Source: Roseicella frigidaeris
Lineage (GTDB): Bacteria; Pseudomonadota; Alphaproteobacteria; Acetobacterales; Acetobacteraceae
DNA: 63,575 nucleotides
Assembly (NCBI RefSeq): GCF_003258945.1
Contig: NZ_QLIX01000026.1
Coordinates: 1 to 63,575 of the forward strand
Direction of reading: 5' to 3'
Part shown: positions 1 to 63,575 of the stretch, one piece after another
Position numbering within the stretch: the first letter of the stretch is position 1
Layout: the number at the start of each line of letters is the position of its first letter
Translations under genes and position numbers: made by a program
Notes under the pieces: model-generated
Told to the model about the DNA's origin: nothing
What the model saw: the letters and a program-made list of their open reading frames with translations, nothing else
Databases searched by the model: none

Positions 1-101
1 CGCCGCCTCCGCCCAGAAAGCCGAGGCTAGCGTCCGAACATGGGTCAACTCTCAGTGGCAACTTCACCCCAAACCAGGTCAGATCTCAGTGGCAATCAAC
101 A
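1..101. mobile_element. Terminal end of an IS21-like insertion sequence (rest lies left of window)
   Basis: Bases 42-60 and 78-101 carry two related copies of a motif which, read on the minus strand, runs TTGCCACTGAGA then a short TGACC stretch. Read outward from 101 the end is TGTTGATTGCCACTGAGA. Repeated motifs of this kind with a TG...CA tip are typical of IS21-family ends. The inner edge abuts a broken gene at 101, as expected for an insertion boundary. The transposase genes are not in the window, so the family call rests on the terminal motif alone. Confidence 0.55.
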
Positions 102-247
102 CCGAAGACACCCACAGAGACCGGGAGCATGTCCTGGTCCCGCACCAAGTCCAGAGCAAGTTCCGCGACTTCCGAGTAGTTCAGAAAGTCGCTCTTCGTG
201 TCGACGTCAGACCACACAAATGCTTCTCCCCCTGGTGGGGCCTTCAT
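101..247 (-). pseudogene. N-terminal remnant of a KAP-family P-loop NTPase, cut by the IS end
   Basis: From the Met codon at 247 the frame reads about 49 residues. They include DFLNYSEVAELALDLV and then LPVSVGVFG, which is the pattern just before the Walker A motif in KAP NTPases (GVFGxWGxGKS). The match stops at GVFG, exactly where the IS21-like end begins, and four unrelated residues and a stop follow. Walker A and everything after it are missing, so the product cannot bind nucleotide. KAP NTPases occur in phage-defence systems such as Qat and in membrane-associated signalling. No clear ribosome site is visible, so an upstream Met at 325 is also possible. Confidence 0.5.
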
Positions 248-852
248 CGGTAGAGTCCAGGCTGCACCGATTGCGCGATCACGAACCCGTGTCCTGCAAC
301 GCGATAGTCCATGGCGGCGAGACATTCAAGCTCTAGTATATTTGTCCGGAGACTGCCACTACATATTGAGAAACCGCCCTTTCCGCTATCATGGCAATGA
401 GTGCGACTCGGCTATCTGTTGTCCTCGCCCCGGAACCCGGCGGCCCGCATGTGCTGCACCCACCGGGTGCAGCAGCCCTGGTTCGGTTCGCCCCAGACTC
501 GCAATAATCGCCGTTTAGCGGGCTGGGCAGAGGCGCCGTTCGCGGCCAGCGCCGTCAGCAACCGCAGCCGGTTCGCCGCATGCCGCCTCGTCCCGAGCCT
601 CCGGCCGAGAGAAATGTTCGGCATCGCATCAAGGCCCCTCCAGCGCCCGCGAACGTGGTGGCACTTCTGCCCTCGCGCATCGATGGATTGTCGGCTACGC
701 AGAGTGGCGACCACCTTATGGTCGAGCCACGAGGCGCTTCATCATCTTCGGCGAAAGCAAGGGGCCGAACTCGACGCCCGCAGGACCACGACATGCAGAT
801 CTCGACAGCTGTCCCGGTTCCCGGTGGAATGGGGACGAGTTCGCCCGCCCCC
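248..852. other. About 600-base stretch with no supportable gene
   Basis: Several open frames cross this stretch on both strands, but none has a recognisable domain or a good ribosome site. Overlapping arginine-rich frames are expected by chance in this composition. The frame of the downstream nuclease-like gene stays open back to 580, but residues upstream of 853 look like low-complexity read-through. The region probably contains the promoter of that gene. Confidence 0.5.
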
Positions 853-2109
853 ATGACCGCCCTGCTGCACCGCTGGCGGAACGACCCGGGCGCCACCTAT
901 CGCACATGGTTCCTCTGGGAGGAGCGGGTCAAGAATTTCCGCTCCATCCGGCGCGGCATTCAGCAGGTGGTCGCCGACATCAAGGCGGGCACCTTCGGCG
1001 TCGCCTACCGCGGCTCGTCGCTGGAGACGGTGGTCCACTCCATCGCCGAGCAGCGCCAGATCTTCAAAGGGGCGGACCACGCCTTCCTTTGGAAGCCAAA
1101 GCTGCGCATCCCCGACATATACGAAAGCCCGGAGAACCAGCGCGCTTTCGGCCGCCTGCTCGACGCCTGCGTCTGCTGCACCACGGAGCAGCAGGTCATC
1201 GCCGCCATCCGCGAGATTGACGCCAAGGCCATCAAGGGCCTCGGTCCCGCCGCCGCCAACCTGCTCTATTTTCTCCACCCGACCATCGTGCCGCCGTTCA
1301 ACACGGCCATTGTCAACGGGTACAACGCGCTGACCGGCGCGAAGGTGAAGCTCGGCCGGTGGGACGAGTACCTGGCGATGCGGCAAGGGATCCTTGCCCT
1401 GAACGCCGCACATCGCGGCCTTCTTTCGAACGACCTCGGCGCCATCGGCGGCCTGCTGTTCGACCTCGGCAGCGGCCGCTACCCGGCACCGCCACGCGAG
1501 GACGACGCCGCTGCCCGGGTCGCCTGGGAAGCCGACCTCGCCCGCGTGCGCGACGAGGGCGCGAAAGCCGCCAAGGCGCTGGCCGAGGCACAGGAGTCCG
1601 ATCATACCCACACCGAGGTGCAGGGCTGGCTGCGCGACCTCGGCCTGTCGCTCGGCTACCACGTCTGGATGGCGGCGAACGACCGCAGCCGCCCCCTGCA
1701 CGGCGGCAAGCTCGGCGACGGCTGCCTCGCCATCCTGCCCGGCTTCGACACCGGCGCGGGGGTGGACGCCGTCCGGCTGATTGACGTGCTGTGGCTCGAC
1801 AAGGATTCGAAGCGCATCGTCGCCGCCTACGAGGTGGAGCACACCACCTCCATCTACTCCGGCATCGTCCGCATGCTTGACCTGGCACTCGGGCCCGAGG
1901 CGCACGCCCTCGAGGGCATGTTCCTCGTAGCGCCGGACGGCCGCGAGGGCGAGGTGCGCGAGCAGCTGGCGCGGCCAGCCTTCTCACGCATCGCCGACCT
2001 CAAGGTGCGCTACCTGCCTTACGGCGAGCTGAAGGCGAACCGCGAGACCATCGCCAGGTTCGGGCACGGCATGAAGCCGATCCAGGCTATCTCGCGCGCT
2101 CTGGTCTAG
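853..2109 (+). CDS. Orphan protein with HhH region and PD-(D/E)XK-like nuclease core
   Basis: The 418-residue product (start chosen at MTALLHRW, where family-like sequence begins) has a helix-hairpin-helix-like stretch at 125-150 (AIKGLGPAAANLLYFLHP). The C-terminal domain has TEVQGWLRDLG at 254-264, IDVLWLD at 310-316 and YEVEHTTSIYSG at 326-337. The D311...E327-V-E329 spacing across two predicted beta strands resembles a PD-(D/E)XK core in which the usual Lys is replaced by the second Glu. This arrangement would suit a DNA-binding nuclease or a defence/repair enzyme, but no activity is known to me. No partner methyltransferase is present. It sits beside an IS-truncated NTPase gene in a lower-GC accessory zone. 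Confidence 0.6.
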   Translation: MTALLHRWRNDPGATYRTWFLWEERVKNFRSIRRGIQQVVADIKAGTFGVAYRGSSLETVVHSIAEQRQIFKGADHAFLWKPKLRIPDIYESPENQRAFGRLLDACVCCTTEQQVIAAIREIDAKAIKGLGPAAANLLYFLHPTIVPPFNTAIVNGYNALTGAKVKLGRWDEYLAMRQGILALNAAHRGLLSNDLGAIGGLLFDLGSGRYPAPPREDDAAARVAWEADLARVRDEGAKAAKALAEAQESDHTHTEVQGWLRDLGLSLGYHVWMAANDRSRPLHGGKLGDGCLAILPGFDTGAGVDAVRLIDVLWLDKDSKRIVAAYEVEHTTSIYSGIVRMLDLALGPEAHALEGMFLVAPDGREGEVREQLARPAFSRIADLKVRYLPYGELKANRETIARFGHGMKPIQAISRALV

Positions 2110-3015
2110 GCGTGCGTTCCGGGAGGCGAATCCCGCGTGGCTGTGGCGGCGGGAGAGCCGCCACGGCCACGCGGACATGCCCGGCAGGTCAGGCCGCTGG
2201 CCGCACGGTTGCTTCGTCGCATTCCTGCACTTCGACCGTGACGTGGACAATGCCGAGGTCCTCCGGGATCAGCGCCTGGTAGTGCTCGGGCGGCCGGGGC
2301 GGAGGATTTCCGGCTCATCTCCGCTCCCTGGCGGTTACGATGAGCCAGAAATCCTCCGCTCTTTAACCTAGCCCGCCGTCTCATTGGTCTGGACGGCGAA
2401 CGCCCCGACCCGCGCACCAGCTTTCATTGGTCACCTAGGCCCGTTCAGCCGTGCTCATCGCCGGGAGAACCACACCGGTTTTGAAGGGATTGATTAACCA
2501 CTACTAGGCTCTGAAGCTCCTTACCGGCCGTTTGGAAAGGTCGGCACTCTACAAGGTCTTGGGCCCATGACGGCTGCGCAGCGCTCGGTGCTGTGCCCCA
2601 TGACCCTTTTCAAACGGGCTCTTACTCCATTCCGGAAGGCCGGCTGGGAGACTCTGGACGTGTCACGGTGAAGCATGATGCTGCAACCATGCGCTTGCTG
2701 TCAGCACTGCTCTAGTGGTCTGGTTATTTCGTATGCGCTCCTGCGCTTACCTCCTTCTGTCGCAGGAAGGAGAAGATCCCAACCGACACTCTGTCCGGCG
2801 CCTCCGCTGTGCTCTCACGAGAGCGCTGTTCAACAGCATCTTTGCCCGTGTCCAGTCGCATCATTTTTCTAACCAACGCCATCGCGGGGAGGTTTGAGGC
2901 CAATGAGGAGAGTATGTTCGGATACAGCGGGCGATTTCTATCGGGGGCGGGCATCGGATTTCCGGAAATCGGAGGTTTTGAGCGTGGAAAGTATGAAAAT
3001 GAACGGGGGCGATTA
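2110..3015. other. About 900-base gene-poor accessory stretch
   Basis: Base composition here is visibly less GC-rich than in the rest of the window. No open frame shows a convincing domain or ribosome site. The stretch contains the long inverted repeat at 2299-2359. Short frames at 2177-2371, 2675-2897 and 2724-3059 look accidental. The region reads like a mosaic of old insertions between the nuclease-like gene and the broken GapR gene. Confidence 0.5.
2299..2359. repeat. 21-bp inverted repeat with 19-nt loop
   Basis: Arms at 2299-2319 and 2339-2359 pair over 21 positions with one mismatch (core GGAGGATTTC and GAAATCCTCC). There is no T-run on either side, so it is not a typical intrinsic terminator. 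A remnant of a small mobile palindrome or a structured RNA are both possible. Confidence 0.75.
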
Positions 3016-3129
3016 GGCTTCGACGTGAAGGTCGTGCGGCAGCTCATCTCCATCCGCAAGAAGGAGCCGGCCGAGGTGGAGGAGCAGGAGACGCTGCTCG
3101 AGCTCTACCGCCGCGCCCTCGGCATGTGA
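3016..3129 (+). pseudogene. C-terminal remnant of a GapR/DUF2312 DNA-binding protein
   Basis: The last 37 residues of the frame, GFDVKVVRQLISIRKKEP onward to LLELYRRALGM, match the C-terminal half of the DUF2312/GapR family (usually about 85-90 residues; GapR binds overtwisted DNA ahead of replication and transcription). The N-terminal coiled-coil that normally precedes GFDVK is absent. The residues upstream in the same frame do not resemble the family. Loss of the first half suggests a recombination breakpoint near 3015. Function is unlikely. Confidence 0.7.
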
Positions 3130-3138
3130 GCGGCGCCC

Positions 3139-3162
3139 GCGGCGGGGCCACGGCCCCGCCGC
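3139..3162. terminator. GC-rich hairpin between convergent gene ends
   Basis: Arms 3139-3149 and 3152-3162 (GCGGCGGGGCC and its complement) pair perfectly over 11 bp with a 2-nt loop. It lies between the broken GapR gene and the convergent universal stress protein. No U-run follows, so termination activity is inferred from position only. Confidence 0.5.
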
Positions 3163-3217
3163 GCCGGCGGCGCCGCGGTCTTGTCGCGCCGGCGGCGCGA
3201 TCAGGGCGACAGCAGCG

Positions 3218-4066
3218 TCAGTGTGACATCAGCACCGGCACGGTCATCTCCCGCAGCAGCGTGCGGGTGACGCCGCCGAGCGCCAACTCGCGCAGCCGCG
3301 AATGGCCATAGGCGCCGACCACGAGCAGGTCCGGCCCAAGCTCCGCCGCGCGGTTCAGCAGCGACACCCCGTCCGGCAGCCCGGACGCCGTGACGTGCTC
3401 CACCTCCGCCTTCACGCCGTGCCGGGCCAGGTGCAGGGCGATGTCGGCGCCCGGCTCGGCGCCATGGGCGCCGGGCGCGTCGCCGGGATTGACCGCGAGC
3501 ACGGTGACCCGCTCCGCCGCCGCCAGGATCGGCAGCGCGTCGGCCACCGCCCGCGCCGCCTCCCGGCTGGCGTTCCAGCCCACCAGCACATGCCGGCCGA
3601 GGCTCTCGAAGGACCCGTCATGGGGCACCAGCAGCACCGGCCGCCCGGCGGCGAAGAGCACCCGCTCGACCGACTGCGCCGCGCCCGGCGGCGAGGCCTC
3701 CGGATCGGTCTGGCCGAGGATGGCGAGATCGGCGTAGCGGGCATGCAAGGCCAGGACCTCCGGCAGCGCCCCCTCGACGAGGCGCCATTCGCCGGCGAGG
3801 CCCTCGCGCCGCATGGCGTCGCGGAACCCCGCCTCCACGCCGGCGCCGGCCCGCAGCGCATCGGCGCGGAGCTGGTCGAGCACCTGGCCGACCAGCGGCG
3901 CGCTGTTGCCGGCATCCGCCATGGCGAAGGCGGGCAGCAGGGCATCGACCACGAACAGCCCGACCAGATGCGCATCGTGCCGCCGCGCCAGGTCGGCGGC
4001 GAGGCGCAGCCGCCCGGCCGCGCGCGGCGAGGCGTCGAGATGCACCAGGATGTCCTTCAGCGCCAT
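3218..4066 (-). CDS. Tandem universal stress protein (UspA family)
   Basis: The 282-residue cytoplasmic protein starts at MALKDILVHLDAS and contains two UspA folds (about 1-148 and 157-280). The second keeps the ATP-binding pattern G-x2-G-x9-G at G251, G254 and G264, followed by LLREMTVPVLMSH, the usual terminal strand. In the first fold the equivalent motif is degenerate (ILGQTDPEA), so probably only the second half binds nucleotide. The family helps survival under stress; the ligand and trigger here are unknown. It lies 65 bases downstream of cysK on the same strand and may share its transcript. A longer 612-residue frame running through cysK is a GC-rich read-through artefact. Confidence 0.93.
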   Translation of the reverse strand: MALKDILVHLDASPRAAGRLRLAADLARRHDAHLVGLFVVDALLPAFAMADAGNSAPLVGQVLDQLRADALRAGAGVEAGFRDAMRREGLAGEWRLVEGALPEVLALHARYADLAILGQTDPEASPPGAAQSVERVLFAAGRPVLLVPHDGSFESLGRHVLVGWNASREAARAVADALPILAAAERVTVLAVNPGDAPGAHGAEPGADIALHLARHGVKAEVEHVTASGLPDGVSLLNRAAELGPDLLVVGAYGHSRLRELALGGVTRTLLREMTVPVLMSH

Positions 4067-4131
4067 GGCGTCTGTCCTCCCGTGTCGCCCGACCGGCGCT
4101 CCGCCGCCGCGCCCGGGGCGGCGCGGCGCGA

Positions 4132-5046
4132 TCAGCCGGGCAGGAAATCCGGCACCGAGAGATAGCGCTCGCCGGTGTCGTAATTGAAGCCCAGCACCCG
4201 CGATCCGGCCGGCAGCTGCGGCAGCTTCTGCGCGATGGCGGCCAGGGTGGCGCCGGAGGAGATGCCGACCAGCAGCCCCTCCTCGGTCGCGGAGCGCCGG
4301 GCGTAGTCCTTGGCCTCCTCCGCCGAGACCTGGATCACGCCGTCCAGCAGGTCGGTGTGCAGGTTCTTCGGCACGAAGCCGGCGCCGATGCCCTGGATCG
4401 GGTGCGGGGAGGGCGAGCCGCCGGAGATGACGGGCGAGGCCGAGGGCTCCACCGCGAAGACCTTGAGGTTCGGCCATTCCTTCTTGAGCACCTGGGCGCA
4501 GCCGGTGATGTGGCCGCCCGTGCCGACGCCGGTGATGAGAACGTCCAGCCCCTCCGGGAAGTCGGCCAGGATCTCGCGCGCCGTGGTGCGGACGTGGACG
4601 TCGATGTTCGCCGGATTCTCGAATTGCTGCGGCACCCAGGCGCCCGGCGTCTGCGCCGCCAGCTCCTCGGCGCGGGCGATGGCGCCCTTCATGCCCTTCT
4701 CGCGCGGCGTCAGGTCGAAGCGCGCGCCATAGGCCTGCATCAGCCGCCGCCGCTCGATCGACATGCTCTCCGGCATGACGAGCACCAGCGTGTAGCCCTT
4801 CACCGCCGCCACCAGGGCGAGGCCGATGCCGGTATTGCCCGAGGTCGGCTCGATGATCGTGCCGCCGGGGCGGAGCCGGCCGTCCTGCTCGGCGGCCTCG
4901 ACCATGGCGAGGGCGATGCGGTCCTTGATCGAGCCGCCGGGATTCTGGCGCTCCGACTTCACCCAGACCTCGGCATCGCCGAAGAGGCGGTTGATGCGGA
5001 TATGCGGCGTGCCGCCGATGGTCTCCAGGACGGTCTTCGCTTTCAT
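4132..5046 (-). CDS. cysK: Cysteine synthase (O-acetylserine sulfhydrylase)
   Basis: This PLP enzyme makes L-cysteine from O-acetylserine and sulfide. The 304-residue product has NPGGSIKDR with the PLP lysine at K41, the TSGNTG substrate loop, a GTGGH phosphate-binding loop and [11 protein letters not shown], all in family order. Length is typical of CysK/CysM. The start at 5046 follows GGAGTGACGTCGC. A 7-bp inverted repeat (5060-5091) overlaps its leader. It is divergent from the cytochrome c gene. CysK and CysM cannot be separated firmly by eye. Confidence 0.95.
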
Positions 5047-5059
5047 GCGACGTCACTCC

Positions 5060-5091
5060 GTGGAATTTTGGTCATCTTTACGATATTCCAC
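5060..5091. promoter_or_regulatory. Inverted repeat in the cysK leader, possible operator
   Basis: GTGGAAT at 5060-5066 and ATTCCAC at 5085-5091 form perfect 7-bp arms separated by 18 bases, 14-45 bases upstream of the cysK start. The surrounding sequence is locally AT-rich (ATCTTTACGATATTCC). This could be a binding site for a cysteine or Fe-S regulator of the Rrf2 type, but no regulator gene is nearby and the assignment is speculative. Confidence 0.35.
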
Positions 5092-5202
5092 CATTTGGGC
5101 CGGCGGAAGAACGGGCGCGCGAACAGCTTTCCGTGACCGACGGGCTCCCATCTGGTGAATCGCCCCCAGATCGCCTTCGCTTGGCGCAGGGGAGATTCGC
5201 GC

Positions 5203-5571
5203 ATGCATAGAATGATGATGATCGTGGTGGCCATGGCGGCGCTTCCGGCCGCGGCCTGGGCCGCCGGGGATGCCGAGGCCGGCAAGACGGCCTTCACGCG
5301 CCGCTGCACCGTCTGCCACTCCGTGGCCGAGGGGCAGAACAAGGTCGGGCCCTCGCTGCATGGCGTGGTCGGCCGGCCATCCGGACAGGTGGCGAATTTC
5401 AACTATTCCCCGGCGATGAAGAATGCCGGCAAGACCTGGGACGAGGCCACGCTCGACACCTACCTGACCGATCCCAAGGCGCTGGTTCCGGGCAACCGGA
5501 TGATCCTGGCCGGCATCAAGGACGAGGCCGAGCGGCAGAACATCATCGCCTATCTCGCCACGCAGAAATAG
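5203..5571 (+). CDS. Periplasmic class I c-type cytochrome
   Basis: A 122-residue secreted electron carrier. Residues 1-20 (MHRMMMIVVA to AAAWA) form a Sec signal peptide. The haem site is C35-T-V-C38-H39, and M100 in PGNRMILAG is the likely axial ligand. KVGPSLHGVVGR and FNYSPAMKNAG are typical of the c2/c550 family. GGGGAG lies 8-9 bases before the ATG at 5203. It could accept electrons from XoxG or feed a terminal oxidase, since the alcohol-oxidation locus begins just downstream. Confidence 0.92.
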   Translation: MHRMMMIVVAMAALPAAAWAAGDAEAGKTAFTRRCTVCHSVAEGQNKVGPSLHGVVGRPSGQVANFNYSPAMKNAGKTWDEATLDTYLTDPKALVPGNRMILAGIKDEAERQNIIAYLATQK

Positions 5572-5614
5572 GCCGGGGCGGCGTCCCTTCGCGCCGGCTC
5601 GCGGGGGCCGCTCC

Positions 5615-5654
5615 AGACCACGATCCGCGAACCGGCGTGCGCGGATCGTGGTCT
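5615..5654. terminator. Perfect 15-bp hairpin between convergent genes
   Basis: Arms AGACCACGATCCGCG (5615-5629) and its exact complement (5640-5654) enclose a 10-nt loop. The hairpin sits between the cytochrome c gene and the oppositely oriented DUF2380-like gene. It overlaps the stop codon of the latter, which reads TAGACCACG. It could act as a bidirectional terminator although no T-run is present. Confidence 0.6.
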
Positions 5655-6153
5655 AGTGCCCGGCCTCCGGCCCGGCCAGGAGGCGATGCCGCAGCAGCCA
5701 GGCGATGCCGTGGCGCCAGCTCTCGTCGGTGTTGCCGCGGATATCGGCCTGCCAGGCGCCGCGCGCCTCGCCGGAGGCGGCATCGAGCATGACGATGTGG
5801 ATGCCGAGGATCAGGTTGCTCACCTTGTGCACCACCGTGACGAGGGCGAGCTGCGCGCCGAGCGCCGCGGCCGCCTCGGCGGCGCAGGAGGGGCAGGTGC
5901 CGGGGGCCGGCCCGGCGGCGAGACGCGCGCGCTGCGGCGCGGGATCGACCGGGCTGTAGCGGCCGGACGCCGCCAGCCCCTTCCGCAGCTGCTCGCCGAT
6001 CATGGCGAGGCGGCGCTGCTGCGCGGGCGTCTCGCCCTCGCCGGAGGTGTCGCGCAGCTCGGGATCGAGGACTAGGATGGTCGTGGCGGCCCTGGCCGGC
6101 GCCGCGGCCGACAGCAGGAGCGGCAACCAAGCCGTACGGCGTGTCAGGCGCAT
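5653..6153 (-). CDS. Secreted DUF2380/DUF3280-like protein of the quinoprotein locus
   Basis: The 166-residue product has a signal peptide (about 1-22, ending APARA), then TTILVLDPELRDTSGEG, a start typical of DUF2380-type proteins often seen beside PQQ dehydrogenase genes. A CPSC pair lies mid-protein (GTCPSCAAEA, about 86-95). The C-terminal DESWRHGIAWLLRHRLL is a family-like ending. The molecular role is unknown. It is divergent from the PQQ-associated binding protein, with 68 bases between the two starts, so they probably share a control region. Confidence 0.7.
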   Translation of the reverse strand: MRLTRRTAWLPLLLSAAAPARAATTILVLDPELRDTSGEGETPAQQRRLAMIGEQLRKGLAASGRYSPVDPAPQRARLAAGPAPGTCPSCAAEAAAALGAQLALVTVVHKVSNLILGIHIVMLDAASGEARGAWQADIRGNTDESWRHGIAWLLRHRLLAGPEAGH

Positions 6154-6221
6154 CCGGTCTCCTGTCCTGCTGGCCCTGCCGGCAGGATGCCAGCCCGGAG
6201 CAGAGAAGGGGAGGAAACCAC

Positions 6222-7424
6222 GTGGCGGTCTTGCGCCCTTTCGGCCGGCGGGCCCTGTGGGCCGCCGCCCTCCTCGCTGCCGCGCCGCCAGGCCTCGGGC
6301 GAGCCGAGGAGGCGCCGCCGCTCCGCATCGGCTACCTCGCCCTGAAGGTGCCGCGGCCGCTCCCCGCCTCGCTGGTCGAGCCGCCGCCGAAGGATGAGGG
6401 GGTGCAGGGCGCGCGCCTCGGCCTGCAGGACAATGCGACGACGGGCCGCTTCACCGGCCAGCGCTTCGCCCTCGAGGAGCGCCGCGCCGAGGCGGCGGAG
6501 GAGGTGATGCCGGCGCTGCGCGAGATGCTCGGGCAGGGGCTGCGCCTGGTCGTCGCCGATCTGCCCGCCGACCTGCTGCTGCAGGCCGCCGCCGAGCCGG
6601 GCGCGGTGCTGCTCAACATCGGCGCGCCGGACGATGCGCTGCGCAACGAATCCTGCCGGCGCAACCTGTTCCACGTGCTGCCGAGCCGCGCCATGCTGAC
6701 CGACGCGCTGGCGCAGTACCTGGCGGTGAAGCGATGGCGGACCCTCTTCCTCGCCGCCGGCCCCGGCCCGGGCGACCAGCTCTATGCCGAGGCGATGCGG
6801 CGGGCGGCGAAGAAATTCGGGCTGCGCATCGTGCTCGACAAGCCCTGGACCCACGACCCCGGGGCGCAGCGCACCGATACCGGCCACATGTCCATCGCCG
6901 CCGAGGCGGCGCGCTTCACCCAGGGCGCGCCGGCCTATGACGTCCTGGTGGTCGCCGACGAGGCCGATGACTGGGGCGACAGCCTCGCCTGGCGCACCAC
7001 CGATCCGCGGCCGGTCGCCGGCACCCAGGGGCTGACGCCCACCCTCTGGTCGCCGGTGCACGAGCAATGGGGCGCGACCCAGCTGCAGCGGCGCTTCCGC
7101 GCCCAGGCCGGGCGGGCGATGACGCCGCTCGATCACGCCGCCTGGCTGGCGCTGCGGACGATCGGCGAGGCGGCGGTGCGCAGCCACTCGACCGATCCGG
7201 GTGCGGTGGCCGACTACCTGCGCAGCCCGCAATTCGAGGTCGCCGGCTTCAAGGGCGCCAAGCTTTCCTTCCGCGACTGGGACAACCAGCTGCGCCAGCC
7301 CATCCTGCTGGCCGGGCCGCGCTCGCTGGTCTCGGTCTCGCCGCAGCCTGGCTTCCAGCACCGCACCTCGGAACTCGACACCCTCGGCGCCGACCGGCCG
7401 GAGACGCAATGCCGCGCATCCTGA
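6222..7424 (+). CDS. PQQ-system ABC transporter substrate-binding protein
   Basis: The 400-residue type-1 periplasmic binding protein (Leu/Ile/Val-like fold) resembles the family annotated as the substrate-binding component of a PQQ-dependent alcohol dehydrogenase system. The start is GTG at 6222, with AGGGGAGG just upstream; the upstream ATG at 6141 has no such site. Residues 1-28 are a signal peptide. PLRIGYLALK begins the mature domain and LEERRAEAAEEVMPALREML follows. No cognate permease or ATPase is adjacent. It overlaps the beta-propeller gene by 16 bases. The ligand is unknown. Confidence 0.85.
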   Translation: MAVLRPFGRRALWAAALLAAAPPGLGRAEEAPPLRIGYLALKVPRPLPASLVEPPPKDEGVQGARLGLQDNATTGRFTGQRFALEERRAEAAEEVMPALREMLGQGLRLVVADLPADLLLQAAAEPGAVLLNIGAPDDALRNESCRRNLFHVLPSRAMLTDALAQYLAVKRWRTLFLAAGPGPGDQLYAEAMRRAAKKFGLRIVLDKPWTHDPGAQRTDTGHMSIAAEAARFTQGAPAYDVLVVADEADDWGDSLAWRTTDPRPVAGTQGLTPTLWSPVHEQWGATQLQRRFRAQAGRAMTPLDHAAWLALRTIGEAAVRSHSTDPGAVADYLRSPQFEVAGFKGAKLSFRDWDNQLRQPILLAGPRSLVSVSPQPGFQHRTSELDTLGADRPETQCRAS

Positions 7425-8371
7425 CCCTGCTTGCCCTCCTCGCCCTCCCTCTCGCCGGCGCGCGGGCGGAGACCATCATGGTGTCCAACGAGAAGGACAA
7501 CAGCATCACCGTGCTCGACGGCGCGACGCTGAAGCCGGTGCGCACGGTGAAGGTGGGTGAGCGGCCGCGCGGCATCGTCCTCTCGCAGGATGGCCGCTTC
7601 CTCTATGTCTGCGCCGGCGACAGCGACCGGGTCGATGTCGTCGACACCACGAGCTGGAAGGTGGTGCGCCACCTGCCGAGCGGCTCCGACCCGGAGCGGG
7701 CGGCGCTGCACCCGGATGGCCGCCGCCTCTACGTCGCCAACGAGGACGACAACCTCGTCACCGTGGTCGATGTCGAGCGCGGCGTCGTGCTGCAGGAGAT
7801 CCCGGTCGGCGTCGAGCCGGAGGGGATGGGGCTGAGCCCGGACGGGCGCTACGTGGTCAACACCTCCGAGACCACCAACATGGCGCATGTCATCGACACC
7901 GGCAGCGGCAAGATCATCGCCAACATCCTGGTCGGCGCCCGGCCGCGCTACGCGCTGTGGCAGCCGGACGGCAAGCGCTTCTGGGTCTCCTCCGAGATCG
8001 GCGGCACGCTCTCGCTGATCAGCGCCGAGGACTGGAAGGTGGTGGCGCAGGTCGGCTTCAGCATCCCGGGCGTGCCGCGCGAGGCGATCCAGCCCGTCGG
8101 CATGGCCTTCTCGCGCGATGCCGGCAAGCTCTTCGTCGCCCTCGGCCCCGCCAACCGCGTCGCCGTGGTCGATGTCGCGACGCGCGAGGTGCAGCGCATG
8201 CTGCTGGTCGGCCAGCGGGTCTGGAACCTCGCCCTCTCGGCGGATGGCACCCGGCTCTACACCACCAACGGCGTCAGCAACGACCTCTCGGTCCTCGATA
8301 TCGAGGCGATGCGGGTGACCCGCAGCGTGCCGGTCGGGCAGTCGCCCTGGGGGGTGGTGGTGAAGCCGTGA
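7409..8371 (+). CDS. PQQ-associated secreted beta-propeller protein
   Basis: A 320-residue YVTN/NHL-type beta-propeller with signal peptide (1-20, ending AGARA). Repeats such as VTVLDGATLKPVRTVKVGERP, LYVANEDDNLVTVVDVERG and LYTTNGVSNDLSVLDIEAM recur at about 40-residue spacing, giving roughly seven blades. It matches the PQQ-dependent catabolism-associated propeller family. It probably acts in the periplasm as a docking or assembly factor; no catalytic residues stand out. It starts inside the end of the preceding gene and its stop overlaps the next GTG start, so the three genes are one transcription unit. Confidence 0.88.
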   Translation: MPRILTLLALLALPLAGARAETIMVSNEKDNSITVLDGATLKPVRTVKVGERPRGIVLSQDGRFLYVCAGDSDRVDVVDTTSWKVVRHLPSGSDPERAALHPDGRRLYVANEDDNLVTVVDVERGVVLQEIPVGVEPEGMGLSPDGRYVVNTSETTNMAHVIDTGSGKIIANILVGARPRYALWQPDGKRFWVSSEIGGTLSLISAEDWKVVAQVGFSIPGVPREAIQPVGMAFSRDAGKLFVALGPANRVAVVDVATREVQRMLLVGQRVWNLALSADGTRLYTTNGVSNDLSVLDIEAMRVTRSVPVGQSPWGVVVKP

Positions 8372-8952
8372 GGCTGCCCCGGATCGCTGCCCTGCTGTTG
8401 CTGCTGCCCGTGGCGGCGGCGGCGCAGCCGCATCCGGACCCCGACTGGCCCTGCGTGCAGCGCTACGTGCCGGAGATCGGCGCCGCGGCGCTCTGGCCCG
8501 AGGCGCCGGGCGGCGACTGGCAGGACGACCCCGGGGTGGCGGCGCTGGTCGGGCGCATCGCCCCGCGCCCGGTCGAGGCCGAGCAGGGCCTCGCCGCGAT
8601 CCGCGACTTCGCCGCGCCGCTCGATGCCGCGGCGCGGCGGCGCCTGCTGCCGCTCGCCTTCCGCGGGGTGCTGGAGGAGACCAACCGGCAGCGCGACGCC
8701 GTCATCGACCAGATCCGCCGCTATGCCCGGCGGCAGCACGACCTCGCCGGGCGGGTGCGCGAGCTGGAGGCGGCGCTGCGCGCGGCGCCGCCCCCGGCCC
8801 GCGAGGAGCTGGAGCAGCGCCGCTTCTTCGCGGCCAAGACCTATGCCGATGCCGAGCGCATGCTGCGCTATGCCTGCGAGGTGCCGGTGCGGCTGGAAGG
8901 GCGGCTCGGCGCCTATGCGCGGGCGATGCAGGCGGCGATGCCGCAGGGCTGA
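8368..8952 (+). CDS. Small secreted helical protein of the quinoprotein cluster
   Basis: A 194-residue protein starting at GTG 8368 in a GTGA overlap with the propeller gene. It has a signal peptide (MRLPRIAALLLLLPVAAAAQ) and one early Cys (DWPCVQRY). A long helical stretch rich in Arg, Glu and Ala (about 105-170) looks like a coiled coil. I recognise no catalytic motif. Translational coupling suggests it works with the propeller and binding protein in the periplasm, perhaps as a scaffold. Function unknown. Confidence 0.75.
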   Translation: MRLPRIAALLLLLPVAAAAQPHPDPDWPCVQRYVPEIGAAALWPEAPGGDWQDDPGVAALVGRIAPRPVEAEQGLAAIRDFAAPLDAAARRRLLPLAFRGVLEETNRQRDAVIDQIRRYARRQHDLAGRVRELEAALRAAPPPAREELEQRRFFAAKTYADAERMLRYACEVPVRLEGRLGAYARAMQAAMPQG

Positions 8953-9001
8953 TCCCGGCTGGGGTGCTGCCAACGGCCGTTGCCGGTGACCCATCGACGG
9001 C

Positions 9002-9100
9002 CCCCTCAGGCGCCGGGCGGTTTGCTCCGCAAACCTCGGCTTCGCGCCACTCGCCGCGGCGCCCGTTCGGGCGCTCGGCATGAAGGAAGCCTTCATGCCG
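9002..9100. repeat. Composite three-hairpin repeat element, copy 1
   Basis: Hairpins at 9019-9035 (GGTTTGC/GCAAACC), 9059-9074 (GCGCCC/GGGCGC) and 9076-9100 (CGGCATGAAGG/CCTTCATGCCG) are joined by linkers CTCAGGCGCCGGGCG and GGCTTCGCGCC. The same linkers in the same order occur at 52687-52810 with different stem sequences. It lies between the convergent ends of the helical protein gene and the CXXCW gene, where it could serve as a bidirectional terminator. Confidence 0.8.
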
Positions 9101-9106
9101 TTGGTA

Positions 9107-9649
9107 TCACTCCCAGCCGGGCGCGGGGTGCAGCACCTCGGTCGGCAGGCCGGCCGCCTCCCAGCCATCGGTGCCGTCGCGGTACCACAGGACCTGCCGC
9201 CAGCCCCAGGCGGCCGCGCGCCGGGCGGCGTTCCAGCTCATCCAGCATTCGGCGAGGCAATAGAAGACGACCGGACGCCCGCGATCGCCATCCGTCGCCG
9301 CCTCGAGCCTGCGGCGGAACCAGGCCTCGGCGCCGGGCGGCAGGTCGCCGCGGCCCAGCCCGGGCAGCCAGAGGCTGCCCGGGATGCCGCGGCGCGGGCT
9401 CGGCCGCCAGAGCGCCTCCGGCGGCAGGCCCTCCGGCCGGCGCGGCGCCGCCAGCACGTCGATCCAGACCGCGCCCTGCCGTTCGAACAACAGCGCCGCC
9501 TCCGCCGTGTCGATGGCGCGGCCGCCCGGCACCGTCTCCGGCGTCGGGGCCCGGTAGTCCTGCATCCGGTAGCCCTCGGGCGCAGGCGTCGGCATGGGCG
9601 CGGCGGCGGCGAGGAGCGCGGCGGCAAGCAGCTGCGGGCGCCGCCTCAC
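9107..9649 (-). CDS. PQQ-associated CXXCW-motif rhodanese-like protein
   Basis: The 180-residue exported protein starts at GTG 9649, overlapping the xoxJ stop as GTGA. A signal peptide covers about 1-20. The fold is rhodanese-like: AVWIDVLAAPRRP early, then FYCLAECWMSWNAA with C131 and C135 followed by Trp, the hallmark of the PQQ-dependent catabolism-associated CXXCW family. GWRQVLWYRDGTDGWEAAGLP is the rhodanese-like end. It may handle thiol or persulfide chemistry for the quinoprotein relay, in line with the SoxYZ-like and metallohydrolase genes nearby. The exact reaction is not established. Confidence 0.88.
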   Translation of the reverse strand: MRRRPQLLAAALLAAAAPMPTPAPEGYRMQDYRAPTPETVPGGRAIDTAEAALLFERQGAVWIDVLAAPRRPEGLPPEALWRPSPRRGIPGSLWLPGLGRGDLPPGAEAWFRRRLEAATDGDRGRPVVFYCLAECWMSWNAARRAAAWGWRQVLWYRDGTDGWEAAGLPTEVLHPAPGWE

Positions 9650-10464
9650 GGCGCCTGCAGCCTGCCCTCGGCGTCCAGCAGCGGCACGCCGTAGTCGCGC
9701 AGGATGCCGTCGATCTCCGCCTGGTGCTCGCGGATCGCCGCGTTGATGCGGCGGCGCCACTCGGTCTCCTCGGCGCGCACGCCCATGGTGATGCGATAGT
9801 CCATCCGCGCCACGCCCGGCTCGGTCGGCAGGGCGCGCATCGCCAGGGGCAGGCCCTGCACCGTGATCTGGTAGCCGGCGATCGGGCCCCAGACCAGGGC
9901 CGCATCCAGCTCGCCGGCGGCCACCGCGCGCAGCAGCTCCGCCCCCGGCGCCTCGTGCCGCGTGTCGACGGCGAGCGGGAAGAAGCGGGTGTTGCCGATC
10001 AGCCGGTTGCGCAGCAGCAGGTCGGTCGGCGGCGTGCGGGCGATGGCGCCGAGCCGCAGCGCCCGCATCGCCGGGTCGTCCAGCCGCTCCGGCACCGGAT
10101 GGTCGCGGCGGAAGGCGATGACATAGGTGGTGTGGTAGTAGGGATTGGTGTTCTGCAACAGCTCGTCGCCGGCGACCGTGCCCATCACCAGGTCGCAGCG
10201 CCCGGCCCGCAGCGTGTTGCGCACGAAGCCCTGCACCTGCGGGAAGAAGACGTAGTCGAGGCGGCGGTCGAGGGCCTGCGCCAGCAGTGCCGCGATCCGG
10301 TTCTCGAAGCCCTCGCCGCGCTCGTTGGAGAAGGGCAGGTTGGCCGGGTCGGCGCAGACGCGCAGCGCATCCGTCGCCACGAGGTCGCCGGTCTCGGCCG
10401 CGGCGGGCCGCGCCAGCAGCGCGGCCAGGGCGAGGGCCAGACCGGGGACGGCCCGCCGCCTCAT
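9646..10464 (-). CDS. xoxJ: Quinoprotein dehydrogenase-associated periplasmic binding protein XoxJ
   Basis: A 272-residue SBP_bac_3-type protein with signal peptide (1-23). DALRVCADPANLPFSNERGEGFENRIAALLA is the classic opening of the XoxJ/MoxJ family. RCDLVMGTVAGDELLQNTNPYY and AALVWGPIAGY follow. XoxJ/MxaJ proteins are thought to assist activation of the methanol dehydrogenase in the periplasm rather than to import solutes. It overlaps xoxG by 4 bases upstream and the CXXCW gene downstream, so the order is xoxF-xoxG-xoxJ-CXXCW. Confidence 0.9.
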   Translation of the reverse strand: MRRRAVPGLALALAALLARPAAAETGDLVATDALRVCADPANLPFSNERGEGFENRIAALLAQALDRRLDYVFFPQVQGFVRNTLRAGRCDLVMGTVAGDELLQNTNPYYHTTYVIAFRRDHPVPERLDDPAMRALRLGAIARTPPTDLLLRNRLIGNTRFFPLAVDTRHEAPGAELLRAVAAGELDAALVWGPIAGYQITVQGLPLAMRALPTEPGVARMDYRITMGVRAEETEWRRRINAAIREHQAEIDGILRDYGVPLLDAEGRLQAP

Positions 10465-10886
10465 TTCCTCGGCATCCGCTCCGGCCGGCCGCGGCCGAGC
10501 GCGCCGTCGGAGCGCGCCTTCAGATAGGCGTAGATGTCGTCGAGATAGGTGACGACGTCCTCGACATGGCCGAAGGAGGGCATGACGTTCTGCTGCGAGG
10601 AGGTGACGTTCTGCCGGCCGTTGATGACGGTGTCGGCGAACTGCTCATGCGTCAGGTGCTTGAGGGATTCGGTGAGGTTCGGCGCGTAGCTGCTGCCGGC
10701 CCCGTCCGGCCCGTGGCATTGCAGGCAGGAATTCCCGTAGCGGCGGTAGCCGTTGTAGACGGCCTGGTCGACCTTGCCGTCCTCGACATGGTAGGGCCGC
10801 TCGTAGTCGTCCTTCGCGTCGTCGGCGGCCAGGGCGGGGCCGGTCAGGGCGGCAAGGATGCAGGTGGAGACAAGCAAGGCTTTCAT
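10461..10886 (-). CDS. xoxG: c-type cytochrome XoxG, electron acceptor of XoxF
   Basis: A 141-residue cytochrome with signal peptide (1-20, ending PALA), haem motif C54-L-Q-C57-H58 and axial M102 in NVMPSFG. YERPYHVEDGKVD and NGRQNVTSSQQNVMPSFG fit the methanol-metabolism cytochrome family paired with lanthanide enzymes. It should take electrons from the PQQ enzyme to the respiratory chain. The ATG at 10886 follows CAGGAG. A perfect 13-bp hairpin separates it from xoxF, which may keep its level below that of xoxF. Confidence 0.9.
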   Translation of the reverse strand: MKALLVSTCILAALTGPALAADDAKDDYERPYHVEDGKVDQAVYNGYRRYGNSCLQCHGPDGAGSSYAPNLTESLKHLTHEQFADTVINGRQNVTSSQQNVMPSFGHVEDVVTYLDDIYAYLKARSDGALGRGRPERMPRK

Positions 10887-10900
10887 GGGGAAGCTCCTGG

Positions 10901-10929
10901 GAGGCCGGCGCCCGGCGGGCGCCGGCCTC
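10901..10929 (-). terminator. 13-bp hairpin between xoxF and xoxG
   Basis: GAGGCCGGCGCCC (10901-10913) pairs perfectly with 10917-10929 around a 3-nt loop. It lies in the 66-base gap between the xoxF stop and the xoxG start in the same transcript. With no U-run it is more likely a partial terminator or an mRNA 3'-end stabiliser than a full stop. Confidence 0.6.
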
Positions 10930-10952
10930 GGTATCACGGCAGCCGGCTCGGC

Positions 10953-12764
10953 TCAGTTCGGCAGGGCGAAGACGGTCAGGACGCCGCCGAGCTGGGTGTA
11001 GTCGGACAGCGCCTTGTAGGCGCCGACCGCGCCGAGGCCGTCGCTGTCGCCCCCGAGGCCGGCCGCCATGCCGATGCCGGCCCAGCCGCCGACGCCCGAG
11101 AGCACCGCGATGTACTGCTTGCCCTTGTGGGTGAAGGTGTTGACGTTGCCGATGATGCCGGAGGGCGTGCGGTAGCTGAACAGCTCCTTGCCGTCCTTCA
11201 CGTCGACCGCCTTCAGGTAGCCCTCGAGCGTGCCGTAGAAGACGACGTCACCGGCCGTCGCCAGCGCCCCCGACCAGACCGAGAAACGCTCGGGCTTCGA
11301 CCAGAGGATCTTCCCCTTGCCGGCGTCCCAGGCGATGAAATTCCCCATGTTGTCCGACCCCTTCGGCGGGAACATGGAGAGCGTGGCGCCGACATAGGGC
11401 TGGCCGGCGGTGTAGGAGACGCGGAAGGGCTCGTAGTCCATGCAGACATGGTTGGTCGGCACGTAGAACATGCCGGTCTTCGGCGAGTAGGCGGCCGGCT
11501 GCTGGTCCTTGCTGCCGAGCGCGGCCGGGCAGATGTTCTGGGTGTTGGTGTCCTCGCCGCCGGCGGCGGTGGAGAATTCGCGCACCACCTGCGGCCGGCC
11601 GGTCTCCATGTCGACATGGCTGGCCCAGTTCACCGCGGGATCGTATTTCTGCGCCACCAGCAGGTCGCCGTTCTCGCGGTTCAGCGTATAGGCGAAGCCG
11701 TTGCGGTCCATGTGGACCAGGGCCTTGGCGACCCGCTTGTCACCGACCTGGATGTTGTCGGCGAGGATCATCTCGTTGACGCCGTCGTAGTCCCATTCGT
11801 CGTGCGGCGTCATCTGGTAGACCCAGCGCGCCATGCCGGTGTTGGCGTCGCGGGCGAAGATCGTCATCGACCACTTGTTGTCGCCGGGCCGCTGCGCCGG
11901 GTTCCAGGTGCCGGGATTGCCGGAGCCGTAGTAGACGAGGTTCAGCTCCGGGTCATAGCTGATCCAGCCCCAGGTGCCGCCGCCGCCGATCTTCCACTGG
12001 TCTCCCTCCCAGGTCTTGAGGGAGCTGTTGGCGCCGACCGGCTTGCCCATGTCGGTGGTCTTCTGCGGGTCGAACAGGATGTCGCTGTCGGGGCCCACCG
12101 AATAGGCGCGCCAGATCTGCTTGCCGTCCTTGAGGCCGTAGGCGGTGACATGCGCGCGGACGCCGAACTCGCCGCCGGAGATGCCGACCAGCACCTTGTC
12201 GCCGACGACCAGCGGCGACATGGTCGAGGTCTCGCCCTTCGCCGGGTCGCCGTTCTTGATCTTCCAGACCTCCTTGCCGGTCTTGGCGTCGAGCGCGACC
12301 AGGGTGGTGTCGGCCTGGCTGAGGATGATCTTGCCATCGGCATAGGCGGGGCCGCGATTGACCGTGTCGCAGCACATGACGCCGATGACGCTCGGGTCCT
12401 GCGTCGGCTCGTAGCGCCAGATCACCCGGCCGGGGTTGTTCAGGTCGAGCGCGAAGACCCGGTTGGGGAAGGGCGTGTGGATGAACATCACGTCGCCGAT
12501 CACCAGCGGGCCGCCCTCATGGCCGCGCAGCACGCCGGTCGAGAACTGCCAGGTGGGGCGCAGCTGGCCGACATTCTCGCGGGTGATCTGGTTCAGCGAG
12601 CTGTAGCGCCACGACGCGTAATTGCCGTTGGCCATGGCCCATTGGTTCGGGTCCTTCTGCAGCCGCAGCAGCTCGTCGTTGGCCGAGGCCCCAGGGAATA
12701 CGGCGCTGGCTCCAACGGTGGCCGAAACGGCCAGCGCGATCGCAAGGGCTGCGCGTCGCAACAT
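10953..12764 (-). CDS. xoxF: Lanthanide-dependent PQQ methanol/alcohol dehydrogenase XoxF
   Basis: The 603-residue periplasmic quinoprotein oxidises methanol or other primary alcohols. The signal peptide is about 1-28 (start [17 protein letters not shown] upstream). It is an eight-bladed propeller with the vicinal disulfide C131-C132 ([10 protein letters not shown]). In [13 protein letters not shown]325 is the catalytic Asp and D327 is the extra Asp that marks lanthanide rather than calcium enzymes. Length and motifs are typical of XoxF, probably clade 5 (inferred). No mxaF or PQQ biosynthesis genes are visible here. A 135-codon open leader upstream in frame is not convincing coding sequence. 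Confidence 0.97.
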
Positions 12765-13119
12765 CTTGTCGTTCCTCCATCGACCTGCGGGCCGCACGAG
12801 ACGGTCTCGCAACTGTTCCGCCTGCCGGCAGCCCCGCTGCCGGCCGGTGGGCGGAGGTTTCCGCCCTCCGCTGACAGCTATTTGTGCCAGTTCGAGTCCG
12901 GACAAGCGGCCAGCGGCACCGGCACAGCGCACGACTTCGACAACTGCCGGGGCGCCGCGGGCGCTGGACGGCGGAGGGATGCGCCCCATGTTCAGGATAA
13001 ACTGCCGCAAATGGCGGGAAATCATAGAGATGCATCGAGGAATACTGCGCTGCACAAGAAATGGTTCAGGGCGGGCGCCCGGCCCGACTTGGACTAAAGA
13101 CGGAGAGGGGGATGCCAGG
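12765..13119. other. Divergent control region between xoxF and a secreted-protein operon
   Basis: This 355-base stretch has no supportable gene. It must contain the xoxF promoter (leftward) and that of the operon starting at 13165 (rightward). I could not place confident -35/-10 boxes or a two-component operator in it. Frames that cross it are read-through of flanking genes. Confidence 0.5.
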
Positions 13120-13164
13120 CTGGAGGATGCCAAGCTGGAGGACGTCAGGGTGGAGGACGCCACG
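13120..13164 (+). promoter_or_regulatory. Three tandem 15-nt GGAGGA repeats before a GTG start
   Basis: Units start at 13120, 13135 and 13150, each of the form (C/G)TGGAGGA followed by TGCCAAG, CGTCAGG or CGCCACG. The third unit supplies GGAGG about 8 bases before the GTG at 13165. Three ribosome-binding-site copies in phase (45 nt) upstream of one start is unusual. It could be a tandem-duplication leader or a set of alternative starts. Confidence 0.55.
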
Positions 13165-13851
13165 GTGACCGGACGCCGCCGGCTGCTGGGACTTGCCGCG
13201 GCGACGCCGCTGCTCCTCGCGGCGGAGGAGCCGTCCCCGCCGCTCTCCCCCGCCCAGCGGCTGCTGTTCGAGACGCCGCACCTGGCCGGGCTGCATGCGC
13301 CGCTCCGCCTCGTCTACGATTTCCGCCGCGAGGAGGAAGGCCGGGAGCCAGTCGGCGACGTCATCCGGCTCGCCGTGCGGGAGGGCGAGGCGCCGGGCCG
13401 CTTCGACGTGACGCCGGAATTCCTCACCGGCCCGCGCGCCCTGCATTACCCGCCGGCGCCGGGCTTCCGCGGCAACCCGCTGCTGCTCTTCGCCCTCGAC
13501 CGCGAGGCGCGGGAGCTGAGCGCGGCAACCGGCGGCTCGACGGTATGGTTCCGCAACCGCATCAGGCAGGGCTTCGTCGACGCGGCCGCGATGCAGCGCA
13601 TCACGCTGCCCTTCGAGGGGCGCCCGGTGCCGGCGACCGAGGTCGTGCTGCAGCCCTTCGGCGGCGAGCGGCGGGCCCGCCGCTACCAGGCCATGCGGCT
13701 GCGCTTCGTGCTCGCCGAGGCCGTCCCGGGCTGGATCCACTCGATCGGCAGCGAGGTGCCCGCGGCGGACGGATCGGGCGATGGGCATGGCGCGGTGCGC
13801 GAGGCGATCGTCTTCGCCCGCGCCGAGGCCCTGCCGACGGCCGCGCCGTGA
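13165..13851 (+). CDS. Secreted protein of unknown function, divergent from xoxF
   Basis: A 228-residue product (GTG start at 13165, preceded by GGAGG). [21 protein letters not shown] looks like a twin-arginine or Sec export signal. The mature part includes [33 protein letters not shown] and [15 protein letters not shown], suggesting a mostly beta-structured periplasmic domain. I do not recognise the family. GTG at 13150 is an alternative start. Its stop overlaps the next GTG, and the operon continues into the metallohydrolase and SoxYZ-like genes, implying a role in the quinoprotein relay. Confidence 0.75.
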
Positions 13852-14177
13852 GGCGCCTGCTCCTCGCCGCGCTGCTGCTGCCGGCGGCGGCCCTGGCGCA
13901 TGACTATCCGACGGTGGCGCGCGCGGATTACGTGCTCGGCTGCATGGCCGCGAACGGCAACACCCGGCTGGCGCTCGAGCGCTGCGCCTGCAGCATCGAC
14001 GCCATCGCCGAGCAACTGCCCTATGACAGCTACGAGGCCGCCGACACGGCGCTGCGCATGCAGGCCGGCAATCTCGGCGAGCGCGGCGCCGAGTTCCGCG
14101 ACGTGCCGCAGGTCCGGGCGGTGATCGAGGCCTTGCGGCGGGCCCAGGCGGAGGCGACGCTGCGCTGCTTTCCCTGA
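13848..14177 (+). CDS. Small secreted cysteine-containing protein of the quinoprotein locus
   Basis: A 109-residue product in a GTGA overlap with the gene before it. The signal peptide ends near PAAALA. The mature part is about 92 residues with four Cys: GCMAANG, ERCACSI and the last CFP. The spacing C..C-x-C..C could support a redox or metal site. It has a helical C-terminal half (VRAVIEALRRAQAEATLR). Not recognised, but the strict coupling and export signal suggest a small periplasmic partner of the relay. Confidence 0.75.
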   Translation: MRRLLLAALLLPAAALAHDYPTVARADYVLGCMAANGNTRLALERCACSIDAIAEQLPYDSYEAADTALRMQAGNLGERGAEFRDVPQVRAVIEALRRAQAEATLRCFP

Positions 14178-14229
14178 GGATGCAGCGGATGGCCAGGCGC
14201 GACCGGGCCGGCGCGGGGAGGAGGGCCGG

Positions 14230-15180
14230 ATGGCGGAACGGCGGTCGGGGCGCCTGACGCGGCGGCAGGGCCTCGGGCTCGGCCTCGCCGCCAGCCTCGC
14301 CACCCGCCTGGCCGACGCGGCCCGGCCAGCCGGGGCGGCGGTGGAGGTCGCGCCCGGCCTCTTCGTCCTGCCCGGGGTGGCGGAGGACGCCTCCGCGGCC
14401 AATCTCGGCGCCATCGCCAATACCGGCTTCATCCTCGGCCGCGACGCGGTCGCGGTCGTGGACCCCGGCGGCAGCCTCGCGCATGGGCAGCGGCTGCGTG
14501 CGGCGGTGGCCGCCGCGACCCGGCAGCCGATCCGCTACCTGATCCTCACCCATGCGCATCCCGACCATGTCATGGGGGCGGCCGCCTTCGCCGATTGCGG
14601 CGCGGCGGTGATCGGCCATGCGCGCTTGCCCCTCGCCCTGGCGCAGCGCGGCCCCTACGACCTGCCCATGCTGGCGCGCAGCCTGGGGGCGGCCGCGGCG
14701 GGCAGCGGCGCGCTGGCGCCGACCCAGTTGGTGACGGAGCGGCTGGCGCTCGATCTCGGCGGCCGCGAGCTCGTGCTGCAGGCGCATCCGCCGGCGCATA
14801 CCGATCAGGACCTGACCGTGCTCGACGCCGCGACGCGGACGCTCTGGACCGGCGACCTGCTCTTCGTCGAGCGCATCCCGGCGCTGGAGGGCAGCCTCGC
14901 CGGCTGGCTCGCGGTGCTGGAGCGGCTGCGGGCGCTGCCGGCCGGCCAGGCCGTGCCGGGCCACGGGCCGCCCAGCGTGCCCTGGCCCGAGGCGGCCGAG
15001 CCGCTGGGCCGCTACCTCCTGGCGCTGCGCGACGGCACCCGCGCCGCCCTCCGGGCCGGCATCGGCATCGCCGAGGCGCCCGACCGCGTCGCCGTCGTGG
15101 AAGCCCGCCACTGGCGCCTCGCCGAGGCCTATCACGGCCGCAACGTCACCGCCGCCTACCGCGAACTGGAATGGGAGTAG
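14230..15180 (+). CDS. Quinoprotein relay system zinc metallohydrolase
   Basis: A 316-residue metallo-beta-lactamase-fold protein. An N-terminal export signal (RRQGLGLGLAASLATRLADAA, twin-arginine-like) precedes the domain. The zinc motif is H108-A-H110-P-D112-H113 in LILTHAHPDHVMG, with later ligands likely in PPAHTDQDLTV and AVPGHGPP. It resembles the SoxH-related family found beside PQQ dehydrogenases. SoxH-like enzymes may hydrolyse thioester or persulfide adducts. It is followed 5 bases later by the SoxYZ-like carrier, which could be its substrate. The start follows GGGGAGGAGGGCCGG. Confidence 0.9.
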   Translation: MAERRSGRLTRRQGLGLGLAASLATRLADAARPAGAAVEVAPGLFVLPGVAEDASAANLGAIANTGFILGRDAVAVVDPGGSLAHGQRLRAAVAAATRQPIRYLILTHAHPDHVMGAAAFADCGAAVIGHARLPLALAQRGPYDLPMLARSLGAAAAGSGALAPTQLVTERLALDLGGRELVLQAHPPAHTDQDLTVLDAATRTLWTGDLLFVERIPALEGSLAGWLAVLERLRALPAGQAVPGHGPPSVPWPEAAEPLGRYLLALRDGTRAALRAGIGIAEAPDRVAVVEARHWRLAEAYHGRNVTAAYRELEWE

Positions 15181-15185
15181 CCGCC

Positions 15186-16025
15186 ATGCCCCGCGCCATC
15201 GCCCGCCGGCCCATCCTCTCCGGCCTGCTGCCCGGCGCCGCCGCCCTGGTCGCCGGCCGGGCAGGGGCCCAGGGCATCGAGCCGGCGGAGGCGCCGCGCC
15301 GGGCCGAGCGCTGGCGCGACCTGAAGCAGGCAATCCTCGGCGACCGCCCGACCGAGCCCGCCGGCCCGGCGCTCGACCTGAGCGCGCCGGCGCGGGCGCA
15401 GGATGCGGCGCTGGTGCCGGTCGCCATCGCCCTCTCGGCCGCGGCGGCGCCGGCGGCGCGCGCCCTCTACCTCGTGGTCGACGAGAACCCGCTGCCGCTC
15501 GCCGCGGTGTTCCGGGCCGGCCAGCCCGGGGCGCTGCGGGCGCTGACGGCGCGCATCCGCGTCGATGCCTATACCTACCTGCATGCGGTGGCCGAGATGG
15601 CGGATGGGCGGCTGCTGGAGACGGCGCGCTTCGTGAAGGCGGCCGGCGGCTGCTCCGCTCCCATCGCCGGCGATCTGGAGGCGGCGCGGCAGCGCATGGG
15701 GCGGATGCGCATGAGCCTGCCGGAGGGGCCGCCGGCGCCGGGGCGCGCGGTGCCGGTGCAGGTGGCGGTCAGCCATCCCAATACCTCCGGCCTGCAGATC
15801 GACCAGCTCACCCGGCTCTCGATCCCGGCCGAGTACATCCGGGCGCTGCGCGTGACCTATGCCGGGGCGGAGGTGCTGCGCATCGAATCCGAGATCGCCA
15901 TCGCCGAGAACCCGACCTTCGGCTTCACGCTCGCGGGGGCGCCGGGTGGCGAGCTGCAGGTCGTCGCGGCCGACAACCGCGACCGGCGCTTCGAGGGGCG
16001 CTGGACCCTCGGCGCCGCCGGCTGA
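15186..16025 (+). CDS. Quinoprotein dehydrogenase-associated SoxYZ-like fusion carrier
   Basis: The 279-residue exported protein fuses a SoxY-like domain (about 40-160) and a SoxZ-like domain (about 175-275, from PVQVAVSHPNTSGLQ). The SoxY half ends with a Cys in VKAAGGCSAP (C156). In true SoxY the carrier cysteine sits in a mobile GGCGG tail that carries sulfur intermediates, so C156 is the obvious candidate for a covalent carrier. Start ATG at 15186 after GGGAGTAG. The fusion form is the one linked to quinoprotein loci, not to thiosulfate oxidation. What it carries is unknown. Confidence 0.9.
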   Translation: MPRAIARRPILSGLLPGAAALVAGRAGAQGIEPAEAPRRAERWRDLKQAILGDRPTEPAGPALDLSAPARAQDAALVPVAIALSAAAAPAARALYLVVDENPLPLAAVFRAGQPGALRALTARIRVDAYTYLHAVAEMADGRLLETARFVKAAGGCSAPIAGDLEAARQRMGRMRMSLPEGPPAPGRAVPVQVAVSHPNTSGLQIDQLTRLSIPAEYIRALRVTYAGAEVLRIESEIAIAENPTFGFTLAGAPGGELQVVAADNRDRRFEGRWTLGAAG

Positions 16026-16207
16026 CCCGGCCCGCACGGCCGCGGGTTGCACATCGGCCGGGCGGCATAAATCCTGGATTCGCGGGCGCGTCCGGCGGCA
16101 TCCTTGTGCCGTGCAACATGGACGGCCCCCCGCGGCCCTTCGGCAGGCGGCGTCCGCGATGCCGCCGCCCGCCCAGGCCGCCCCCCCCGACGAGGGACCC
16201 TAGCACC

Positions 16208-16411
16208 GTGATCGAACTCGTGATGGTCGTCTGCCTCGCCGCCGCCCCCGCCCAGTGCCGCGAGGAACGGCCGATCCTCGCGGCCTTGTCCATGATGGCC
16301 TGCGCCACCCAGGGGCAGATGGTCGCGGCGCGCTGGCTCTCGGAACACCCGGCCTTCACGCTCAGCCGCTGGCGCTGCGAGCTGAACCGGCCGCGGCAGG
16401 AACGGATCTAG
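16208..16411 (+). CDS. Small conserved hypothetical protein (67 aa)
   Basis: GTG start at 16208. The 67-residue product has a hydrophobic start (VIELVMVVCLAAAPAQC) and then MACATQGQMVAARWLSEHP and LSRWRCE. I recall similar small proteins in other alphaproteobacteria, but their function is unknown. Three Cys (C9, C17, C32) plus one near the end may be structural if it is exported. Its stop codon TAG is the first three bases of the TAGAGC repeat copy at 16408. It lies 180 bases after the SoxYZ-like gene and may have its own promoter. Confidence 0.75.
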   Translation: MIELVMVVCLAAAPAQCREERPILAALSMMACATQGQMVAARWLSEHPAFTLSRWRCELNRPRQERI

Positions 16412-16495
16412 AGCAGATCCCGATCAGGTGAACTCACCGAGAGCGTGAATCACGCGATCGAACAAGGGCCTGGGAGCGTTTTCCCGGGTCGCCGC
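16408..16495 (+). repeat. TAGAGC-family intergenic repeat, copy A
   Basis: The element begins CTAGAGCAGATCCCGATCAG and continues through GTGAACTCACC and GCGTGAATCACGCGATCGA to about CCTGGGAGCG. Its first half matches copies at 50871-50930 and 35361-35434, and its second half matches the copy at 57995-58067. GTGAATCAC-type palindromic pieces are present. The TAG at its start ends the upstream gene. Confidence 0.85.
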
Positions 16496-16502
16496 CGCCC
16501 GC

Positions 16503-17348
16503 TCAGGCCGCGGCGGTGACGATCCAGATCGCCGCCGGCATCACCACGCCCTCGGCGCCCTGATGCGCGGCGAAGAAGGTCTCCAGCCCCATCTGCGCCG
16601 TGGCCCGGGTGGCGGCATCGGCCTCGAACAGCGCCCGGGAGACGGCGCCGAAGGTCATGGCGGTCCGCGCCGCCGCCGCCGGGTCGGCGCCGAGGCGGAA
16701 GCCGAGGTCGCGCGGCGTCACCTGCACCGCCGCGAAGCCGGCGCCCTCGAGGATGCCGCGCACCCGCTCCGCCCGGGCCCAGCCGAACTGGCCCGGCGCG
16801 TCCGGCGGCGGTGGCGGCGGCTGCGGCGGGACGAGGCCGCGGATCGCCGCCGCCGGGGCGCTGGTCCAGGGATTGGCCTCCGGCGCCCGGAAGGCGGCGG
16901 CGCAGAAGCGCCCGCCCGGGCGCAGCGCTGCGCGCAGGTGCCGGAAGGCGGCGACCGGCTCGGCGAAGAACATCACCCCGAAGCGCGAGAAGAGCAGGTC
17001 GAAGCCCGCCGCCGGCAGGGGGTGGGCGCCGGCATCGGCGATCTCGGCCGCCGCCTGGCGCAGCCCGGCCGCGGCGATCCGCCGCTGCGCCACGGCCACC
17101 GACTCCCGCGCCAGGTCGAGGCCGAGGACGCGGCCGGATGGCCCGACCCGCTCGGCGAGGGCGAGGAGGGAGGTGCCGCTGCCGCAGCCGATATCGATCA
17201 CCCGCTCCCCGGGCCGCGGCGCCGCGGCGGCGAGGGCGAGGTCGAGCACCCCGGCGAAGAGGGCGTCGATGCACGCATGCTCGCTGGCCCAGGCCCGGGT
17301 CATCGGGCCGTTCCAGAAGGCGGCGGCATCCGTGTCGGGACCGGCCAT
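16503..17348 (-). CDS. Class I SAM-dependent methyltransferase (UbiE-like)
   Basis: A 281-residue cytoplasmic enzyme. Motif I is VIDIGCGSG (50-58), followed by VLGLDLARESVAVA (motif II) and FDLLFSRFGVMFF (motif IV-like). It resembles the Methyltransf_11/25 group including UbiE and arsenite-type enzymes, but without their Cys signatures. A proline run (PPQPPPPPPDAP) near 178-189 is a flexible insert. It starts 26 bases after the acyl-CoA ligase stop and follows GGGGAGAACGC, so the two form an operon. The substrate is unknown. Confidence 0.85.
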   Translation of the reverse strand: MAGPDTDAAAFWNGPMTRAWASEHACIDALFAGVLDLALAAAAPRPGERVIDIGCGSGTSLLALAERVGPSGRVLGLDLARESVAVAQRRIAAAGLRQAAAEIADAGAHPLPAAGFDLLFSRFGVMFFAEPVAAFRHLRAALRPGGRFCAAAFRAPEANPWTSAPAAAIRGLVPPQPPPPPPDAPGQFGWARAERVRGILEGAGFAAVQVTPRDLGFRLGADPAAAARTAMTFGAVSRALFEADAATRATAQMGLETFFAAHQGAEGVVMPAAIWIVTAAA

Positions 17349-17374
17349 GCGTTCTCCCCGGCGGCCGTGCCGCC

Positions 17375-19168
17375 TCAGCGATACAGTGCGTCGAGCGTCG
17401 TGGCGTAACGCTCCAGCACCGCCCGGCGACGCACCTTCATCGTCGGGGTGAGCAGGCCATTCTCCACCGTGAAGGGGCCCGGCGCCTCCTGCCAGCGGCG
17501 GATGCGCTCGATGGTCGAGAGCCGGGCATTGACCCGGGCGACGGCCGCGGCCATCCGCGCCTGCATCCCCTCGGCGGCGACGAGGAGGGCGACGATGCCG
17601 GGCTGGCCCTCGCCGGCCACCACCGCCTGGGCGATCTCCGGCTCGGCCATCAGCAGCCCCTCCAGCTTCGCCGGGCTGACCATGTCGCCGCCCAGCGTCT
17701 TGATGAAGTCGCGCTTGCGGTCGGTGATGGTGATGCGCCCGGCCTCGATGCGGCCGACATCGCCGGTGTGCAGCCAGGTCGCCCCGTCCGGCCCGGGGCG
17801 CAGCGCCTCGGCGGTCGCCGCCGGGTTGTTCCAGTAGCCGTCCATGACCAGGTCGCCGCGGACCAGCAGCTCGCCATCCGGGGCGATCCGGGCGGCGACG
17901 CCGGCGAGCGGCGGCCCGACGGTGCGGCGGTGGTTGTCCCAGGGCAGGTTGACGCTGATCACCGGCCCGGCCTCGCTCTGCCCGTAGCCCTGGATCAGCG
18001 GCAGGCCGAGGGCGATGAAGAAGCCGGAGAGGTCCGGGTCGAGCCGGGCGCCGCCGGAGACCAGCGCCTTGAGCCGGCCGCCGAAGCGGCCGCGCACCTT
18101 CTCCCGCACCAGCCGGTCGAGGAGCGGGTCGAGCAGCCGCGCGGCGGGCCCGAGCGGCGGCCCGTCCAGCCGCCGCAGCCCCTGCGCCAGCGCCCGCTCG
18201 AACAGCCAGCGCTGCGGCCGGCCCTGCTTCTCGACCTGCGCCAGCATCTTCGCCCGCAGCACCTCGAAGAGGCGCGGCACGGCGGTGACGACGGCGGGGC
18301 GGATCGCCTCGAACTCCGCCGCCAGGCGGTCGGCGCCGCGGGAATAGACCACCTCCATGCCCATGGAGGGCAGCAGGTAGCAGCCGACCGTGTGCTCGTA
18401 GCTGTGCGAGAGCGGTAGGAAGGAGAGATAGGGCAGCCCCTCCACCCCCAGCCGCTCCAGCAGCCCGCTCACCCCCTCGCGGTTGGCCAGCATGGCGCGG
18501 TGCGGCAGCATCACCCCGCGCGGCGCGCCGCCGGTGCCGGAGGTGTAGATCAGGCAGGCCAGCCGGCCCTCCGGGATCTGCTCCGCCTCGGCCATCAGCA
18601 GGGCGGCATCGGCCGGATGCGCCGCCGCCTCGGCCCAGGCATGGAGGGCAAGGCCCGGCGGCAGCGGGGGCTCGCCGGGGGCCGGGCCGGGCGGGTCCAT
18701 GCAGAGCAGCAGGTCGAGTCCGCCGCTCGCCGCCGCCGCCTCGGCCAGCCGCGCCGCCAGCGCCGGAGAGGAGGCGATGACCGCCCGCGCCCCGGAATCC
18801 CGCAGCACATGCGCGTGGTCGGCGATGGTGTTGGTGGTGTAGGTCGGCACGGTCACGGCGCCGATCGCCATGATCGCGGCATCGGCGACGTTCCATTCCG
18901 GCCGGCTCTCGCCGACCAGCATCACCCGGTCGCCCGGCGCGACCCCCTGGTGCCGCAGCCAGGCCGCGACATGCGCCACCTGCAGCACGAAATCGCCCCA
19001 GCGCAGGCGCTGCCAGGCGCCGTCGCGCCAGTAGCGCAGCATCGGCCGGTCGGGATGCCGCCGCGCCAGGGCGAAGAGCATGCCGGGCAGGCTGCTCCAT
19101 GGGCTGCCGGTCGCGCGTCGCCCCGCCGCTGCCGGCCGCGACCTGGTGGGCGCCTCGGTCCCCGACAT
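17375..19168 (-). CDS. AMP-forming long-chain acyl-CoA synthetase
   Basis: A 597-residue ANL-superfamily ligase that adenylates a carboxylate and transfers it to CoA. LIYTSGTGGAPRGVML is the P-loop, LPLSHSYEHTVG and QGYGQSEAGPVISVN follow, then TGDVG, DRKRDFIKTLGGDMVSP and the C-terminal lysine region ENGLLTPTMKVRR. The overall pattern is of the FadD15/long-chain type. Start at 19168 (MSGTEAPTRS) follows AGGAGGGG; longer in-frame starts lack such a site. It is divergent from the M3 peptidase, with 82 bases between the starts. The particular acid used cannot be told. Confidence 0.92.
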   Translation of the reverse strand: MSGTEAPTRSRPAAAGRRATGSPWSSLPGMLFALARRHPDRPMLRYWRDGAWQRLRWGDFVLQVAHVAAWLRHQGVAPGDRVMLVGESRPEWNVADAAIMAIGAVTVPTYTTNTIADHAHVLRDSGARAVIASSPALAARLAEAAAASGGLDLLLCMDPPGPAPGEPPLPPGLALHAWAEAAAHPADAALLMAEAEQIPEGRLACLIYTSGTGGAPRGVMLPHRAMLANREGVSGLLERLGVEGLPYLSFLPLSHSYEHTVGCYLLPSMGMEVVYSRGADRLAAEFEAIRPAVVTAVPRLFEVLRAKMLAQVEKQGRPQRWLFERALAQGLRRLDGPPLGPAARLLDPLLDRLVREKVRGRFGGRLKALVSGGARLDPDLSGFFIALGLPLIQGYGQSEAGPVISVNLPWDNHRRTVGPPLAGVAARIAPDGELLVRGDLVMDGYWNNPAATAEALRPGPDGATWLHTGDVGRIEAGRITITDRKRDFIKTLGGDMVSPAKLEGLLMAEPEIAQAVVAGEGQPGIVALLVAAEGMQARMAAAVARVNARLSTIERIRRWQEAPGPFTVENGLLTPTMKVRRRAVLERYATTLDALYR

Positions 19169-19250
19169 ATCCCTTTCGTCCCCTCCTGCTGGCACCGCTG
19201 GCCGGCATTGGCCGCTTGGCCGCGCCCCCGGCGGCCTTATATGGGGAGTT

Positions 19251-21173
19251 GTGACCCGATCCGAGCCCATTCCGACCCTGACCCGTGCCCTGGGCGATGC
19301 CGCCGCGGGCACCTCCCTCCCTCCCGCCCGTCCGGGCAGCCTGCCCCGGGCGCCGCTCGATGCCGGCGGCCCGCCCGGCGGCACGCCGCTGCCGGTCTGG
19401 GACCTCACCGACCTCTATGCGTCGCCGGAGGATCCGCGGCTCGCCGCCGATCTCGACCAGGCGGAGGCGGATGGCAAGGCCTTCTCGGCCCGCCATGCCG
19501 GCCGGCTCGCCGGGATGTCGGGCGATGCGCTGGCGGCGGCCATCGCGGCCTATGAGCGGATCGAGGAGGTGCTCGGCCGGGCGATGAGCTACGGCCAGCT
19601 CGTCTTCGCCGGCGATGCCCAGGACCCGGCGAATGGCCGTTTCTACCAGACCCTGCAGGAGCGGGTGACGGCGATCTCCTCGCATCTGCTGTTCTTCACG
19701 CTGGAGCTGAACCGGCTGGAGGAGGCGGAGCTGGAGCAGAAGCTCGCCGCCAGCCCGGCGCTGCTGCGCTGGCGCCCCTGGCTGCGCGACCTGCGCGTCT
19801 TCCGGCCGCACCAGCTCTCCGACGAGCTCGAGAAACTGCTGCACGAGAAGGAGGTGACCGGGCGCAGCGCCTGGAACCGCCTGTTCGACGAGACCATCGC
19901 CGGCATGGTGGTGAAGGTGGGGGAGGAGGAGCAGACCGTCTCGGCGGCGCTGAACAAGCTCTCCGACCGCGACCGCGCGGTGCGGGCGGCGGCGGCGCGC
20001 GGCGTCTCGGAGGCCTTCGGCAGCCGCATCCGGCTCTTCTCGCTCATCACCAACACCCTGGCGAAGGACAAGGAGATCCTCGACAACTGGCGGCGCTACC
20101 CGCGGCCGGGCAGCGCCCGCAACCGCGCCAACATGGTCGAGGACGAGGTGGTGGACGCGCTGGTCACCGCGGTGCGCACCAGCTATCCGCGGCTCTCGCA
20201 CCGCTACTACGCGATGAAGGTGAAGTGGCTCGGCCTCGAGAGGCTGCAGCACTGGGACCGCAACGCGCCGCTGCCGGAGGAGCAGGACCGCAGCATCGCC
20301 TGGCCGGAGGCGGTGCGGACGGTGCTCGACAGCTACCGCGCCTTCAGCCCCGAGCTGGCCGCGATCGGCACCCGCTTCTTCGAGCGGCCCTGGATCGACG
20401 CGGCGCTGCGGCCGGGCAAGGCCTCGGGCGCCTTCGCCCATCCGACGGTGCCGAGCGCGCATCCCTATCTGCTGCTGAACTACCACGGCAAGACGCGCGA
20501 CGTGATGACCCTGGCGCATGAGCTCGGCCATGGCGTGCACCAGGTGCTGGCCGGGGCGCAGGGCTATCTCCTCTCCGGCACGCCGCTGACATTGGCCGAG
20601 ACCGCCTCGGTCTTCGGCGAGATGCTGACCTTCCGCGGCCTGCTCGATGCCGAGCGCGACCCGGGGCGGCGCCGGCTGATGCTGGCGGGCAAGGTCGAGG
20701 ACATGCTGAACACGGTGGTGCGGCAGATCGCCTTCTACCGGTTCGAGACGCTGCTGCATGACGAGCGCCGCAAGGGCGAGCTCTCGGCCGAGCAGATCGC
20801 CGCGCTCTGGCTGCAGGTGCAGCGGGAGAGCCTCGGCCCGGCCTTCGACTTCACCGAGGATTACGGCGTCTACTGGGCCTACATCCCGCACTTCATCCAC
20901 AGCCCCTTCTATGTCTATGCCTACGCCTTCGGCGATTGCCTGGTAAACGCGCTCTACGGCGTCTACCGGGCGGGCGTGGTGCCGGATTTCGAGCGCAAAT
21001 ACCTCGACCTGCTGAAGGCCGGCGGCACGCTGCGGCACAAGGAGCTGCTCGCCCCCTTCGGCCTCGACGCCTCCGATCCCGGCTTCTGGCAGCGCGGGCT
21101 CGACGTCATCGCGGGCTTCATCGACGAGCTCGCCGAGGGCGGCGCGGCGCCGGGAGCGGGTGCCGCGGCATGA
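19251..21173 (+). CDS. pepF: M3-family oligoendopeptidase F
   Basis: A 640-residue cytoplasmic zinc peptidase that cleaves short peptides. The zinc site is H423-E-L-G-H427 in TLAHELGHGVHQ, with E450 in TLAETASVFGE as the third ligand. VWDLTDLYASPEDPRL at the start and FDFTEDYGVYWAYIPHFIHSPFYVYAYAFG near the end are typical of the PepF/M3 clade. GTG at 19251 follows GGGGAG and gives an N-terminal extension of about 45 residues before the conserved domain. Its last codons overlap the ABC1 kinase start (ATGA). Confidence 0.93.
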   Translation: MTRSEPIPTLTRALGDAAAGTSLPPARPGSLPRAPLDAGGPPGGTPLPVWDLTDLYASPEDPRLAADLDQAEADGKAFSARHAGRLAGMSGDALAAAIAAYERIEEVLGRAMSYGQLVFAGDAQDPANGRFYQTLQERVTAISSHLLFFTLELNRLEEAELEQKLAASPALLRWRPWLRDLRVFRPHQLSDELEKLLHEKEVTGRSAWNRLFDETIAGMVVKVGEEEQTVSAALNKLSDRDRAVRAAAARGVSEAFGSRIRLFSLITNTLAKDKEILDNWRRYPRPGSARNRANMVEDEVVDALVTAVRTSYPRLSHRYYAMKVKWLGLERLQHWDRNAPLPEEQDRSIAWPEAVRTVLDSYRAFSPELAAIGTRFFERPWIDAALRPGKASGAFAHPTVPSAHPYLLLNYHGKTRDVMTLAHELGHGVHQVLAGAQGYLLSGTPLTLAETASVFGEMLTFRGLLDAERDPGRRRLMLAGKVEDMLNTVVRQIAFYRFETLLHDERRKGELSAEQIAALWLQVQRESLGPAFDFTEDYGVYWAYIPHFIHSPFYVYAYAFGDCLVNALYGVYRAGVVPDFERKYLDLLKAGGTLRHKELLAPFGLDASDPGFWQRGLDVIAGFIDELAEGGAAPGAGAAA

Positions 21174-22531
21174 GCGACCGCAGCCGCGACAGCACCCTGT
21201 TCGGGGAGATGCGGCGGATGGTGCGCACCTCGGGCGCGGTCGGCGGCATCGCCGCCCGCGTCGCCGGCGAGCGCTTCCTCGGCCTCCGGACCGACAAGAC
21301 CGCGCATGCCGAGGACCTGAAGCAGATCCTGGGCGGGCTGAAGGGCCCGCTGATGAAGGTGGCGCAGTTTCTCTCCACCGTGCCCGACGCCCTGCCCGAG
21401 GCCTATGCCGAGCAGCTGGCGACGCTGCAGGCGAACGCCCCGCCGATGGGCTGGCCCTTCGTCCGCCGCCGCATGCAGGGCGAGCTCGGCCCGGGCTGGG
21501 AGGGCAGGTTCCGCAGCTTCGGGCGGGAGGCGGCGGCCGCCGCCTCGCTCGGCCAGGTGCACCGGGCGGAGCTGCCGGACGGCAGGCCGGTCGCCTGCAA
21601 GCTGCAATACCCGGACATGCCGAGCGTGGTGGAGGCGGATCTGCGCCAGCTCCGCCTCGCCATGCAGCTCTACCAGCGCATGGACAGCGCGCTCGACAAC
21701 GGCGAGGTCTACCAGGAGCTGCGCGACCGGCTGCGCGAGGAGCTGGACTACCTGCGGGAGGCGGCGCATCAGCGCCTCTACGGCCTCATGCTCGCCGACC
21801 AGCCGCATGTCGCGGTGCCGCAGCCGATCGAGGGCTATTGCACCACCCGGCTGCTGACCATGACTTGGCTGGAGGGCCGGCCGCTGGTCAAGCGCCTCGA
21901 GGAGGACCCGCCGCAGGAGGAGCGGCGGGCCTATGCCGAGGGGCTGTTCCGCGCCTGGTACCGGCCCTTCTACCGCTATGGCGTCATCCATGGCGACCCG
22001 CATCTCGGCAACTACCAGGTGCGGCCGGACCGTCAGGGCATCAACCTGTTCGACTTCGGCACCATCCGCGTCTTCCCGCCGAGCTTTGTCGGCGGCGTCA
22101 TCCTGCTCTTCGAGGCGGTGCGCGACCATGACGACGAGAAGGCCGCCGAGGCCTATCGCGTCTGGGGCTTCCGCAACCTCTCGAAGGAGACGATGGAAGT
22201 CCTCAACCTCTGGGCCGCCTTCCTCTACGAGCCCCTGGTGCAGGACCGGGTGCGGCCGATCCAGGAGGTCGACGACATGTCCTATGGCCGCAAGATTGCG
22301 GCCAAGGTGCATGAGGGGCTGAAGCGGACCGGGGGCGTGCGCATCCCGCGCGAATTCCCGCTCATGGACCGCGCCGCGGTCGGGCTCGGCAGCGTCTTCC
22401 TGCGGCTGCGCGCCGAGATGAACTGGCACCGGCTGTTCATGGAGATGATCGAGGACGTCTCCGAGCAGGCGGTGGCCGAGCGCCAGGCGCAGGCGCTCGC
22501 CGAGGCGAAGGTGCCGCCGCCGGCCGCCTGA
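21170..22531 (+). CDS. ABC1/AarF-UbiB family atypical kinase
   Basis: A 453-residue kinase-like protein. KGPLMKVAQFLSTVPDALP carries the KxGQ-like signature typical of the ABC1 family (here KVAQ). EAAAAASLGQVHRAEL is the alanine-rich A-loop, VACKLQYP holds the conserved Lys, and VIHGDPHLGNYQV and INLFDFGTIR are the catalytic and metal-binding loops. The family includes UbiB and supports ubiquinone biogenesis or lipid homeostasis. No clear C-terminal membrane helices are visible, unlike E. coli UbiB. It is translationally coupled to pepF, a common pairing in alphaproteobacteria (recalled, not checked). Confidence 0.9.
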   Translation: MSDRSRDSTLFGEMRRMVRTSGAVGGIAARVAGERFLGLRTDKTAHAEDLKQILGGLKGPLMKVAQFLSTVPDALPEAYAEQLATLQANAPPMGWPFVRRRMQGELGPGWEGRFRSFGREAAAAASLGQVHRAELPDGRPVACKLQYPDMPSVVEADLRQLRLAMQLYQRMDSALDNGEVYQELRDRLREELDYLREAAHQRLYGLMLADQPHVAVPQPIEGYCTTRLLTMTWLEGRPLVKRLEEDPPQEERRAYAEGLFRAWYRPFYRYGVIHGDPHLGNYQVRPDRQGINLFDFGTIRVFPPSFVGGVILLFEAVRDHDDEKAAEAYRVWGFRNLSKETMEVLNLWAAFLYEPLVQDRVRPIQEVDDMSYGRKIAAKVHEGLKRTGGVRIPREFPLMDRAAVGLGSVFLRLRAEMNWHRLFMEMIEDVSEQAVAERQAQALAEAKVPPPAA

Positions 22532-22744
22532 GCCGGCCACGGCCGCCGCATCTCCCCGTTGCGGAGGCGGATGAATTCCGCCCTCCGCGGCCCGCTGGGC
22601 TCCCCCAGGCCTCCCCTCTGGCCTCCCCCATGGTCAAGCCTTGACCCGCAGGGTATCAGGCGCGCGGGCTGCCGGCCCCCTGTCCGGGGTTGCCGACTTT
22701 CGCGCGGCGCCGCATCTATTCTGCGAAACAGGGGGGAGACCCAT

Positions 22745-23902
22745 ATGCGACTGGCTGTCCTGAAGGAGCGCCGGCCGGCCGAGACCCGTGTCGCGGCCAC
22801 GCCTGAAACCGTCAAGAAGCTCATCGGCCTCGGCTGCAGCGTCGCGGTGGAGACCGGCGCCGGGCTCGCCTCCGGCATCCCCGATGCGGAATATGCCGCC
22901 GCCGGCGCCGAGGTCGCGCCGGACGCGGCGGCAGCGCTGAACGGCGCCGGCATCGTGCTGAAGATCCGCGCGCCGCTCGGCACCGGAGAGGGCGCGGTGG
23001 ACGAGCTCTCCCTGATCCCGCGCGGCGCCCTGCTGCTCGGCCAGCTCGGCGCCGATGCCAAGGCGGCCGGCACCTATGCCCAGCTCGGGATCGATGCCGG
23101 GGCGATGGAGCTGCTGCCGCGCATCACGCGCGCGCAGAGCATGGACATCCTCTCCTCCCAGGCGAATCTCGCCGGCTATCGCGCGGTGGTCGAGGCGGCG
23201 GGCGCCTTCGACCGGGGCTTCCCCATGCTGATGACCGCGGCCGGCACCATCCCGGCGGCCAGCGTCTTCATCATGGGCGCCGGCGTCGCCGGGCTGCAGG
23301 CGATCGCCACCGCGCGGCGGCTCGGCGGCCGCGTCTCGGCCACCGATGTGCGGCCCGCGGCCAAGGAAGAAATCAAGTCCCTCGGCGCCAGCTTCGTCGG
23401 CTACGAGAGCGAGGAGAGCAAGCAGGCGCAGACCGCGGGCGGCTACGCCAAGCAGCTCTCGGCCGAGTTCTATGCCGAGCAGGCCAAGGTCGTCGCCGCG
23501 CATATCGCCAAGCAGGACATCGTCGTCACCACGGCGCTGGTGCAGGGGCGGCAGGCGCCGCAGCTCGTCTCGGCCGAGATGGTGCGGGCCATGCGGCCCG
23601 GCTCCATCATCGTCGACATCGCCGCCGATGCCGGGGGCAACGTGGCGCTGACCAGGCCCGGCGAGATGATCACGACCGAGAACGGGGTGAAGATCCTCGG
23701 CTACCACAACTGGCCCGGCCGCATCGCCGGCGCCGCCTCCGCCCTCTTCGCGCGCAACCTGCTGACCTTCCTGACCACCTTCTGGGACAAGGAGGCGAAG
23801 GCGCCGAAGCTGCCGGCGGAGGACGAGATCGTGAAGGGCGTGCTGCTCACTCGCGGCGGCGCCGTCGTCCACCCGAATTTCGCCCCCGCCAAGGCCGCCT
23901 GA
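22745..23902 (+). CDS. pntAA: NAD(P) transhydrogenase subunit alpha part 1 (domain I)
   Basis: The 385-residue NAD(H)-binding subunit of the proton-translocating transhydrogenase. [20 protein letters not shown] is the AlaDH/PNT N-terminal domain. The Rossmann part has [21 protein letters not shown] and [15 protein letters not shown], and YAKQLSAEF and [16 protein letters not shown] follow. The start at 22745 is preceded by GGGGGGAGACCCAT. It is the first gene of a three-gene pnt operon of the Rhodospirillum type, where alpha is split. A perfect 21-bp hairpin follows it. Confidence 0.96.
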
Positions 23903-23936
23903 GGATCGACAACCCGATGCCGTCCGAGGCGTGGCG

Positions 23937-23981
23937 CGCCACCCCCCTCCGCGAAGCGGCGCTTCGCGGAGGGGGGTGGCG
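23937..23981 (+). terminator. Perfect 21-bp hairpin between pntAA and pntAB
   Basis: The arm at 23937-23957 (ACCCCCCTCCGCGAAGC core) is exactly complementary to 23961-23981 around a GGC loop. It sits in the 121-base gap inside the pnt operon. There is no U-run, so it is probably a processing or stability element, or a partial terminator lowering pntAB/pntB relative to pntAA. Confidence 0.75.
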
Positions 23982-24023
23982 CCGGGGCCCGCACCGGCCG
24001 GCGTCTCCGAAGGAGACACCCGC

Positions 24024-24434
24024 ATGAATCCCACCGACCTGGCCAACCAGGCCACGGCGCAGGCGCAGAACGCGCTGCGCCTCGCCGAGCAGGCGCGGCA
24101 GATCGCCGCGACCGCCGGCGCGCATGTCGAGCCCGTCCTCGCCGCGGCCGACCCCTTCCTCTTCCTGCTGACGATCTTCCTGCTGGCCTGCTTCGTCGGC
24201 TACTACGTGGTCTGGAACGTCACCCCGGCGCTGCACAGCCCGCTGATGGGCGTGACCAACGCCATCTCCTCGGTCATTGTGGTCGGCGCCATCCTCGCCA
24301 CCGGGCTCGGCGAGAGCACCGCCGCCAAGGTCTTCGGCTTCCTCGCGGCGATGCTGGCGGCGGTGAACATCTTCGGCGGCTTCATCGTCACCCGCCGGAT
24401 GCTGGCGATGTTCCAGCCGAAGAAGAGGGGCTGA
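24024..24434 (+). CDS. pntAB: NAD(P) transhydrogenase subunit alpha part 2 (membrane)
   Basis: A 136-residue inner-membrane subunit carrying part of domain II. It has three predicted membrane segments: [35 protein letters not shown] and [15 protein letters not shown]. The soluble N-terminus (1-45) is helical and Ala/Gln-rich. AGGAGACACCCGC precedes the ATG at 24024. It pairs with PntB to form the proton channel. pntB starts four bases after its stop. Confidence 0.95.
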
Positions 24435-24438
24435 GGCC

Positions 24439-25848
24439 GTGAGCGCGACCTTCTCGACCCTCGCCTATCTCGTCGCCGCCGTCCTCTTCATCCTGGCGCT
24501 GCGCGGCCTGTCGCATCCGGAGACCTCGCGGCAGGGCAACCTCTACGGCATGGTCGGCATGGCCATCGCCATCGTCGCCACGCTGTTGCGGCCGGGCATG
24601 TCCTTCGGCGGCATCGGGCTCATCGTCGTGGCGCTGGCCATCGGCGGCGGCGTCGGCAGCTACATCGCCACCCGCATCCAGATGACGGCGCTGCCGCAGC
24701 TCGTCGCCGCCTTCCACTCCCTGGTCGGCATGGCGGCGGTGCTGGTGGCGGCGGCCGCCTTCTACAACCCGGAGAGCTTCGGCATCGGCCATGCTGGCGC
24801 CATCCATGGCGGCTCGCTGGTCGAGATGTCGCTCGGCCTCGCCATCGGCGCCATCACCTTCTCCGGCTCGGTGATCGCCTTCGCCAAGCTGCAGGCGCTG
24901 ATGTCGGGCGCGCCCATCACCTTCAAGGGGCAGCACTGGCTCAATCTCGGCCTCGGCCTGCTGCTGCTGGTGCTGATCGTCTCCTTCGTCTCCTCGGGAA
25001 ACGACGCGCTGTTCTGGGCGATCGCGCTGCTCGCCTTCGCCCTCGGCTTCCTGCTCATCATCCCGATCGGCGGCGCCGACATGCCGGTCGTCGTCTCCAT
25101 GCTGAACAGCTATTCCGGCTGGGCGGCGGCGGGCATCGGCTTCACCCTGCAGAACCTGCTGCTGATCATCACCGGCGCGCTGGTCGGCGCCTCGGGCGCG
25201 ATCCTGTCCTACATCATGTGCAAGGGCATGAACCGCAGCATCATCAACGTGCTGCTCGGCGGCTTCGGCACCGATAGCGGCGCGGCCGGGGCGGCCGCCG
25301 GCGCGGGCGGCGACCGCGGGCCGGTGAAGGCGGGCAGCCCGGAGGATGCCGCCTTCATCATGAAGAATGCCGGCAAGGTCATCGTGGTGCCGGGCTACGG
25401 CATGGCGGTCGCCCAGGCGCAGCAGGTGCTGCGGGAGATGGGCGACCTGCTGAAGAAGGACGGCGTGCAGGTGGAATACGCCATCCATCCGGTCGCCGGC
25501 CGCATGCCGGGGCACATGAACGTCCTTCTCGCCGAGGCGAACGTGCCCTATGACGACGTGAAGGAACTCGAGGAGATCAATCCGGAATTCGCCGAGGCCG
25601 ATGTCGCCTATGTCATCGGCGCCAACGACGTCACCAACCCGGCGGCCAAGACCGACAAGGCGAGCCCGATCTACGGCATGCCGATCCTCGACGTGGAGCG
25701 GGCCAAGACGGTCTTCTTCGTCAAGCGCGGCATGTCCTCGGGCTATGCTGGCGTCGACAACGAGCTGTTCTTCCGCCCCAACACCATGATGCTGTTCGGC
25801 GACGCGAAGAAGGTGACGCAGGAGATCGTCCAGGCGTTGCAGAAATAA
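24439..25848 (+). CDS. pntB: NAD(P) transhydrogenase subunit beta
   Basis: The 469-residue subunit has about eight to nine membrane helices (residues 1-270, including LVAAFHSLVGMAAV and MLNSYSGWAAAGIGF) and a C-terminal NADP(H)-binding domain III (about 300-469). Domain III carries VVPGYGMAVAQAQ, YAIHPVAGRMPGHMNVLLAEA, VIGANDVTNPAA and KRGMSSGYAGVDNELF. GTG at 24439 is the start. With PntAA and PntAB it couples proton entry to NADPH formation. A strong terminator follows at 25870. Confidence 0.97.
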   Translation: MSATFSTLAYLVAAVLFILALRGLSHPETSRQGNLYGMVGMAIAIVATLLRPGMSFGGIGLIVVALAIGGGVGSYIATRIQMTALPQLVAAFHSLVGMAAVLVAAAAFYNPESFGIGHAGAIHGGSLVEMSLGLAIGAITFSGSVIAFAKLQALMSGAPITFKGQHWLNLGLGLLLLVLIVSFVSSGNDALFWAIALLAFALGFLLIIPIGGADMPVVVSMLNSYSGWAAAGIGFTLQNLLLIITGALVGASGAILSYIMCKGMNRSIINVLLGGFGTDSGAAGAAAGAGGDRGPVKAGSPEDAAFIMKNAGKVIVVPGYGMAVAQAQQVLREMGDLLKKDGVQVEYAIHPVAGRMPGHMNVLLAEANVPYDDVKELEEINPEFAEADVAYVIGANDVTNPAAKTDKASPIYGMPILDVERAKTVFFVKRGMSSGYAGVDNELFFRPNTMMLFGDAKKVTQEIVQALQK

Positions 25849-25869
25849 GCCTGGCATCCGGACGGGAAG

Positions 25870-25900
25870 GGGGCGCTGCCGCGGGGCAGCGCCCCTTTTT
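25870..25900 (+). terminator. Intrinsic terminator of the pnt operon
   Basis: GGGGCGCTGCC (25870-25880) pairs perfectly with 25885-25895 around a GCGG loop and is followed by TTTTT at 25896-25900. It lies 21 bases after the pntB stop. The T-run touches the stop codon of the convergent RutB-like gene. Confidence 0.93.
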
Positions 25901-26586
25901 CATGCCGGCTCGTTGGCGCCGAGCGCCGCCCGCAGCTCGGCCCCGGTGGTCAGCCAGCCGAAGAACTGCGCGACGTTGAACTCGGTCGCCGCCTGCGCCC
26001 CGGGGCCGGCCGCCATGGTCGCGTCCGTCACCATCACGGGGAAGAATTCCCGGTGATAGGCATCCCGGATCGTGCTCTCGACGCAGACATTGGTGGCGAC
26101 CCCGATGACGATCAGGCTCCGCACCCGTCGCGCCCGCAGGATCTGCTCGAGGCCGGTGCCGGCGAAGCCGCTGTAGCGGGTCTTCGGCACCAGGATGTCG
26201 CCCGGCCGCGGCGCCAGCGCCGGCACGATCTCATGGTCCCAGGTGCCGTGGGTGATCAGCTTGCCGGCATAGGCCTCGTTCTCGCGCATGAACCGCAAGG
26301 CGTTGGACTTGTGCCAGACCGGGGCGCTGGGCGGCGCCTCCCGCTGGTCCGGCGAGAAGCCGTTCTGCAGGTAGATCACCGGGATGCCGGCGGCGCGGCA
26401 GGCGGCGGCGACGCGGGCGCATTCCTCGATCACCGGCGGCGCGCCGGAGACGTCGAAGCCGCAGAGGTCGATGTAGCCGCCCTTGGAACAGTAGGCGTTC
26501 TGCATGTCGACGACGATGAGCGCCGTCTCCTCAGGGATGACGGCGATCGGGGCCGGGCGGGCGGCAAGCTGGACGGTGCGCGGCAT
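25900..26586 (-). CDS. Isochorismatase-family cysteine hydrolase, RutB-like
   Basis: The 228-residue hydrolase has the family triad D27 (ALIVVDMQNAY), K135 (LVPKTRYSGF) and C168 (GVATNVCVESTIRDAY). GGYIDLCGFDVSGA, ITHGTWDHEIVPAL and EFNVAQFFGWLTT resemble RutB, which hydrolyses ureidoacrylate in pyrimidine breakdown. No other rut genes are nearby, so a different amide substrate is possible. Start 26586 follows GAGGAGACCGCC. It is divergent from the P-type ATPase gene, with 86 bases between the starts. Confidence 0.88.
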   Translation of the reverse strand: MPRTVQLAARPAPIAVIPEETALIVVDMQNAYCSKGGYIDLCGFDVSGAPPVIEECARVAAACRAAGIPVIYLQNGFSPDQREAPPSAPVWHKSNALRFMRENEAYAGKLITHGTWDHEIVPALAPRPGDILVPKTRYSGFAGTGLEQILRARRVRSLIVIGVATNVCVESTIRDAYHREFFPVMVTDATMAAGPGAQAATEFNVAQFFGWLTTGAELRAALGANEPA

Positions 26587-26672
26587 GGCGGTCTCCTCGG
26601 CCTGGACCCGGCTGGCCAAGCATCGCGCATGCCAGGAGGGCGGATGGCGGCGCCCCGCGGCATACTGGCGCC

Positions 26673-29207
26673 ATGCCACATCCGCCCAGCCCGGTCCCGT
26701 CCCGCCGCCCCCGTGCCGAAGCCGCCGCCGCCTTCTGGACGCGCCCGACCGATGACTGGCTCACCCGCCTCGGCAGCTCGCCCCAGGGCCTTTCGGCCGG
26801 GGAGGCGGCGCGCCGAGTCGCGGCCGGGGCCGGCAACCGGCTCGCCGGCCAGGCCCCGGCCGCCCTCCTGCGCCAGGTCGGCCGGCGCCTGGCGGAGCCG
26901 CTGGTCGCCATCCTGCTCGTCGCCGCGCTGGTCTCCGGGCTGACCGGGGACTGGCCGGGCTTCGGCATCATCCTCGGCATCGTCGGCGTCTCGGTCGCCA
27001 TGGACGTGGTGCAGGAGAGGCGGGCGGAGCAGGCGGCGGCGGCGCTGCGCGACAGCGTCGCGGTGCAGGCGGCGGTGCTGCGGGACGGCACCCGCCAGTC
27101 CGTGCCGGTCGAGGCGCTGGTGCCGGGCGACGTGGTGCTGCTCGCGGCCGGCGGGCTGGTTCCGGCGGATGGGCTGGTGCTGGCGGCCGAGGGGGCGCAG
27201 CTCAACGAGGCGCTGCTGACCGGCGAGCCCTATCCCGTCGCCAAGCAGCCCGGCCCGGCCCGGGGCGCCGACCTCGCCGAGGCGAGCAACGCCGTCTTCG
27301 CCGGCACCGCCATGGTCGCCGGCAGCGCCCGGATGCTGGTGGTGGCGACCGGCCGGGCGACGCGACTCGGCGGCATCGCCGCCGGCCTCGCGGCGCGGCG
27401 CCCGCCCACCGCCTTCGAGCGCGGGCTGCGCGGCCTCGGCCTGCTGATCCTGCGGCTGACCGTCTTCCTCGTGCTTTTCGTCCTGCTGGCGCATCTCGCC
27501 TTCCACCGCCCGGCGATCGAGAGCTTCCTCTTCGCCGTCGCCCTGGCGGTGGGGCTGACGCCGGAGCTGCTGCCGATGGTCACCACCGTCACCCTCTCGC
27601 GCGGGGCGCTGCGCATGGCGGCGCGGCGGGTGGTGGTGAAGCGGCTGGCCGCCATCCACGACCTCGGCGCCATGGACGTGCTCTGCACCGACAAGACCGG
27701 CACGCTGACCGAGGCGCGCATCACCCTGGCCGAGGGCGGGCCGCCCGAGGCGCTGCGCATGGCGGCGCTGAATGCCGGCCTGGCGGGCGGCGTGCCGACG
27801 CCGCTCGATGCCGCCATCCTCGCCGCCCGGCCGGTGCCCGAGGGCTGGCGCGCCCTGGCCGAGCTGCCCTTCGGCTTCGAGCGGCGGCGCTCCGCCGTGC
27901 TGGTGGCAGGGGAGGGGCGGCGCCTGCTGGTGGTCAAGGGCGCGCCGGAGGCGGTGCTCGCCGCCTGCACCGCCGCCGCCGCCGGCCCCTTCGACCACGC
28001 CGCCCTGCTGGCCGAGGCGGAGGCGCGCGGCGCCGCGGGGCTGCGCCTGCTCGGCATCGCGCTCCGCGAGGTGCCGGAGGACGAGGCCGTCACCGGGCCG
28101 GAGGCGGAGCGCGACCTCACCTTCCTCGGCTTCCTCGCCTTCCTCGACCCGCCGAAGCCCTCGGCCGGCGCGGCGGTGGCGCGGCTCGCGCAGCTCGGCA
28201 TCCGCACTAAGATCGTCTCCGGCGACGCCGCCCCGGTGGTGCGCCACCTCGTCCAGTCCCTCGGCCTGCCGGCGGAGGGGTTACTGACGGGCGAGGAGAT
28301 CGCCCGGCTGGACGACCAGGCGCTCGCCGGCCAGGTGGAGCGGGTCGATCTCTATGCCCGCGTCTCGCCCGACCAGAAGCGGCGCATCCTGCTGGCGCTG
28401 AAGGCGCGGGGGCACACCGTCGGCTTCATCGGCGACGGCATCAACGACGCGCCGGCGATCCACGCCGCCGATGCCGGCATCTCGGTGCAGGAGGCGACGG
28501 AGGTGGCGCGCGCCGCCGCCGACCTCATCCTGCTGGCGCCCGATCTCGGCGTGCTGGCGGCGGGGGTGAAGGAGGGGCGGCGGACCTATGCGAACGTCAT
28601 GAAATACGTCCGCATGGGCACCTCCTCGAATTTCGGCAACATGCTCTCCATGGCGGTGGCCTCCATCGCCATCCCCTTCCTGCCGCTGCTGCCGGCGCAG
28701 ATCCTGCTCAACAACCTGCTCTACGACCTGTCGGAGACCGGCATCCCCTTCGATGCCGTGGACCCCGCCGACCTGGCGGCGCCGCATGGCTGGGACATGC
28801 GGGCGGTGCTGCGCTTCACCCTGGTGATGGGCCCGCTCTCCTCCCTCTTCGACCTCGCCACCTTCGCGCTGCTGCTGCGCGGCTTCGGGGTGACGCCGGA
28901 GGTGTTCCGCACCGCCTGGTTCGTCGAGAGCATCACCACGCAGATCCTGGTGATCTTCCTCATCCGCACCGCCGGCCCGGTCTGGCGGGCGGCGCCACCG
29001 CACCCGGTCCTGGTCGCCACCTCGCTCGGCGCGCTGGCGATCGCGCTCTTCCTCGCCCTCGGGCCCTTCGCCACGGCGCTCGGCTTCGCGCCGCTGCCGC
29101 TCGCGGTGCAGGCGATGCTGCTCGGGCTGGTCGCCGCCTACCTGGCGGTGGCGGAGGGGCTGAAGCGGGTGGCGGTGCGCGCGGGCGGCGGCGGGCTTGC
29201 CCTCTGA
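26673..29207 (+). CDS. mgtA: Magnesium-transporting P-type ATPase (type P3B)
   Basis: The 844-residue inner-membrane pump belongs to the MgtA/MgtB group. The phosphorylation site is D340 in CTDKTGTLT. The actuator loop is LNEALLTGEPYPV (TGEP instead of the common TGES, as in many MgtA proteins), the hinge is GFIGDGINDAPA, and the C-terminal helices include MGTSSNFGNMLSMA and NNLLYDLSETGIPFD. The N-terminal tail is short. No mgtL-like leader or PhoP-type box was recognised in the 86-base upstream gap. Another divalent cation cannot be excluded. Confidence 0.92.
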   Translation: MPHPPSPVPSRRPRAEAAAAFWTRPTDDWLTRLGSSPQGLSAGEAARRVAAGAGNRLAGQAPAALLRQVGRRLAEPLVAILLVAALVSGLTGDWPGFGIILGIVGVSVAMDVVQERRAEQAAAALRDSVAVQAAVLRDGTRQSVPVEALVPGDVVLLAAGGLVPADGLVLAAEGAQLNEALLTGEPYPVAKQPGPARGADLAEASNAVFAGTAMVAGSARMLVVATGRATRLGGIAAGLAARRPPTAFERGLRGLGLLILRLTVFLVLFVLLAHLAFHRPAIESFLFAVALAVGLTPELLPMVTTVTLSRGALRMAARRVVVKRLAAIHDLGAMDVLCTDKTGTLTEARITLAEGGPPEALRMAALNAGLAGGVPTPLDAAILAARPVPEGWRALAELPFGFERRRSAVLVAGEGRRLLVVKGAPEAVLAACTAAAAGPFDHAALLAEAEARGAAGLRLLGIALREVPEDEAVTGPEAERDLTFLGFLAFLDPPKPSAGAAVARLAQLGIRTKIVSGDAAPVVRHLVQSLGLPAEGLLTGEEIARLDDQALAGQVERVDLYARVSPDQKRRILLALKARGHTVGFIGDGINDAPAIHAADAGISVQEATEVARAAADLILLAPDLGVLAAGVKEGRRTYANVMKYVRMGTSSNFGNMLSMAVASIAIPFLPLLPAQILLNNLLYDLSETGIPFDAVDPADLAAPHGWDMRAVLRFTLVMGPLSSLFDLATFALLLRGFGVTPEVFRTAWFVESITTQILVIFLIRTAGPVWRAAPPHPVLVATSLGALAIALFLALGPFATALGFAPLPLAVQAMLLGLVAAYLAVAEGLKRVAVRAGGGGLAL

Positions 29208-29246
29208 CCCGGCGGGGCGAGACACTCCGGCGCAGGCCAGCGAAGC

Positions 29247-29264
29247 TGGAGCAGATCCCGTAGG
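29247..29264 (+). repeat. Partial TAGAGC-family repeat, copy D
   Basis: GGAGCAGATCCCG at this site matches the start of the TAGAGC repeats, but TAGAGC is changed to TGGAGC and the rest of the element is not recognisable. It lies in the short gap between mgtA and the Liv operon. Confidence 0.5.
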
Positions 29265-29294
29265 CCCGACGGGGCAAGGGGCGAGGGGAGGAGC

Positions 29295-30476
29295 ATGCAA
29301 GCACGAGTGACGCGCCGCGCGGCGCTGGGGGCCGGCGCCGCCGCCCTGATCGCGCCCGCCCTGGCAGCGCCCGCCCTGGCGCAGGGCCGGCCGGCCCGGA
29401 TCGGCCTGATCCTGCCGATGACCGGCCCCTTCGCCTCGACGGGGCGGCAGGTCGAGGCGGCGGTCCGCCTCTACCTCCGCCAGCGCGGCGAGAGCTTCGG
29501 CGGCCGCCGGCTGGAGATCCTGCTGCGCGACGACACCGGCACCGCCCCCGAGGTCACCCGCCGCCTGGCGCAGGAGCTGGTGGTGCGGGACAAGGTGCAG
29601 GCGCTCGCCGGCTTCGGCCTGACGCCGCTCGCCTTCGCCGCCGCGCCGGTGGCGACGGAGGCGAAGCTGCCGATGGTGGTGATGGCCGCGGCGACCAGCG
29701 CGATCGTCCAGCGCAGCCCCTTCATCCTCCGCACCAGCTTCACCCTGCCGCAGGTGACGGCGCCGATCGCCGAATGGGCGCTGCGCGAGCGGGTGCAGAC
29801 CGCGGCCACCCTGGTGGCCGACTACGCGCCCGGCCTCGATGCCGAGCGGGTCTTCAAGGCGCGCTTCACCGGCGGCGGCGGGCGGGTGCCGCTCGAGCTG
29901 CGCACGCCGCTGCGCAACCCGGACTACGCCCCCTTCCTGCAGCGGGTGCGCGACGCCAAGCCGGAGGCGCTCTTCATCTTCGTCCCCTCGGGCGAGGGCG
30001 CGGCGGTGATGAAGCAATTCGCCGAGCGCGGCCTCGCCGAGGCCGGGGTGCGGCTGATCGGCACCGGCGACGTGGTGGACGACGACCTGCTGAACGACAT
30101 GGGCCGGCCGGCGCTCGGCGCCGTCACCAGCCATCACTACTCCGCCGCGCATGACAGCCCGGAGAACAAGGCCTATGTGCAGGGCTTCATCGCCGCCAAC
30201 CCGGGCATGCGGCCCAATTTCATGTCGGTCGGCGGCTGGGACGGCATGCAGCTCATCGCCGAGGCGCTGCAGGCGACCGGCGGCGGCGAGGGCGAGGCGC
30301 TGCTCGCCGCCATGAAGGGGCGGTCCTGGACCAGCCCGCGCGGCCCCATCACCATCGATGCCGAGACCCGCGACATCGTGCAGGATGTCTATATCCGCCG
30401 CGTCGAGGAACGGGACGGCCAGCTCTGGAACATCGAGTTCGACCGCCTGCCGGCGATGCGCGATCCCGGGACGTGA
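29295..30476 (+). CDS. ABC transporter substrate-binding protein, branched-chain amino acid type
   Basis: A 393-residue periplasmic binding protein (Peripla_BP_6 type). It has a twin-arginine-like export signal (VTRRAALGAGAAALIAPALA, about 6-25). ARIGLILPMTGPFASTGRQVEAAVRLYL is the standard opening and DDTGTAPEVTRRLAQELVVRDKVQAL follows. GAGGGGAGGAGC lies directly before the ATG. It is the first gene of a complete Liv-type operon. The family also binds aromatic acids, amides and urea, so the ligand is open. Confidence 0.92.
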   Translation: MQARVTRRAALGAGAAALIAPALAAPALAQGRPARIGLILPMTGPFASTGRQVEAAVRLYLRQRGESFGGRRLEILLRDDTGTAPEVTRRLAQELVVRDKVQALAGFGLTPLAFAAAPVATEAKLPMVVMAAATSAIVQRSPFILRTSFTLPQVTAPIAEWALRERVQTAATLVADYAPGLDAERVFKARFTGGGGRVPLELRTPLRNPDYAPFLQRVRDAKPEALFIFVPSGEGAAVMKQFAERGLAEAGVRLIGTGDVVDDDLLNDMGRPALGAVTSHHYSAAHDSPENKAYVQGFIAANPGMRPNFMSVGGWDGMQLIAEALQATGGGEGEALLAAMKGRSWTSPRGPITIDAETRDIVQDVYIRRVEERDGQLWNIEFDRLPAMRDPGT

Positions 30477-30486
30477 GGCGCCCGCC

Positions 30487-31347
30487 GTGCTGACCGTGCT
30501 GCTCGACGGCCTCGCCGCCGGCATGCTGCTCTTCGTGCTGTCGGTCGGGCTGTCGGTAACCCTCGGGCTGATGAATTTCGTCAACCTCGCGCATGGCGCC
30601 TTCGGCATGGCGGGCGGCTATCTCTGCGTGGTGCTGCTGAACCGCCTCGGCCTGCCCTTCCTGGCCTGCCTGCTGGCCGCCGCCCTCTGCACCGGGCTGC
30701 TCGGCCTGGCGCTGGAGCGGCTGCTCTACCGCCGCCTCTATGGCCGCGACCATCTGGAGCAGGTGCTGTTCTCGATCGGCCTCGTCTTCATCGCCGGCGC
30801 GGCGGTGGACTGGCTGATGGGGGCGCGGCAGCAGCTCATCACCCTGCCGCCCTGGCTCAGCGGCCGGGTGGAGCTGGGCGGGGTCGGCCTTGGCGTCTAC
30901 CGGCTCTTCCTCATCGCCGTCTGCACCGGCCTGCTGCTCGCCCTGCATCTCGGCCTGGTGCGGACGCGCTTCGGCAGCCGGCTGCGCGCGGCGGTGGACG
31001 ACGCGGTGGTGGCGCGCGGCCTCGGCATCCCGGTCGAGCGGCTCTTCGCCGTGACCTTCGCGCTCGGCTCGGGCCTCGCCGGGCTCGGCGGCGCGCTCGG
31101 CGTCGAGGTGCTCGGCCTCGATCCGACCTTCCCGCTGAAATACATGGTCTACTTCCTGATCGTGGTCGCGGTCGGCGGCGCCAACACCGTCATCGGTCCC
31201 TTCCTGGCGGCGATCCTGCTCGGCCTCGTCGATGTCGCGGGCAAGTACTACCTGCCGCAATTCGGCGCCTTCGGCATCTACACCGCCATGGTGGCGCTGC
31301 TGATCCTGCGGCCGCAGGGGCTGCTGGCGCGGGCGGCGGCGCGGTGA
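30487..31347 (+). CDS. Liv-type ABC transporter permease (LivH family)
   Basis: A 286-residue inner-membrane permease starting at GTG 30487, 10 bases after the binding-protein stop. It has about eight hydrophobic helices. LSVTLGLMNFVNLAHGAFGMAGGY is the LivH signature and AVDDAVVARGLGIPVERLFAVTFALGSGLAGLGGAL is the conserved cytoplasmic coupling loop (EAA-like). It overlaps the next permease by 4 bases. It forms the channel together with the LivM-type partner. Confidence 0.92.
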   Translation: MLTVLLDGLAAGMLLFVLSVGLSVTLGLMNFVNLAHGAFGMAGGYLCVVLLNRLGLPFLACLLAAALCTGLLGLALERLLYRRLYGRDHLEQVLFSIGLVFIAGAAVDWLMGARQQLITLPPWLSGRVELGGVGLGVYRLFLIAVCTGLLLALHLGLVRTRFGSRLRAAVDDAVVARGLGIPVERLFAVTFALGSGLAGLGGALGVEVLGLDPTFPLKYMVYFLIVVAVGGANTVIGPFLAAILLGLVDVAGKYYLPQFGAFGIYTAMVALLILRPQGLLARAAAR

Positions 31348-32273
31348 GGCCGGCGCTCGAGGCCGGCTTCTGGCTGCTCGCCCTCTCCGGCTTCTGGCTG
31401 ATGCCGGAGCAGCTGCCGCTGCTCGGCCAGGCGGCGATCGCCGCGCTCTTCGTCCTCTCGCTCGACCTGCTGGTGGGCTATGCCGGAGTGCTCACCCTCG
31501 GCCATGCCGCCTTCTTCGGCCTCGGCGCCTATGGCGCCGGCCTCCTGGCGCAGCAGGGCTGGGGGGAGCCGCTCTCCGGCCTGCTCGCCGCGGCGCTGCT
31601 CGCGGGGCTGCTTGGCCTCCTCACCGCGCCGCTGGTGCTGCGCGGCGGCGACCTGCCGGCGCTGATGGTGACCCTCGGCCTCAGCCTCATGCTGGGCGAG
31701 GCGGCGAACAAGCTGCCGGGCCTGACCGGCGGCGCCGACGGCTTGCTCGGCGTCGAGATCTGGCCGGTGCTCGGCCTGTTCCGCTTCGACCTCCATGGCC
31801 GCACCGCCTTCCTCTACGCGCTGGCCGTGCTCTTCCTGCTCTTCCTGCTGGCGCGGCGGATCACCGCCTCGCCCTTCGGCCTCGCGCTGCGCGGCATCCG
31901 CGGCAATGCCCGGCGCATGCCGGCCCTCGGGACGCCGGTGCGGCGCCGGCTGGTCGCCGCCTATGCGCTCTCCGCCGCCTATGCCGGCATCGCCGGGGCG
32001 CTGCTGGCGCAGACCACGCAATTCGTCTCGCTCGACGCGCTCTCCTTCCAGCGCTCGGCCGAGGGGCTGCTGATGCTGGTGCTGGGCGGGCTCGGCGCGC
32101 TCTACGGCGCCATGCTGGGCGCCATCGTCTTCACCCTGGCGCACCACCTGCTGAGCGAGATGAGCCCGCTCTTCTGGCAGTTCTGGATCGGCCTGGCGCT
32201 GGTCGGCCTGGCGCTGGCCGGTCGCGGCGGGCTGCTCGGCCTCGGCGCGGCGCTGCTCGGGCGGCGGGCATGA
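31344..32273 (+). CDS. Liv-type ABC transporter permease (LivM family)
   Basis: A 309-residue inner-membrane permease, GTG start at 31344 overlapping the livH-type stop. YAGVLTLGHAAFFGLGAYGAGLLA is the LivM signature, and GLALRGIRGNARRMPALGTPVRRRLVAAYALSA is the coupling loop. ALLFLLFLLARR-type hydrophobic stretches give about eight to nine helices. The product lacks a fused ATPase domain. It is coupled to the LivG-type ATPase by ATGA. Confidence 0.92.
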   Translation: MRPALEAGFWLLALSGFWLMPEQLPLLGQAAIAALFVLSLDLLVGYAGVLTLGHAAFFGLGAYGAGLLAQQGWGEPLSGLLAAALLAGLLGLLTAPLVLRGGDLPALMVTLGLSLMLGEAANKLPGLTGGADGLLGVEIWPVLGLFRFDLHGRTAFLYALAVLFLLFLLARRITASPFGLALRGIRGNARRMPALGTPVRRRLVAAYALSAAYAGIAGALLAQTTQFVSLDALSFQRSAEGLLMLVLGGLGALYGAMLGAIVFTLAHHLLSEMSPLFWQFWIGLALVGLALAGRGGLLGLGAALLGRRA

Positions 32274-33022
32274 GCGCGCTGGCGACCGAGGGGCTGACGC
32301 GCGACTTCGGCGGCTTCCGCGCCGTCGCCGATGTCTCGCTGGCGCTGGCCGAGGGGGCGCGGCACGCCCTGATCGGCCCGAACGGCGCCGGCAAGACGAC
32401 GCTGGTGAACCTGCTCTCCGGCGCGTTGCGGCCGAGCGCCGGCCGCGTGCTGCTGGGCGGCGCCGAGATCACCGCGCTGCCGCAGCATGCGCGGGTGAAG
32501 CGCGGCCTCGCCCGCACCTTCCAGGTCAACCAGCTCTTCCCCGACCTCACGCCGGAGGGGGCGGTCGGCCTCGCGGTGCTGGAGCGGCAGGGGCTGACCG
32601 GGCGCTGGTGGCGGCCCGCCGCCGCCCATGCCGCCGAGCGCGAGGAGGCGCGGGCGCTGCTGGCCGGGCTGCGCTTCAGCGCCGCCGAGATGCGGGCGCC
32701 GACCCGCAGCCTGCCCTATGGCCGGCAGCGGCTGCTCGAGATCGCCCTGGCCCTGGCGCTGCGGCCGCGCGTGCTGCTGCTCGACGAGCCGGCCGCCGGG
32801 GTGCCGCCCGGCGAGAGCCGCGCCGTGCTGGAGGCGGTCGCCGCGCTGCCGCGCAGCGTGACGGTGCTGCTGATCGAGCACGACATGGACCTCGTCTTCC
32901 GCTTCGCCGAGCGCATCACCGTCCTCGCCCAGGGGGCGGTGCTGGCCGAGGGGCCGCCCGCGGCGATCGCCCGCGACCCGGCGGTGCGCGCGGTCTATCT
33001 CGGCGGGCCCGCGCATGGCTGA
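32270..33022 (+). CDS. Liv-type ABC transporter ATP-binding protein (LivG family)
   Basis: A 250-residue cytoplasmic ATPase. Walker A is LIGPNGAGKTTLVNLLSG, the Q-loop region is ARTFQVNQLFPDLT, and Walker B is RVLLLDEPAAGV followed by IEHDMDLVFRFAERI with the switch His. The signature region TRSLPYGRQRLLEIA has PYGRQ in place of the usual LSGGQ, as is common in LivG (LSYGxQ). It overlaps the LivF-type gene by 8 bases. Confidence 0.93.
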   Translation: MSALATEGLTRDFGGFRAVADVSLALAEGARHALIGPNGAGKTTLVNLLSGALRPSAGRVLLGGAEITALPQHARVKRGLARTFQVNQLFPDLTPEGAVGLAVLERQGLTGRWWRPAAAHAAEREEARALLAGLRFSAAEMRAPTRSLPYGRQRLLEIALALALRPRVLLLDEPAAGVPPGESRAVLEAVAALPRSVTVLLIEHDMDLVFRFAERITVLAQGAVLAEGPPAAIARDPAVRAVYLGGPAHG

Positions 33023-33743
33023 GCCGCTGCTGGCGCTGCGCGGGGTCGGCGCCGGCTATGGCGAGGCGGCGGTGCTGCACGACATCGCGCTCGAGGTCGC
33101 GCCGGGCGAGGCGGTGGCGCTGCTCGGCCGCAACGGCACCGGCAAGACCACGCTGCTCACCACCATCCTGGGCGCCGGGCCGCGGCTGCGCGCCGGCACG
33201 ATCCGCTTCGCCGGCCGGGCGATCGAGCGACTGCCGAGCGAGCGGCGGGCCGCCCTCGGCCTCGGCTGGGTGCCGCAGGAGCGCAACATCTTCCGCTCCC
33301 TCACGGTGGAGGAGAACCTGACCGCCGTGGCCCGGCCCGGCCCCTGGACGCTGGCGCGGGTCTTCGCCCTCTTCCCGCGCCTGGCCGAGCGGCGGCGCAA
33401 CCCCGGCGGCGCGCTCTCGGGCGGCGAGCAGCAGATGCTCGCCATGGGCCGGGCGCTGATGCTGAACCCGCGCCTGCTGCTGCTCGACGAGCCGACCGAG
33501 GGGCTGGCGCCGGTGATCGTGCAGGGGCTGCTCGCCGCCATCGCGCGCATGGTGCGCGAGGAGGGGCTGGCGGCGATCCTGGTCGAGCAGCATGCGCGGC
33601 TGGCGCTGCCGGTCACCGACCGCGTCGTCATCCTCGATCGCGGCCGGATCGTCCATGCCGGGCCGAGCGCCGCCCTGCTCGCGGCGCCGGAGGTGGCGGA
33701 GCGCCATCTCGGGCTGCATCATGCCGCCACGCCGGATCCCTGA
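33015..33743 (+). CDS. Liv-type ABC transporter ATP-binding protein (LivF family)
   Basis: A 242-residue ATPase partner of LivG. Walker A is LLGRNGTGKTTLLTTILG, WVPQERNIFRSLTVEENL is the LivF Q-loop region, GGALSGGEQQMLAMGRALM is the signature and RLLLLDEPTEGLAPVI is Walker B, with VEQHARLAL carrying the switch His. It is the last transporter gene. The MetE-like gene starts 25 bases later and is probably in the same transcript. Confidence 0.93.
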   Translation: MAEPLLALRGVGAGYGEAAVLHDIALEVAPGEAVALLGRNGTGKTTLLTTILGAGPRLRAGTIRFAGRAIERLPSERRAALGLGWVPQERNIFRSLTVEENLTAVARPGPWTLARVFALFPRLAERRRNPGGALSGGEQQMLAMGRALMLNPRLLLLDEPTEGLAPVIVQGLLAAIARMVREEGLAAILVEQHARLALPVTDRVVILDRGRIVHAGPSAALLAAPEVAERHLGLHHAATPDP

Positions 33744-33768
33744 TCCGCGCCCCTACCGGAGAGACGCC

Positions 33769-34860
33769 ATGCCGAACGGCAAGCCCCCCTTCCGCGCCGA
33801 CCATGTCGGCAGCCTGTTGCGGCCGGTGCCGCTGCGCGAGGCGCGCGCCGCCCAGGCGCCCGACCTGCGGGCGATCGAGGATCGCTGCATCATCGAGGCC
33901 ATCGCCGCGCAGCGGTCGGTCGGGCTGCGGGCGGTGACCGATGGCGAGTACCGCCGCGCCTTCTGGCATTTCGACTTCCTCGCCCGGCTCGGCGGCGTCG
34001 AGATGTACGAGGCCGACCAGGGCATCCAGTTCAAGGGCGGCCAGACCAAGGCCTATGGGCTGAAGGTGACCGGCCCGATCCGATACCAGGGGCATCCCTT
34101 CGTCGAGGATTTCCGCTTCCTCGCGGCGCAGGCCGGCGGGGCGGTGGCGAAGCAGACCATCCCCTCGCCCTCGGTGCTGCATTTCCGCGGCGGACGGCGC
34201 GCGGTCGATACCCACACCTATCCCGAGATGGACGGGTTCTTCGCCGATCTCGGCGCCGCCTACAACGCCGCGGTGATGGATTTCGCCGGCGCCGGCTGCC
34301 GCTACCTGCAGCTCGACGAGACCAACATCGCCTATCTCTGCGACCCGGAGCAGCTCGCCCAGCTCCGCAACCGCGGCGAGCGGGTGGAGGGGCTGCTCGA
34401 GACCTATGCCCGGCTGATCAACGCCGCCATCGCCGGGCGGCCGGCCGACATGGTGGTCTCGATGCATCTCTGCCGCGGCAATTTCCGCTCCATGCACATC
34501 GCGGCCGGCGGCTACGACCCGGTGGCGGAGGTGCTGTTCAACGGCATCGATGTCGATGCCTACTTCATGGAATACGACGACGAGCGCTCCGGCAGCTTCG
34601 CGCCGCTGCGCTTCCTGCCGAAGGGCAAGACTGTGGTGCTCGGCCTCGTCACCTCGAAGACCGGCGCGCTCGAGAGCAAGGACATGCTGAAGCGCCGCAT
34701 CGAGGAGGCGGCGCGGCATGCGCCGCTCGAGCAGCTCGCCATCAGCCCGCAATGCGGCTTCGCCTCGACCGAGGAGGGCAACCTGCTCACGGTCGAGGAG
34801 CAATGGGCGAAATTGCGCCTCTGCGTCGAGCTGGCCGAGGAGGTCTGGGGCGGCCTCTGA
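33769..34860 (+). CDS. MetE C-terminal domain-like protein (cobalamin-independent methionine synthase family)
   Basis: A 363-residue TIM-barrel protein equal to only the catalytic half of MetE. RADHVGSLLRPVPLREAR, VGLRAVTDGEYRRAFWHFDF and YLQLDETNIAYL are family motifs. Likely zinc ligands are H233 and C235 (MHLCRGN), a Glu in YFMEYD and C329 (SPQCGF). Full MetE has about 750 residues. Short versions of this kind are often found with catabolic or transport genes and may transfer methyl groups or act on other thiols. Start 33769 follows GGAGAGACGCC. Its position after the Liv genes suggests action on the imported compound. Confidence 0.88.
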   Translation: MPNGKPPFRADHVGSLLRPVPLREARAAQAPDLRAIEDRCIIEAIAAQRSVGLRAVTDGEYRRAFWHFDFLARLGGVEMYEADQGIQFKGGQTKAYGLKVTGPIRYQGHPFVEDFRFLAAQAGGAVAKQTIPSPSVLHFRGGRRAVDTHTYPEMDGFFADLGAAYNAAVMDFAGAGCRYLQLDETNIAYLCDPEQLAQLRNRGERVEGLLETYARLINAAIAGRPADMVVSMHLCRGNFRSMHIAAGGYDPVAEVLFNGIDVDAYFMEYDDERSGSFAPLRFLPKGKTVVLGLVTSKTGALESKDMLKRRIEEAARHAPLEQLAISPQCGFASTEEGNLLTVEEQWAKLRLCVELAEEVWGGL

Positions 34861-34874
34861 TCCGGCCGCGCCAA

Positions 34875-34916
34875 GGGGCGGGGACCAGGGGGCGGGGACC
34901 AGGGGGCGGGGGTGGG
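34875..34916 (+). repeat. G-tract tandem repeat
   Basis: Three successive units of GGGGCGGGGACCA type give eight or more runs of three or more G within 42 bases, directly after the MetE-like gene and ahead of the convergent small membrane gene. Such a tract could fold into a G-quadruplex on the plus strand. A similar C-rich tract occurs inside the M20 peptidase gene at 56350-56396. Confidence 0.7.
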
Positions 34917-34920
34917 CCGG

Positions 34921-35151
34921 TCAGTGCTCCGGCCGCAGCGGCAGGCGCGGCAGTCCGGGCGCGCCCTGCCGGCGCAGCGTGGCGAGGTTCAGCCCCAGCG
35001 CGGTCGCCGTCGCGACGATGCCGAGGAAGACGGCCTCGCCCGGCAACAGCGCCAGCCCCACCAGGAGCGCGGCGCCGGCGAAGAGCGGCAGCGTCAGCGC
35101 CGGCAGGGCGGTGTCCGGATGGTCGCGGGGGAGAGGCGGGCTGGTCGTCAT
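34921..35151 (-). CDS. Small two-helix membrane protein of unknown function
   Basis: A 76-residue product from the ATG at 35151. ALPALTLPLFAGAALLVGLALL and AVFLGIVATATALGLNLATL are two predicted membrane helices, followed by a short basic tail (RRQGAPGLPRLPLRPEH). No clear ribosome site is visible and longer in-frame starts exist, so the N-terminus is uncertain. It is convergent with the Liv operon. I do not recognise it. Confidence 0.5.
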   Translation of the reverse strand: MTTSPPLPRDHPDTALPALTLPLFAGAALLVGLALLPGEAVFLGIVATATALGLNLATLRRQGAPGLPRLPLRPEH

Positions 35152-35576
35152 GGGCCACCGTGTCGCTGCGATGCAATAGACCGCTGATTCCAAACCCATG
35201 GCCGGAAGAGCGGCAGCCCAGGATGAGCGCGAACTGGTTGCCGGTCGGTGCATGGCGGGACGGTGGGGCGGGCAGGCGGGACGGGGCGGCGCGAGACCGG
35301 GCTGGCGCCGGCCCGTCACCGCTCGCCGGAGCATTGTCCGTTCACTCCGGTTCACGACAAATGCTCTAGCCTTTTGTTTTCAGAGCATCTTCACCCCTTC
35401 GGGTGTTTCCACTCGAACGGGATCTGCTCTAGGCTCGCCGCACGCGTGGTGCCCGGGCCCGTCCCGGCGGCGCCAGGACGCCCGCGGCAACCAAGGGTCC
35501 AAGGAGACCCGGGCTGGCCGGCGGCGTCCGGCCCCGGCGCCGCGACGGCCCGCCCCGGACGGGAGGGCGAAGCACG
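35152..35576. other. 425-base intergenic region holding repeat copy B
   Basis: No supportable gene. It holds a TAGAGC-family repeat (35361-35434) and GC-rich spacer sequence. The rightward EF-G-like gene starts at 35577 after CGGGAGGGCGAAGCACG. Its promoter is presumably here, but I could not place boxes with confidence. Confidence 0.55.
35361..35434 (-). repeat. TAGAGC-family intergenic repeat, copy B
   Basis: Read on the minus strand it begins CCTAGAGCAGATCCCG and continues GGTGAAGATGCTCTGAAAAC to a second TAGAGCAT. CACCC/GGGTG arms around CTTC make a small hairpin. It agrees with copy C in both outer blocks but differs in the middle. It is not attached to a gene end here. Confidence 0.85.
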
Positions 35577-37535
35577 ATGCCAGATGCCAGCGGCAGATCA
35601 CCCGGCGGGGCGCGGCCCCGATCCGTCGCCTTCATCGGCCCGCAGGGCAGCGGCAAGTCGACGCTGTTCGACGCCCTGCTGACGGCCGCCGGCGCCCCGG
35701 CGCGGCGCGGCGGCGCGCGCGGGATGGGCACCGAGCTGCGGCTCGGCCATGCCAGCCATGCGGGCGATTCCTGGGCGTTGCTCGACGCGCCGGGCTCGGT
35801 CGAGTTCGCGCATGACGCCGCGGCGGCGGTCGCGGTCGCCGATCTCGCCGTGGTGGTGACCGAGGCGGCGCCAGGCCGCGCCGCGCTGCTCGGCCCGCTC
35901 TTCCGCCTGCTGGACGCAGAGGGCATCCCGGCCATCGTCTTCGTCAACAAGATCGACCAGCTCGACGGCCGCATGCGCGACACGCTGGCGGCGATGCAGG
36001 CGCAGACGCGCCGCAAGCTGGTGCTGCGGCAGGTGCCGATCCGCGAGGGCGAGGCCGTCACCGGCTATGTCGACGTGGTCTCCGAGCGGGCCTATCGCTA
36101 CCGCCGCGGCGCCCCGTCCGAGCGCATCGCGCTGCCGCCCGCCATGCGCGACCGGGAGACCGAGGCGCGGGCCGAGCTGCTCGAGGCGCTGGCCGATCAC
36201 GACGATGCCCTGCTCGAGAAGGTGCTGGAGGACCTGACGCCGGAGCCGGCCGAGATCTACCGCCCGCTGCACACCGGCGAGCTCTCGGGCGCCGTCGTCT
36301 CCGTCCTGCTCGGCGCCGCGGAGCACAACAACGGCATCCACCGCCTCTGGAAGGCGCTCCGCCACGACGTGCCAGCGCCGGAGGAGACCGCCGCGCGCCG
36401 CGGCATCGCCGCCGAGGGGCCGCCGCTCGCCCAGGTCTTCCGCACCGTGCATGCCGGCCATGCCGGCCGCCTCTCCTGGGCGCGGCTCTGGCGCGGCACG
36501 GTCAGGGACGGCATGCAGCTCGACGGCCACCGCATCGGCGGCCTGCACCGCGTCCCGAACGGCGAGACGCAGAAGGTGACCGAGGCCGGGGCCGGCGAGA
36601 TCGTGGCGCTCGGGCGCCTGGACGGGGTGGCGACCGGCGCGACGCTCGGCGCGCGCCCCGGTGCCGCGGAGGCGCTCGCCTTCCCGGCGCCGGCCGCGCC
36701 GGTGCATGCGCTGGCCGTGGTGCTGGAGGACCGCAAGGACGAGGTGCGGCTCTCCAGCGCCCTGCAACGCCTGGCCGAGGAGGACCCCGCCCTCACCGTC
36801 CACCTCGATCCGGAGAGCGGCCAGACCATCCTGCAGGGCCAGGGCGAGCTGCATCTGCGCGCGGCGCTGGAGCGGCTGGCCAGCAGCGCGGGCGTGAGGC
36901 TGCGCACCGTGCGGCCGCAGATCCCCTATCGCGAGACCATCCGCCAGCCCGTCACCCAGCATGCCCGGCTGAAGCGGCAGACCGGCGGCCACGGCCAGTT
37001 CGCCGATGTGAAGCTGCGCATCGAGCCGCGCGAGCGCGGCGCCGGCTTCCGCTTCGCCGAGGAAGTGGTCGGCGGCGCGGTGCCCAAGCGCTTCATCCCG
37101 GCGGTCGGCGAGGCGGCCGAGGAGGCGACGCGCAAGGGCCCGCTCGGCCATCCGGTCGTCGATGTCGCGGTGACGCTGCTCGACGGCAGCTTCCATTCCG
37201 TCGACAGCAGCGACATGGCCTTCGCCACCGCCACGCGCATGGCGATGCAGGAGGGGCTCGCCAAGGGCGAGCCGGTGCTGCTCGAACCCATCCAGGCCGT
37301 CACCGTCGAGGTTCCGGCGGAATACACGCCGAACGCGCAGCGATTGCTGACTGGCCGGCGCGGCCAGATCCTCGGCTATGCGGCGCATGCGGACTGGGAG
37401 GGCTGGGACAGGGTGGAGGCGCTGGTGCCGGCGGCCGAGCTGCAGGACTTCATCATCGAGCTGCGCAGCCAGACCCAGGGCCTCGGCGCCTACACGCATC
37501 GCTTCGACCACCTGGCGGAGGCGCGGCACCGCTGA
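35577..37535 (+). CDS. Non-canonical EF-G-like translational GTPase
   Basis: The 652-residue protein has the five-domain order of EF-G (GTPase about 15-240, then domains II-V with TGGHGQFADVKLRIEP and the last domain near RGQILGYAAHADW). G1 is GPQGSGKST (21-29) and G4 is NKID (124-127). G3 is D70-A-P-G-S, where EF-G has DTPGH, so the catalytic His is Ser. The switch I segment is much shorter than in FusA and lacks the RGITI motif. It resembles the FusA2/EF-G-like branch, whose role is unclear. It is probably not the housekeeping EF-G. Confidence 0.88.
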   Translation: MPDASGRSPGGARPRSVAFIGPQGSGKSTLFDALLTAAGAPARRGGARGMGTELRLGHASHAGDSWALLDAPGSVEFAHDAAAAVAVADLAVVVTEAAPGRAALLGPLFRLLDAEGIPAIVFVNKIDQLDGRMRDTLAAMQAQTRRKLVLRQVPIREGEAVTGYVDVVSERAYRYRRGAPSERIALPPAMRDRETEARAELLEALADHDDALLEKVLEDLTPEPAEIYRPLHTGELSGAVVSVLLGAAEHNNGIHRLWKALRHDVPAPEETAARRGIAAEGPPLAQVFRTVHAGHAGRLSWARLWRGTVRDGMQLDGHRIGGLHRVPNGETQKVTEAGAGEIVALGRLDGVATGATLGARPGAAEALAFPAPAAPVHALAVVLEDRKDEVRLSSALQRLAEEDPALTVHLDPESGQTILQGQGELHLRAALERLASSAGVRLRTVRPQIPYRETIRQPVTQHARLKRQTGGHGQFADVKLRIEPRERGAGFRFAEEVVGGAVPKRFIPAVGEAAEEATRKGPLGHPVVDVAVTLLDGSFHSVDSSDMAFATATRMAMQEGLAKGEPVLLEPIQAVTVEVPAEYTPNAQRLLTGRRGQILGYAAHADWEGWDRVEALVPAAELQDFIIELRSQTQGLGAYTHRFDHLAEARHR

Positions 37536-37684
37536 CGCTGCCGCGCCCGGCGGCGCGCCACCGCCGCCGGACGCGAGGGCCGGGCGCGAGGATTGTCGCG
37601 CGCCCGACACTGTGATGCCCGCAGCCGTCCGGACGCGCGGGCCGCCGGGAACGCGTCCGTTCCGTACCCCGTTCTGCCGGGACG

Positions 37685-38860
37685 ATGCGCTCCCCGCCCG
37701 CGGCCCTGGCCGCTCTCTCGGCCCTGCCCGGCAGCGCCCTGCGTTGCGTTCTCGCCATTCCGGCGCGCGACGAGGCCGCCCGCCTGCCCGCCTGCCTCGA
37801 CGCCCTGGCGGCGCAGTCGCCGGAGGCGCTCGCCGGCACGGCCGTTCTGCTGCTGGCGAACAACTGCCGCGACGACACCATCGGCCTCGCCCGGGCCATG
37901 GCGCCGGGGCTGCCCTTCCCCCTGCTCACGGTGGAGGCCGTGCTGCCGCCCGGGCAGGCGCATGCCGGCGGCGCCCGCGCCGCAGCGATGGATGCGGCGG
38001 CGGCGCTGCTCGGCGAGGCGCCGGAGGGCGTGCTGCTGAGCACCGATGCGGATGCGCGGCCGGAGCCGGGCTGGCTCGCCGCCAACCTCGCCGAGCTGGC
38101 CGCGGGGGCGGATGCGGTGGCCGGCGCCGTGCTGCCCGATCCGCGCGAGGCGGCGCTGCTGCCGCCGGCGCTGCGCCGGCGCGAGGCGGCCGAGGCGCGC
38201 TACGCCGCGCTGCTGGATGGGCTGGCGGCGCGGCTCGATCCCATCCCGCACGATCCGGCGCCGGCGCATGGCACGCATTCCGGCGCCTCGATCGCGGTGC
38301 GGCTGCCGGCCTACCGGGCGGTCGGCGGCATGCCGCTGGTGCCGCGCGGCGAGGACCGCGCCTTCTTCACCGCGCTGGCGCGGATCGATGCCCGCATCCG
38401 GCACAGCGCCGCGGCCCGCGTGCTGGTCTCCTGCCGGCTCGATGGGCGCGCCGGCGGCGGCATGGCGGAGACGCTGCGGCACCGCCTCGCCGATCCCGAG
38501 GCGCCGGTGGATGACCGGCTCGAGCCTGCCTGGGCCGCCTGGCGCCGCGTCCGCGCCCGCCATGCCCTGCGGCGCCTGCGCGCGGGCCTCGGCGATCCGG
38601 CCGATCTCCGCATCGCCTGCGGCCTGGCGCCGCGGGCGATGCGACGGATCCTGGCGGCGCCGAGCTTCGGCCTGGCCTGGGAGGCGTTGCAGGCGGCGCC
38701 GGCGCTGCGCCGGCAGGTGCTGCGGCCGGCGGCCCTGCCGCGGGAGACGGCGCTGGCCCGCCGGCTGTTGCAAAGCCTCGACCGGGCCGGGCTCAGCCCG
38801 GCGGGGGCGGACGGCGCAACAGGTCCAGCCGATACGCCTCTGCCCGTTGCTGCCGAATGA
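37685..38860 (+). CDS. Family 2 glycosyltransferase
   Basis: A 391-residue GT-A fold protein. LRCVLAIPARDEAARLPACLDAL is the nucleotide-sugar-binding start, the metal motif is D121-A-D123 in LLSTDADARPEPGWL, and GGMPLVPRGEDRAFF is the acceptor/catalytic loop. No membrane helices are visible. The C-terminal third is helical and basic. Its last 68 bases (38793-38860) overlap the convergent methyltransferase gene on the other strand. With the methyltransferase, PIG-L deacetylase and acyl-CoA dehydrogenase it forms a cassette that could modify a sugar conjugate. Confidence 0.87.
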   Translation: MRSPPAALAALSALPGSALRCVLAIPARDEAARLPACLDALAAQSPEALAGTAVLLLANNCRDDTIGLARAMAPGLPFPLLTVEAVLPPGQAHAGGARAAAMDAAAALLGEAPEGVLLSTDADARPEPGWLAANLAELAAGADAVAGAVLPDPREAALLPPALRRREAAEARYAALLDGLAARLDPIPHDPAPAHGTHSGASIAVRLPAYRAVGGMPLVPRGEDRAFFTALARIDARIRHSAAARVLVSCRLDGRAGGGMAETLRHRLADPEAPVDDRLEPAWAAWRRVRARHALRRLRAGLGDPADLRIACGLAPRAMRRILAAPSFGLAWEALQAAPALRRQVLRPAALPRETALARRLLQSLDRAGLSPAGADGATGPADTPLPVAAE

Positions 38861-39386
38861 CCGGCAGGCCGGCGGCGGCGATGAAGCCCTCGGCGGCGGC
38901 ATCGCCGGAAAGCGGGTAGTCGGTCTCCCCGGTCCAGTGCACCAGCAGCGCCTCGCCGCCCGGGGCCAGCGCCGCGGCGACGCGGCCGGCGAGGCGCGCG
39001 AGATCGGCCATATCGAGGTAGTAGACGACCTCGGAGAGCAGGATCAGGTCGAAGGCGCCGTCCGGCCAGTCGCCGGGCACGGCCATGCGGCGGAATGCGA
39101 CGTTGGGCAGGCCGGCGCAGCGCGCCCGCGCCGCGGCGAGCGGCGCCTCGGCCAGGTCCACCGCCAGCAGCGAGTCGCAGCGCGCGGCGAGCTGCGCCGT
39201 CAGCACGCCGATGGAGCAGCCGATCTCGAAGGCGCGGCCATAGTGCGGGCGCGGCAGGGCGGCGAGGGTCGCGGCGTATTTCGCCCGCTCGTACTCGCTG
39301 CTGGCGAAGCGCCAAGGATCGGCATCGGCGGCGTAGATCGACTCGAAGTAATCGGGCCCGAGGCTGCGGGCGGGGCGCTGCGTCAT
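38793..39386 (-). CDS. NodS-like SAM-dependent methyltransferase
   Basis: A 197-residue enzyme with GPDYFESIYAADADPWRFASSEYERAKYAAT, a start typical of the NodS-related family (NodS N-methylates nodulation-factor chitooligosaccharides). Motif I is AFEIGCSIGVLT (52-63) and FDLILLSEVVYYLD is motif IV. It overlaps the PIG-L deacetylase by 4 bases (ATGA) and the convergent glycosyltransferase by 68 bases. By context it methylates an amino sugar or similar product of the cassette (inferred). Confidence 0.88.
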   Translation of the reverse strand: MTQRPARSLGPDYFESIYAADADPWRFASSEYERAKYAATLAALPRPHYGRAFEIGCSIGVLTAQLAARCDSLLAVDLAEAPLAAARARCAGLPNVAFRRMAVPGDWPDGAFDLILLSEVVYYLDMADLARLAGRVAAALAPGGEALLVHWTGETDYPLSGDAAAEGFIAAAGLPVIRQQRAEAYRLDLLRRPPPPG

Positions 39387-40150
39387 GGCGTTTCCTCCAG
39401 CAGCAGCTCGACCTCGCGCAGCGCCAGGGCGATCGCCTCCGGCGGCAGCTGGAAGGCGCCGGCATCGCCCATTCGGTCGGCCTGCTGCGAGACATGCGCG
39501 GCGATGGCGCGGCGCTTGGCGTCGAGGAAGGGGGCGATGGCGAAGCGCCGGCCGCGCGGCGGGCCGGGCAGCAGGGGCGGGGCGGGCAGGGGAAAGCCCG
39601 GGATCGGATGCGCGAAGGCCCAGCCCCAGACGGGATAGGCCAGCAGCCGCGCGCCCAGCAGGCGGCGCGTGACCACCTCGGCGATGGCGAAGCTCGCCGC
39701 GTGGTCGCAATGCGGGTCGTGCCGCCAGGTGCAGAGCACCGCGCTTGGCGCCGGGCTGGCGAGGCCGAGGATGGCCTCGACCGCCGCGGCGAACTCCGGC
39801 CCGGCGGCGGGCACGCCCCGATCCGGCAGGCGCAGGAAATGCACCGCCTCGGGCGGCAGGCCGAGCGCGGCCGTGGCCGCCAGCGTCTCCCGCTCCCGCA
39901 CCGGCCGGATCGCATCCGGCGGCAGGCCGGGATGCGATCCGGTGCCATCGCTCACCACCACCACCCGCACCGGCAGGCCGGCGGCGCTGGCGGCGGCGAT
40001 CAGCCCGCCGCAGCCGATCGATTCATCGTCCGGATGCGGCGCCAGCACCAGCGCGCCGGCCGGGCCGAGCACCTCCCGCGGGTCGGTGGCCAGCGGCAGC
40101 GCCTCGGCCGCGCGCAGGAAGGCGGCGGCGTCCATCTCCATGGGGTGCAT
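39383..40150 (-). CDS. PIG-L family N-acetylglucosaminyl deacetylase
   Basis: A 255-residue LmbE-like zinc hydrolase. LAPHPDDESIGCGG holds H39, D41 and D42 of the AHPDDE motif. CTWRHDPHCDHAAS is the second zinc/catalytic motif (HPDH-like). The family removes acetyl groups from GlcNAc-containing conjugates (mycothiol, bacillithiol or GPI-type precursors). It sits two bases after the acyl-CoA dehydrogenase and is coupled to the methyltransferase, so deacetylation followed by N-methylation is a plausible order. Start 40150; the ATGs at 40141 and 40135 are alternatives. Confidence 0.92.
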   Translation of the reverse strand: MHPMEMDAAAFLRAAEALPLATDPREVLGPAGALVLAPHPDDESIGCGGLIAAASAAGLPVRVVVVSDGTGSHPGLPPDAIRPVRERETLAATAALGLPPEAVHFLRLPDRGVPAAGPEFAAAVEAILGLASPAPSAVLCTWRHDPHCDHAASFAIAEVVTRRLLGARLLAYPVWGWAFAHPIPGFPLPAPPLLPGPPRGRRFAIAPFLDAKRRAIAAHVSQQADRMGDAGAFQLPPEAIALALREVELLLEETP

Positions 40151-40152
40151 GC

Positions 40153-41307
40153 TCAGTCCCAGAGATCGCCGGGCTCGGCCGCGGCGGCGAGCACATGCGC
40201 GGCCGCCCCGCCGAGCGCGCGGTCCGGCCCCGGCTGGCGCAGATAGGTTGAGAGGTCGCGGGCGATCCGCTCGGCCTCGTGCGGCCGCAGGAAGGCCTGC
40301 AGCCCGATGGCGCGCTCGGTCAGGGCCAGCGCCTCCATGGCGGCGCGCTCGACCGCGGTGCGGGCGAGGCCGGTGAAGGCGATGGCGGACTCGCCGGCAT
40401 CGCCCGCCTCGGCGCGCGGCGCCGCCGCCTCCACCCAGAGCCGCGCCGTCTCGGCCTGCATCGCCACCTCGCCGAGCCGCGCCGCCTGAATCGCGTCGCC
40501 GCCGCGTCCCAGCCGGTGCAGATGCGCCCGCAGCGCCGCGGCCAGGGCCTCGATCCCGCCGGTCTGCACGGCGGCGAAGCGCCAGGCGCCGGCGGCGAAA
40601 TCCGGCTGCGATTCATAGGCGCCCGGCGGGCCGATCAGCGCCGCGGCGGGCAGCTCCAGGCCGGTGACGTCGATGGCGCCGCTCGCCGAGGCGCGCATGC
40701 CCTGCGCCGTCCAGCCGGAGAGATCGGCGCGCTCGCCCGGGGCGAGGGGCAGCAGCACCAGCCGCGTCGGCTCGCCGGGTGTGGCGATGCCGGTGACCAG
40801 CGCCCGCTCGACGCTGCCGGCGCCGGAGCAGAGGATCTTGCGGCCGGTGAGGCGGATCCTCTCGCCCCGGTGCTCGATGCCGAGCGGCGGCTCGCCGGGG
40901 GCGCCGGTGTTCCAGACCGCGAAGAGCCGCCCGGCCCGCGCATCCCGCGCCGCCTCCTGCCGCTGCGCCGAATCGCCATGCGCCATGATCAGGCGGAGCG
41001 CGTTCACATGCCCCTCCCAGAGCCGGCCGAGCGGCAGGCTGGCGCGGCCGATCAGGCGCAGCGCGGTGCAGAGCGCGGCGGCGCCCTCGGGGCTGGTGCC
41101 GAGGCCCTGGCCGCCGAGCGCGGGCGGCAGGGGCGCGGCCAGGAAGCCCGCCTCGCGCAGCGCGGCCACGTCCTCGGCGGGAAAGGCGCCATCGGCGTCG
41201 CGGGCCGGGGCGCGGGCGGCGATGCCGGGCAGGGCGCGGCGCAGGCCGGCAAGCAGGGCAGGGAGGTCGGCCGGCGGCAGCGGCGGCGTGGGCTGGATCA
41301 GGGACAT
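40153..41307 (-). CDS. Acyl-CoA dehydrogenase-like flavoprotein
   Basis: A 384-residue protein with acyl-CoA dehydrogenase architecture: N-terminal helical domain (FPAEDVAALREAGFLAAPLPPALGGQGL), middle beta domain (GIEHRGERIRLTGRKILCSGAG) and C-terminal helices. The C-terminal segment lacks the common catalytic Glu motif, so it may be an oxidase-like or non-classical member. It leads the leftward operon acyl-CoA dehydrogenase-PIG-L-methyltransferase. The electron acceptor is unknown. Confidence 0.85.
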   Translation of the reverse strand: MSLIQPTPPLPPADLPALLAGLRRALPGIAARAPARDADGAFPAEDVAALREAGFLAAPLPPALGGQGLGTSPEGAAALCTALRLIGRASLPLGRLWEGHVNALRLIMAHGDSAQRQEAARDARAGRLFAVWNTGAPGEPPLGIEHRGERIRLTGRKILCSGAGSVERALVTGIATPGEPTRLVLLPLAPGERADLSGWTAQGMRASASGAIDVTGLELPAAALIGPPGAYESQPDFAAGAWRFAAVQTGGIEALAAALRAHLHRLGRGGDAIQAARLGEVAMQAETARLWVEAAAPRAEAGDAGESAIAFTGLARTAVERAAMEALALTERAIGLQAFLRPHEAERIARDLSTYLRQPGPDRALGGAAAHVLAAAAEPGDLWD

Positions 41308-41506
41308 GCGGGGCCGGAACGGCCGGCGCCCCGCGCGGTTGCGGCGATGGCGGGGCAGCGGCCCGCCGCCCGCGGCATGGTGACCGGAACGCCGGCGGGT
41401 TGACCCGCCCCGGCTGCCCGCGCAGCTTCGCCGGCGGGACGAGGGAGGTCTGGATGCCAGGGGTTCGCTGCAAGACGCCATGCCGGCCGGGGATCGGGGG
41501 CTGAGC

Positions 41507-42709
41507 ATGGGCGCCGGACCGCTGGCGGGCATCCGCGTCCTCGACCTGACCACGGTGCTGGTCGGCCCCTATTGCACCCAGCTCCTCGCCGAGATGGGCG
41601 CCGAGGTGACCAAGGTGGAGGCGCCGGAGGGCGATGTGGTGCGCCTCATCGGCCCCGGCCGTAGCCCCGGCATGGGCTGCATGTTCATCACCATCAACCG
41701 CGGCAAGCGCAGCATCGCGCTCGACCTGAAGCGGCCGGAGGCGCGGGCGGCGCTGCTGCGCCTGGCCGGCCGGGCGGATGTGCTGGTGACCAATATCCGC
41801 CCCGCCGCCATGGCGCGGCTCGGCCTCGACTATCCGGCGCTGCACGCGGCCAATCCGCGCCTCGTCTATGCCAACGTCCTCGGCTACGGCTCCCAGGGTC
41901 CCTACGCGCCCCGCCCGGCCTATGACGACCTGATGCAGGGCGCGGCGCTGATCGCCGAGCTGAACGCCCAGGTGAGCGGCGGCGAGCCGCGCTACGTGCC
42001 GCTCGCCATGGCCGACCGCATCACAGGGTTGATGGCGGCGAGCGCGGTGAACGCGGCGCTGGTGCACCAGCTGCGCACCGGCGAGGGGCAGCTCGTCGAG
42101 GTGCCGATGTTCGAGACCATGCTGAGCTTCGTGCTCGGCGACCATCTCGGCGGCCGCGTCTTCGACCCGCCGCTCGATGCCGGCGGCTACGGGCGGCTGC
42201 TCTCGCCCGACCGCCGCCCCTACCGGACGAAGGATGGCTTCGTCTGCACCATGATCTACAACGACCGGCAATGGCGCGTCTTCTGCGCCGCCGTCGGCTG
42301 GCCTGACCTGGTTTCGACCGATCCGCGCTTCGCCAGCCATGCCACGCGCACCCGGCATATCGACGCGGTGCTGGCCATGCTGGCCGAGGAGTTCCGCACC
42401 CGCAGCAGCGCCGAATGGCTGGCGCTGCTCGAGGCGGCCGACCTGCCGGTGACGCCGGTGCATACGCTCGAGAGCATCTTCGAGGACCCGCATCTGCTGG
42501 CGACCGGCTTCTTCGAGGCCGAGGAGCACCCGACCGAGGGACGGGTGACCCGCATGGCGATCCCGGTCACCTTCTCCGCCACCCCGACCGGGCCGCGCGC
42601 GCCCTCGCCGCGGCTCGGCGCCGATGGCGCGGCGATCCTGGCCGAGGCCGGATTCGCCGAGGCCGAGATCGCGGCCCTCGCCGCGAGCGGGGCGCTGCGC
42701 GAGGGGTAA
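41507..42709 (+). CDS. CaiB/BaiF family (class III) CoA transferase
   Basis: A 400-residue cytoplasmic enzyme of the formyl-CoA transferase/CaiB family, which moves CoA between carboxylic acids. LAGIRVLDLTTVLVGPYCTQLLAEMGAEVTKVEAPEGD is the standard opening. NRGKRSIALDLKRPEAR and YANVLGYGSQGPYAPRPAYDDLMQG follow. The start at 41507 follows GGGGGCTGAGC; ATG 41480 is a possible longer start. A second member lies at 43960, with a MaoC-like hydratase between, so the two may exchange CoA on a C4/C5 acid. The substrate is unproven. Confidence 0.9.
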   Translation: MGAGPLAGIRVLDLTTVLVGPYCTQLLAEMGAEVTKVEAPEGDVVRLIGPGRSPGMGCMFITINRGKRSIALDLKRPEARAALLRLAGRADVLVTNIRPAAMARLGLDYPALHAANPRLVYANVLGYGSQGPYAPRPAYDDLMQGAALIAELNAQVSGGEPRYVPLAMADRITGLMAASAVNAALVHQLRTGEGQLVEVPMFETMLSFVLGDHLGGRVFDPPLDAGGYGRLLSPDRRPYRTKDGFVCTMIYNDRQWRVFCAAVGWPDLVSTDPRFASHATRTRHIDAVLAMLAEEFRTRSSAEWLALLEAADLPVTPVHTLESIFEDPHLLATGFFEAEEHPTEGRVTRMAIPVTFSATPTGPRAPSPRLGADGAAILAEAGFAEAEIAALAASGALREG

Positions 42710-42767
42710 GCGGGCCGAACCGCCGCAGCCGCGCGGCGTTGGCCGCCAAGCGGGAATGGGGCGAGAC

Positions 42768-43034
42768 ATGCGGCGATACGGCATCGGGCTGGCGGCGCTG
42801 ATCCTGTCGGGCGGCGGCGCCCTGGCCCAGCCAGGGCAGCCCGCCGCACCCCCGGCGACGCCGCCGCGCAGCGAGACGGCGCCGCCCGCCGTGCCGCCGA
42901 CCGGCGTGGTGCGGCCGCCGGCGCGGGTCGATCCCGGCATCCAGGCCCCGGTGCCGGTGCCCGAGCCGCGCACCACCCCGGTCATCCCGCCGCCCGGCAC
43001 GCCCGGCGGGGACCGCAAGGTGGAGCCGCGCTGA
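42768..43034 (+). CDS. Small proline-rich secreted protein
   Basis: An 88-residue protein with signal peptide (MRRYGIGLAALILSGGGALA) and a mature part made almost wholly of Pro, Ala, Thr, Val and Arg (PPATPPRSETAPPAVPPTG and similar). No domain. It lies between a CoA transferase and the MaoC-like gene and may simply be a periplasmic linker or low-complexity hypothetical. GGGGCGAGAC precedes the ATG at 42768; 42756 is an alternative start. Confidence 0.6.
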   Translation: MRRYGIGLAALILSGGGALAQPGQPAAPPATPPRSETAPPAVPPTGVVRPPARVDPGIQAPVPVPEPRTTPVIPPPGTPGGDRKVEPR

Positions 43035-43105
43035 GGCCACTCGGGAAGGGCGGTTTGACAGCACCCGACCCGGCCGGAAGACTGCCCGGCAAGGGGAGGA
43101 CGGGC

Positions 43106-43963
43106 ATGGACGAGGCCGCGCTGCAAGGCTGGATCGGCCGCGAGGCGGTGGCGGAGGACGAGGCCAGCCCGGTGCTGCTGCGCCGCCTCGCCGCCCTGCT
43201 GGACCAGGATCCCGGCGCGATCCGCCGCGGCGCGCCGATGCCCGAGGGCTGGCATGTGGTGCTCTTCGGCCCGCTGGCGCGGCAATCGGCGCTCGGCCCG
43301 GATGGCCATCCGGAGAAGGGCGATTTCCTGCCGCCGGTGCCGCTGCCGCGGCGTATGTTCGCCGGGCGCCGCACATGGTTCGTCGCGCCGGTCGAGATCG
43401 GCGCCGAGGTGCGGCGCGTCTCCCGCATCGCCGCCATCACCCAGAAGCAGGGGCGCAGCGGCGCCATGGTCTTCGTCACCATCCGGCACGGCATCGAGAG
43501 CGGCGGGCGCGAATGCGTGGTGGAGGAGCAGGACCTGGTCTTCCGCGAGGCCGCCCCCGCCGGACCCTCCGGCGCCGCCCCGCCCGAGGCCCCGCCGCCG
43601 GCCTTGCCGGAGGAGGCGGCGCGCGAGGTCTTCACGCCCGATCCCGTGCTGCTCTTCCGCTACTCCGCCGTCACCAACAACGGCCACCGCATCCATTACG
43701 ACGCGGCGTATGCGACGGGCACCGAGGGCTATCCGGCGCTGGTGGTCAATGGCGGCATCGCCACGACGAAGCTGACCGAGCTGGCGAAGCGGCATCTGCC
43801 CGGCCGGCTGCGCAGCGTCACCACCCGTGCCGGACGGCCGCTCTTCCTCGGCCGTCCGGTGACGCTCGCCTACCATGCCGAGGCGCCGGGCCGGGCCCGG
43901 CTCTGGGCGCTCGACGAGGCCGGGCGCCTCGCCTTCGAATGCCTGGCGGAGGGCGCGGCATGA
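43106..43963 (+). CDS. MaoC-like FAS1-type dehydratase, mesaconyl-C4-CoA hydratase-like
   Basis: A 285-residue double hot-dog protein. The C-terminal hot-dog carries the hydratase motif RYSAVTNNGHRIHYDAAYATGTEGYPALVVNGG with catalytic His/Asp. The N-terminal half includes MFAGRRTWFVAPVEIG, as in the HTD2/FAS1-type group that contains mesaconyl-C4-CoA hydratase (Meh). AAGGGGAGGACGGGC precedes the ATG. It is coupled by ATGA to the second CaiB-family CoA transferase, the pairing expected for a mesaconyl/citramalyl-CoA interconversion. That role is inferred. Confidence 0.87.
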   Translation: MDEAALQGWIGREAVAEDEASPVLLRRLAALLDQDPGAIRRGAPMPEGWHVVLFGPLARQSALGPDGHPEKGDFLPPVPLPRRMFAGRRTWFVAPVEIGAEVRRVSRIAAITQKQGRSGAMVFVTIRHGIESGGRECVVEEQDLVFREAAPAGPSGAAPPEAPPPALPEEAAREVFTPDPVLLFRYSAVTNNGHRIHYDAAYATGTEGYPALVVNGGIATTKLTELAKRHLPGRLRSVTTRAGRPLFLGRPVTLAYHAEAPGRARLWALDEAGRLAFECLAEGAA

Positions 43964-45174
43964 GCGGGAGGGCGGCGGGGCAGGGCCCGCTCAGCGGGGT
44001 GAAGGTGCTCGACCTCACCGCCGTGGTGGTCGGCCCTGCCTGCACCCTGACGCTCGCCGAGCAGGGGGCGCAGGTGATCAAGCTGGAGGCGCCGGAGGGC
44101 GACCTGCTGCGCAAGCTCGGCGGCCCGGCGCCCTCGCCGGACATGTCGCCCAAATTCATCCATTTCAACCGCGGCAAGCGCAGCATCGCCGTCGACCTCA
44201 AGACCGCGGCCGGCCGCGGGGTGCTGGCGCGGCTGGCCGAGCAGGCCGACGTGCTGGTGACCAACATGCGCGGCGGCGCGCTGGAGCGCCTCGGCATCAC
44301 CTGGGAGGCGCTGCGGCCGCGCAACCCGCGCCTCGTCTTCTGCGTCATCGCCGGCTTCGGCCGCCGCGGCCGGCACCATGACAGCCCGGCCTACGACACC
44401 ATCATCCAGGGCATGTCGGGCTTCGCCGCGGCGCTCGGCCGCGTGCTCGGCGCGCCGCGCTTCGCCCCCTTCGTGCTCTGCGACCACATCACCGGCATCA
44501 TCGCCAGCCAGGCCATCACCGCCGCGCTCTATGCCCGGGAGCGCAGCGGGGAGGGGCAGGCGATCGAGGTGCCGATGTACGAGAGCATGGCGCATTTCGT
44601 GCTCACCGAGCACATGTTCCGCCGCACCTTCGACCCCAAGGGCCCGACCGGCGATCCGCGCGTCATGAACCCGGATGCGAAGCCGATCCCGACCAAGGAT
44701 GGCTACATCGCCGTCTCTGCCAATACCGATGCCCAGGCCTTCGCCTTCTTCGCGGCGATCGGCCGGCCGGAGCTGCAGGACGATCCGCGCTTCAACAGCG
44801 TCGCCGCGCGCTTCCGCAACGTCGATGCCTATTTCACCCTGCGCGCCGAGGCGCTGCGCAGCCGCACCACGGCGGAATGGGCGGCCGAGTTCCGCCGGCG
44901 CGAGATCCCGGCCATGCCCTATGCGACGATCGAGGGGCTGCTGGAGGACCCGCATCTCTGGGAGACCGGGCTGCTGCGGCGGGAGGTGCATCCGACCGAG
45001 GGGGCGATGACCGGGCTCGGCCGCCCCGTCACCTTCTCGGCCGCCGGGCCGGACGCGCTGCCGCTGGCGCCGCGCCTCTCGGCCGATGCGGCGGCGGTGC
45101 TGGCCGAGGCCGGCTACACGGAGGCGGAGATCGCGGCGCTGCTGGGCGGCGCGGTGGTGCCGCCGCCGGCGTGA
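43960..45174 (+). CDS. CaiB/BaiF family CoA transferase, second copy
   Basis: A 404-residue paralogue of the transferase at 41507. LSGVKVLDLTAVVVGPACTLTLAEQGAQVIKLEAPEGDLLR and FNRGKRSIAVDLKTAAGRG are the same motifs with clear divergence. CVIAGFGRRGRHHDSPAYDTIIQGMSGFAAA follows. By context it could be the mesaconyl-CoA C1-C4 transferase partner of the MaoC-like protein. It overlaps the YunG-like gene by 4 bases (GTGA). Confidence 0.9.
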   Translation: MSGRAAGQGPLSGVKVLDLTAVVVGPACTLTLAEQGAQVIKLEAPEGDLLRKLGGPAPSPDMSPKFIHFNRGKRSIAVDLKTAAGRGVLARLAEQADVLVTNMRGGALERLGITWEALRPRNPRLVFCVIAGFGRRGRHHDSPAYDTIIQGMSGFAAALGRVLGAPRFAPFVLCDHITGIIASQAITAALYARERSGEGQAIEVPMYESMAHFVLTEHMFRRTFDPKGPTGDPRVMNPDAKPIPTKDGYIAVSANTDAQAFAFFAAIGRPELQDDPRFNSVAARFRNVDAYFTLRAEALRSRTTAEWAAEFRRREIPAMPYATIEGLLEDPHLWETGLLRREVHPTEGAMTGLGRPVTFSAAGPDALPLAPRLSADAAAVLAEAGYTEAEIAALLGGAVVPPPA

Positions 45175-45617
45175 CGCCCGAGCGCCTGCTGGCGGCGCTG
45201 CGCCGGGCCTGGTCGCCGGCCAGCAGCCGGCATTGGCGACCGGACAACCCGGCGCTCGGCCAGTGCGACGTGACGGCCCTGGTGGTGCAGGACTGGTTGG
45301 GCGGCGAGATCCTGAAGACGCCGCTGCCGGCCGGCTGGCATTTCTACAACCGCGTCGATGGGCGTCACATCGACCTGACTGCCGCTCAGTTCACGGCGCC
45401 CATCCAGTACGCCGATCTGCCGAGCAGCCGGGGCGAGGCCTTCGCCGGCACCTTGCCGGGGCAGTATCCGGCCCTGGCCGCGCGGTTGCTGTCGGCGCTC
45501 GCGGCCGGTCCGGCGGCTGGCGCCGCCGCGTCCTTCCCCGGGCCGGCGGGCGGGCCCGCCGCCCCGGCCGAACGCCGCCCCTCCGACAGGACCACGGCAT
45601 GGCCGCCCTCACCCTGA
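45171..45617 (+). CDS. YunG-like small protein
   Basis: A 148-residue product, GTG start at 45171 coupled to the CoA transferase. PDNPALGQCDVTALVVQDWLGGEI and GWHFYNRVDGRHIDLTAAQF match the core of YunG-type proteins of unknown function. The conserved Cys in GQCDVTA and the His/Asp residues recall a papain-like or NlpC-like arrangement, but this is only a resemblance. The C-terminal 45 residues are low complexity. It overlaps trmO by 19 bases. Confidence 0.7.
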   Translation: MTPERLLAALRRAWSPASSRHWRPDNPALGQCDVTALVVQDWLGGEILKTPLPAGWHFYNRVDGRHIDLTAAQFTAPIQYADLPSSRGEAFAGTLPGQYPALAARLLSALAAGPAAGAAASFPGPAGGPAAPAERRPSDRTTAWPPSP

Positions 45618-46063
45618 CCCCGATCGGGCATCTGGAAACCCCCTGGCCGCGCCCGCAGGATTGCCCGCGCAACGGCCGGCAGCCGAAGCCGCCGCCGGAA
45701 TGCCGGGCCGTCATCGCCCCCGACTACCGGGAGGGGCTGCTCGGCCTGGAGGGGTTCAGCCATCTGATCCTGCTCTACTGGCTGGATCAGGCGCCGCCGC
45801 CCGCGCTCGTCATCCGCCCGCCCTTCGATGGCGAGCGGCGTGGCGTCTTCGCCACCCGCGCCCCCTGCCGGCCGAACCCGATCGGGCTTTCGGTGGTCCG
45901 CTTCCTCGGCTTCGCCGGGCCGGGCCTGCTGCGCCTGCACAACCTCGATTGCGCCAGCGGCACGCCGCTGCTCGACCTGAAGCCCTACCTGCCGACCACC
46001 GATGCCGAGCCGGCGGCCAGCCTCGGCTGGCTGGAACGGCATGCGACTCGCCATGACGATTGA
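45599..46063 (+). CDS. trmO: tRNA (N6-threonylcarbamoyladenosine37-N6)-methyltransferase
   Basis: A 154-residue SAM enzyme of the TrmO/YaeB (UPF0066) family, which methylates t6A37 in tRNA-Thr. TPIGHLETPWPRPQDCPRN begins the domain, and FATRAPCRPNPIGLSVVRFLG is the family signature (RPNPIG). LDCASGTPLLDLKPYLP follows. At 154 residues it lacks the extra C-terminal domain of E. coli TrmO (235 residues), as is usual in alphaproteobacteria and archaea-like short forms. Confidence 0.9.
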   Translation: MAALTLTPIGHLETPWPRPQDCPRNGRQPKPPPECRAVIAPDYREGLLGLEGFSHLILLYWLDQAPPPALVIRPPFDGERRGVFATRAPCRPNPIGLSVVRFLGFAGPGLLRLHNLDCASGTPLLDLKPYLPTTDAEPAASLGWLERHATRHDD

Positions 46064-46093
46064 ACCGGCGGGGCTTTCCGGCGATAGGGAGCC

Positions 46094-46402
46094 ATGCCCC
46101 TCCATCGCATCCTCGTGCTGCATGGCGCCGTCGGCTTCGGCATTGCGGCGCTCTTCGTCCTCGCCCTGATCGCGGTCGATCCGGGCGGCATCGGCCACCT
46201 GCTGGTCGGACCGGCGGGGGGCGCCCTGCCCATCGCCATGCTCTGGTTCTTCTCCGGCATCGTCTTCGGCAGCGCGCAATTCGCCGCGGCCGTGGCCTTC
46301 GCCTGCCGCGACGGGGAGGAGGGCCGCCCCGGCGGGCTGCGGCTGCGGCCGATGCCGGCCCTGGTGCCGGTCCCGGTCCGCCAGGGCCTGCGCCGCCGCT
46401 GA
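46094..46402 (+). CDS. Small membrane protein of unknown function
   Basis: A 102-residue product with two membrane helices (AVGFGIAALFVLALIAVD and LPIAMLWFFSGIVFGSAQFAAAVAFA), a short cytoplasmic tail and a basic C-terminus. It follows trmO by 30 bases with GATAGGGAG upstream. It ends 22 bases before the convergent ligase gene. I do not recognise the family. Confidence 0.65.
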   Translation: MPLHRILVLHGAVGFGIAALFVLALIAVDPGGIGHLLVGPAGGALPIAMLWFFSGIVFGSAQFAAAVAFACRDGEEGRPGGLRLRPMPALVPVPVRQGLRRR

Positions 46403-46424
46403 GCCTCCCGGCCGGCTGCGGGCC

Positions 46425-47552
46425 TCACCCCCTGACTGCGGCCGCCACCGCCCGCACCAGATCCTGCGGGTTGTCGTGCAGCGCGGTGACGCCCACCGCC
46501 GCGAGGTCGGCCCGCGCCTGGTCCAGCGGATAGCCGCGCAGCGCCACATGGCCGGCGGCGATGCCGGCGAGGAAGGGCTTGGTCGGCGGCGTCGCCCGCA
46601 GCGCCGCCGCCAGCGCCTCCACCCGCCCGCGCAGCCCGCGCGAGGCCAGGGTGGTGAAGAACATCACCGCCTTCACCTCCGGCCGCGCGGCGATCTCGAA
46701 GGCGAGGGCGAGGCGCTCCGGCATGGTTTCGGCCGGGCCGCCATTGGCATTGTCCATGAAGCAGGCGGCGGGGCAGCCGGCATCGGCCAGCAGGTCGAGC
46801 ATCAGCATGCCGAGCCCGGCCCCGGCGGTGATCATCGCCACCGTCCCGCCCGGCAGATCCACCAGTTGGAAGCCCTGGGCCCGGGCGCGCCGCTCCAGCG
46901 GCGTCAGCGCCGCCTCCTCGAGCGCCGCCGAAAGATCGGGCGCGGCCTGCCGGAAGCCGGCGGCGTCGTCGCGCACCAGCTTGGCGTCGCAGGCGACGAG
47001 GCGGCCATCCGGCAGCAGGCCGAGCGGGTTCACCTCCAGCAATTCGAGATCCTCGGCCTGGAGGATGCGGGCGAGGCGCAGCGCGAGGCGCGCCAGCCGC
47101 GCCGCCAGCTCCGGGGCGAAGCCGGCGCGCAGCGTGGCAAAGAGCGTCTCCAGCGCGCCCGGCGCCTCCGGCTCGATGCCGCAGCGCAGCAGCCCGGAGG
47201 CATGCTCCACCGCCACGCCGCCCGCCGGCGCGCAGAGCATCTCGATGCATTGCGCCGTGCCGTCGATGCGCAGCGCGAGATAGATCTCGCGCGTCAGCGG
47301 CAGGGCCTCCTCCAGCAGCAGCGGCGCCGCCGCGTCGCCGAGCGCGGCGCGGATGGCGGCGGCGACCTCTGGCGCCTCGCCGGGGTTGCTGCGACGCACA
47401 AGCCCGCGCAGGCCGCGGCCGCCTTCCAGGATCTGCGCCTTCAGCACGCCCGCATCCCCGGGTCCCGGCGCGCCCCGCAGCAGCCGGCCGCGCGGGATCG
47501 CCACGCCATGCCGTTGCAGCACGCCCTTGCCATCATGCTCGGTCAGCCGCAC
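46425..47552 (-). CDS. Succinyl-CoA ligase beta-like (ATP-grasp) subunit
   Basis: A 375-residue ATP-grasp protein of the SucC/malate-CoA ligase beta family. LTEHDGKGVLQRHGVAIPRG starts the grasp domain, LKAQILEGGRGLRGLV is the nucleotide loop, and LELLEVNPLGLLPDGRLVACDAKL is the conserved metal/ATP region. The CoA-ligase domain begins near VDLPGGTVAMITAGAGLGMLMLDLLADAG. The start is GTG at 47552 after GGAGGCAAC. The alpha-like subunit is encoded on the other strand, with only 10 bases between the two starts. Several SucC glycine motifs are altered, so substrate preference is uncertain. Confidence 0.82.
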   Translation of the reverse strand: MRLTEHDGKGVLQRHGVAIPRGRLLRGAPGPGDAGVLKAQILEGGRGLRGLVRRSNPGEAPEVAAAIRAALGDAAAPLLLEEALPLTREIYLALRIDGTAQCIEMLCAPAGGVAVEHASGLLRCGIEPEAPGALETLFATLRAGFAPELAARLARLALRLARILQAEDLELLEVNPLGLLPDGRLVACDAKLVRDDAAGFRQAAPDLSAALEEAALTPLERRARAQGFQLVDLPGGTVAMITAGAGLGMLMLDLLADAGCPAACFMDNANGGPAETMPERLALAFEIAARPEVKAVMFFTTLASRGLRGRVEALAAALRATPPTKPFLAGIAAGHVALRGYPLDQARADLAAVGVTALHDNPQDLVRAVAAAVRG

Positions 47553-47562
47553 CGTTGCCTCC

Positions 47563-48426
47563 GTGACGATCCTGCCCTTCCTCGCCAGCTTCCCCCGCCG
47601 CGTCGCGGTGTTCAACCCGACCGGCCGCTACGCCGCGGCGCAGGTCGCGGCGATGCGCGAGGCCGGCACCACGCTGCTCGGCGGCATCGCGCTCGGCCGC
47701 GGCGGCGGCAGCCTGGACGGGCTGCCGCTCTACGACGATGCGCGCGCGCTGCCGGAGGCGCCGGACGCGGCGGTGATCTACACGCCGCCCGAGGGCGTGC
47801 TGGATGCGGTGCGCGCCGCCGCCGGCATCCCGAGCATCGTCGTCGCCGCGGAATACGTGCCGGTGCACGACGCGCTGCGCGCGGCGCAGGCGGCGCGCGC
47901 CGCCGGCTCCTGGCTGGTCGGGCCGAACACGCTCGGCCTCTGCGTGCCGGGCGCCGGCGTGCTCGGCTCCATCGCGCCCTCCTTCTGCACGCCCGGCCCG
48001 GTCGCGGTGCTCTGCCGCAGCGGCACGCTGACGCTCACCATGGCGCGGCTGCTGAGCGCCGCCGGCATCGGCCAGCGCCTGGTCGCGCATATCGGCGGCG
48101 ATGCGGTCTGCGGCCGCAACCCGCATGAATGGCTGCAGGCGCTGGCCGCCGATCCGGCGGTCGCGGCCGTGCTCTATTGCGGCGAGATCGGCGGCGACAA
48201 GGAATACGCCCTGGCCGAAGCGATCCCGCGCTGCCCGAAGCCGGTGGTCGCCATGCTGGTCGGGCGGCACGCGCCGCCGGGCCGGCGCATGGGCCATGCC
48301 GGGGCGTTGGCCGGCGCGGCGCGGGAGGGGGCGGCGGCCAAGCTGGCGGCGCTGGCCGCGGCCGGCGCCCGCGTCGCGCGCGATCCGGAGGACGCCATCG
48401 CCATGTTGGGGGAGATGTGCCGATGA
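47563..48426 (+). CDS. Succinyl-CoA ligase alpha-like subunit
   Basis: A 287-residue protein of the SucD/malate-CoA ligase alpha family (CoA-binding Rossmann plus ligase domains). VAVFNPTGRYAAAQVAAMREAGTTLLGGIALGRGG aligns with the SucD opening, and GRRMGHAGAL holds the phosphohistidine, H245. The start GTG at 47563 has no good ribosome site of its own because its leader is the beta gene's coding DNA; a start at 47353 is possible. Probably one complex with the divergent beta subunit. It is coupled to the HMG-CoA-lyase-like gene (ATGA). Confidence 0.82.
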   Translation: MTILPFLASFPRRVAVFNPTGRYAAAQVAAMREAGTTLLGGIALGRGGGSLDGLPLYDDARALPEAPDAAVIYTPPEGVLDAVRAAAGIPSIVVAAEYVPVHDALRAAQAARAAGSWLVGPNTLGLCVPGAGVLGSIAPSFCTPGPVAVLCRSGTLTLTMARLLSAAGIGQRLVAHIGGDAVCGRNPHEWLQALAADPAVAAVLYCGEIGGDKEYALAEAIPRCPKPVVAMLVGRHAPPGRRMGHAGALAGAAREGAAAKLAALAAAGARVARDPEDAIAMLGEMCR

Positions 48427-49400
48427 GCGAGGCGCCGAACGAGGCGGAAATGGCGGAGATCGCCGCCGGCGGGGCGGCGGCGCCGCCGGATGTGGTGCTC
48501 TGCGAATGCTTCGCCCGCGACGGGTTGCAGCATGAGGCGCGCATCCTGCCGGCCGAGGCGAAGATCGCCATGCTCGACCGCATCGCCGCCTGCGGCTTCC
48601 GCCGCATCGAGATCACCAGCTTCGCGCATCCCGGGCAGGTGCCGCAATTCGCCGATGCCGAGGCGGTGCTGCGCGGCGTCAGGCGGCCGCCCGGCGTGCT
48701 GTTCAAGGCGACCTGCCCCAATCCGCACGCGGTGCAGCGGGCGCTGGCGGCGCGCGAGGCGGGCTGGGGGCCGGAGGAGATCTCGCTGCTGGTCTCGGCC
48801 AGCGAGGGGCATTCGCAGCGCAACCTGCGGCGCTCCCGCGCCGAGCAATGGGAGAACGTCGCCGCCATGGCGGCGCTGGCCGGCGACGCCTTCACCCTGG
48901 TCGGCACCATCAGCACCGCCTTCGACTGCCCCTTCGACGGGCCGGTGCCGCAGGAGCGGGTGCTGGAGGATGCGCGGCGCTTCGCCGAGCTCGGCGTGAC
49001 GCGCATCGCCATCGGCGACACCATCGGCAGCGCCACGCCGCCGCGGGTGCGCGACCTGATCGGCTGGCTGCACGGGGCGCTGCCGACCGCGACCTTCATC
49101 GCGCATTTCCACGACAGCCGCGGCACCGGCCTCGCCAACACCCTCGCCGCCATCGAGGCCGGGCTGACCCATGCGGATTGCGCCCTCGGCGGCACCGGCG
49201 GGCATCCGGCCGGCATCGCCTATGGCGAGGGCCATACCGGCAACACCTGCACCGAGGATCTGGCGACGGCGCTGGCCGCCATGGGCTACGGCACCGGGCT
49301 CGATCGCGCCGCGCTGCTGGCGGCGGGGGCGGAGGCGGAGCGGTTGCTCGGCCGCCGGCTCGAGAGCCGGGTGCTGCGCGCCGAGGCGGACGCGCGTTGA
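48423..49400 (+). CDS. HMG-CoA lyase-like protein lacking the usual catalytic cysteine
   Basis: A 325-residue DRE-TIM metallolyase relative. FARDGLQHEARILPAEAKI holds the RDGLQ motif (R32, D33), GFRRIEITSFAHPGQVPQFADAE follows, and AHFHDSRGTGLANTLAAIEAG is the metal-binding HxH region. In true HMG-CoA lyase the G-loop reads GGCPYAxGASGN; here the stretch at about 253-275 reads GGTGGHPAGIAYGEGHTGNT, so the catalytic Cys is missing. It may use another 3-hydroxyacyl-CoA or a different mechanism. It lies in an operon with the ligase alpha subunit and two enoyl-CoA hydratases. Confidence 0.85.
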   Translation: MSEAPNEAEMAEIAAGGAAAPPDVVLCECFARDGLQHEARILPAEAKIAMLDRIAACGFRRIEITSFAHPGQVPQFADAEAVLRGVRRPPGVLFKATCPNPHAVQRALAAREAGWGPEEISLLVSASEGHSQRNLRRSRAEQWENVAAMAALAGDAFTLVGTISTAFDCPFDGPVPQERVLEDARRFAELGVTRIAIGDTIGSATPPRVRDLIGWLHGALPTATFIAHFHDSRGTGLANTLAAIEAGLTHADCALGGTGGHPAGIAYGEGHTGNTCTEDLATALAAMGYGTGLDRAALLAAGAEAERLLGRRLESRVLRAEADAR

Positions 49401-49430
49401 CAGGCCGGGGCCCGCCGGTAGCGTCGGGCC

Positions 49431-50087
49431 ATGCCCTTGCTGAGCGAGATGCGCGGCCCGGTCCGCCTGTTGCGGCTGAACCGGCCGGAGAAGCGCAATG
49501 CCCTCAGCATGGCGCTCTGCGCCGCGCTGGTCGCGGCGCTGCGGCAGGCCGAGGCCGATCCGGCGGTCGCCGCCCTGGTCATCGCCGGGGAGGGGCCGGG
49601 CTTCTGCGCCGGCGGCGACCTGGAGGAGCGGCGGGCGCTGGCCGCGGATGACGCCGCCTGGCAGGCGCGCGCGGCGCTCGCCGATGCGCTGCTCGCCGCG
49701 CCGCGCGCCTGCGCCAGGCCGGTCGTCGCTGCCGTGCATGGGCGGGTGGTCGGGATGGGCGCCTCGCTGATGCTCGGCTGCGACATGGTGGTGGCGGCCG
49801 AGGATCTGCGCATCACCTGGCCGGAGGCGCGGCACGGCATCTGGCCGACCCTGGTCGGGCCGCAATTGCTGCGCCATCTCGGCCCCAAGCTCGGCTTCGA
49901 GATGCTGGCGACGGGGCGCGAGGTGCCGGCCGCGGAAGCGCTGGCGCTGCGCCTGGTGAACCGCGTCGTGCCCGGGGCGGCGCTGATCGAGACCGCCTGC
50001 GCGCTCGCCCTGGCGGCGGCGCAGTACCCGCCGGCGATGCTGCGCGGGCTGAAGGCCTGGATCGATGCGCCGGGGCTGCGGCCATGA
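49431..50087 (+). CDS. Enoyl-CoA hydratase/isomerase family protein, copy 1
   Basis: A 218-residue crotonase-fold protein, shorter than the usual 255-260. LLRLNRPEKRNALSMALCAAL is the standard start and GEGPGFCAGGDLEERRAL is the first oxyanion-hole region. AVHGRVVGMGASLMLGCDMVVAAED carries the second. The C-terminal helices are cut short. It overlaps the second copy by 4 bases. The catalytic Glu pair is not clearly visible, so it may be an isomerase or decarboxylase. Confidence 0.87.
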   Translation: MPLLSEMRGPVRLLRLNRPEKRNALSMALCAALVAALRQAEADPAVAALVIAGEGPGFCAGGDLEERRALAADDAAWQARAALADALLAAPRACARPVVAAVHGRVVGMGASLMLGCDMVVAAEDLRITWPEARHGIWPTLVGPQLLRHLGPKLGFEMLATGREVPAAEALALRLVNRVVPGAALIETACALALAAAQYPPAMLRGLKAWIDAPGLRP

Positions 50088-50836
50088 ACGAGGCGGTGCT
50101 CTACGAGCCGGGCGAGGCCGGGCTGGTCACGCTGCGGCTGAACCGGTCGGCGGCGCGCAACGCCTTCGACCTGGCGATGGCCGAGGCGCTGGTCGCGCTG
50201 TGCCGCCGCGCGACCGAGGCGGGGGCGCGGCTGGTGCTGCTGCGCGCCGCCGGCCCGGTCTTCTGCGCCAGCGCCGATCTCAAGGAGCGGCGCGGCATGG
50301 AGGCGGATGCGGTGCGCGCCCGGCGGCTGCGGGGCTTCGCCGCCTATGCCGCGATCGAGGCGCTGCCGATGCCGGCGGTGGCGGTGGTGGAGGGGCCGGC
50401 GATCGGCTCGGGCTGCGAGATCGCCGCCGCCTGCGACTTCGTCGTGGCGACGCCGGCGGCGAGCTTCCGCACGCCGGAGGCGCTGCGCGGCACGGTCGGC
50501 GCGACGCAGCGCCTGCCGCGGGTGCTCGGCCGGCGGCTGGCCAAGGACATGATGCTCACCGGCCGCAGCCTGCCGGCCGCCGAGGCGCTGGCGCATGGGC
50601 TGGTGACGCGGCTGGTGGCGCCCGAGGCGCTGGAGGCGGAGCTGGCCGGGATCGCCGCCGCCATCCTCGCCGCGCCGCCGCTGGCGCTGCGCCTGGCCAA
50701 GCGCTGCATCGACGAGGGGGCGGAGCGCGATCCGCGCGGCGCCCTGGCCGGCGAGCTGCTGGCGACCGAGGAGAGCCTCGGCGCCGATGAGTGGCGCGCC
50801 GGGATGCGGCCGGGCGCGCCGGGCGAAGGCCGGTAG
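50084..50836 (+). CDS. Enoyl-CoA hydratase/isomerase family protein, copy 2
   Basis: A 250-residue crotonase-fold protein coupled to the first copy. RLNRSAARNAFDLAMAEALVAL, AAGPVFCASADLKERRGME and VVEGPAIGSGCEIAAACDFVVA are the core motifs, and TPEALRGTVGATQRLPRVLG follows. It differs clearly from copy 1, so the pair probably does two steps of one pathway or forms a hetero-oligomer. The acyl-CoA is unknown. Confidence 0.88.
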   Translation: MNEAVLYEPGEAGLVTLRLNRSAARNAFDLAMAEALVALCRRATEAGARLVLLRAAGPVFCASADLKERRGMEADAVRARRLRGFAAYAAIEALPMPAVAVVEGPAIGSGCEIAAACDFVVATPAASFRTPEALRGTVGATQRLPRVLGRRLAKDMMLTGRSLPAAEALAHGLVTRLVAPEALEAELAGIAAAILAAPPLALRLAKRCIDEGAERDPRGALAGELLATEESLGADEWRAGMRPGAPGEGR

Positions 50837-50870
50837 GCGCGGCGCCCGGCCCCTTCCGCGCCCGGGCTCC

Positions 50871-50930
50871 TGTTTTCAGAGCATCTTCACCCGAGCAAGT
50901 GAGTCCACCTGATCGGGATCTGCTCTAGGC
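50871..50930 (-). repeat. TAGAGC-family intergenic repeat, copy C
   Basis: On the minus strand it begins TAGAGCAGATCCCGATCAGG, then GTGGACTCAC and GGTGAAGATGCTCTGAAAAC. The TAG is the stop codon of the GMC oxidoreductase gene. The first block is nearly identical to copy A and the last block to copy B. Confidence 0.88.
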
Positions 50931-52550
50931 GGCCAGCCGCTGCCGCGCCGCGGCCTTCACCAGGTCGGCGCATTTCTCGCCGATCATGATGGAGGGCGCG
51001 TTGGTGTTGCCGGAGACGACGGTCGGCATGACCGCGGCATCGGCGACCCGCAGCCCCTCGATCCCGCGCACCCGCAGCTCCGGGTCCACCACGCTCGCCG
51101 GGTCGCCGCCCATGCGGCAGGTGCCGCTCGGGTGGTAGATGGTGGTGCCGGTGCGGCGGATGAAATCGAGGATCGCCGCGTCGTCGGCCGCCGCGGCGCC
51201 GGGCACCACCTCCTCCTCGACGAAGGGCGCGAAGGCCCGCGTCGCCGCCAGCCGGCGGGCGAGCTTGATGCCCTCCACCATGCAGCGGCGATCGGTCTCG
51301 GCGCTGAGGTAGTTGGCGTGGATCAGCGCCTTCTGCATCGGGTCCGGGCCGGCCAGGGTGACGCTGCCGCGGCTCTCCGGGCGGAGCTGGCAGGCGCTGA
51401 TCGTCATGCCGGGGAAGTCGTGCAGCTCCAGCATCGTCTTCGCCGTGCTGAAGGGCAGGAAATGGTACTGCACGTCGGGCGAGGCGCTGCCCGGCAGGAC
51501 GCGGGCGAAGAGCCCGGCGGTGCCGGCGCTGACCGTCAGCGGGCCGCTGCGGCGCAACGCGAATTCGGCGCCCATCAGCGCCTTGCCCCAGAGGCTGGCG
51601 ACGCGGGTGTTGAGGCTGCCCGGCCCCTTCACCCGGATCGCCAGCCGCGCCTGGAAATGGTCCTGCAGGTTGCGCCCCACCGCGGGCAGGTCGTGCACCA
51701 CCGGCACGCCCACGGCCTGCAGGTGCTCGGCCGGGCCGATGCCCGAGAGCAGCAGCAGATGCGGCGAGGCGATGGCGCCGGCCGAGAGGATCACCTCGCG
51801 CTCCGCCCGGATGGTGACGGGCGCGCCGCCGCGGGTGAGGCGCACCCCGGCGGCGCGCCGCCCCTCCATCAGCAGCCCGGCGGCATGCGCATCGGTGACC
51901 ACGGTGAGGTTCGGCCGCTGCCGCGCCGGCTTCAGATAGGCCGTCGCGCTGCTGCAGCGCCAGCCGCCGCGCGCCGTCACCTGGTAGAAGCCGGCGCCCT
52001 CCTGCTGCTCGCCGTTGAAATCCGGGTTGCGCGGGAAGCCGAGCTCGGCGGCGGCCTCGATGAAGGCGAGGGCGAGCGGGTTGCGGTCGCGCAGGTCGGA
52101 GACGGCGAGCGGCCCGCCGGTGCCGTGCAGCGCCGAGGCGCCGCGCTCCTGGTCCTCGGAGCGCCGGAAATAGGGCAGCACGTCCTCGAAGGACCAGCCG
52201 GTGCAGCCGAGCTGGCGCCAGTGGTCGTAATCCTCCTTCTGGCCGCGGACATAGAGCAGCCCGTTGATGGCCGAGGAGCCGCCGAGGGTGCGGCCGCGCG
52301 GCCAGGCGATGCGCCGCCCCTCCAGCTCCGGCTCCGGCTCGGTCATCAGGTTCCAGGAGAGGGTCGGGTGGTACATGGTCTTGGCGTAGCCGATCGGCAC
52401 GTGCAGCCAGGGGCTGCGGTCGCGCGCGCCGGCCTCGAGCAGCACCACCCGGACCGCGGGATCTTCCGAGAGCCGCGCCGCCACCGCGCAGCCGGCCGAG
52501 CCGGCGCCCACCACCACGTAATCCGCGCTCTGCGGCACTGCCTCGCTCAT
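50925..52550 (-). CDS. GMC-family FAD oxidoreductase (choline dehydrogenase-like)
   Basis: A 541-residue flavoprotein. The dinucleotide fold is G15-A-G17-S-A-G20 in YVVVGAGSAGCAVAARLSEDP. GRTLGGSSAINGLLYVRG is the GMC signature, SAGAIASPHLLLLSGIGP the second GMC motif, and TIYHPSGTCRMGGDP with VVSGNTNAPSIMIGEK holds the catalytic His and Asn. No signal peptide is visible. It oxidises an alcohol to an aldehyde, but the substrate is unknown; alkJ-like and choline types both fit. The stop TAG lies inside repeat copy C. Confidence 0.92.
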   Translation of the reverse strand: MSEAVPQSADYVVVGAGSAGCAVAARLSEDPAVRVVLLEAGARDRSPWLHVPIGYAKTMYHPTLSWNLMTEPEPELEGRRIAWPRGRTLGGSSAINGLLYVRGQKEDYDHWRQLGCTGWSFEDVLPYFRRSEDQERGASALHGTGGPLAVSDLRDRNPLALAFIEAAAELGFPRNPDFNGEQQEGAGFYQVTARGGWRCSSATAYLKPARQRPNLTVVTDAHAAGLLMEGRRAAGVRLTRGGAPVTIRAEREVILSAGAIASPHLLLLSGIGPAEHLQAVGVPVVHDLPAVGRNLQDHFQARLAIRVKGPGSLNTRVASLWGKALMGAEFALRRSGPLTVSAGTAGLFARVLPGSASPDVQYHFLPFSTAKTMLELHDFPGMTISACQLRPESRGSVTLAGPDPMQKALIHANYLSAETDRRCMVEGIKLARRLAATRAFAPFVEEEVVPGAAAADDAAILDFIRRTGTTIYHPSGTCRMGGDPASVVDPELRVRGIEGLRVADAAVMPTVVSGNTNAPSIMIGEKCADLVKAAARQRLAA

Positions 52551-52906
52551 CCGTTCCCACCCGTTGCATCGCAGCGATCCTGCGCGGCGCAGTGAAGCCC
52601 AGGGGGGCGCCGGGGGCCAGAGGGGGGCAGGGGGGGAGGCAAGAGGGGGGCATACTGTTGGCCCTCCTGCGTGGCCGCATGAGGGACCCCTCAAGCGCCG
52701 GGCGCGAACCTCCGGTTCGCTTGGCTTCGCGCCGTCGCGCCGTCAGGCGCGCCTGACGGCGCGACGCGCGGGCCCCGTTCGGGGCCTCGGACCGGTCGAG
52801 CGACCGGTCCGCCAGTACCAAGGGGGCCAAGGGAAAGAGCCATCCAAGCGGGGGTTGATACGCTCCCGGCCTCGGCCGAGGATGAGGGAGGAGGACAACG
52901 CCCGGC
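52551..52906. other. 356-base divergent region holding a multi-hairpin element
   Basis: This lies between the GMC oxidoreductase (leftward) and the GlcD-like gene (rightward). No gene is supported. It contains the composite repeat at 52687-52810 plus a G-rich run near 52620-52650. The rightward gene has GAGGGAGGAGG as its ribosome site. The presence of four hairpins ahead of a start suggests a structured leader or an insulating terminator. Confidence 0.6.
52687..52810. repeat. Composite multi-hairpin repeat element, copy 2
   Basis: Four consecutive hairpins: 52704-52720 (GCGAACC/GGTTCGC), a perfect 32-bp palindrome at 52734-52765 centred on GGCGCGCC, 52771-52786 (GGCCCC/GGGGCC) and 52789-52810 (GGACCGGTCG/CGACCGGTCC). 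Linkers CTCAAGCGCCGGGC, GGCTTCGCGCC and CCGTTCGGG match copy 1 at 9002-9100, while the stems have different sequences that still pair. Confidence 0.85.
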
Positions 52907-54316
52907 ATGACCCCGCTCGACACGCTCGCCGACATCGTCGGCCCGAAGAACCTCCTGCGCGACCCGGGCGATATCGCGCCCTATGCGGTGGACTGGCGCG
53001 GCACCTGGCGGGGCGAGCCGGAGGCGGTGCTGCGCCCGGGCAGCACGGCGGAGGTGGCCGAGGCGGTGCGGCGCTGCGCCGCGCTCGGGCTGGCCATCGT
53101 GCCGGCGGGGGGGCGCACCGGCCTTTCCGGCGCCGCGGTGCCGGCGGCGAACGGCCCGCCCTCGGTGGTGCTCTCCCTCGAGCGGCTCAACCGCATCCGC
53201 GACCTCGACGCCCGCGACTTCTCCCTCGTCGCCGAGGCCGGCTGCGTGGTGCAGGCGGTGCAGCAGGCGGCGGCCGAGGCGGGGCGGCTCTTTCCCATCC
53301 AATGGGGCGCCCAGGGCACGGCGCAGATCGGCGGCATGCTCTCGACCAATGCCGGCGGCATCCGCACCCTGCGCTGGGGCAATGCGCGGGAGCTGGTATT
53401 GGGGCTCGAGGTGGTGCTGCCGGACGGGCGGGTGCTGGACGACCTGCGGCGGGTCCGCAAGGACAACAGTGGCTATGCGCTGCGGCATCTCTTCATCGGC
53501 GGCGAGGGCACGCTCGGCATCATCACCGCGGCCGCGCTGCGCCTGGTGCCGGCGCTGCGGCGCATCGAGAGCGCCTTCGTCGCGGTGCCGAGCCCGGATG
53601 CCGCGCTTTCGCTCTATGGCCGCATCATGGAATGCGGCGCCGAGGTGGTCGGCTTCGAGCTCTGCGCGCGCTTCTGCCTGCAGATGGCGGAGCGGCACGG
53701 GGTCGGGCTGCGCATGCCGCTGCCGCTCGACTCGCCCTGGTACGTGATGGTGGAGATCGCCGCGGCGCATCCCTCGGTGCCGCTGCGCGAGATGCTGGAG
53801 GAGACGCTCGCCGCGGCGCTCGAGGGCGGCGAGGCGCTGGATGCGGTGATCGCCGAGAGCGAGGCGCAGCGCGCCATGATCTGGAAGATCCGGGAGGACT
53901 ATCCGGATTGCGCCCGGCGCGAGGGGCCGGCGGTCGGCACCGATACGGCGGTGCCGGTCTCGGCGGTGCCGGCCTTCGTCAACACCGCCGAGCGGGAGCT
54001 GAAGGCGCGCTGGCCGGAAGGGCGCATGGCCGCCATCGGCCATGCCGGCGACGGCAACATCCATCTCTCGCTGCTGGCGCCGGCCGGCTGGACCGACCGC
54101 GCCGCCTGGGCGGAGCGGGCCGGGGCGATGGAGGCGCTGGTGAACGGCATCGCCGTCTCCCTCGGCGGCAGCTTCTCGGCCGAGCATGGCATCGGCCAGA
54201 GCAAGCGGCACGCCATGGCGACGCACAAGAACCCCGTCGCCCTCGACGTGATGCGCAGCATCAAGGACGCGCTCGACCCCGAGGGGCGGATGAATCCGGG
54301 GAAGGTGCTGCCCTGA
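52907..54316 (+). CDS. FAD-linked 2-hydroxyacid dehydrogenase (GlcD/D2HGDH family)
   Basis: A 469-residue VAO-fold flavoprotein. VPAGGRTGLSGAAVP is the FAD-binding loop, AQIGGMLSTNAGGIRTLRWGNARELVLGLEVVLPDGRVL follows, and the C-terminal domain ends in IGHAGDGNIHLSLLAPAG and SFSAEHGIGQSKR with conserved metal/substrate His residues. It oxidises D-2-hydroxyacids such as D-lactate, glycolate or D-2-hydroxyglutarate and passes electrons to a quinone or ETF. No GlcE/GlcF partners are present, which favours the stand-alone D2HGDH type. Its last 56 bases overlap the convergent CitE-like gene. Confidence 0.92.
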   Translation: MTPLDTLADIVGPKNLLRDPGDIAPYAVDWRGTWRGEPEAVLRPGSTAEVAEAVRRCAALGLAIVPAGGRTGLSGAAVPAANGPPSVVLSLERLNRIRDLDARDFSLVAEAGCVVQAVQQAAAEAGRLFPIQWGAQGTAQIGGMLSTNAGGIRTLRWGNARELVLGLEVVLPDGRVLDDLRRVRKDNSGYALRHLFIGGEGTLGIITAAALRLVPALRRIESAFVAVPSPDAALSLYGRIMECGAEVVGFELCARFCLQMAERHGVGLRMPLPLDSPWYVMVEIAAAHPSVPLREMLEETLAAALEGGEALDAVIAESEAQRAMIWKIREDYPDCARREGPAVGTDTAVPVSAVPAFVNTAERELKARWPEGRMAAIGHAGDGNIHLSLLAPAGWTDRAAWAERAGAMEALVNGIAVSLGGSFSAEHGIGQSKRHAMATHKNPVALDVMRSIKDALDPEGRMNPGKVLP

Positions 54317-55193
54317 GCGCCGCCGCCCGCCGCAGCAGCCGCTGCGCCGCGAGATAGGTCGGCACCTCGACGAAGAGCCCGTCCACCTCGGCCCGGTCCT
54401 CGCCGCGCGCCCGCGCCGCCTCGAAGGCCGCGACCATGCGCCCCGCCTTCGCCACCTCCGCGGCCGAGGGCGTCAGCAGCCGGTTGACCAGCGCCACCTG
54501 GTCGCCGTTCACGATGCTCTTCGCCTTGAAGCCGAGGGCGCGGGCCCGCCGCAGGTCGGCCTCGGCCGCGGCGAGGTCGCCGAAGGTGAAGGGGCAGTCG
54601 ATGGCGACCACCCCGGCGGCGGTGCATTCGAGCAGGAAGCGGCTGCGGGCATGGGCGAGCTCGGTGCCCTCCGGCGTCCGCTCGGCGTCGAGATCGGCGG
54701 CGAGGTCCTCGGCGGCGAGGAGGCAGGCGCCGACGCGCGGGCTCGCCGTGGCGATGGCGAGGGTGCGGACGACGCCCGCCGCGCTCTCGATGTTCGGCAC
54801 GATGGTGGTACGGATGGGGGCGGTACGGATGGGCGCCGCCTCCAGCGCGGCGAGGGCGGCCGCCAGCGCCGCCACCTGCTCCGGCGCCGCGACCTTGCTC
54901 ATCAGCACCAGATCGGGCTGCCCGGCCATGGCGGCGGCGAGATCCTCGCGGCCGCCATCCTCCAGCGGGTTGATCCGCACCGCGGCGAGGGCGCCGGCGG
55001 CGCGCCAGGCGGCGAAGAGGTCGCGGCAGAGGCCGCGCGCCGCCGGCCGGCGGTCCGGTGGGCAGAAATCCTCCAGCTCCTGGATCAGCACATCGGCGCC
55101 GAGGGCGGGCGCCGCCCGCAGCGCCGCCGCCTCGGCCCCCGGCAGGAACAGCCAGGAGCGGCAGAGCGCCAGCGGCCGGCGCGCGCCGGCCAT
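54261..55193 (-). CDS. HpcH/HpaI (CitE-like) lyase
   Basis: A 310-residue TIM-barrel protein of the citrate lyase beta/malyl-CoA lyase family. LCRSWLFLPGAEAAAL, DVLIQELEDFCPP (metal Glu/Asp) and VPNIESAAGVV are the family landmarks, with GFKAKSIVNGDQVALVNRLLTPS at the CoA side. Malyl-CoA, citramalyl-CoA or CitE-like activity would fit the CoA-ester genes upstream. A 15-base tandem duplication near 54807-54833 encodes APIRT twice. Its start overlaps the M20 peptidase stop region by one base gap, so the two are an operon. Confidence 0.87.
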   Translation of the reverse strand: MAGARRPLALCRSWLFLPGAEAAALRAAPALGADVLIQELEDFCPPDRRPAARGLCRDLFAAWRAAGALAAVRINPLEDGGREDLAAAMAGQPDLVLMSKVAAPEQVAALAAALAALEAAPIRTAPIRTTIVPNIESAAGVVRTLAIATASPRVGACLLAAEDLAADLDAERTPEGTELAHARSRFLLECTAAGVVAIDCPFTFGDLAAAEADLRRARALGFKAKSIVNGDQVALVNRLLTPSAAEVAKAGRMVAAFEAARARGEDRAEVDGLFVEVPTYLAAQRLLRRAAALRAAPSPDSSAPRGRARP

Positions 55194-55194
55194 C

Positions 55195-56625
55195 TCAGGC
55201 GCCGCCGGCGAGCTCGGCCAGCAGCCGGGCATGGCTGCGGGCGCCCTGGTGCAGGCAGCGGAGCTCGAATTTCTCGTTCGGGCTGTGCACCTGGTCGTCG
55301 TTCAGCCCGAAGCCGACCAGCAGGCTGTCGAGGCCGAGCAGGCGCTTCAGGCTCTCGACCACGGGGATGGAGCCGCCGCTGCCCATCAGCACCGCCGGCC
55401 GGCCGTATTCGGCCGAGAGCGCCCGGCGCGCCGCCTGCACCCAGGGGCTGTCCGCCGGCACCGCGATGCCCGGGGTGGTGCTGAAGACCTGCACCTCGGC
55501 CGTGCAATCCGCCGGCAGGCGCTCGGCGACGAAGCGGCGGATGCCCTCGGCCACCGCCTGCGGGTCCTGGCCGGGGACCAGGCGGCAGGAGAGCTTGGCA
55601 TGCGCCTCGGCGGCGATGACGGTCTTGCTGCCCTCGCCCATATAGCCGCCCCAGATGCCGTTGAGGTCGGCGGTCGGCCGCGCCCAGAGCCGCTCGAGCG
55701 GCGGGCGGCCCCGCTCGCCGGCGGGGAGGGAGAGGCCGACCTCGCCGAGGAAGGCCGCCTCGTCGAAGCCGAGCGCCGCCCATTCGGCGCGCTGCGCCGC
55801 CGGGATCTCCTCGATGCCGTCGTAGAAGCCGGGGATGCGGATGCGACCCTCGGCATCCTGCAGCTCGCCGAGGATCTGCGTCAGCAGGTTGATGGGGTTG
55901 CGCGCCGAGCCGCCATAGAGGCCGGAATGCAGGTCCCGCCGCGCCGCCCGCAGGTCGATCTGCGCATAGACCATGCCGCGCAGCCGGGTGGTGATGGCCG
56001 GCGTGTCGATGTCCCACATGTTGGTGTCGCTGATGACGGCGACATCGGCGGCCAGCTCGGCCCGGTTGGCGGCGAGGAAGGCGTCGAGGCTGGGGCTGCC
56101 GACCTCCTCCTCGCCCTCGACCAGCACCGTGACGCGGCAGGGCGGGCCGCCGGCGACGGCGTGCCAGGCGCGGAGCGACTCCAGCCACATGGCGCACTGG
56201 CCCTTGTCGTCCACCGCGCCGCGGGCGACGAGGCGCGGCCCGTGCGGCCCCTGCACCACCGCGGGATCGAAGGGCGGCGAGGTCCAGAGCGGCAGCGGAT
56301 CGGCCGGCTGCACGTCGTAATGGCCGTAGAAGAGCAGGTGCGGCGCGGCCGCCCCGCCCCCGGCCCCGCCCCCACCCCCAGCCCCGCCCCCTGGCCCGGG
56401 ATGGTTCCCGACCACCACCGGATGCCCCGCGGTCGGCCGCACGCTGGCGGTGAAGCCCATGCCCTGGAGCTGGTCGCGCAGCCAGTCGGCGGCGCGCAGG
56501 CAGTCGCCGGCATGGGCGGGCTGGGCGCTGATGCTCGGGATGCGCAGCCAGTCGACCAACCGCGCCTCGGCGGCGGGGGCCTGCTGGTCGAGATGGGCGA
56601 GGATGGCGGGAAGGGGATGCGGCAT
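55195..56625 (-). CDS. M20-family metallopeptidase (dipeptidase-like)
   Basis: A 476-residue cytoplasmic zinc peptidase. Zinc and catalytic motifs are FYGHYDVQPADP, ARGAVDDKGQCAMW and VEGEEEVGSPS, with MGSGGSIPVV later. The dimerisation lid lies at about 220-330. A glycine-only stretch at 77-91 (GPGGGAGGGGGAGGG) is encoded by a C-rich tract at 56350-56396 and is absent from typical members. Family members cleave dipeptides or N-acyl amino acids. It is divergent from the 2-hydroxyacid dehydrogenase gene. Confidence 0.92.
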   Translation of the reverse strand: MPHPLPAILAHLDQQAPAAEARLVDWLRIPSISAQPAHAGDCLRAADWLRDQLQGMGFTASVRPTAGHPVVVGNHPGPGGGAGGGGGAGGGAAAPHLLFYGHYDVQPADPLPLWTSPPFDPAVVQGPHGPRLVARGAVDDKGQCAMWLESLRAWHAVAGGPPCRVTVLVEGEEEVGSPSLDAFLAANRAELAADVAVISDTNMWDIDTPAITTRLRGMVYAQIDLRAARRDLHSGLYGGSARNPINLLTQILGELQDAEGRIRIPGFYDGIEEIPAAQRAEWAALGFDEAAFLGEVGLSLPAGERGRPPLERLWARPTADLNGIWGGYMGEGSKTVIAAEAHAKLSCRLVPGQDPQAVAEGIRRFVAERLPADCTAEVQVFSTTPGIAVPADSPWVQAARRALSAEYGRPAVLMGSGGSIPVVESLKRLLGLDSLLVGFGLNDDQVHSPNEKFELRCLHQGARSHARLLAELAGGA

Positions 56626-56723
56626 GGCGGCAATTCACCATGCCGCCGCGCCCCGGCCAAGCCGCGTTGCGCCGGCCCCGCCGGCATGGGAGGGATGCCG
56701 CGGGGCGGAGCGGGAGGCGCGCG

Positions 56724-57725
56724 ATGAAGGTCTATCTGACCCATACGCCGGAGGCGCTGGCGAATTACTACGGCGAGCGGGCGCTGGCGGCGCTGCGCCA
56801 GGTGGCGGAGGTGCGGCTGAACGAGAGCGGCGAGCACCCCGCGGGCCGCGCCCTGGCCGCGGCGGCGGCGGGCTGCGAGGCGATCGTCAGCTACCGCCAG
56901 TCGCCGGGCGAGGCGGAGACCTTCGCGCATGCCCCGGACCTCGTCGCCTTCCTCCGCTGCGCCGTCGATATCCGCAATGTCGATGTCGCGGCGGCGAGCG
57001 CGGCCGGCGTGCTGGTGACGCAGGCGACGCCGGGCTTCATCCCGGCGGTCGCCGAGCTCGTGCTCGGGCAGATGGTCGATCTGGCGCGCGGCATCGGCGC
57101 GGCCGCCGCCGCCTATCACCGCGGCGAGGTGCCGCCGGCGCGGATGGGCCGGCAACTCGCCGGCAGCACGCTCGGCATCATCGGCCATGGCGCCATCGGC
57201 CGCTACCTGGCGCCGCTCGGCCTGGCGCTCGGCATGCGGGTGCTGGTGGCCGACCCGAAGGCGCGGCCGGAGGATCCGCGGATCGAGCACCGGCCGCTGG
57301 AGCGCCTGCTGGCCGAGAGCGATGTCGTGGTCTGCCTTGCCGTGGCGACGCCCGAGACGGAGAACCTGCTGGACGCCGCCGCCTTCGCGCACATGAAGCG
57401 CGGCGCCCTCTTCCTCAACCCCTCGCGCGGCAACCTGGTCGACGAGGCGGCGCTGCTCGCGGCGCTGGAGAGCGGGCAGCTCGGCGGCGTCGCCATGGAT
57501 GTCGGCCGGGCGCCGGACCAGATGCCGACGCCGGTGCTGGCGCGGCACCCGAAGGTCGTGGCGACGCCGCATATCGGCGGGCTGACGCCGCAGGCGATCG
57601 AGCACCAGGCCTTCGACACGGTGCGGCAGGTCGCGGCGCTGGCCGAGGGCAGGCTGCCCGAGCATGCGGTCAATGCCGCCAGGGCGACGCGCCTCGCCCG
57701 GCTCGGCATCGCGCTGCCGGGCTGA
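56724..57725 (+). CDS. NAD-dependent D-isomer 2-hydroxyacid dehydrogenase-like protein
   Basis: A 333-residue protein with the NAD fold STLGIIGHGAIGRYLAPLG (GxGxxG). The catalytic Arg is in LFLNPSRGNLVDE and the His in VVATPHIGGLTPQA. Where relatives have DVF..EP with the catalytic Glu, this protein reads DVGRAPDQMP, so the acidic residue may be Asp. It reduces or oxidises a 2-keto/2-hydroxy acid, phosphoglycerate being only one option. GGGAGG precedes the start at 56724. It stands alone between two operons. Confidence 0.87.
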   Translation: MKVYLTHTPEALANYYGERALAALRQVAEVRLNESGEHPAGRALAAAAAGCEAIVSYRQSPGEAETFAHAPDLVAFLRCAVDIRNVDVAAASAAGVLVTQATPGFIPAVAELVLGQMVDLARGIGAAAAAYHRGEVPPARMGRQLAGSTLGIIGHGAIGRYLAPLGLALGMRVLVADPKARPEDPRIEHRPLERLLAESDVVVCLAVATPETENLLDAAAFAHMKRGALFLNPSRGNLVDEAALLAALESGQLGGVAMDVGRAPDQMPTPVLARHPKVVATPHIGGLTPQAIEHQAFDTVRQVAALAEGRLPEHAVNAARATRLARLGIALPG

Positions 57726-57734
57726 GCGCCGGGC

Positions 57735-57872
57735 TCACGCCGTGCCGTCGAAGGCCCGCTGCAGCGCCGCCAGGTCGAGCTTCACCAGGCCCTGGATCGC
57801 CTGCATGAGCCGCCCGGCCTGCGCCGCATCGGCCGTGTTCAGCAGCGTGCCGACCGGCTCGGGCACGATCTG
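57735..57872 (-). pseudogene. C-terminal remnant of a PhnB/3-demethylubiquinone-like VOC protein
   Basis: The last 45 codons read QIVPEPVGTLLNTADAAQAG then RLMQAIQGLVKLDLAALQRAF, matching the end of VOC-fold PhnB-like proteins (WQIVPxxL...A..VM.AML.M.KLDI..L). The frame before QIVPEP is unrelated low-complexity sequence. The missing first two thirds indicate a deletion, and the fragment is close to the TAGAGC repeat copy E, which may be connected to the loss. Confidence 0.65.
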
Positions 57873-57994
57873 CGCCGGCGGCGCGGAAGGTGTCGAGGTA
57901 GAAGGCGGCGCCGAGCGCGTCGTCACCCTCTTACCGCTGCCGCCGAAACTGGCCTCGGCGGCTGGCGCATGATCCGTTCGCCCGGGGTCACGGA

Positions 57995-58067
57995 GCCTGG
58001 TCCAGGACGTTGCTCGATCGCGTGATTCACGCTTTTCGGCGACATCACCGCAAGCGATCACGCTCTA
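57995..58067 (-). repeat. TAGAGC-family intergenic repeat, copy E
   Basis: On the minus strand it begins TAGAGCGTGATCGC and continues with GCGGTGATG and GCGTGAATCACGCGATCGA to CCTGGACC. The second block is nearly identical to that of copy A. TAG is the stop codon of the flavin monooxygenase gene at 58065. This copy has a different first block from A-C. Confidence 0.82.
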
Positions 58068-59348
58068 TTCCGCCGCCAGCTTCGGCGTGAAGGCCGGCAG
58101 CGGCGCCGTCTCGGCCGCCGGCAGCGGCTTCGGCCACCAGCGATCCTCCCATCCGGCGAAGAGGTCGCGGAGCTGCGGGATGACCTTCTCGGCGAAGAGC
58201 CGCGTATTGTACTGCGTCAGCCGCTTGTCCATGCAGCCGTATTGCAGCAGCAGCATGAGATGGCCGACATTGAGCGTCGTCGCCACCTCGCGGAGCTGCT
58301 CGGCCACCTCGTCCGGGCTGCCGATGATGACATAGCCGCGCTCGACGATGCCCTCCATGTCCTTGGCGGTGCCGGCGAAGCGCTCCTGCGTGCCCTTGCC
58401 CAAGGTGCTCTCCGCGCCGGCCGCCTTGGCCACCTGGCTGGAGAGCCCGGCGCGCTGCGTCGCCTCGGTCATGTAGCCGGGCGGCGTCGCCCAGCGGCCA
58501 TCGACATGCAGGCAGCGGCCGTAGAAATACTCGGCCGGCGCCCGGTAGAGCTCCATCGCCTGCTCGCGCGTCTCGGCGACGCCGACGAATTGCAGGAAGC
58601 CGGCGCGATAGGGATTCCGGTCCTTCCCCAGCCTGTCCATCTCGGCCCAGAAGCCATCCATGATGGCGCGGCCCGCCTTGTACCCGTAGTAGGACAGGTA
58701 GCAGTAGACATAGTCCATCTGGGCGCACCACTGCCAGGTCTCGACGCTGCCGCCGCCGGGGATCCAGATCGGCGGATGCGGCTGCTGCACCGGGCGGGGC
58801 CAGATGTTGACGTAGCGCTGCTGGTTGTAGCGGCCGTTGAAGGCGAAGGTGTCCTTCTCGGTCCAGGCGCGCAGCACCAGGTCGTGCGCCTCGAGGTAGC
58901 GCTCACGCAGCATGGACGGGTTCTGGCCATAGGCGAAGCAGGTGTCCATCGGCGTGCCGACGGGAAAGCCCGCGATCAGCCGGCCGCCCGAGATCACGTC
59001 GAGCATGGCGAACTCCTCGGCCACCCGGGTTGGCGGGTTGTAGAGGGCGAGGGAGTTACCCATGACGCAGATCGGCACCTGGGTGGTGCGGCGGGCCAGC
59101 GCCGAGGCGATGAGGTTCGGGCTCGGCATCAGCCCGTAGCCGTTCGAGTGGTGCTCGTTGACGCAGATGGCGTCGAAGCCGCAATCGGCGGCGTATTCCA
59201 GTTCGTCCATGAAGTCGTTGTACATGTGGTGGGCGCGCTTCGGGTCAAAGAGCGAGCTGTGGATGTCCACCCAGACCGAGGGATGCTTCTGCCGGAAATC
59301 CTCCGGCAGCTCGGTATAGGGCATCAGATGGAACCACATGAGTTTCAT
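58065..59348 (-). CDS. LLM-class flavin-dependent monooxygenase
   Basis: A 427-residue luciferase-like TIM-barrel protein. MKLMWFHLMPYTELPEDF begins it. YAADCGFDAICVNEHHSNGYGLMPSPNL is a family landmark, as are RVAEEFAMLDVISGGRLIAGFPVGTP and PPIWIPGGGSVETWQWCAQ. It needs reduced FMN or F420, probably from a separate reductase. Start 59348 follows GGGAGGAAGACC. It is divergent from the two hydrolases and the Rieske gene, and probably opens a ring or oxidises a substrate in the same pathway. Stop codon lies in repeat E. Confidence 0.9.
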   Translation of the reverse strand: MKLMWFHLMPYTELPEDFRQKHPSVWVDIHSSLFDPKRAHHMYNDFMDELEYAADCGFDAICVNEHHSNGYGLMPSPNLIASALARRTTQVPICVMGNSLALYNPPTRVAEEFAMLDVISGGRLIAGFPVGTPMDTCFAYGQNPSMLRERYLEAHDLVLRAWTEKDTFAFNGRYNQQRYVNIWPRPVQQPHPPIWIPGGGSVETWQWCAQMDYVYCYLSYYGYKAGRAIMDGFWAEMDRLGKDRNPYRAGFLQFVGVAETREQAMELYRAPAEYFYGRCLHVDGRWATPPGYMTEATQRAGLSSQVAKAAGAESTLGKGTQERFAGTAKDMEGIVERGYVIIGSPDEVAEQLREVATTLNVGHLMLLLQYGCMDKRLTQYNTRLFAEKVIPQLRDLFAGWEDRWWPKPLPAAETAPLPAFTPKLAAE

Positions 59349-59709
59349 GGCCCGGTCTTCCCTCCTGTTCGCGGCCCCGTTCTTGGCCCTCTCTGCGGCC
59401 TGGTCCCGACGACCTGCGGACGTCGCCATCAGGCCACTCGCCATCGTTTCCGGTGGCCAGCCAGTCCGCGCCGATGGGGGAGGGTAGGGGCTTCGCGCCG
59501 CGGATGTGAAGGGCGATTTGGTCGATCGACCATCCCGAGGCTTGCGGCGCCGCCCGGAAGCGGGTGAAATGCGCATCCGGGCCCGGAACGGGGCCGGCAG
59601 GGTGCGATCGCCCGCGGTGAGGCCACCGCAGGGCGCGAATCGTGCGCGCAAACAAGGGCCAGGACCACCGGCGCGGTCGGCGCATCGGCGGCCCGAGACG
59701 GGAAACGGC
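59349..59709. other. 361-base divergent control region of the catabolic genes
   Basis: No gene is supported. It holds the promoters of the leftward monooxygenase and rightward hydrolase genes and the 14-base palindrome at 59519. Open frames crossing it are extensions of its neighbours. Confidence 0.55.
59519..59532. promoter_or_regulatory. Perfect palindrome, candidate GntR-type operator
   Basis: TGGTCGATCGACCA is a perfect 14-base palindrome, roughly midway between the divergent monooxygenase and hydrolase genes. TGGTC...GACCA arms are typical of FadR/GntR-family operators. No regulator gene is in the window, so the assignment is a hypothesis. Confidence 0.4.
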
Positions 59710-60774
59710 ATGTTCAGCGGGTACCGCCCGATCGATTGCGACCTTCACCCCATGGTGCCGGGCATGAAGGCGCTGACCCCCTATATGGACGCCTTCTGGG
59801 CGGATCAGGTGGTGGAGCGGGGCATCACCACCCTCGACAGCCAGTCCTGGCCGGTGGCCTCGCCCAAGACCATCCGGGCCGACTGGCGCGGGCCGAACGG
59901 CCGCGGGGCGGAGAGCGTCGCGCAGCTGCAAAGCCAGGTGCTGGACCGCTTCGGCGTCGAGACCGCCATTCTGAACCCGCTCTATGGCGTGCAGCTCGTC
60001 CTCAACCAGGACATGGCGGTCGCCTTCACCCGGGCGCTGAACGACTGGACCCGGGCCGAATGGCTCGACCGCGACGAGCGGCTGCGGGCCTCCATCGTGC
60101 TGCCGATGCAAAGCGTCGAGGCGGCGGTGGAGGAGATCGAGCGCCTCGCCCCGGACCGGCGCTTCGTGCAGGTGCTGGCGCTGGCGCTGGGTGAGAACCC
60201 GCTCGGCAAGCGGCAATACTGGCCGATCTACGAGGCCTGCGTCCGGCACGCGCTGCCCCTCGGCATCCATGCCGGCAGCGCCTATCGCCACCCGCAGACC
60301 TCGGTGGGCTGGACCTCCTGGTATCTCGAGGAATACGCCGCCAACCAGCAGGGCTTCCAGAGCTGCCTCGCCAGCCTGCTGACCGAGGGCGCGCTGGTGA
60401 AATTCCCCGAGCTCAAGGTCGTGCTGCTGGAATCCGGCGTCACCTGGCTGCCCGCCTTCCTCTGGCGCTTGCAGAAGACCTGGAAGGGCGTGCGCTTCGA
60501 GATCCCCTGGGTGGACCGCCTGCCGGCCGAGATCATCCGTGACCAGGTGCGCCTGACCATCCAGCCGCTCGATGCGCCGGCCGAGGCGGTGCAGCGAATC
60601 CTCGACCATCTGCGTTCGGACCGGATGCTGCTCTGGGCCTCGGACTGGCCGCACTGGCAGTTCGACGGCGACGCCGCCCTGCCGCCGGGCCTGCCCGAGG
60701 CCGTGCTGCCGAAATTGATGCGCGACAACGCGCTTGCGACCTATGGTCGGATCCGGGAGGGAGTTCCCGCATGA
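59710..60774 (+). CDS. Amidohydrolase/decarboxylase-type metal-dependent protein, copy 1
   Basis: A 354-residue TIM-barrel protein of the amidohydrolase-2 (ACMSD-like) family. YRPIDCDLHPMVPGM has the opening Asp-x-His metal pair. LGIHAGSAYRHP and LLWASDWPHWQFDGD hold further metal ligands (His and Asp). Such proteins decarboxylate or hydrolyse ring-cleavage products. ACGGC precedes ATG at 59710, with a weak ribosome site. Its stop overlaps the second copy (ATGA). Confidence 0.88.
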   Translation: MFSGYRPIDCDLHPMVPGMKALTPYMDAFWADQVVERGITTLDSQSWPVASPKTIRADWRGPNGRGAESVAQLQSQVLDRFGVETAILNPLYGVQLVLNQDMAVAFTRALNDWTRAEWLDRDERLRASIVLPMQSVEAAVEEIERLAPDRRFVQVLALALGENPLGKRQYWPIYEACVRHALPLGIHAGSAYRHPQTSVGWTSWYLEEYAANQQGFQSCLASLLTEGALVKFPELKVVLLESGVTWLPAFLWRLQKTWKGVRFEIPWVDRLPAEIIRDQVRLTIQPLDAPAEAVQRILDHLRSDRMLLWASDWPHWQFDGDAALPPGLPEAVLPKLMRDNALATYGRIREGVPA

Positions 60775-61883
60775 TGAACGTCATCCAGCCCATCGCTGCG
60801 CCTAGCCGGCCGGCCGCCGCCACCCTCGGCCTGATCGATGTGGACATCCATCCGCGGCCGAAGGCGCTGACCGAGTTCAAGCCCTTCCTCTCCGAGCGCT
60901 GGTGGCAGCATCTCGAGACCTGGGGCATGCGGCCGCGGCACGGCTTCACCGCCGGCCAGCCGCCCTTCCCGAAGGCGCAGCCGCTCGCCTCCCGCCGCGA
61001 CGCCTGGCCGCCCAATGGCGGCACCCCGGCCTCCGACCTCGATTTCCTGCGCTTCCAGCTGCTCGACAATTTCGGCATCGACTACGGCGTGCTGAACCCG
61101 CTGCAGCCGAGCGGCCAGGGGGACCGCAACAGCGCCTTCTCCGCCGCCATGGCGCATGCGGTGAACGAGTGGCAGCTCGAATACTGGCTGCGGAAGGAGC
61201 CGCGGCTGCGCGGCAGCATCGTCGTGCCCTACGAGGACCCGCAGGCCTCGGCGGCCGAGATCCGCAAGCGGGCGGGCGACCCGAATTTCTGCCAGGTCCT
61301 GATGATGAGCCGGACCGCCGAGCCGGCCGGCAACCCGCGCTACTGGCCGATCTACGAGGCGGCGGCCGAGATCGGCCTGCCGGTCGCCTTCCATGCCTTC
61401 GGCTATAGCGGCTGGGCCATGACCAATGGCGGCTGGCCGAGCTTCTACATCGAGGAGGTGAGCGAGCACGCCACCTCCTGCCAGAACCAGGTGATCTCCC
61501 TGGTGGTCGAGGGCGCCTTCGAGCGCATCCCGGGGCTGAAGGTGGTGCTCATCGAATGCGGCTTCGCCTGGCTGCCCGCGGTCGGCTGGCGGCTCGACAA
61601 GCACTGGACCTCGCTGAAATCCGAGGTGCCGCACCTCACCCGGGCGCCCTCGGAGCAGATCCGCGAGCATATCTGGGTCTCCACCCAGCCGATGGAGGAA
61701 CCCGAGCGCGGCGCCCATCTCATCGACATCATGGGCTGGATCGGCTGGGACCGGATCCTCTTCGCCTCGGACTACCCGCACTGGGATTTCGACGATCCGC
61801 GCCAGGCCCTGCCGGGCATGATCCCGGCCGAGCACCGGGCCGGCATCTATGGCGGCAACGCCCGGGCGCTCTACGGGCTCTAG
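60771..61883 (+). CDS. Amidohydrolase/decarboxylase-type metal-dependent protein, copy 2
   Basis: A 370-residue paralogue of the preceding protein. LGLIDVDIHPRPKALTEF carries the metal pair, VAFHAFGYSGWAMTNGG and ILFASDYPHWDFDDP the rest. The two share order of motifs but only moderate similarity, so they may form a heteromer or act on successive intermediates. An alternative start (second Met) is one codon later. A hairpin-rich repeat follows the stop. Confidence 0.88.
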   Translation: MMNVIQPIAAPSRPAAATLGLIDVDIHPRPKALTEFKPFLSERWWQHLETWGMRPRHGFTAGQPPFPKAQPLASRRDAWPPNGGTPASDLDFLRFQLLDNFGIDYGVLNPLQPSGQGDRNSAFSAAMAHAVNEWQLEYWLRKEPRLRGSIVVPYEDPQASAAEIRKRAGDPNFCQVLMMSRTAEPAGNPRYWPIYEAAAEIGLPVAFHAFGYSGWAMTNGGWPSFYIEEVSEHATSCQNQVISLVVEGAFERIPGLKVVLIECGFAWLPAVGWRLDKHWTSLKSEVPHLTRAPSEQIREHIWVSTQPMEEPERGAHLIDIMGWIGWDRILFASDYPHWDFDDPRQALPGMIPAEHRAGIYGGNARALYGL

Positions 61884-61985
61884 CTCCCCACCACGTCGCT
61901 CGCGCGCCGTCGCGGGGGCCCCGTGATTCCCCGCCGGCCCGAGGAGCGTCACGGCCTGCCGCGGCCAGGCCGCGGCAGGGCAATG
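61884..61985 (+). repeat. GC-rich terminator-like repeat, family F copy 1
   Basis: The block CGTCGCTCGCGCGCCGTCGC at 61894 and onward recurs at 62446 with one mismatch, as does GCGTCACGGCCTG. A perfect 12-bp hairpin (CCTGCCGCGGCC and its complement, 1-nt loop) lies at 61955-61979. It directly follows the second hydrolase gene and probably acts as a terminator or attenuator before the Rieske gene. Confidence 0.75.
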
Positions 61986-62018
61986 GATAGCGACTGGTTT
62001 GCATAGGCGTTCCGGGAC

Positions 62019-62432
62019 ATGGCGAAGCTGATCGTGGGGGCGGTGGCGGAGATTCCGCCGGGCGGGCGCAAGCTCGTCGAGGCGGAAGGCAAGCGCATCG
62101 TGGTCTTCAACCTCGCGGGCGAGTTCTTCGCCCTCTCCGACCGCTGCCCGCATCAGGGCGGCAGCCTCTGCGCCGGGCTGGTCTCGGGCCATGTCGACAG
62201 CCCGGAGCCGGGCGTCTACCGCTATGGCCGCCGGGGCGAGATGATCCGCTGCCCCTGGCACTACTGGGAATTCGACATCCGCACCGGCAAGAGCTGGTTC
62301 GACCCGAAGCGGGTGCAGGTCCGGCAATTCCCGGCGCATGTCGAGAAGGGGGCGGCGCTGGTCGAGGGGCCCTACACCGCCGAGACCTTCCCGGTCAGCG
62401 TCGAGGACGACTACGTGGTGGTCGAGGCCTGA
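62019..62432 (+). CDS. Rieske [2Fe-2S] ferredoxin-like protein
   Basis: A 137-residue protein with the Rieske ligands C43-P-H45 (DRCPHQGGSL) and C78-P-W-H81 (RCPWHYWEFD). A 30-residue insert lies between the two ligand pairs. It has no membrane anchor or catalytic oxygenase domain, so it is likely an electron-transfer protein (ferredoxin) or small subunit for an oxygenase. Alternatively it serves the divergent monooxygenase. A hairpin directly overlaps its stop. Confidence 0.9.
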   Translation: MAKLIVGAVAEIPPGGRKLVEAEGKRIVVFNLAGEFFALSDRCPHQGGSLCAGLVSGHVDSPEPGVYRYGRRGEMIRCPWHYWEFDIRTGKSWFDPKRVQVRQFPAHVEKGAALVEGPYTAETFPVSVEDDYVVVEA

Positions 62433-62520
62433 TTCATCCCCGCGACGTCGCTGGCGCGCCGTCGCGGGGGCCGGATGAATCCTTTCGGGCCCCGGGGGCG
62501 TCACAGCCTGTGGCGGCAGG
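62431..62520 (+). repeat. GC-rich terminator-like repeat, family F copy 2
   Basis: Inverted arms GATTCATCC (62431-62439) and GGATGAATC (62473-62481) enclose CCGCGACG...CGTCGCGGG inner arms, giving a long hairpin that starts on the Rieske stop codon. CGTCGCTGGCGCGCCGTCGC and GCGTCACAGCCTG match copy 1. It lies between the Rieske gene and the convergent SDR gene. Confidence 0.8.
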
Positions 62521-62545
62521 CGGCGATGGCCGTCGAAGAGAGGCT

Positions 62546-63403
62546 TCAGTCCTTGCCGGCTTTCATGAAGGCGGCGAAGGCCTCGGCGTAATCCGGGTGC
62601 CAGCGCGACAGGGCCGGGCGGTTCTCGACGATGTCGCCCGCCGCCCAGAGGATGCGCCGCTCATCCATCGCCCGGTCCACGTCGTTGTCCGGGCAGAGGA
62701 TGTAGAAATCCCCGGCCGCCAGCCGCTGCAGCATGAAGTCGACGGTCTGCTCCGGCGTCCAGGCCGCCGCCGGCTTCTCGGCGCGGCCCTTGGCCGTCAA
62801 CCCGGTGAAGACGAAGCCCGGGATCAGCAGATGCGCCGTGATGCGGCAGCCGGGCGTGTTGCGCAGGCTGTGGGCCAGCGCCTCGGTGAAGGCCTTCACC
62901 CCGGCCTTCGAGACGTTGTAGGCCGGATCGCCCGGCGGCGTGGTGATGCCCTGCTTGGAGCCGGTGTTGATGATCCGGCCCGGCCGGCCGCGCGCCACCA
63001 TGCCCGGCATGAAGCAGCGGCTGCCATGGATCACCCCCCAGAGATTGACGCCGATCACCCGCTCCCAGGCCTCGGGCGTGCCGGGGAGGTCGCTGCCCGG
63101 CTGGATGCCGGCATTGTTCATCAGCACGTCGGTGCCGCCGAAGCGCTCGCGCACCCGCGCCTCCAGCGCCTCCACCTCCTCGGCGCGGCTGACATCGACG
63201 GCGGCCGCCAGCACGCCGTCGCGGCCGCCGGGCGCGAGGGCGGCCAGCGCCTCGGCCGCCGCCTCCAGCCGCTCCCCGCCGCGATCGGCGATGCAGACCC
63301 GCAGCCCCGCCCGGGCCCAGTGCCGCGCCGCGGCGAGGCCGATGCCGGAGGCGCCGCCGGTGATCACCGCGACGGAGCCGGGGTCGAGAGCGATCTGGGT
63401 CAT
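62546..63403 (-). CDS. Short-chain dehydrogenase/reductase (SDR)
   Basis: A 285-residue classical SDR. The NAD(P) motif is ITGGASGIG (T15-G22), MNNAGIQ is the NNAG motif, and the catalytic residues are S149 (INTGSKQG), Y162 and K166 (AYNVSKAG). D40 after beta-2 (CIADRGG) suggests NAD preference. AGGAGACC precedes the ATG at 63403. It is convergent with the Rieske gene and may act on an alcohol or ketone in the same pathway (inferred from proximity). Confidence 0.92.
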   Translation of the reverse strand: MTQIALDPGSVAVITGGASGIGLAAARHWARAGLRVCIADRGGERLEAAAEALAALAPGGRDGVLAAAVDVSRAEEVEALEARVRERFGGTDVLMNNAGIQPGSDLPGTPEAWERVIGVNLWGVIHGSRCFMPGMVARGRPGRIINTGSKQGITTPPGDPAYNVSKAGVKAFTEALAHSLRNTPGCRITAHLLIPGFVFTGLTAKGRAEKPAAAWTPEQTVDFMLQRLAAGDFYILCPDNDVDRAMDERRILWAAGDIVENRPALSRWHPDYAEAFAAFMKAGKD

Positions 63404-63465
63404 GGGGTCTCCTTCTGGCATTCGGTCGCATCCCGGCGGTCATGCCCCAGGGAAGCAAGCCCCAA

Positions 63466-63575
63466 GGGATCACCTGATTACCGAGCTACTTCCGTTCTGA
63501 GATGGGAATCCCTATATCTCAATGGGTTAACGTTTGGCAGGGCCGGAGATTGGGAATGGCGCGCAACGCGGTGCA
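63466..63575 (+). mobile_element. Possible left end of an IS1595-like insertion sequence
   Basis: GGGATCACCTGATTACCG at 63466 resembles an IS terminal repeat. At 63556 an ATG opens the frame MARNAV, which matches the start of many IS1595-family transposases (MARNxVQFQ...). The window ends after seven codons, so neither the transposase nor the other terminal repeat can be seen. The identification is tentative. Confidence 0.4.

Follow-up and report, generated by a model that had tools for sequence, protein, structure and literature searches.

Results

The window, by which we mean the whole 63,575-nucleotide stretch of Roseicella frigidaeris DNA analysed here (contig NZ_QLIX01000026.1), holds a lanthanide-dependent XoxF methanol-oxidation gene cluster composed of three modules. 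All of the ORFs named in the original prediction are present at the coordinates given for them, and family matches confirm its claim that xoxF, xoxG, and xoxJ lie in one locus with genes for a rhodanese-like protein, a zinc metallohydrolase, and a SoxYZ-like fusion. Frequencies among named xoxF loci refer throughout to the best 80 of 580 confirmed stretches, which lean toward XoxF proteins close to that of the window. Promoter, terminator, and Rfam scans returned nothing above chance.

The first module lies on the minus strand and comprises XoxF (10953..12764; TIGR03075, 738 bits, cut-off 480), the c-type cytochrome XoxG (10461..10886), the periplasmic binding-protein-like XoxJ (9646..10464; TIGR03871, 285 bits, cut-off 212), and the rhodanese-like protein (9107..9649; TIGR03865, 208 bits, curated cut-off 128). 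The open frames of xoxG and of the rhodanese-like gene extend to 10937 and 9760, respectively, and the shorter starts given here are the probable ones. XoxG scores 143.3 bits against TIGR03874, under the model cut-off of 161.75, and its name is a putative one drawn from its similarity to other XoxG proteins and from its position; a homologue is found in 72 of the best 80 of 580 loci. Given the roles that the literature assigns to XoxG and XoxJ, this module would supply the enzyme, its electron acceptor (XoxG), and an XoxF-binding chaperone (XoxJ), together with the rhodanese-like protein. The XoxF sequence contains WDYDG, the vicinal pair C131-C132, and D325-Y-D327, in which an extra Asp stands two residues past the catalytic Asp; the CC pair and DYD or DFD are present in 90/90 XoxF homologues scoring above 800 bits. 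The extra Asp is described as the mark of lanthanide-type quinoproteins in the available portion of PMC8546591. Judged by its sequence, then, the window enzyme is a lanthanide-type XoxF, with a family-model score above the cut-off, the extra Asp, and the vicinal Cys pair.

The second module, on the plus strand, consists of two unnamed secreted proteins, U2 (13165..13851) and the small U3 (13848..14177), beside an MBL-fold, SoxH-like zinc metallohydrolase (14230..15180; TIGR04559, 351 bits, cut-off 280) and a fused SoxYZ-like carrier (15186..16025; TIGR04557, 230.6 bits, cut-off 140). The third would serve PQQ-cluster transport and comprises a secreted DUF3280 protein (5653..6153, minus strand; PF11684, 2e-37; present in 28 of the best 80 of 580 loci) and, on the plus strand, a PQQ-system ABC substrate-binding protein whose exact start is uncertain (6141..7424; TIGR03863, 471.6 bits, cut-off 413.6), a PQQ-associated beta-propeller (7409..8371; TIGR03866, 459 bits, cut-off 287), and the unnamed secreted protein U1 (8368..8952). 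The original prediction held that the propeller and the binding protein complete the locus. Both are indeed present, but the PQQ transport module is incomplete: the window yielded no PedC-type permease at any position, and of the ATPase just a 34% relative at 33030-33686. A PedC-type permease is encoded elsewhere in the same genome (G000:C10:17933-18688, 406 bits). U1 belongs with the PQQ ABC module. It is found in 39 of the best 80 of 580 loci, and in 22 of the 23 among them that hold U1, the propeller, and the permease, it lies within 300 bases of the PedC-type permease. A cytochrome c2/c-550-like c-type cytochrome is encoded at 5155..5571 on the plus strand (PF00034, 1.1e-9; NF043008, 121 bits, below the cut-off of 240); Roseomonas marmotae likewise has a "cytochrome c family protein" in this cluster, and one adjoins xoxF in Sagittula.

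U1, U2, and U3 are three conserved secreted families that have no Pfam or NCBIfam model. With NCBIfam scanned for all members only in the case of U2, no family was found for any of them in Pfam, NCBIfam, or PHROGs. PDB sequences gave no meaningful relatives, the best two matches of U1 being designed helical proteins; profile comparison showed no relationship of U3 to either U1 or U2; and no EF-hand-like acidic motif was seen by eye in the three alignments. W27-P28-C29 and C170 are invariant in U1 (25-row alignment A6), as are C32, C46, C48, and C107 in U3 (28-row alignment A5). Among the best 80 of 580 loci, U3 is present in 40 and U2 in 20, 19 of which also hold U3; the two genes are adjacent and on one strand in 19/19 loci holding both, and in the window their ORFs overlap by 4 bases.

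What are U2 and U3? In two genomes, G225 and G185, the gene order is xoxF-G-J, folK, folB, U3, U2, pqqE, pqqCD, pqqB, and in G225 U2 comes directly after pqqE with a 4-base overlap. This is the order of Methylorubrum extorquens AM1 genes 1740-1750 (PMC7391723, in part). The AM1 arrangement of xoxFGJ, fol genes, orf6, orf7, pqqE, pqqCD, and pqqB is thus matched by the U3 and U2 families in the homologous loci L272 and L273, though it is absent in the window itself. Gene order in these two genomes suggests that U3 and U2 are the families of AM1 orf6 and orf7. According to the available portion of PMC7391723, deletion of orf6 or orf7 impairs methanol growth only with lanthanum, where the growth rate falls from 0.16 per hour in the reference to 0.03 per hour without orf6 and to 0.08 per hour, after a 9 h lag, without orf7. 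The original prediction counted at least four small secreted proteins as unassigned. None of the four that it listed has an NCBIfam family and three have no Pfam family, but two appear to correspond to orf6 and orf7, which have published phenotypes, and the fourth does not look XoxF-specific. The latter, U4 (16208..16411, plus strand; ORF region 16106-16411), has a Pfam match below threshold only and occurs in 28 of the best 80 of 580 xoxF loci. Among 72,556 plasmid records, U4 was found in 152 (119 from Sinorhizobium) and XoxF in 131 (74 from Sinorhizobium). We set U4 aside as an XoxF-specific partner, as its plasmid records do not match those of XoxF, although some may be other replicons of xoxF-bearing strains; it is probably a neighbour from a wider family that is not part of the system.

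The predicted co-occurrence across xoxF genomes was borne out, as the genes accompany XoxF well beyond chance in Fisher tests that ignore relatedness. In a class sample of 142 genomes (XoxF defined as above 800 bits; G061 is a fragment), U3 was found in 7/9 XoxF genomes, 0/20 genomes with other PQQ dehydrogenases only, and 1/113 with neither; the corresponding values are 6/9, 0/20, and 1/113 for U1 and 4/9, 0/20, and 1/113 for U2. G105 (693 bits), G174, and G171 are counted here as carrying other PQQ dehydrogenases, and a weak U3 match in G105 (3e-4) is uncounted. U1-U3 therefore track XoxF and not PQQ dehydrogenases in general. In a family sample of 80 genomes (XoxF above 840 bits plus the G224 fragment; G226, G231, and G237, at 672-717 bits, uncounted), XoxF occurs in 22, U3 in 24, and both in 21. 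XoxF and U3 are more than 300 kb apart or on different draft contigs in G178, G194, G218, G220, and G254, so close linkage alone is insufficient to account for their co-occurrence. The exceptions are U3 without XoxF in G184 and G233, and with only a weaker XoxF relative in G226; XoxF without U3 in G042, G057, and G180; and G164, which has the carrier, hydrolase, U1, U2, and U3 and in which no PQQ alcohol dehydrogenase was found. Distance correlations (r) with XoxF, made with no species-tree control and hence not taken as proof, are 0.82 for XoxG, 0.76 for U1, 0.73 for XoxJ, 0.71 for U3, 0.65 for SoxYZ, and 0.46 for the propeller. A one-strand run of xoxF-G-J-U2-U3-hydrolase-SoxYZ is present in the betaproteobacterium Azoarcus KH32C, and pSymB of S. 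meliloti 1021 bears the full set (L288).

The carrier, the metallohydrolase, and the rhodanese-like protein form the remaining trio. The candidate carrier Cys of the original prediction, C156 in a GGCSA motif, is invariant in 53/53 carrier homologues, and the family it belongs to (TIGR04557) is the quinoprotein-associated SoxYZ-like one. SoxY and SoxZ are the PDB relatives of the carrier, which shares their domain homology and GGC arm. In the Sox thiosulfate carrier, the SoxY arm is a terminal GGCGG, as the model name also indicates; the window protein, by contrast, is fused, with GGCSA in an internal arm. The hydrolase, a quinoprotein relay zinc metallohydrolase 2 by family, retains the metal ligands H108, H110, D112, H113, H190, D209, and H245, each kept in 55 or 56 of 56 homologues; its best two PDB matches are 8d2z and the chlorothalonil dehalogenase 6uxu, followed by the hydroxyacylglutathione hydrolase 2xf4 (7e-7). 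The rhodanese-like protein is a PQQ-associated CXXCW protein by family, as predicted, but its spacing is not CXXCW: the motif is C168-x3-C172-W173 (ORF numbering), and C-x3-C-W is found in 50/50 homologues. An RR-plus-hydrophobic Tat export pattern is mixed (29/57 hydrolases, 21/52 carriers), and we make no export claim.

At locus L068 the trio stands without U1-U3 beside a lower-scoring DxD quinoprotein, and at L077 the carrier alone does so, which makes the trio the broader part of the system. Five of the 16 carrier regions fetched have no XoxF-profile match (L066, L069, and L078, of 17-20 kb, and the short contigs L071 and L075). Conversely, among the best 80 of 580 loci, U3 is found in 9/30 full-flank xoxF loci with no nearby carrier, and the modules are therefore separable. 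SoxB had no match in the window genome (G000, a 98% complete draft), and it is present in 3/11 carrier-positive and 2/9 XoxF genomes of the 142-genome sample; the 11 include G121, whose match (149 bits) contains a stop and is probably a split SoxY-SoxZ pair. A role in Sox thiosulfate or sulfur oxidation was rejected on these grounds.

Discussion

These families bear on how XoxF is assembled from its lanthanide, its PQQ, and its vicinal disulfide. The gene set looks, as originally predicted, like a periplasmic assembly or protection system, and it co-occurs with XoxF. We propose, at roughly even confidence, that U2 and U3 are XoxF-specific periplasmic maturation factors and that the trio serves lanthanide-type quinoproteins as an auxiliary thiol relay distinct from Sox thiosulfate oxidation. 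U2 and U3 would most likely work together to mature or stabilise XoxF, which would need them for its full activity. In the relay, C156 would be loaded either with a sulfur species or with a thiol intermediate that comes from the vicinal disulfide site of the quinoprotein, and would then be unloaded by the hydrolase and the rhodanese-like protein; persulfide or thiol transfer is suggested by the fold names and the one invariant Cys.

With respect to known systems, the ped cluster of Pseudomonas putida KT2440 (PP_2666, PP_2677, PP_2678, pedA1A2BC, pedFGH) shares the trio, the propeller, the binding protein, a PedG/XoxJ-like protein, and a lanthanide-type quinoprotein with the window (PMC12997753, in part). 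Its enzyme is PedH instead of XoxF, the window cluster lacks pedB and pedC, and the available portion of the published gene table names no U1-U3 counterpart. The AM1 xoxF1 region (META1p1740-1750, 1703-1705), as far as its partial description goes, resembles the window in xoxF-xoxG-xoxJ and in orf6 and orf7, the probable counterparts of U3 and U2. Its pqq genes adjoin these two, which is not so in the window, and its trio homologues (META1p1703-1705) are nearby but ~35 gene numbers off. The fused SoxYZ-S4 of Thiodiazotropha and bathymodiolin symbionts is encoded close to soxH, xoxF, and genes for formate dehydrogenase (PMC11237559, in part); the main hosts there are sulfur oxidisers, whereas the window genome gave no SoxB match. 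Plasmid p1318-3 of R. marmotae carries the same genes as the window, with U1, U2, U3, and U4 annotated as hypothetical proteins; the carrier, DUF3280, and U4 are placed differently, and U1 is separated from the propeller by an ABC ATPase and permease. Glutathione-linked formaldehyde genes neighbour the cluster in R. marmotae and Sagittula.

Contrary to the original prediction, the link between the trio and xoxF has been described. NCBIfam names the trio families after quinoproteins, PMC12997753 (section 15) discusses the rhodanese, SoxYZ, and SoxH genes with hypotheses, and the available portions of PMC11237559 and PMC11582611 report, respectively, SoxYZ fusions beside xoxF and soxH and the genes beside a PQQ enzyme. 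One of these hypotheses is that the trio protects XoxF by scavenging sulfite, thiosulfate, or persulfides before they form adducts with its PQQ (PMC12997753, section 15; PMC11237559, in part, for thiosulfate and SoxYZ-S4), and we consider it a tentative but serious rival. It fits the invariant C156 and the independence from SoxB. Two observations count against our preferred reading: in the absence of lanthanides, mutants of P. putida were barely affected (PMC12997753), and Table 1 of the AM1 screen contains orf6 and orf7 and none of META1p1703-1705 (PMC7391723). The latter would also fit protection if, as we assume, the screen applied no sulfur stress. PQQ is a cofactor of Ca-type enzymes too, however, so protection does not explain why the trio is restricted to lanthanide-type ones, and it leaves U2 and U3 unaccounted for. 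Somewhat less probable is that U1-U3 handle the lanthanide or PQQ and are not folding factors: all three are XoxF-specific, U2 follows pqqE in G225, and U1 adjoins the PQQ-system permease in 22/23 loci from the best 80 of 580, but no family match or acidic motif points to such binding.

We find it rather unlikely that the task of the trio is to form or repair the ring that the vicinal Cys-Cys pair makes above PQQ. This ring is described as important for electron transfer (PMC8546591, in part; PMC12997753), and CC is present in all 90 XoxF homologues that score above 800 bits as well as in the lower-scoring L068 and L077 quinoproteins. But species that lack the trio, for example P. aeruginosa, also have CC in their Ca-type enzymes (PMC12997753); as a constant feature, it has no discriminating power. 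Finally, it is improbable that the aldehyde product is bound to C156 as a thiohemiacetal or thioester and released by the hydrolase. The 2xf4 match and our reading of the NCBIfam name "relay system" suggest such a carrier, but in R. marmotae and Sagittula the glutathione-linked formaldehyde genes next to the cluster could already fill this role, and the trio also stands beside the non-XoxF quinoprotein of L068.

Extending our preferred reading of U2/U3 as maturation factors and the trio as a thiol relay, we speculate, with distinctly less confidence, that U1-U3, the carrier, the hydrolase, and the rhodanese-like protein constitute, in Alpha-, Beta-, and Gammaproteobacteria, a pathway dedicated to the biogenesis of the lanthanide methanol dehydrogenase. 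U2 and U3 would form its core, and the task of the thiol relay would be to build or protect the PQQ-disulfide site. The sulfur-carrier-like genes were already catalogued; the three XoxF-linked families are unnamed, and two of them apparently include genes with a lanthanide-only phenotype. This moves U1-U3 from hypothetical proteins to a short list of testable maturation factors in genetically tractable hosts, M. extorquens and S. meliloti among them, and these proteins may help the heterologous production of lanthanide enzymes.

Results

Which proteins accompany XoxF in the window? The XoxF cluster spans positions 5155-16025, and curated models bear out the gene list of the original prediction: XoxF, XoxJ, the rhodanese-like protein, the zinc metallohydrolase, the fused SoxYZ-like carrier, the beta-propeller protein and the binding protein score above the curated cut-offs, with XoxG below that of its own model. 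C156 was correctly picked out as the carrier cysteine of the SoxYZ-like protein. The rhodanese-like protein (9107-9649), credited with a CXXCW motif, carries C-x3-C-W, as do all 50 of 50 homologues examined; the NCBIfam family is named 'CXXCW' all the same. The PQQ transport module, taken to be complete, is incomplete because a PedC-type permease, looked for across the window, was not found there; the permease is located elsewhere in the genome (G000:C10:17933-18688). Between the propeller gene and that of the small protein U1, Roseomonas marmotae carries an ATPase and a permease; at window position 8368 the ABC permease, the usual neighbour of U1, is missing between the two. The window is Roseomonas-like: R. 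marmotae, Pseudoroseomonas, Craurococcus and Dankookia are among its best named matches in the XoxF and U3 searches.

Four small proteins had been left unassigned. Three of them, U1 (8368-8952), U2 (13165-13851) and U3 (13848-14177), each represent a conserved family, newly seen here, for which neither Pfam nor NCBIfam has a model. The fourth, U4 (16208-16411), is a small cysteine-containing protein that looks like a member of a wider family; it is often near xoxF, occurs also on many plasmid records, and has genus counts that differ from those of XoxF. Profiles were built from homologues in 18 genome regions and 80 xoxF loci. Among these loci, the best 80 of 580, U3 is present in 40, U1 in 39 and U2 in 20, compared with 33 for the carrier, 44 each for the hydrolase and the rhodanese-like protein, 72 for XoxG and 63 for XoxJ. 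The 40 U3 loci include gammaproteobacteria (Spongiihabitans, Granulosicoccaceae, Enterovibrio and Grimontia). A betaproteobacterial case, Azoarcus KH32C, has a one-strand run of xoxF, xoxG, xoxJ, U2, U3, hydrolase and carrier; near it lies a methanofuran-type cofactor gene annotated as (5-formylfuran-3-yl)methyl phosphate synthase (L289 17869-18606). Four cysteines are invariant in U3 (28 sequences) and two in U1 (25 sequences); the U2 alignment has no conserved cysteine. A hydrophobic, secretion-like N-terminal stretch is found in 48/48 U3, 44/44 U1 and 24/26 U2 sequences, and U2 and U3 are tightly paired across loci.

U1-U3 are specific to XoxF. The class sample comprised 142 genomes, mostly a single one from each family; 29 encode a PQQ alcohol dehydrogenase (E 1e-100), nine of them a XoxF above 800 bits. 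U3 occurs in 7/9 XoxF genomes, 0/20 with other PQQ alcohol dehydrogenases only (a weak match in G105 being left out) and 1/113 with neither; the corresponding counts are 6/9, 0/20 and 1/113 for U1, and 4/9, 0/20 and 1/113 for U2. Fisher tests, which ignore relatedness in a sample spread over families, give 1.4e-9 for U3 and 5.6e-8 for U1. The predicted co-occurrence of the carrier also appears, above cut-off, in 7/9 XoxF genomes versus 1/20 and 3/113. Among 80 genomes from the family of Methylocella tundrae, 22 have XoxF, 24 have U3 and 21 have both; 23 of the U3 genomes also have the carrier. XoxF and U3 lie on separate contigs of draft assemblies in G178, G218 and G220, and more than 300 kb apart in G194 and G254. 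A scan of 72,556 plasmid records matched U3 on 126 of them (E 1e-5) and XoxF on 131 (E 1e-180); compared by genus rather than by record, the counts are nearly equal (U3/XoxF: Sinorhizobium 75/74, Azospirillum 10/10, Paraburkholderia 8/8); Methylocystis has three XoxF records and is absent from the ten genera listed for U3.

Does U3 depend on the relay formed by the carrier, hydrolase and rhodanese-like protein? Flanks of 8 kb or more on each side are available for 54 loci (from the best 80 of 580), and U3 occurs in 19/24 of these with the carrier and in 9/30 without it; therefore U3 tracks XoxF even without a nearby relay. Conversely, in L068 the trio, and in L077 the carrier alone, lies next to a DxD quinoprotein of lower score, with U1-U3 absent.

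There are exceptions. U3 occurs without detected XoxF in G184 and G233, and XoxF without U3 in G042, G057 and G180. In the 1.4 Mb genome G164 (L066, L067), a single contig bears the carrier, the hydrolase and all of U1-U3, and a search of the genome for a PQQ alcohol dehydrogenase found none; an assembly gap or loss of xoxF may explain this case. No XoxF-profile match was found in five of 16 carrier regions (L066, L069, L071, L075, L078), of which L071 and L075 are on short contigs. The 17-20 kb regions L069 (G159) and L078 (G109 contig 22) carry fused SoxYZ-like genes and give no quinoprotein match.

Other arrangements were also observed. Ten Bradyrhizobium xoxF loci (L112, L114, L121, L122, L129, L139, L146, L152, L153, L158) hold a second quinoprotein, encoded on the reverse strand, whose metal motif reads DWD and which lacks an aligned vicinal cysteine pair. 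Two different fused SoxYZ-like carriers share one xoxF cluster in L108, L131, L144 and the Sagittula stellata plasmid locus L287, where one adjoins an SRPBCC protein and a lactonase-like propeller.

Discussion

Both the relay and its link to quinoproteins were known before, since the NCBIfam names of all three proteins refer to quinoproteins or PQQ and published work covers them. Pseudomonas putida PP_2666, PP_2677 and PP_2678, conserved with lanthanide-type enzymes and homologous to META1p1703-1705 of Methylorubrum extorquens AM1, have been described and proposed to act in forming disulfides, stabilising the cofactor or protecting PQQ (PMC12997753). SoxYZ fusions with soxH and xoxF have been reported, with a speculated role in protection from thiosulfate (PMC11237559), and soxH is drawn near xoxF5 in one roseobacter (PMC5934484).

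What are U2 and U3? The loci of G225 and G185 share the order xoxF, xoxG, xoxJ, folK, folB, U3, U2, pqqE, pqqCD, pqqB, with the pqq and fol genes found in both; in the XoxF search each genome gives one enzyme at about 745 bits besides two or three that exceed 980 bits. The AM1 gene numbers are 1740 (xoxF1), 1741 (xoxG), 1742 (xoxJ), 1746 (orf6), 1747 (orf7), 1748 (pqqE), 1749 (pqqCD) and 1750 (pqqB) (PMC7391723). G185 has three genes between xoxJ and U3, as these numbers require; in G225 just two fol genes were found there. From this shared order, therefore, orf6 is the most likely identity of U3, and orf7 that of U2. Both were recovered by a transposon selection for XoxF1 function; growth on methanol with La fell from 0.16 to 0.03 per hour on orf6 deletion and, after a 9 h lag, to 0.08 per hour on orf7 deletion, a requirement its authors saw only with La (PMC7391723). 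The relay genes 1703-1705 are absent from Table 1 of that selection (PMC7391723). A literature search covering few subscription papers found no publication joining orf6 or orf7 to the wider families; Acidobacteria are reported to carry, beside xoxF3, small hypothetical proteins some 110-130 residues long (PMC10875860).

We infer that U2 and U3 are core factors and that the relay is conditional. U2 and U3 would help to make or keep active XoxF. In the relay, C156 of the carrier and the two-cysteine rhodanese-like protein would pass a thiol or sulfur species, which the hydrolase would release; SoxB was searched for in the window's genome and not found. The relay may guard PQQ, set the vicinal disulfide or handle the aldehyde.
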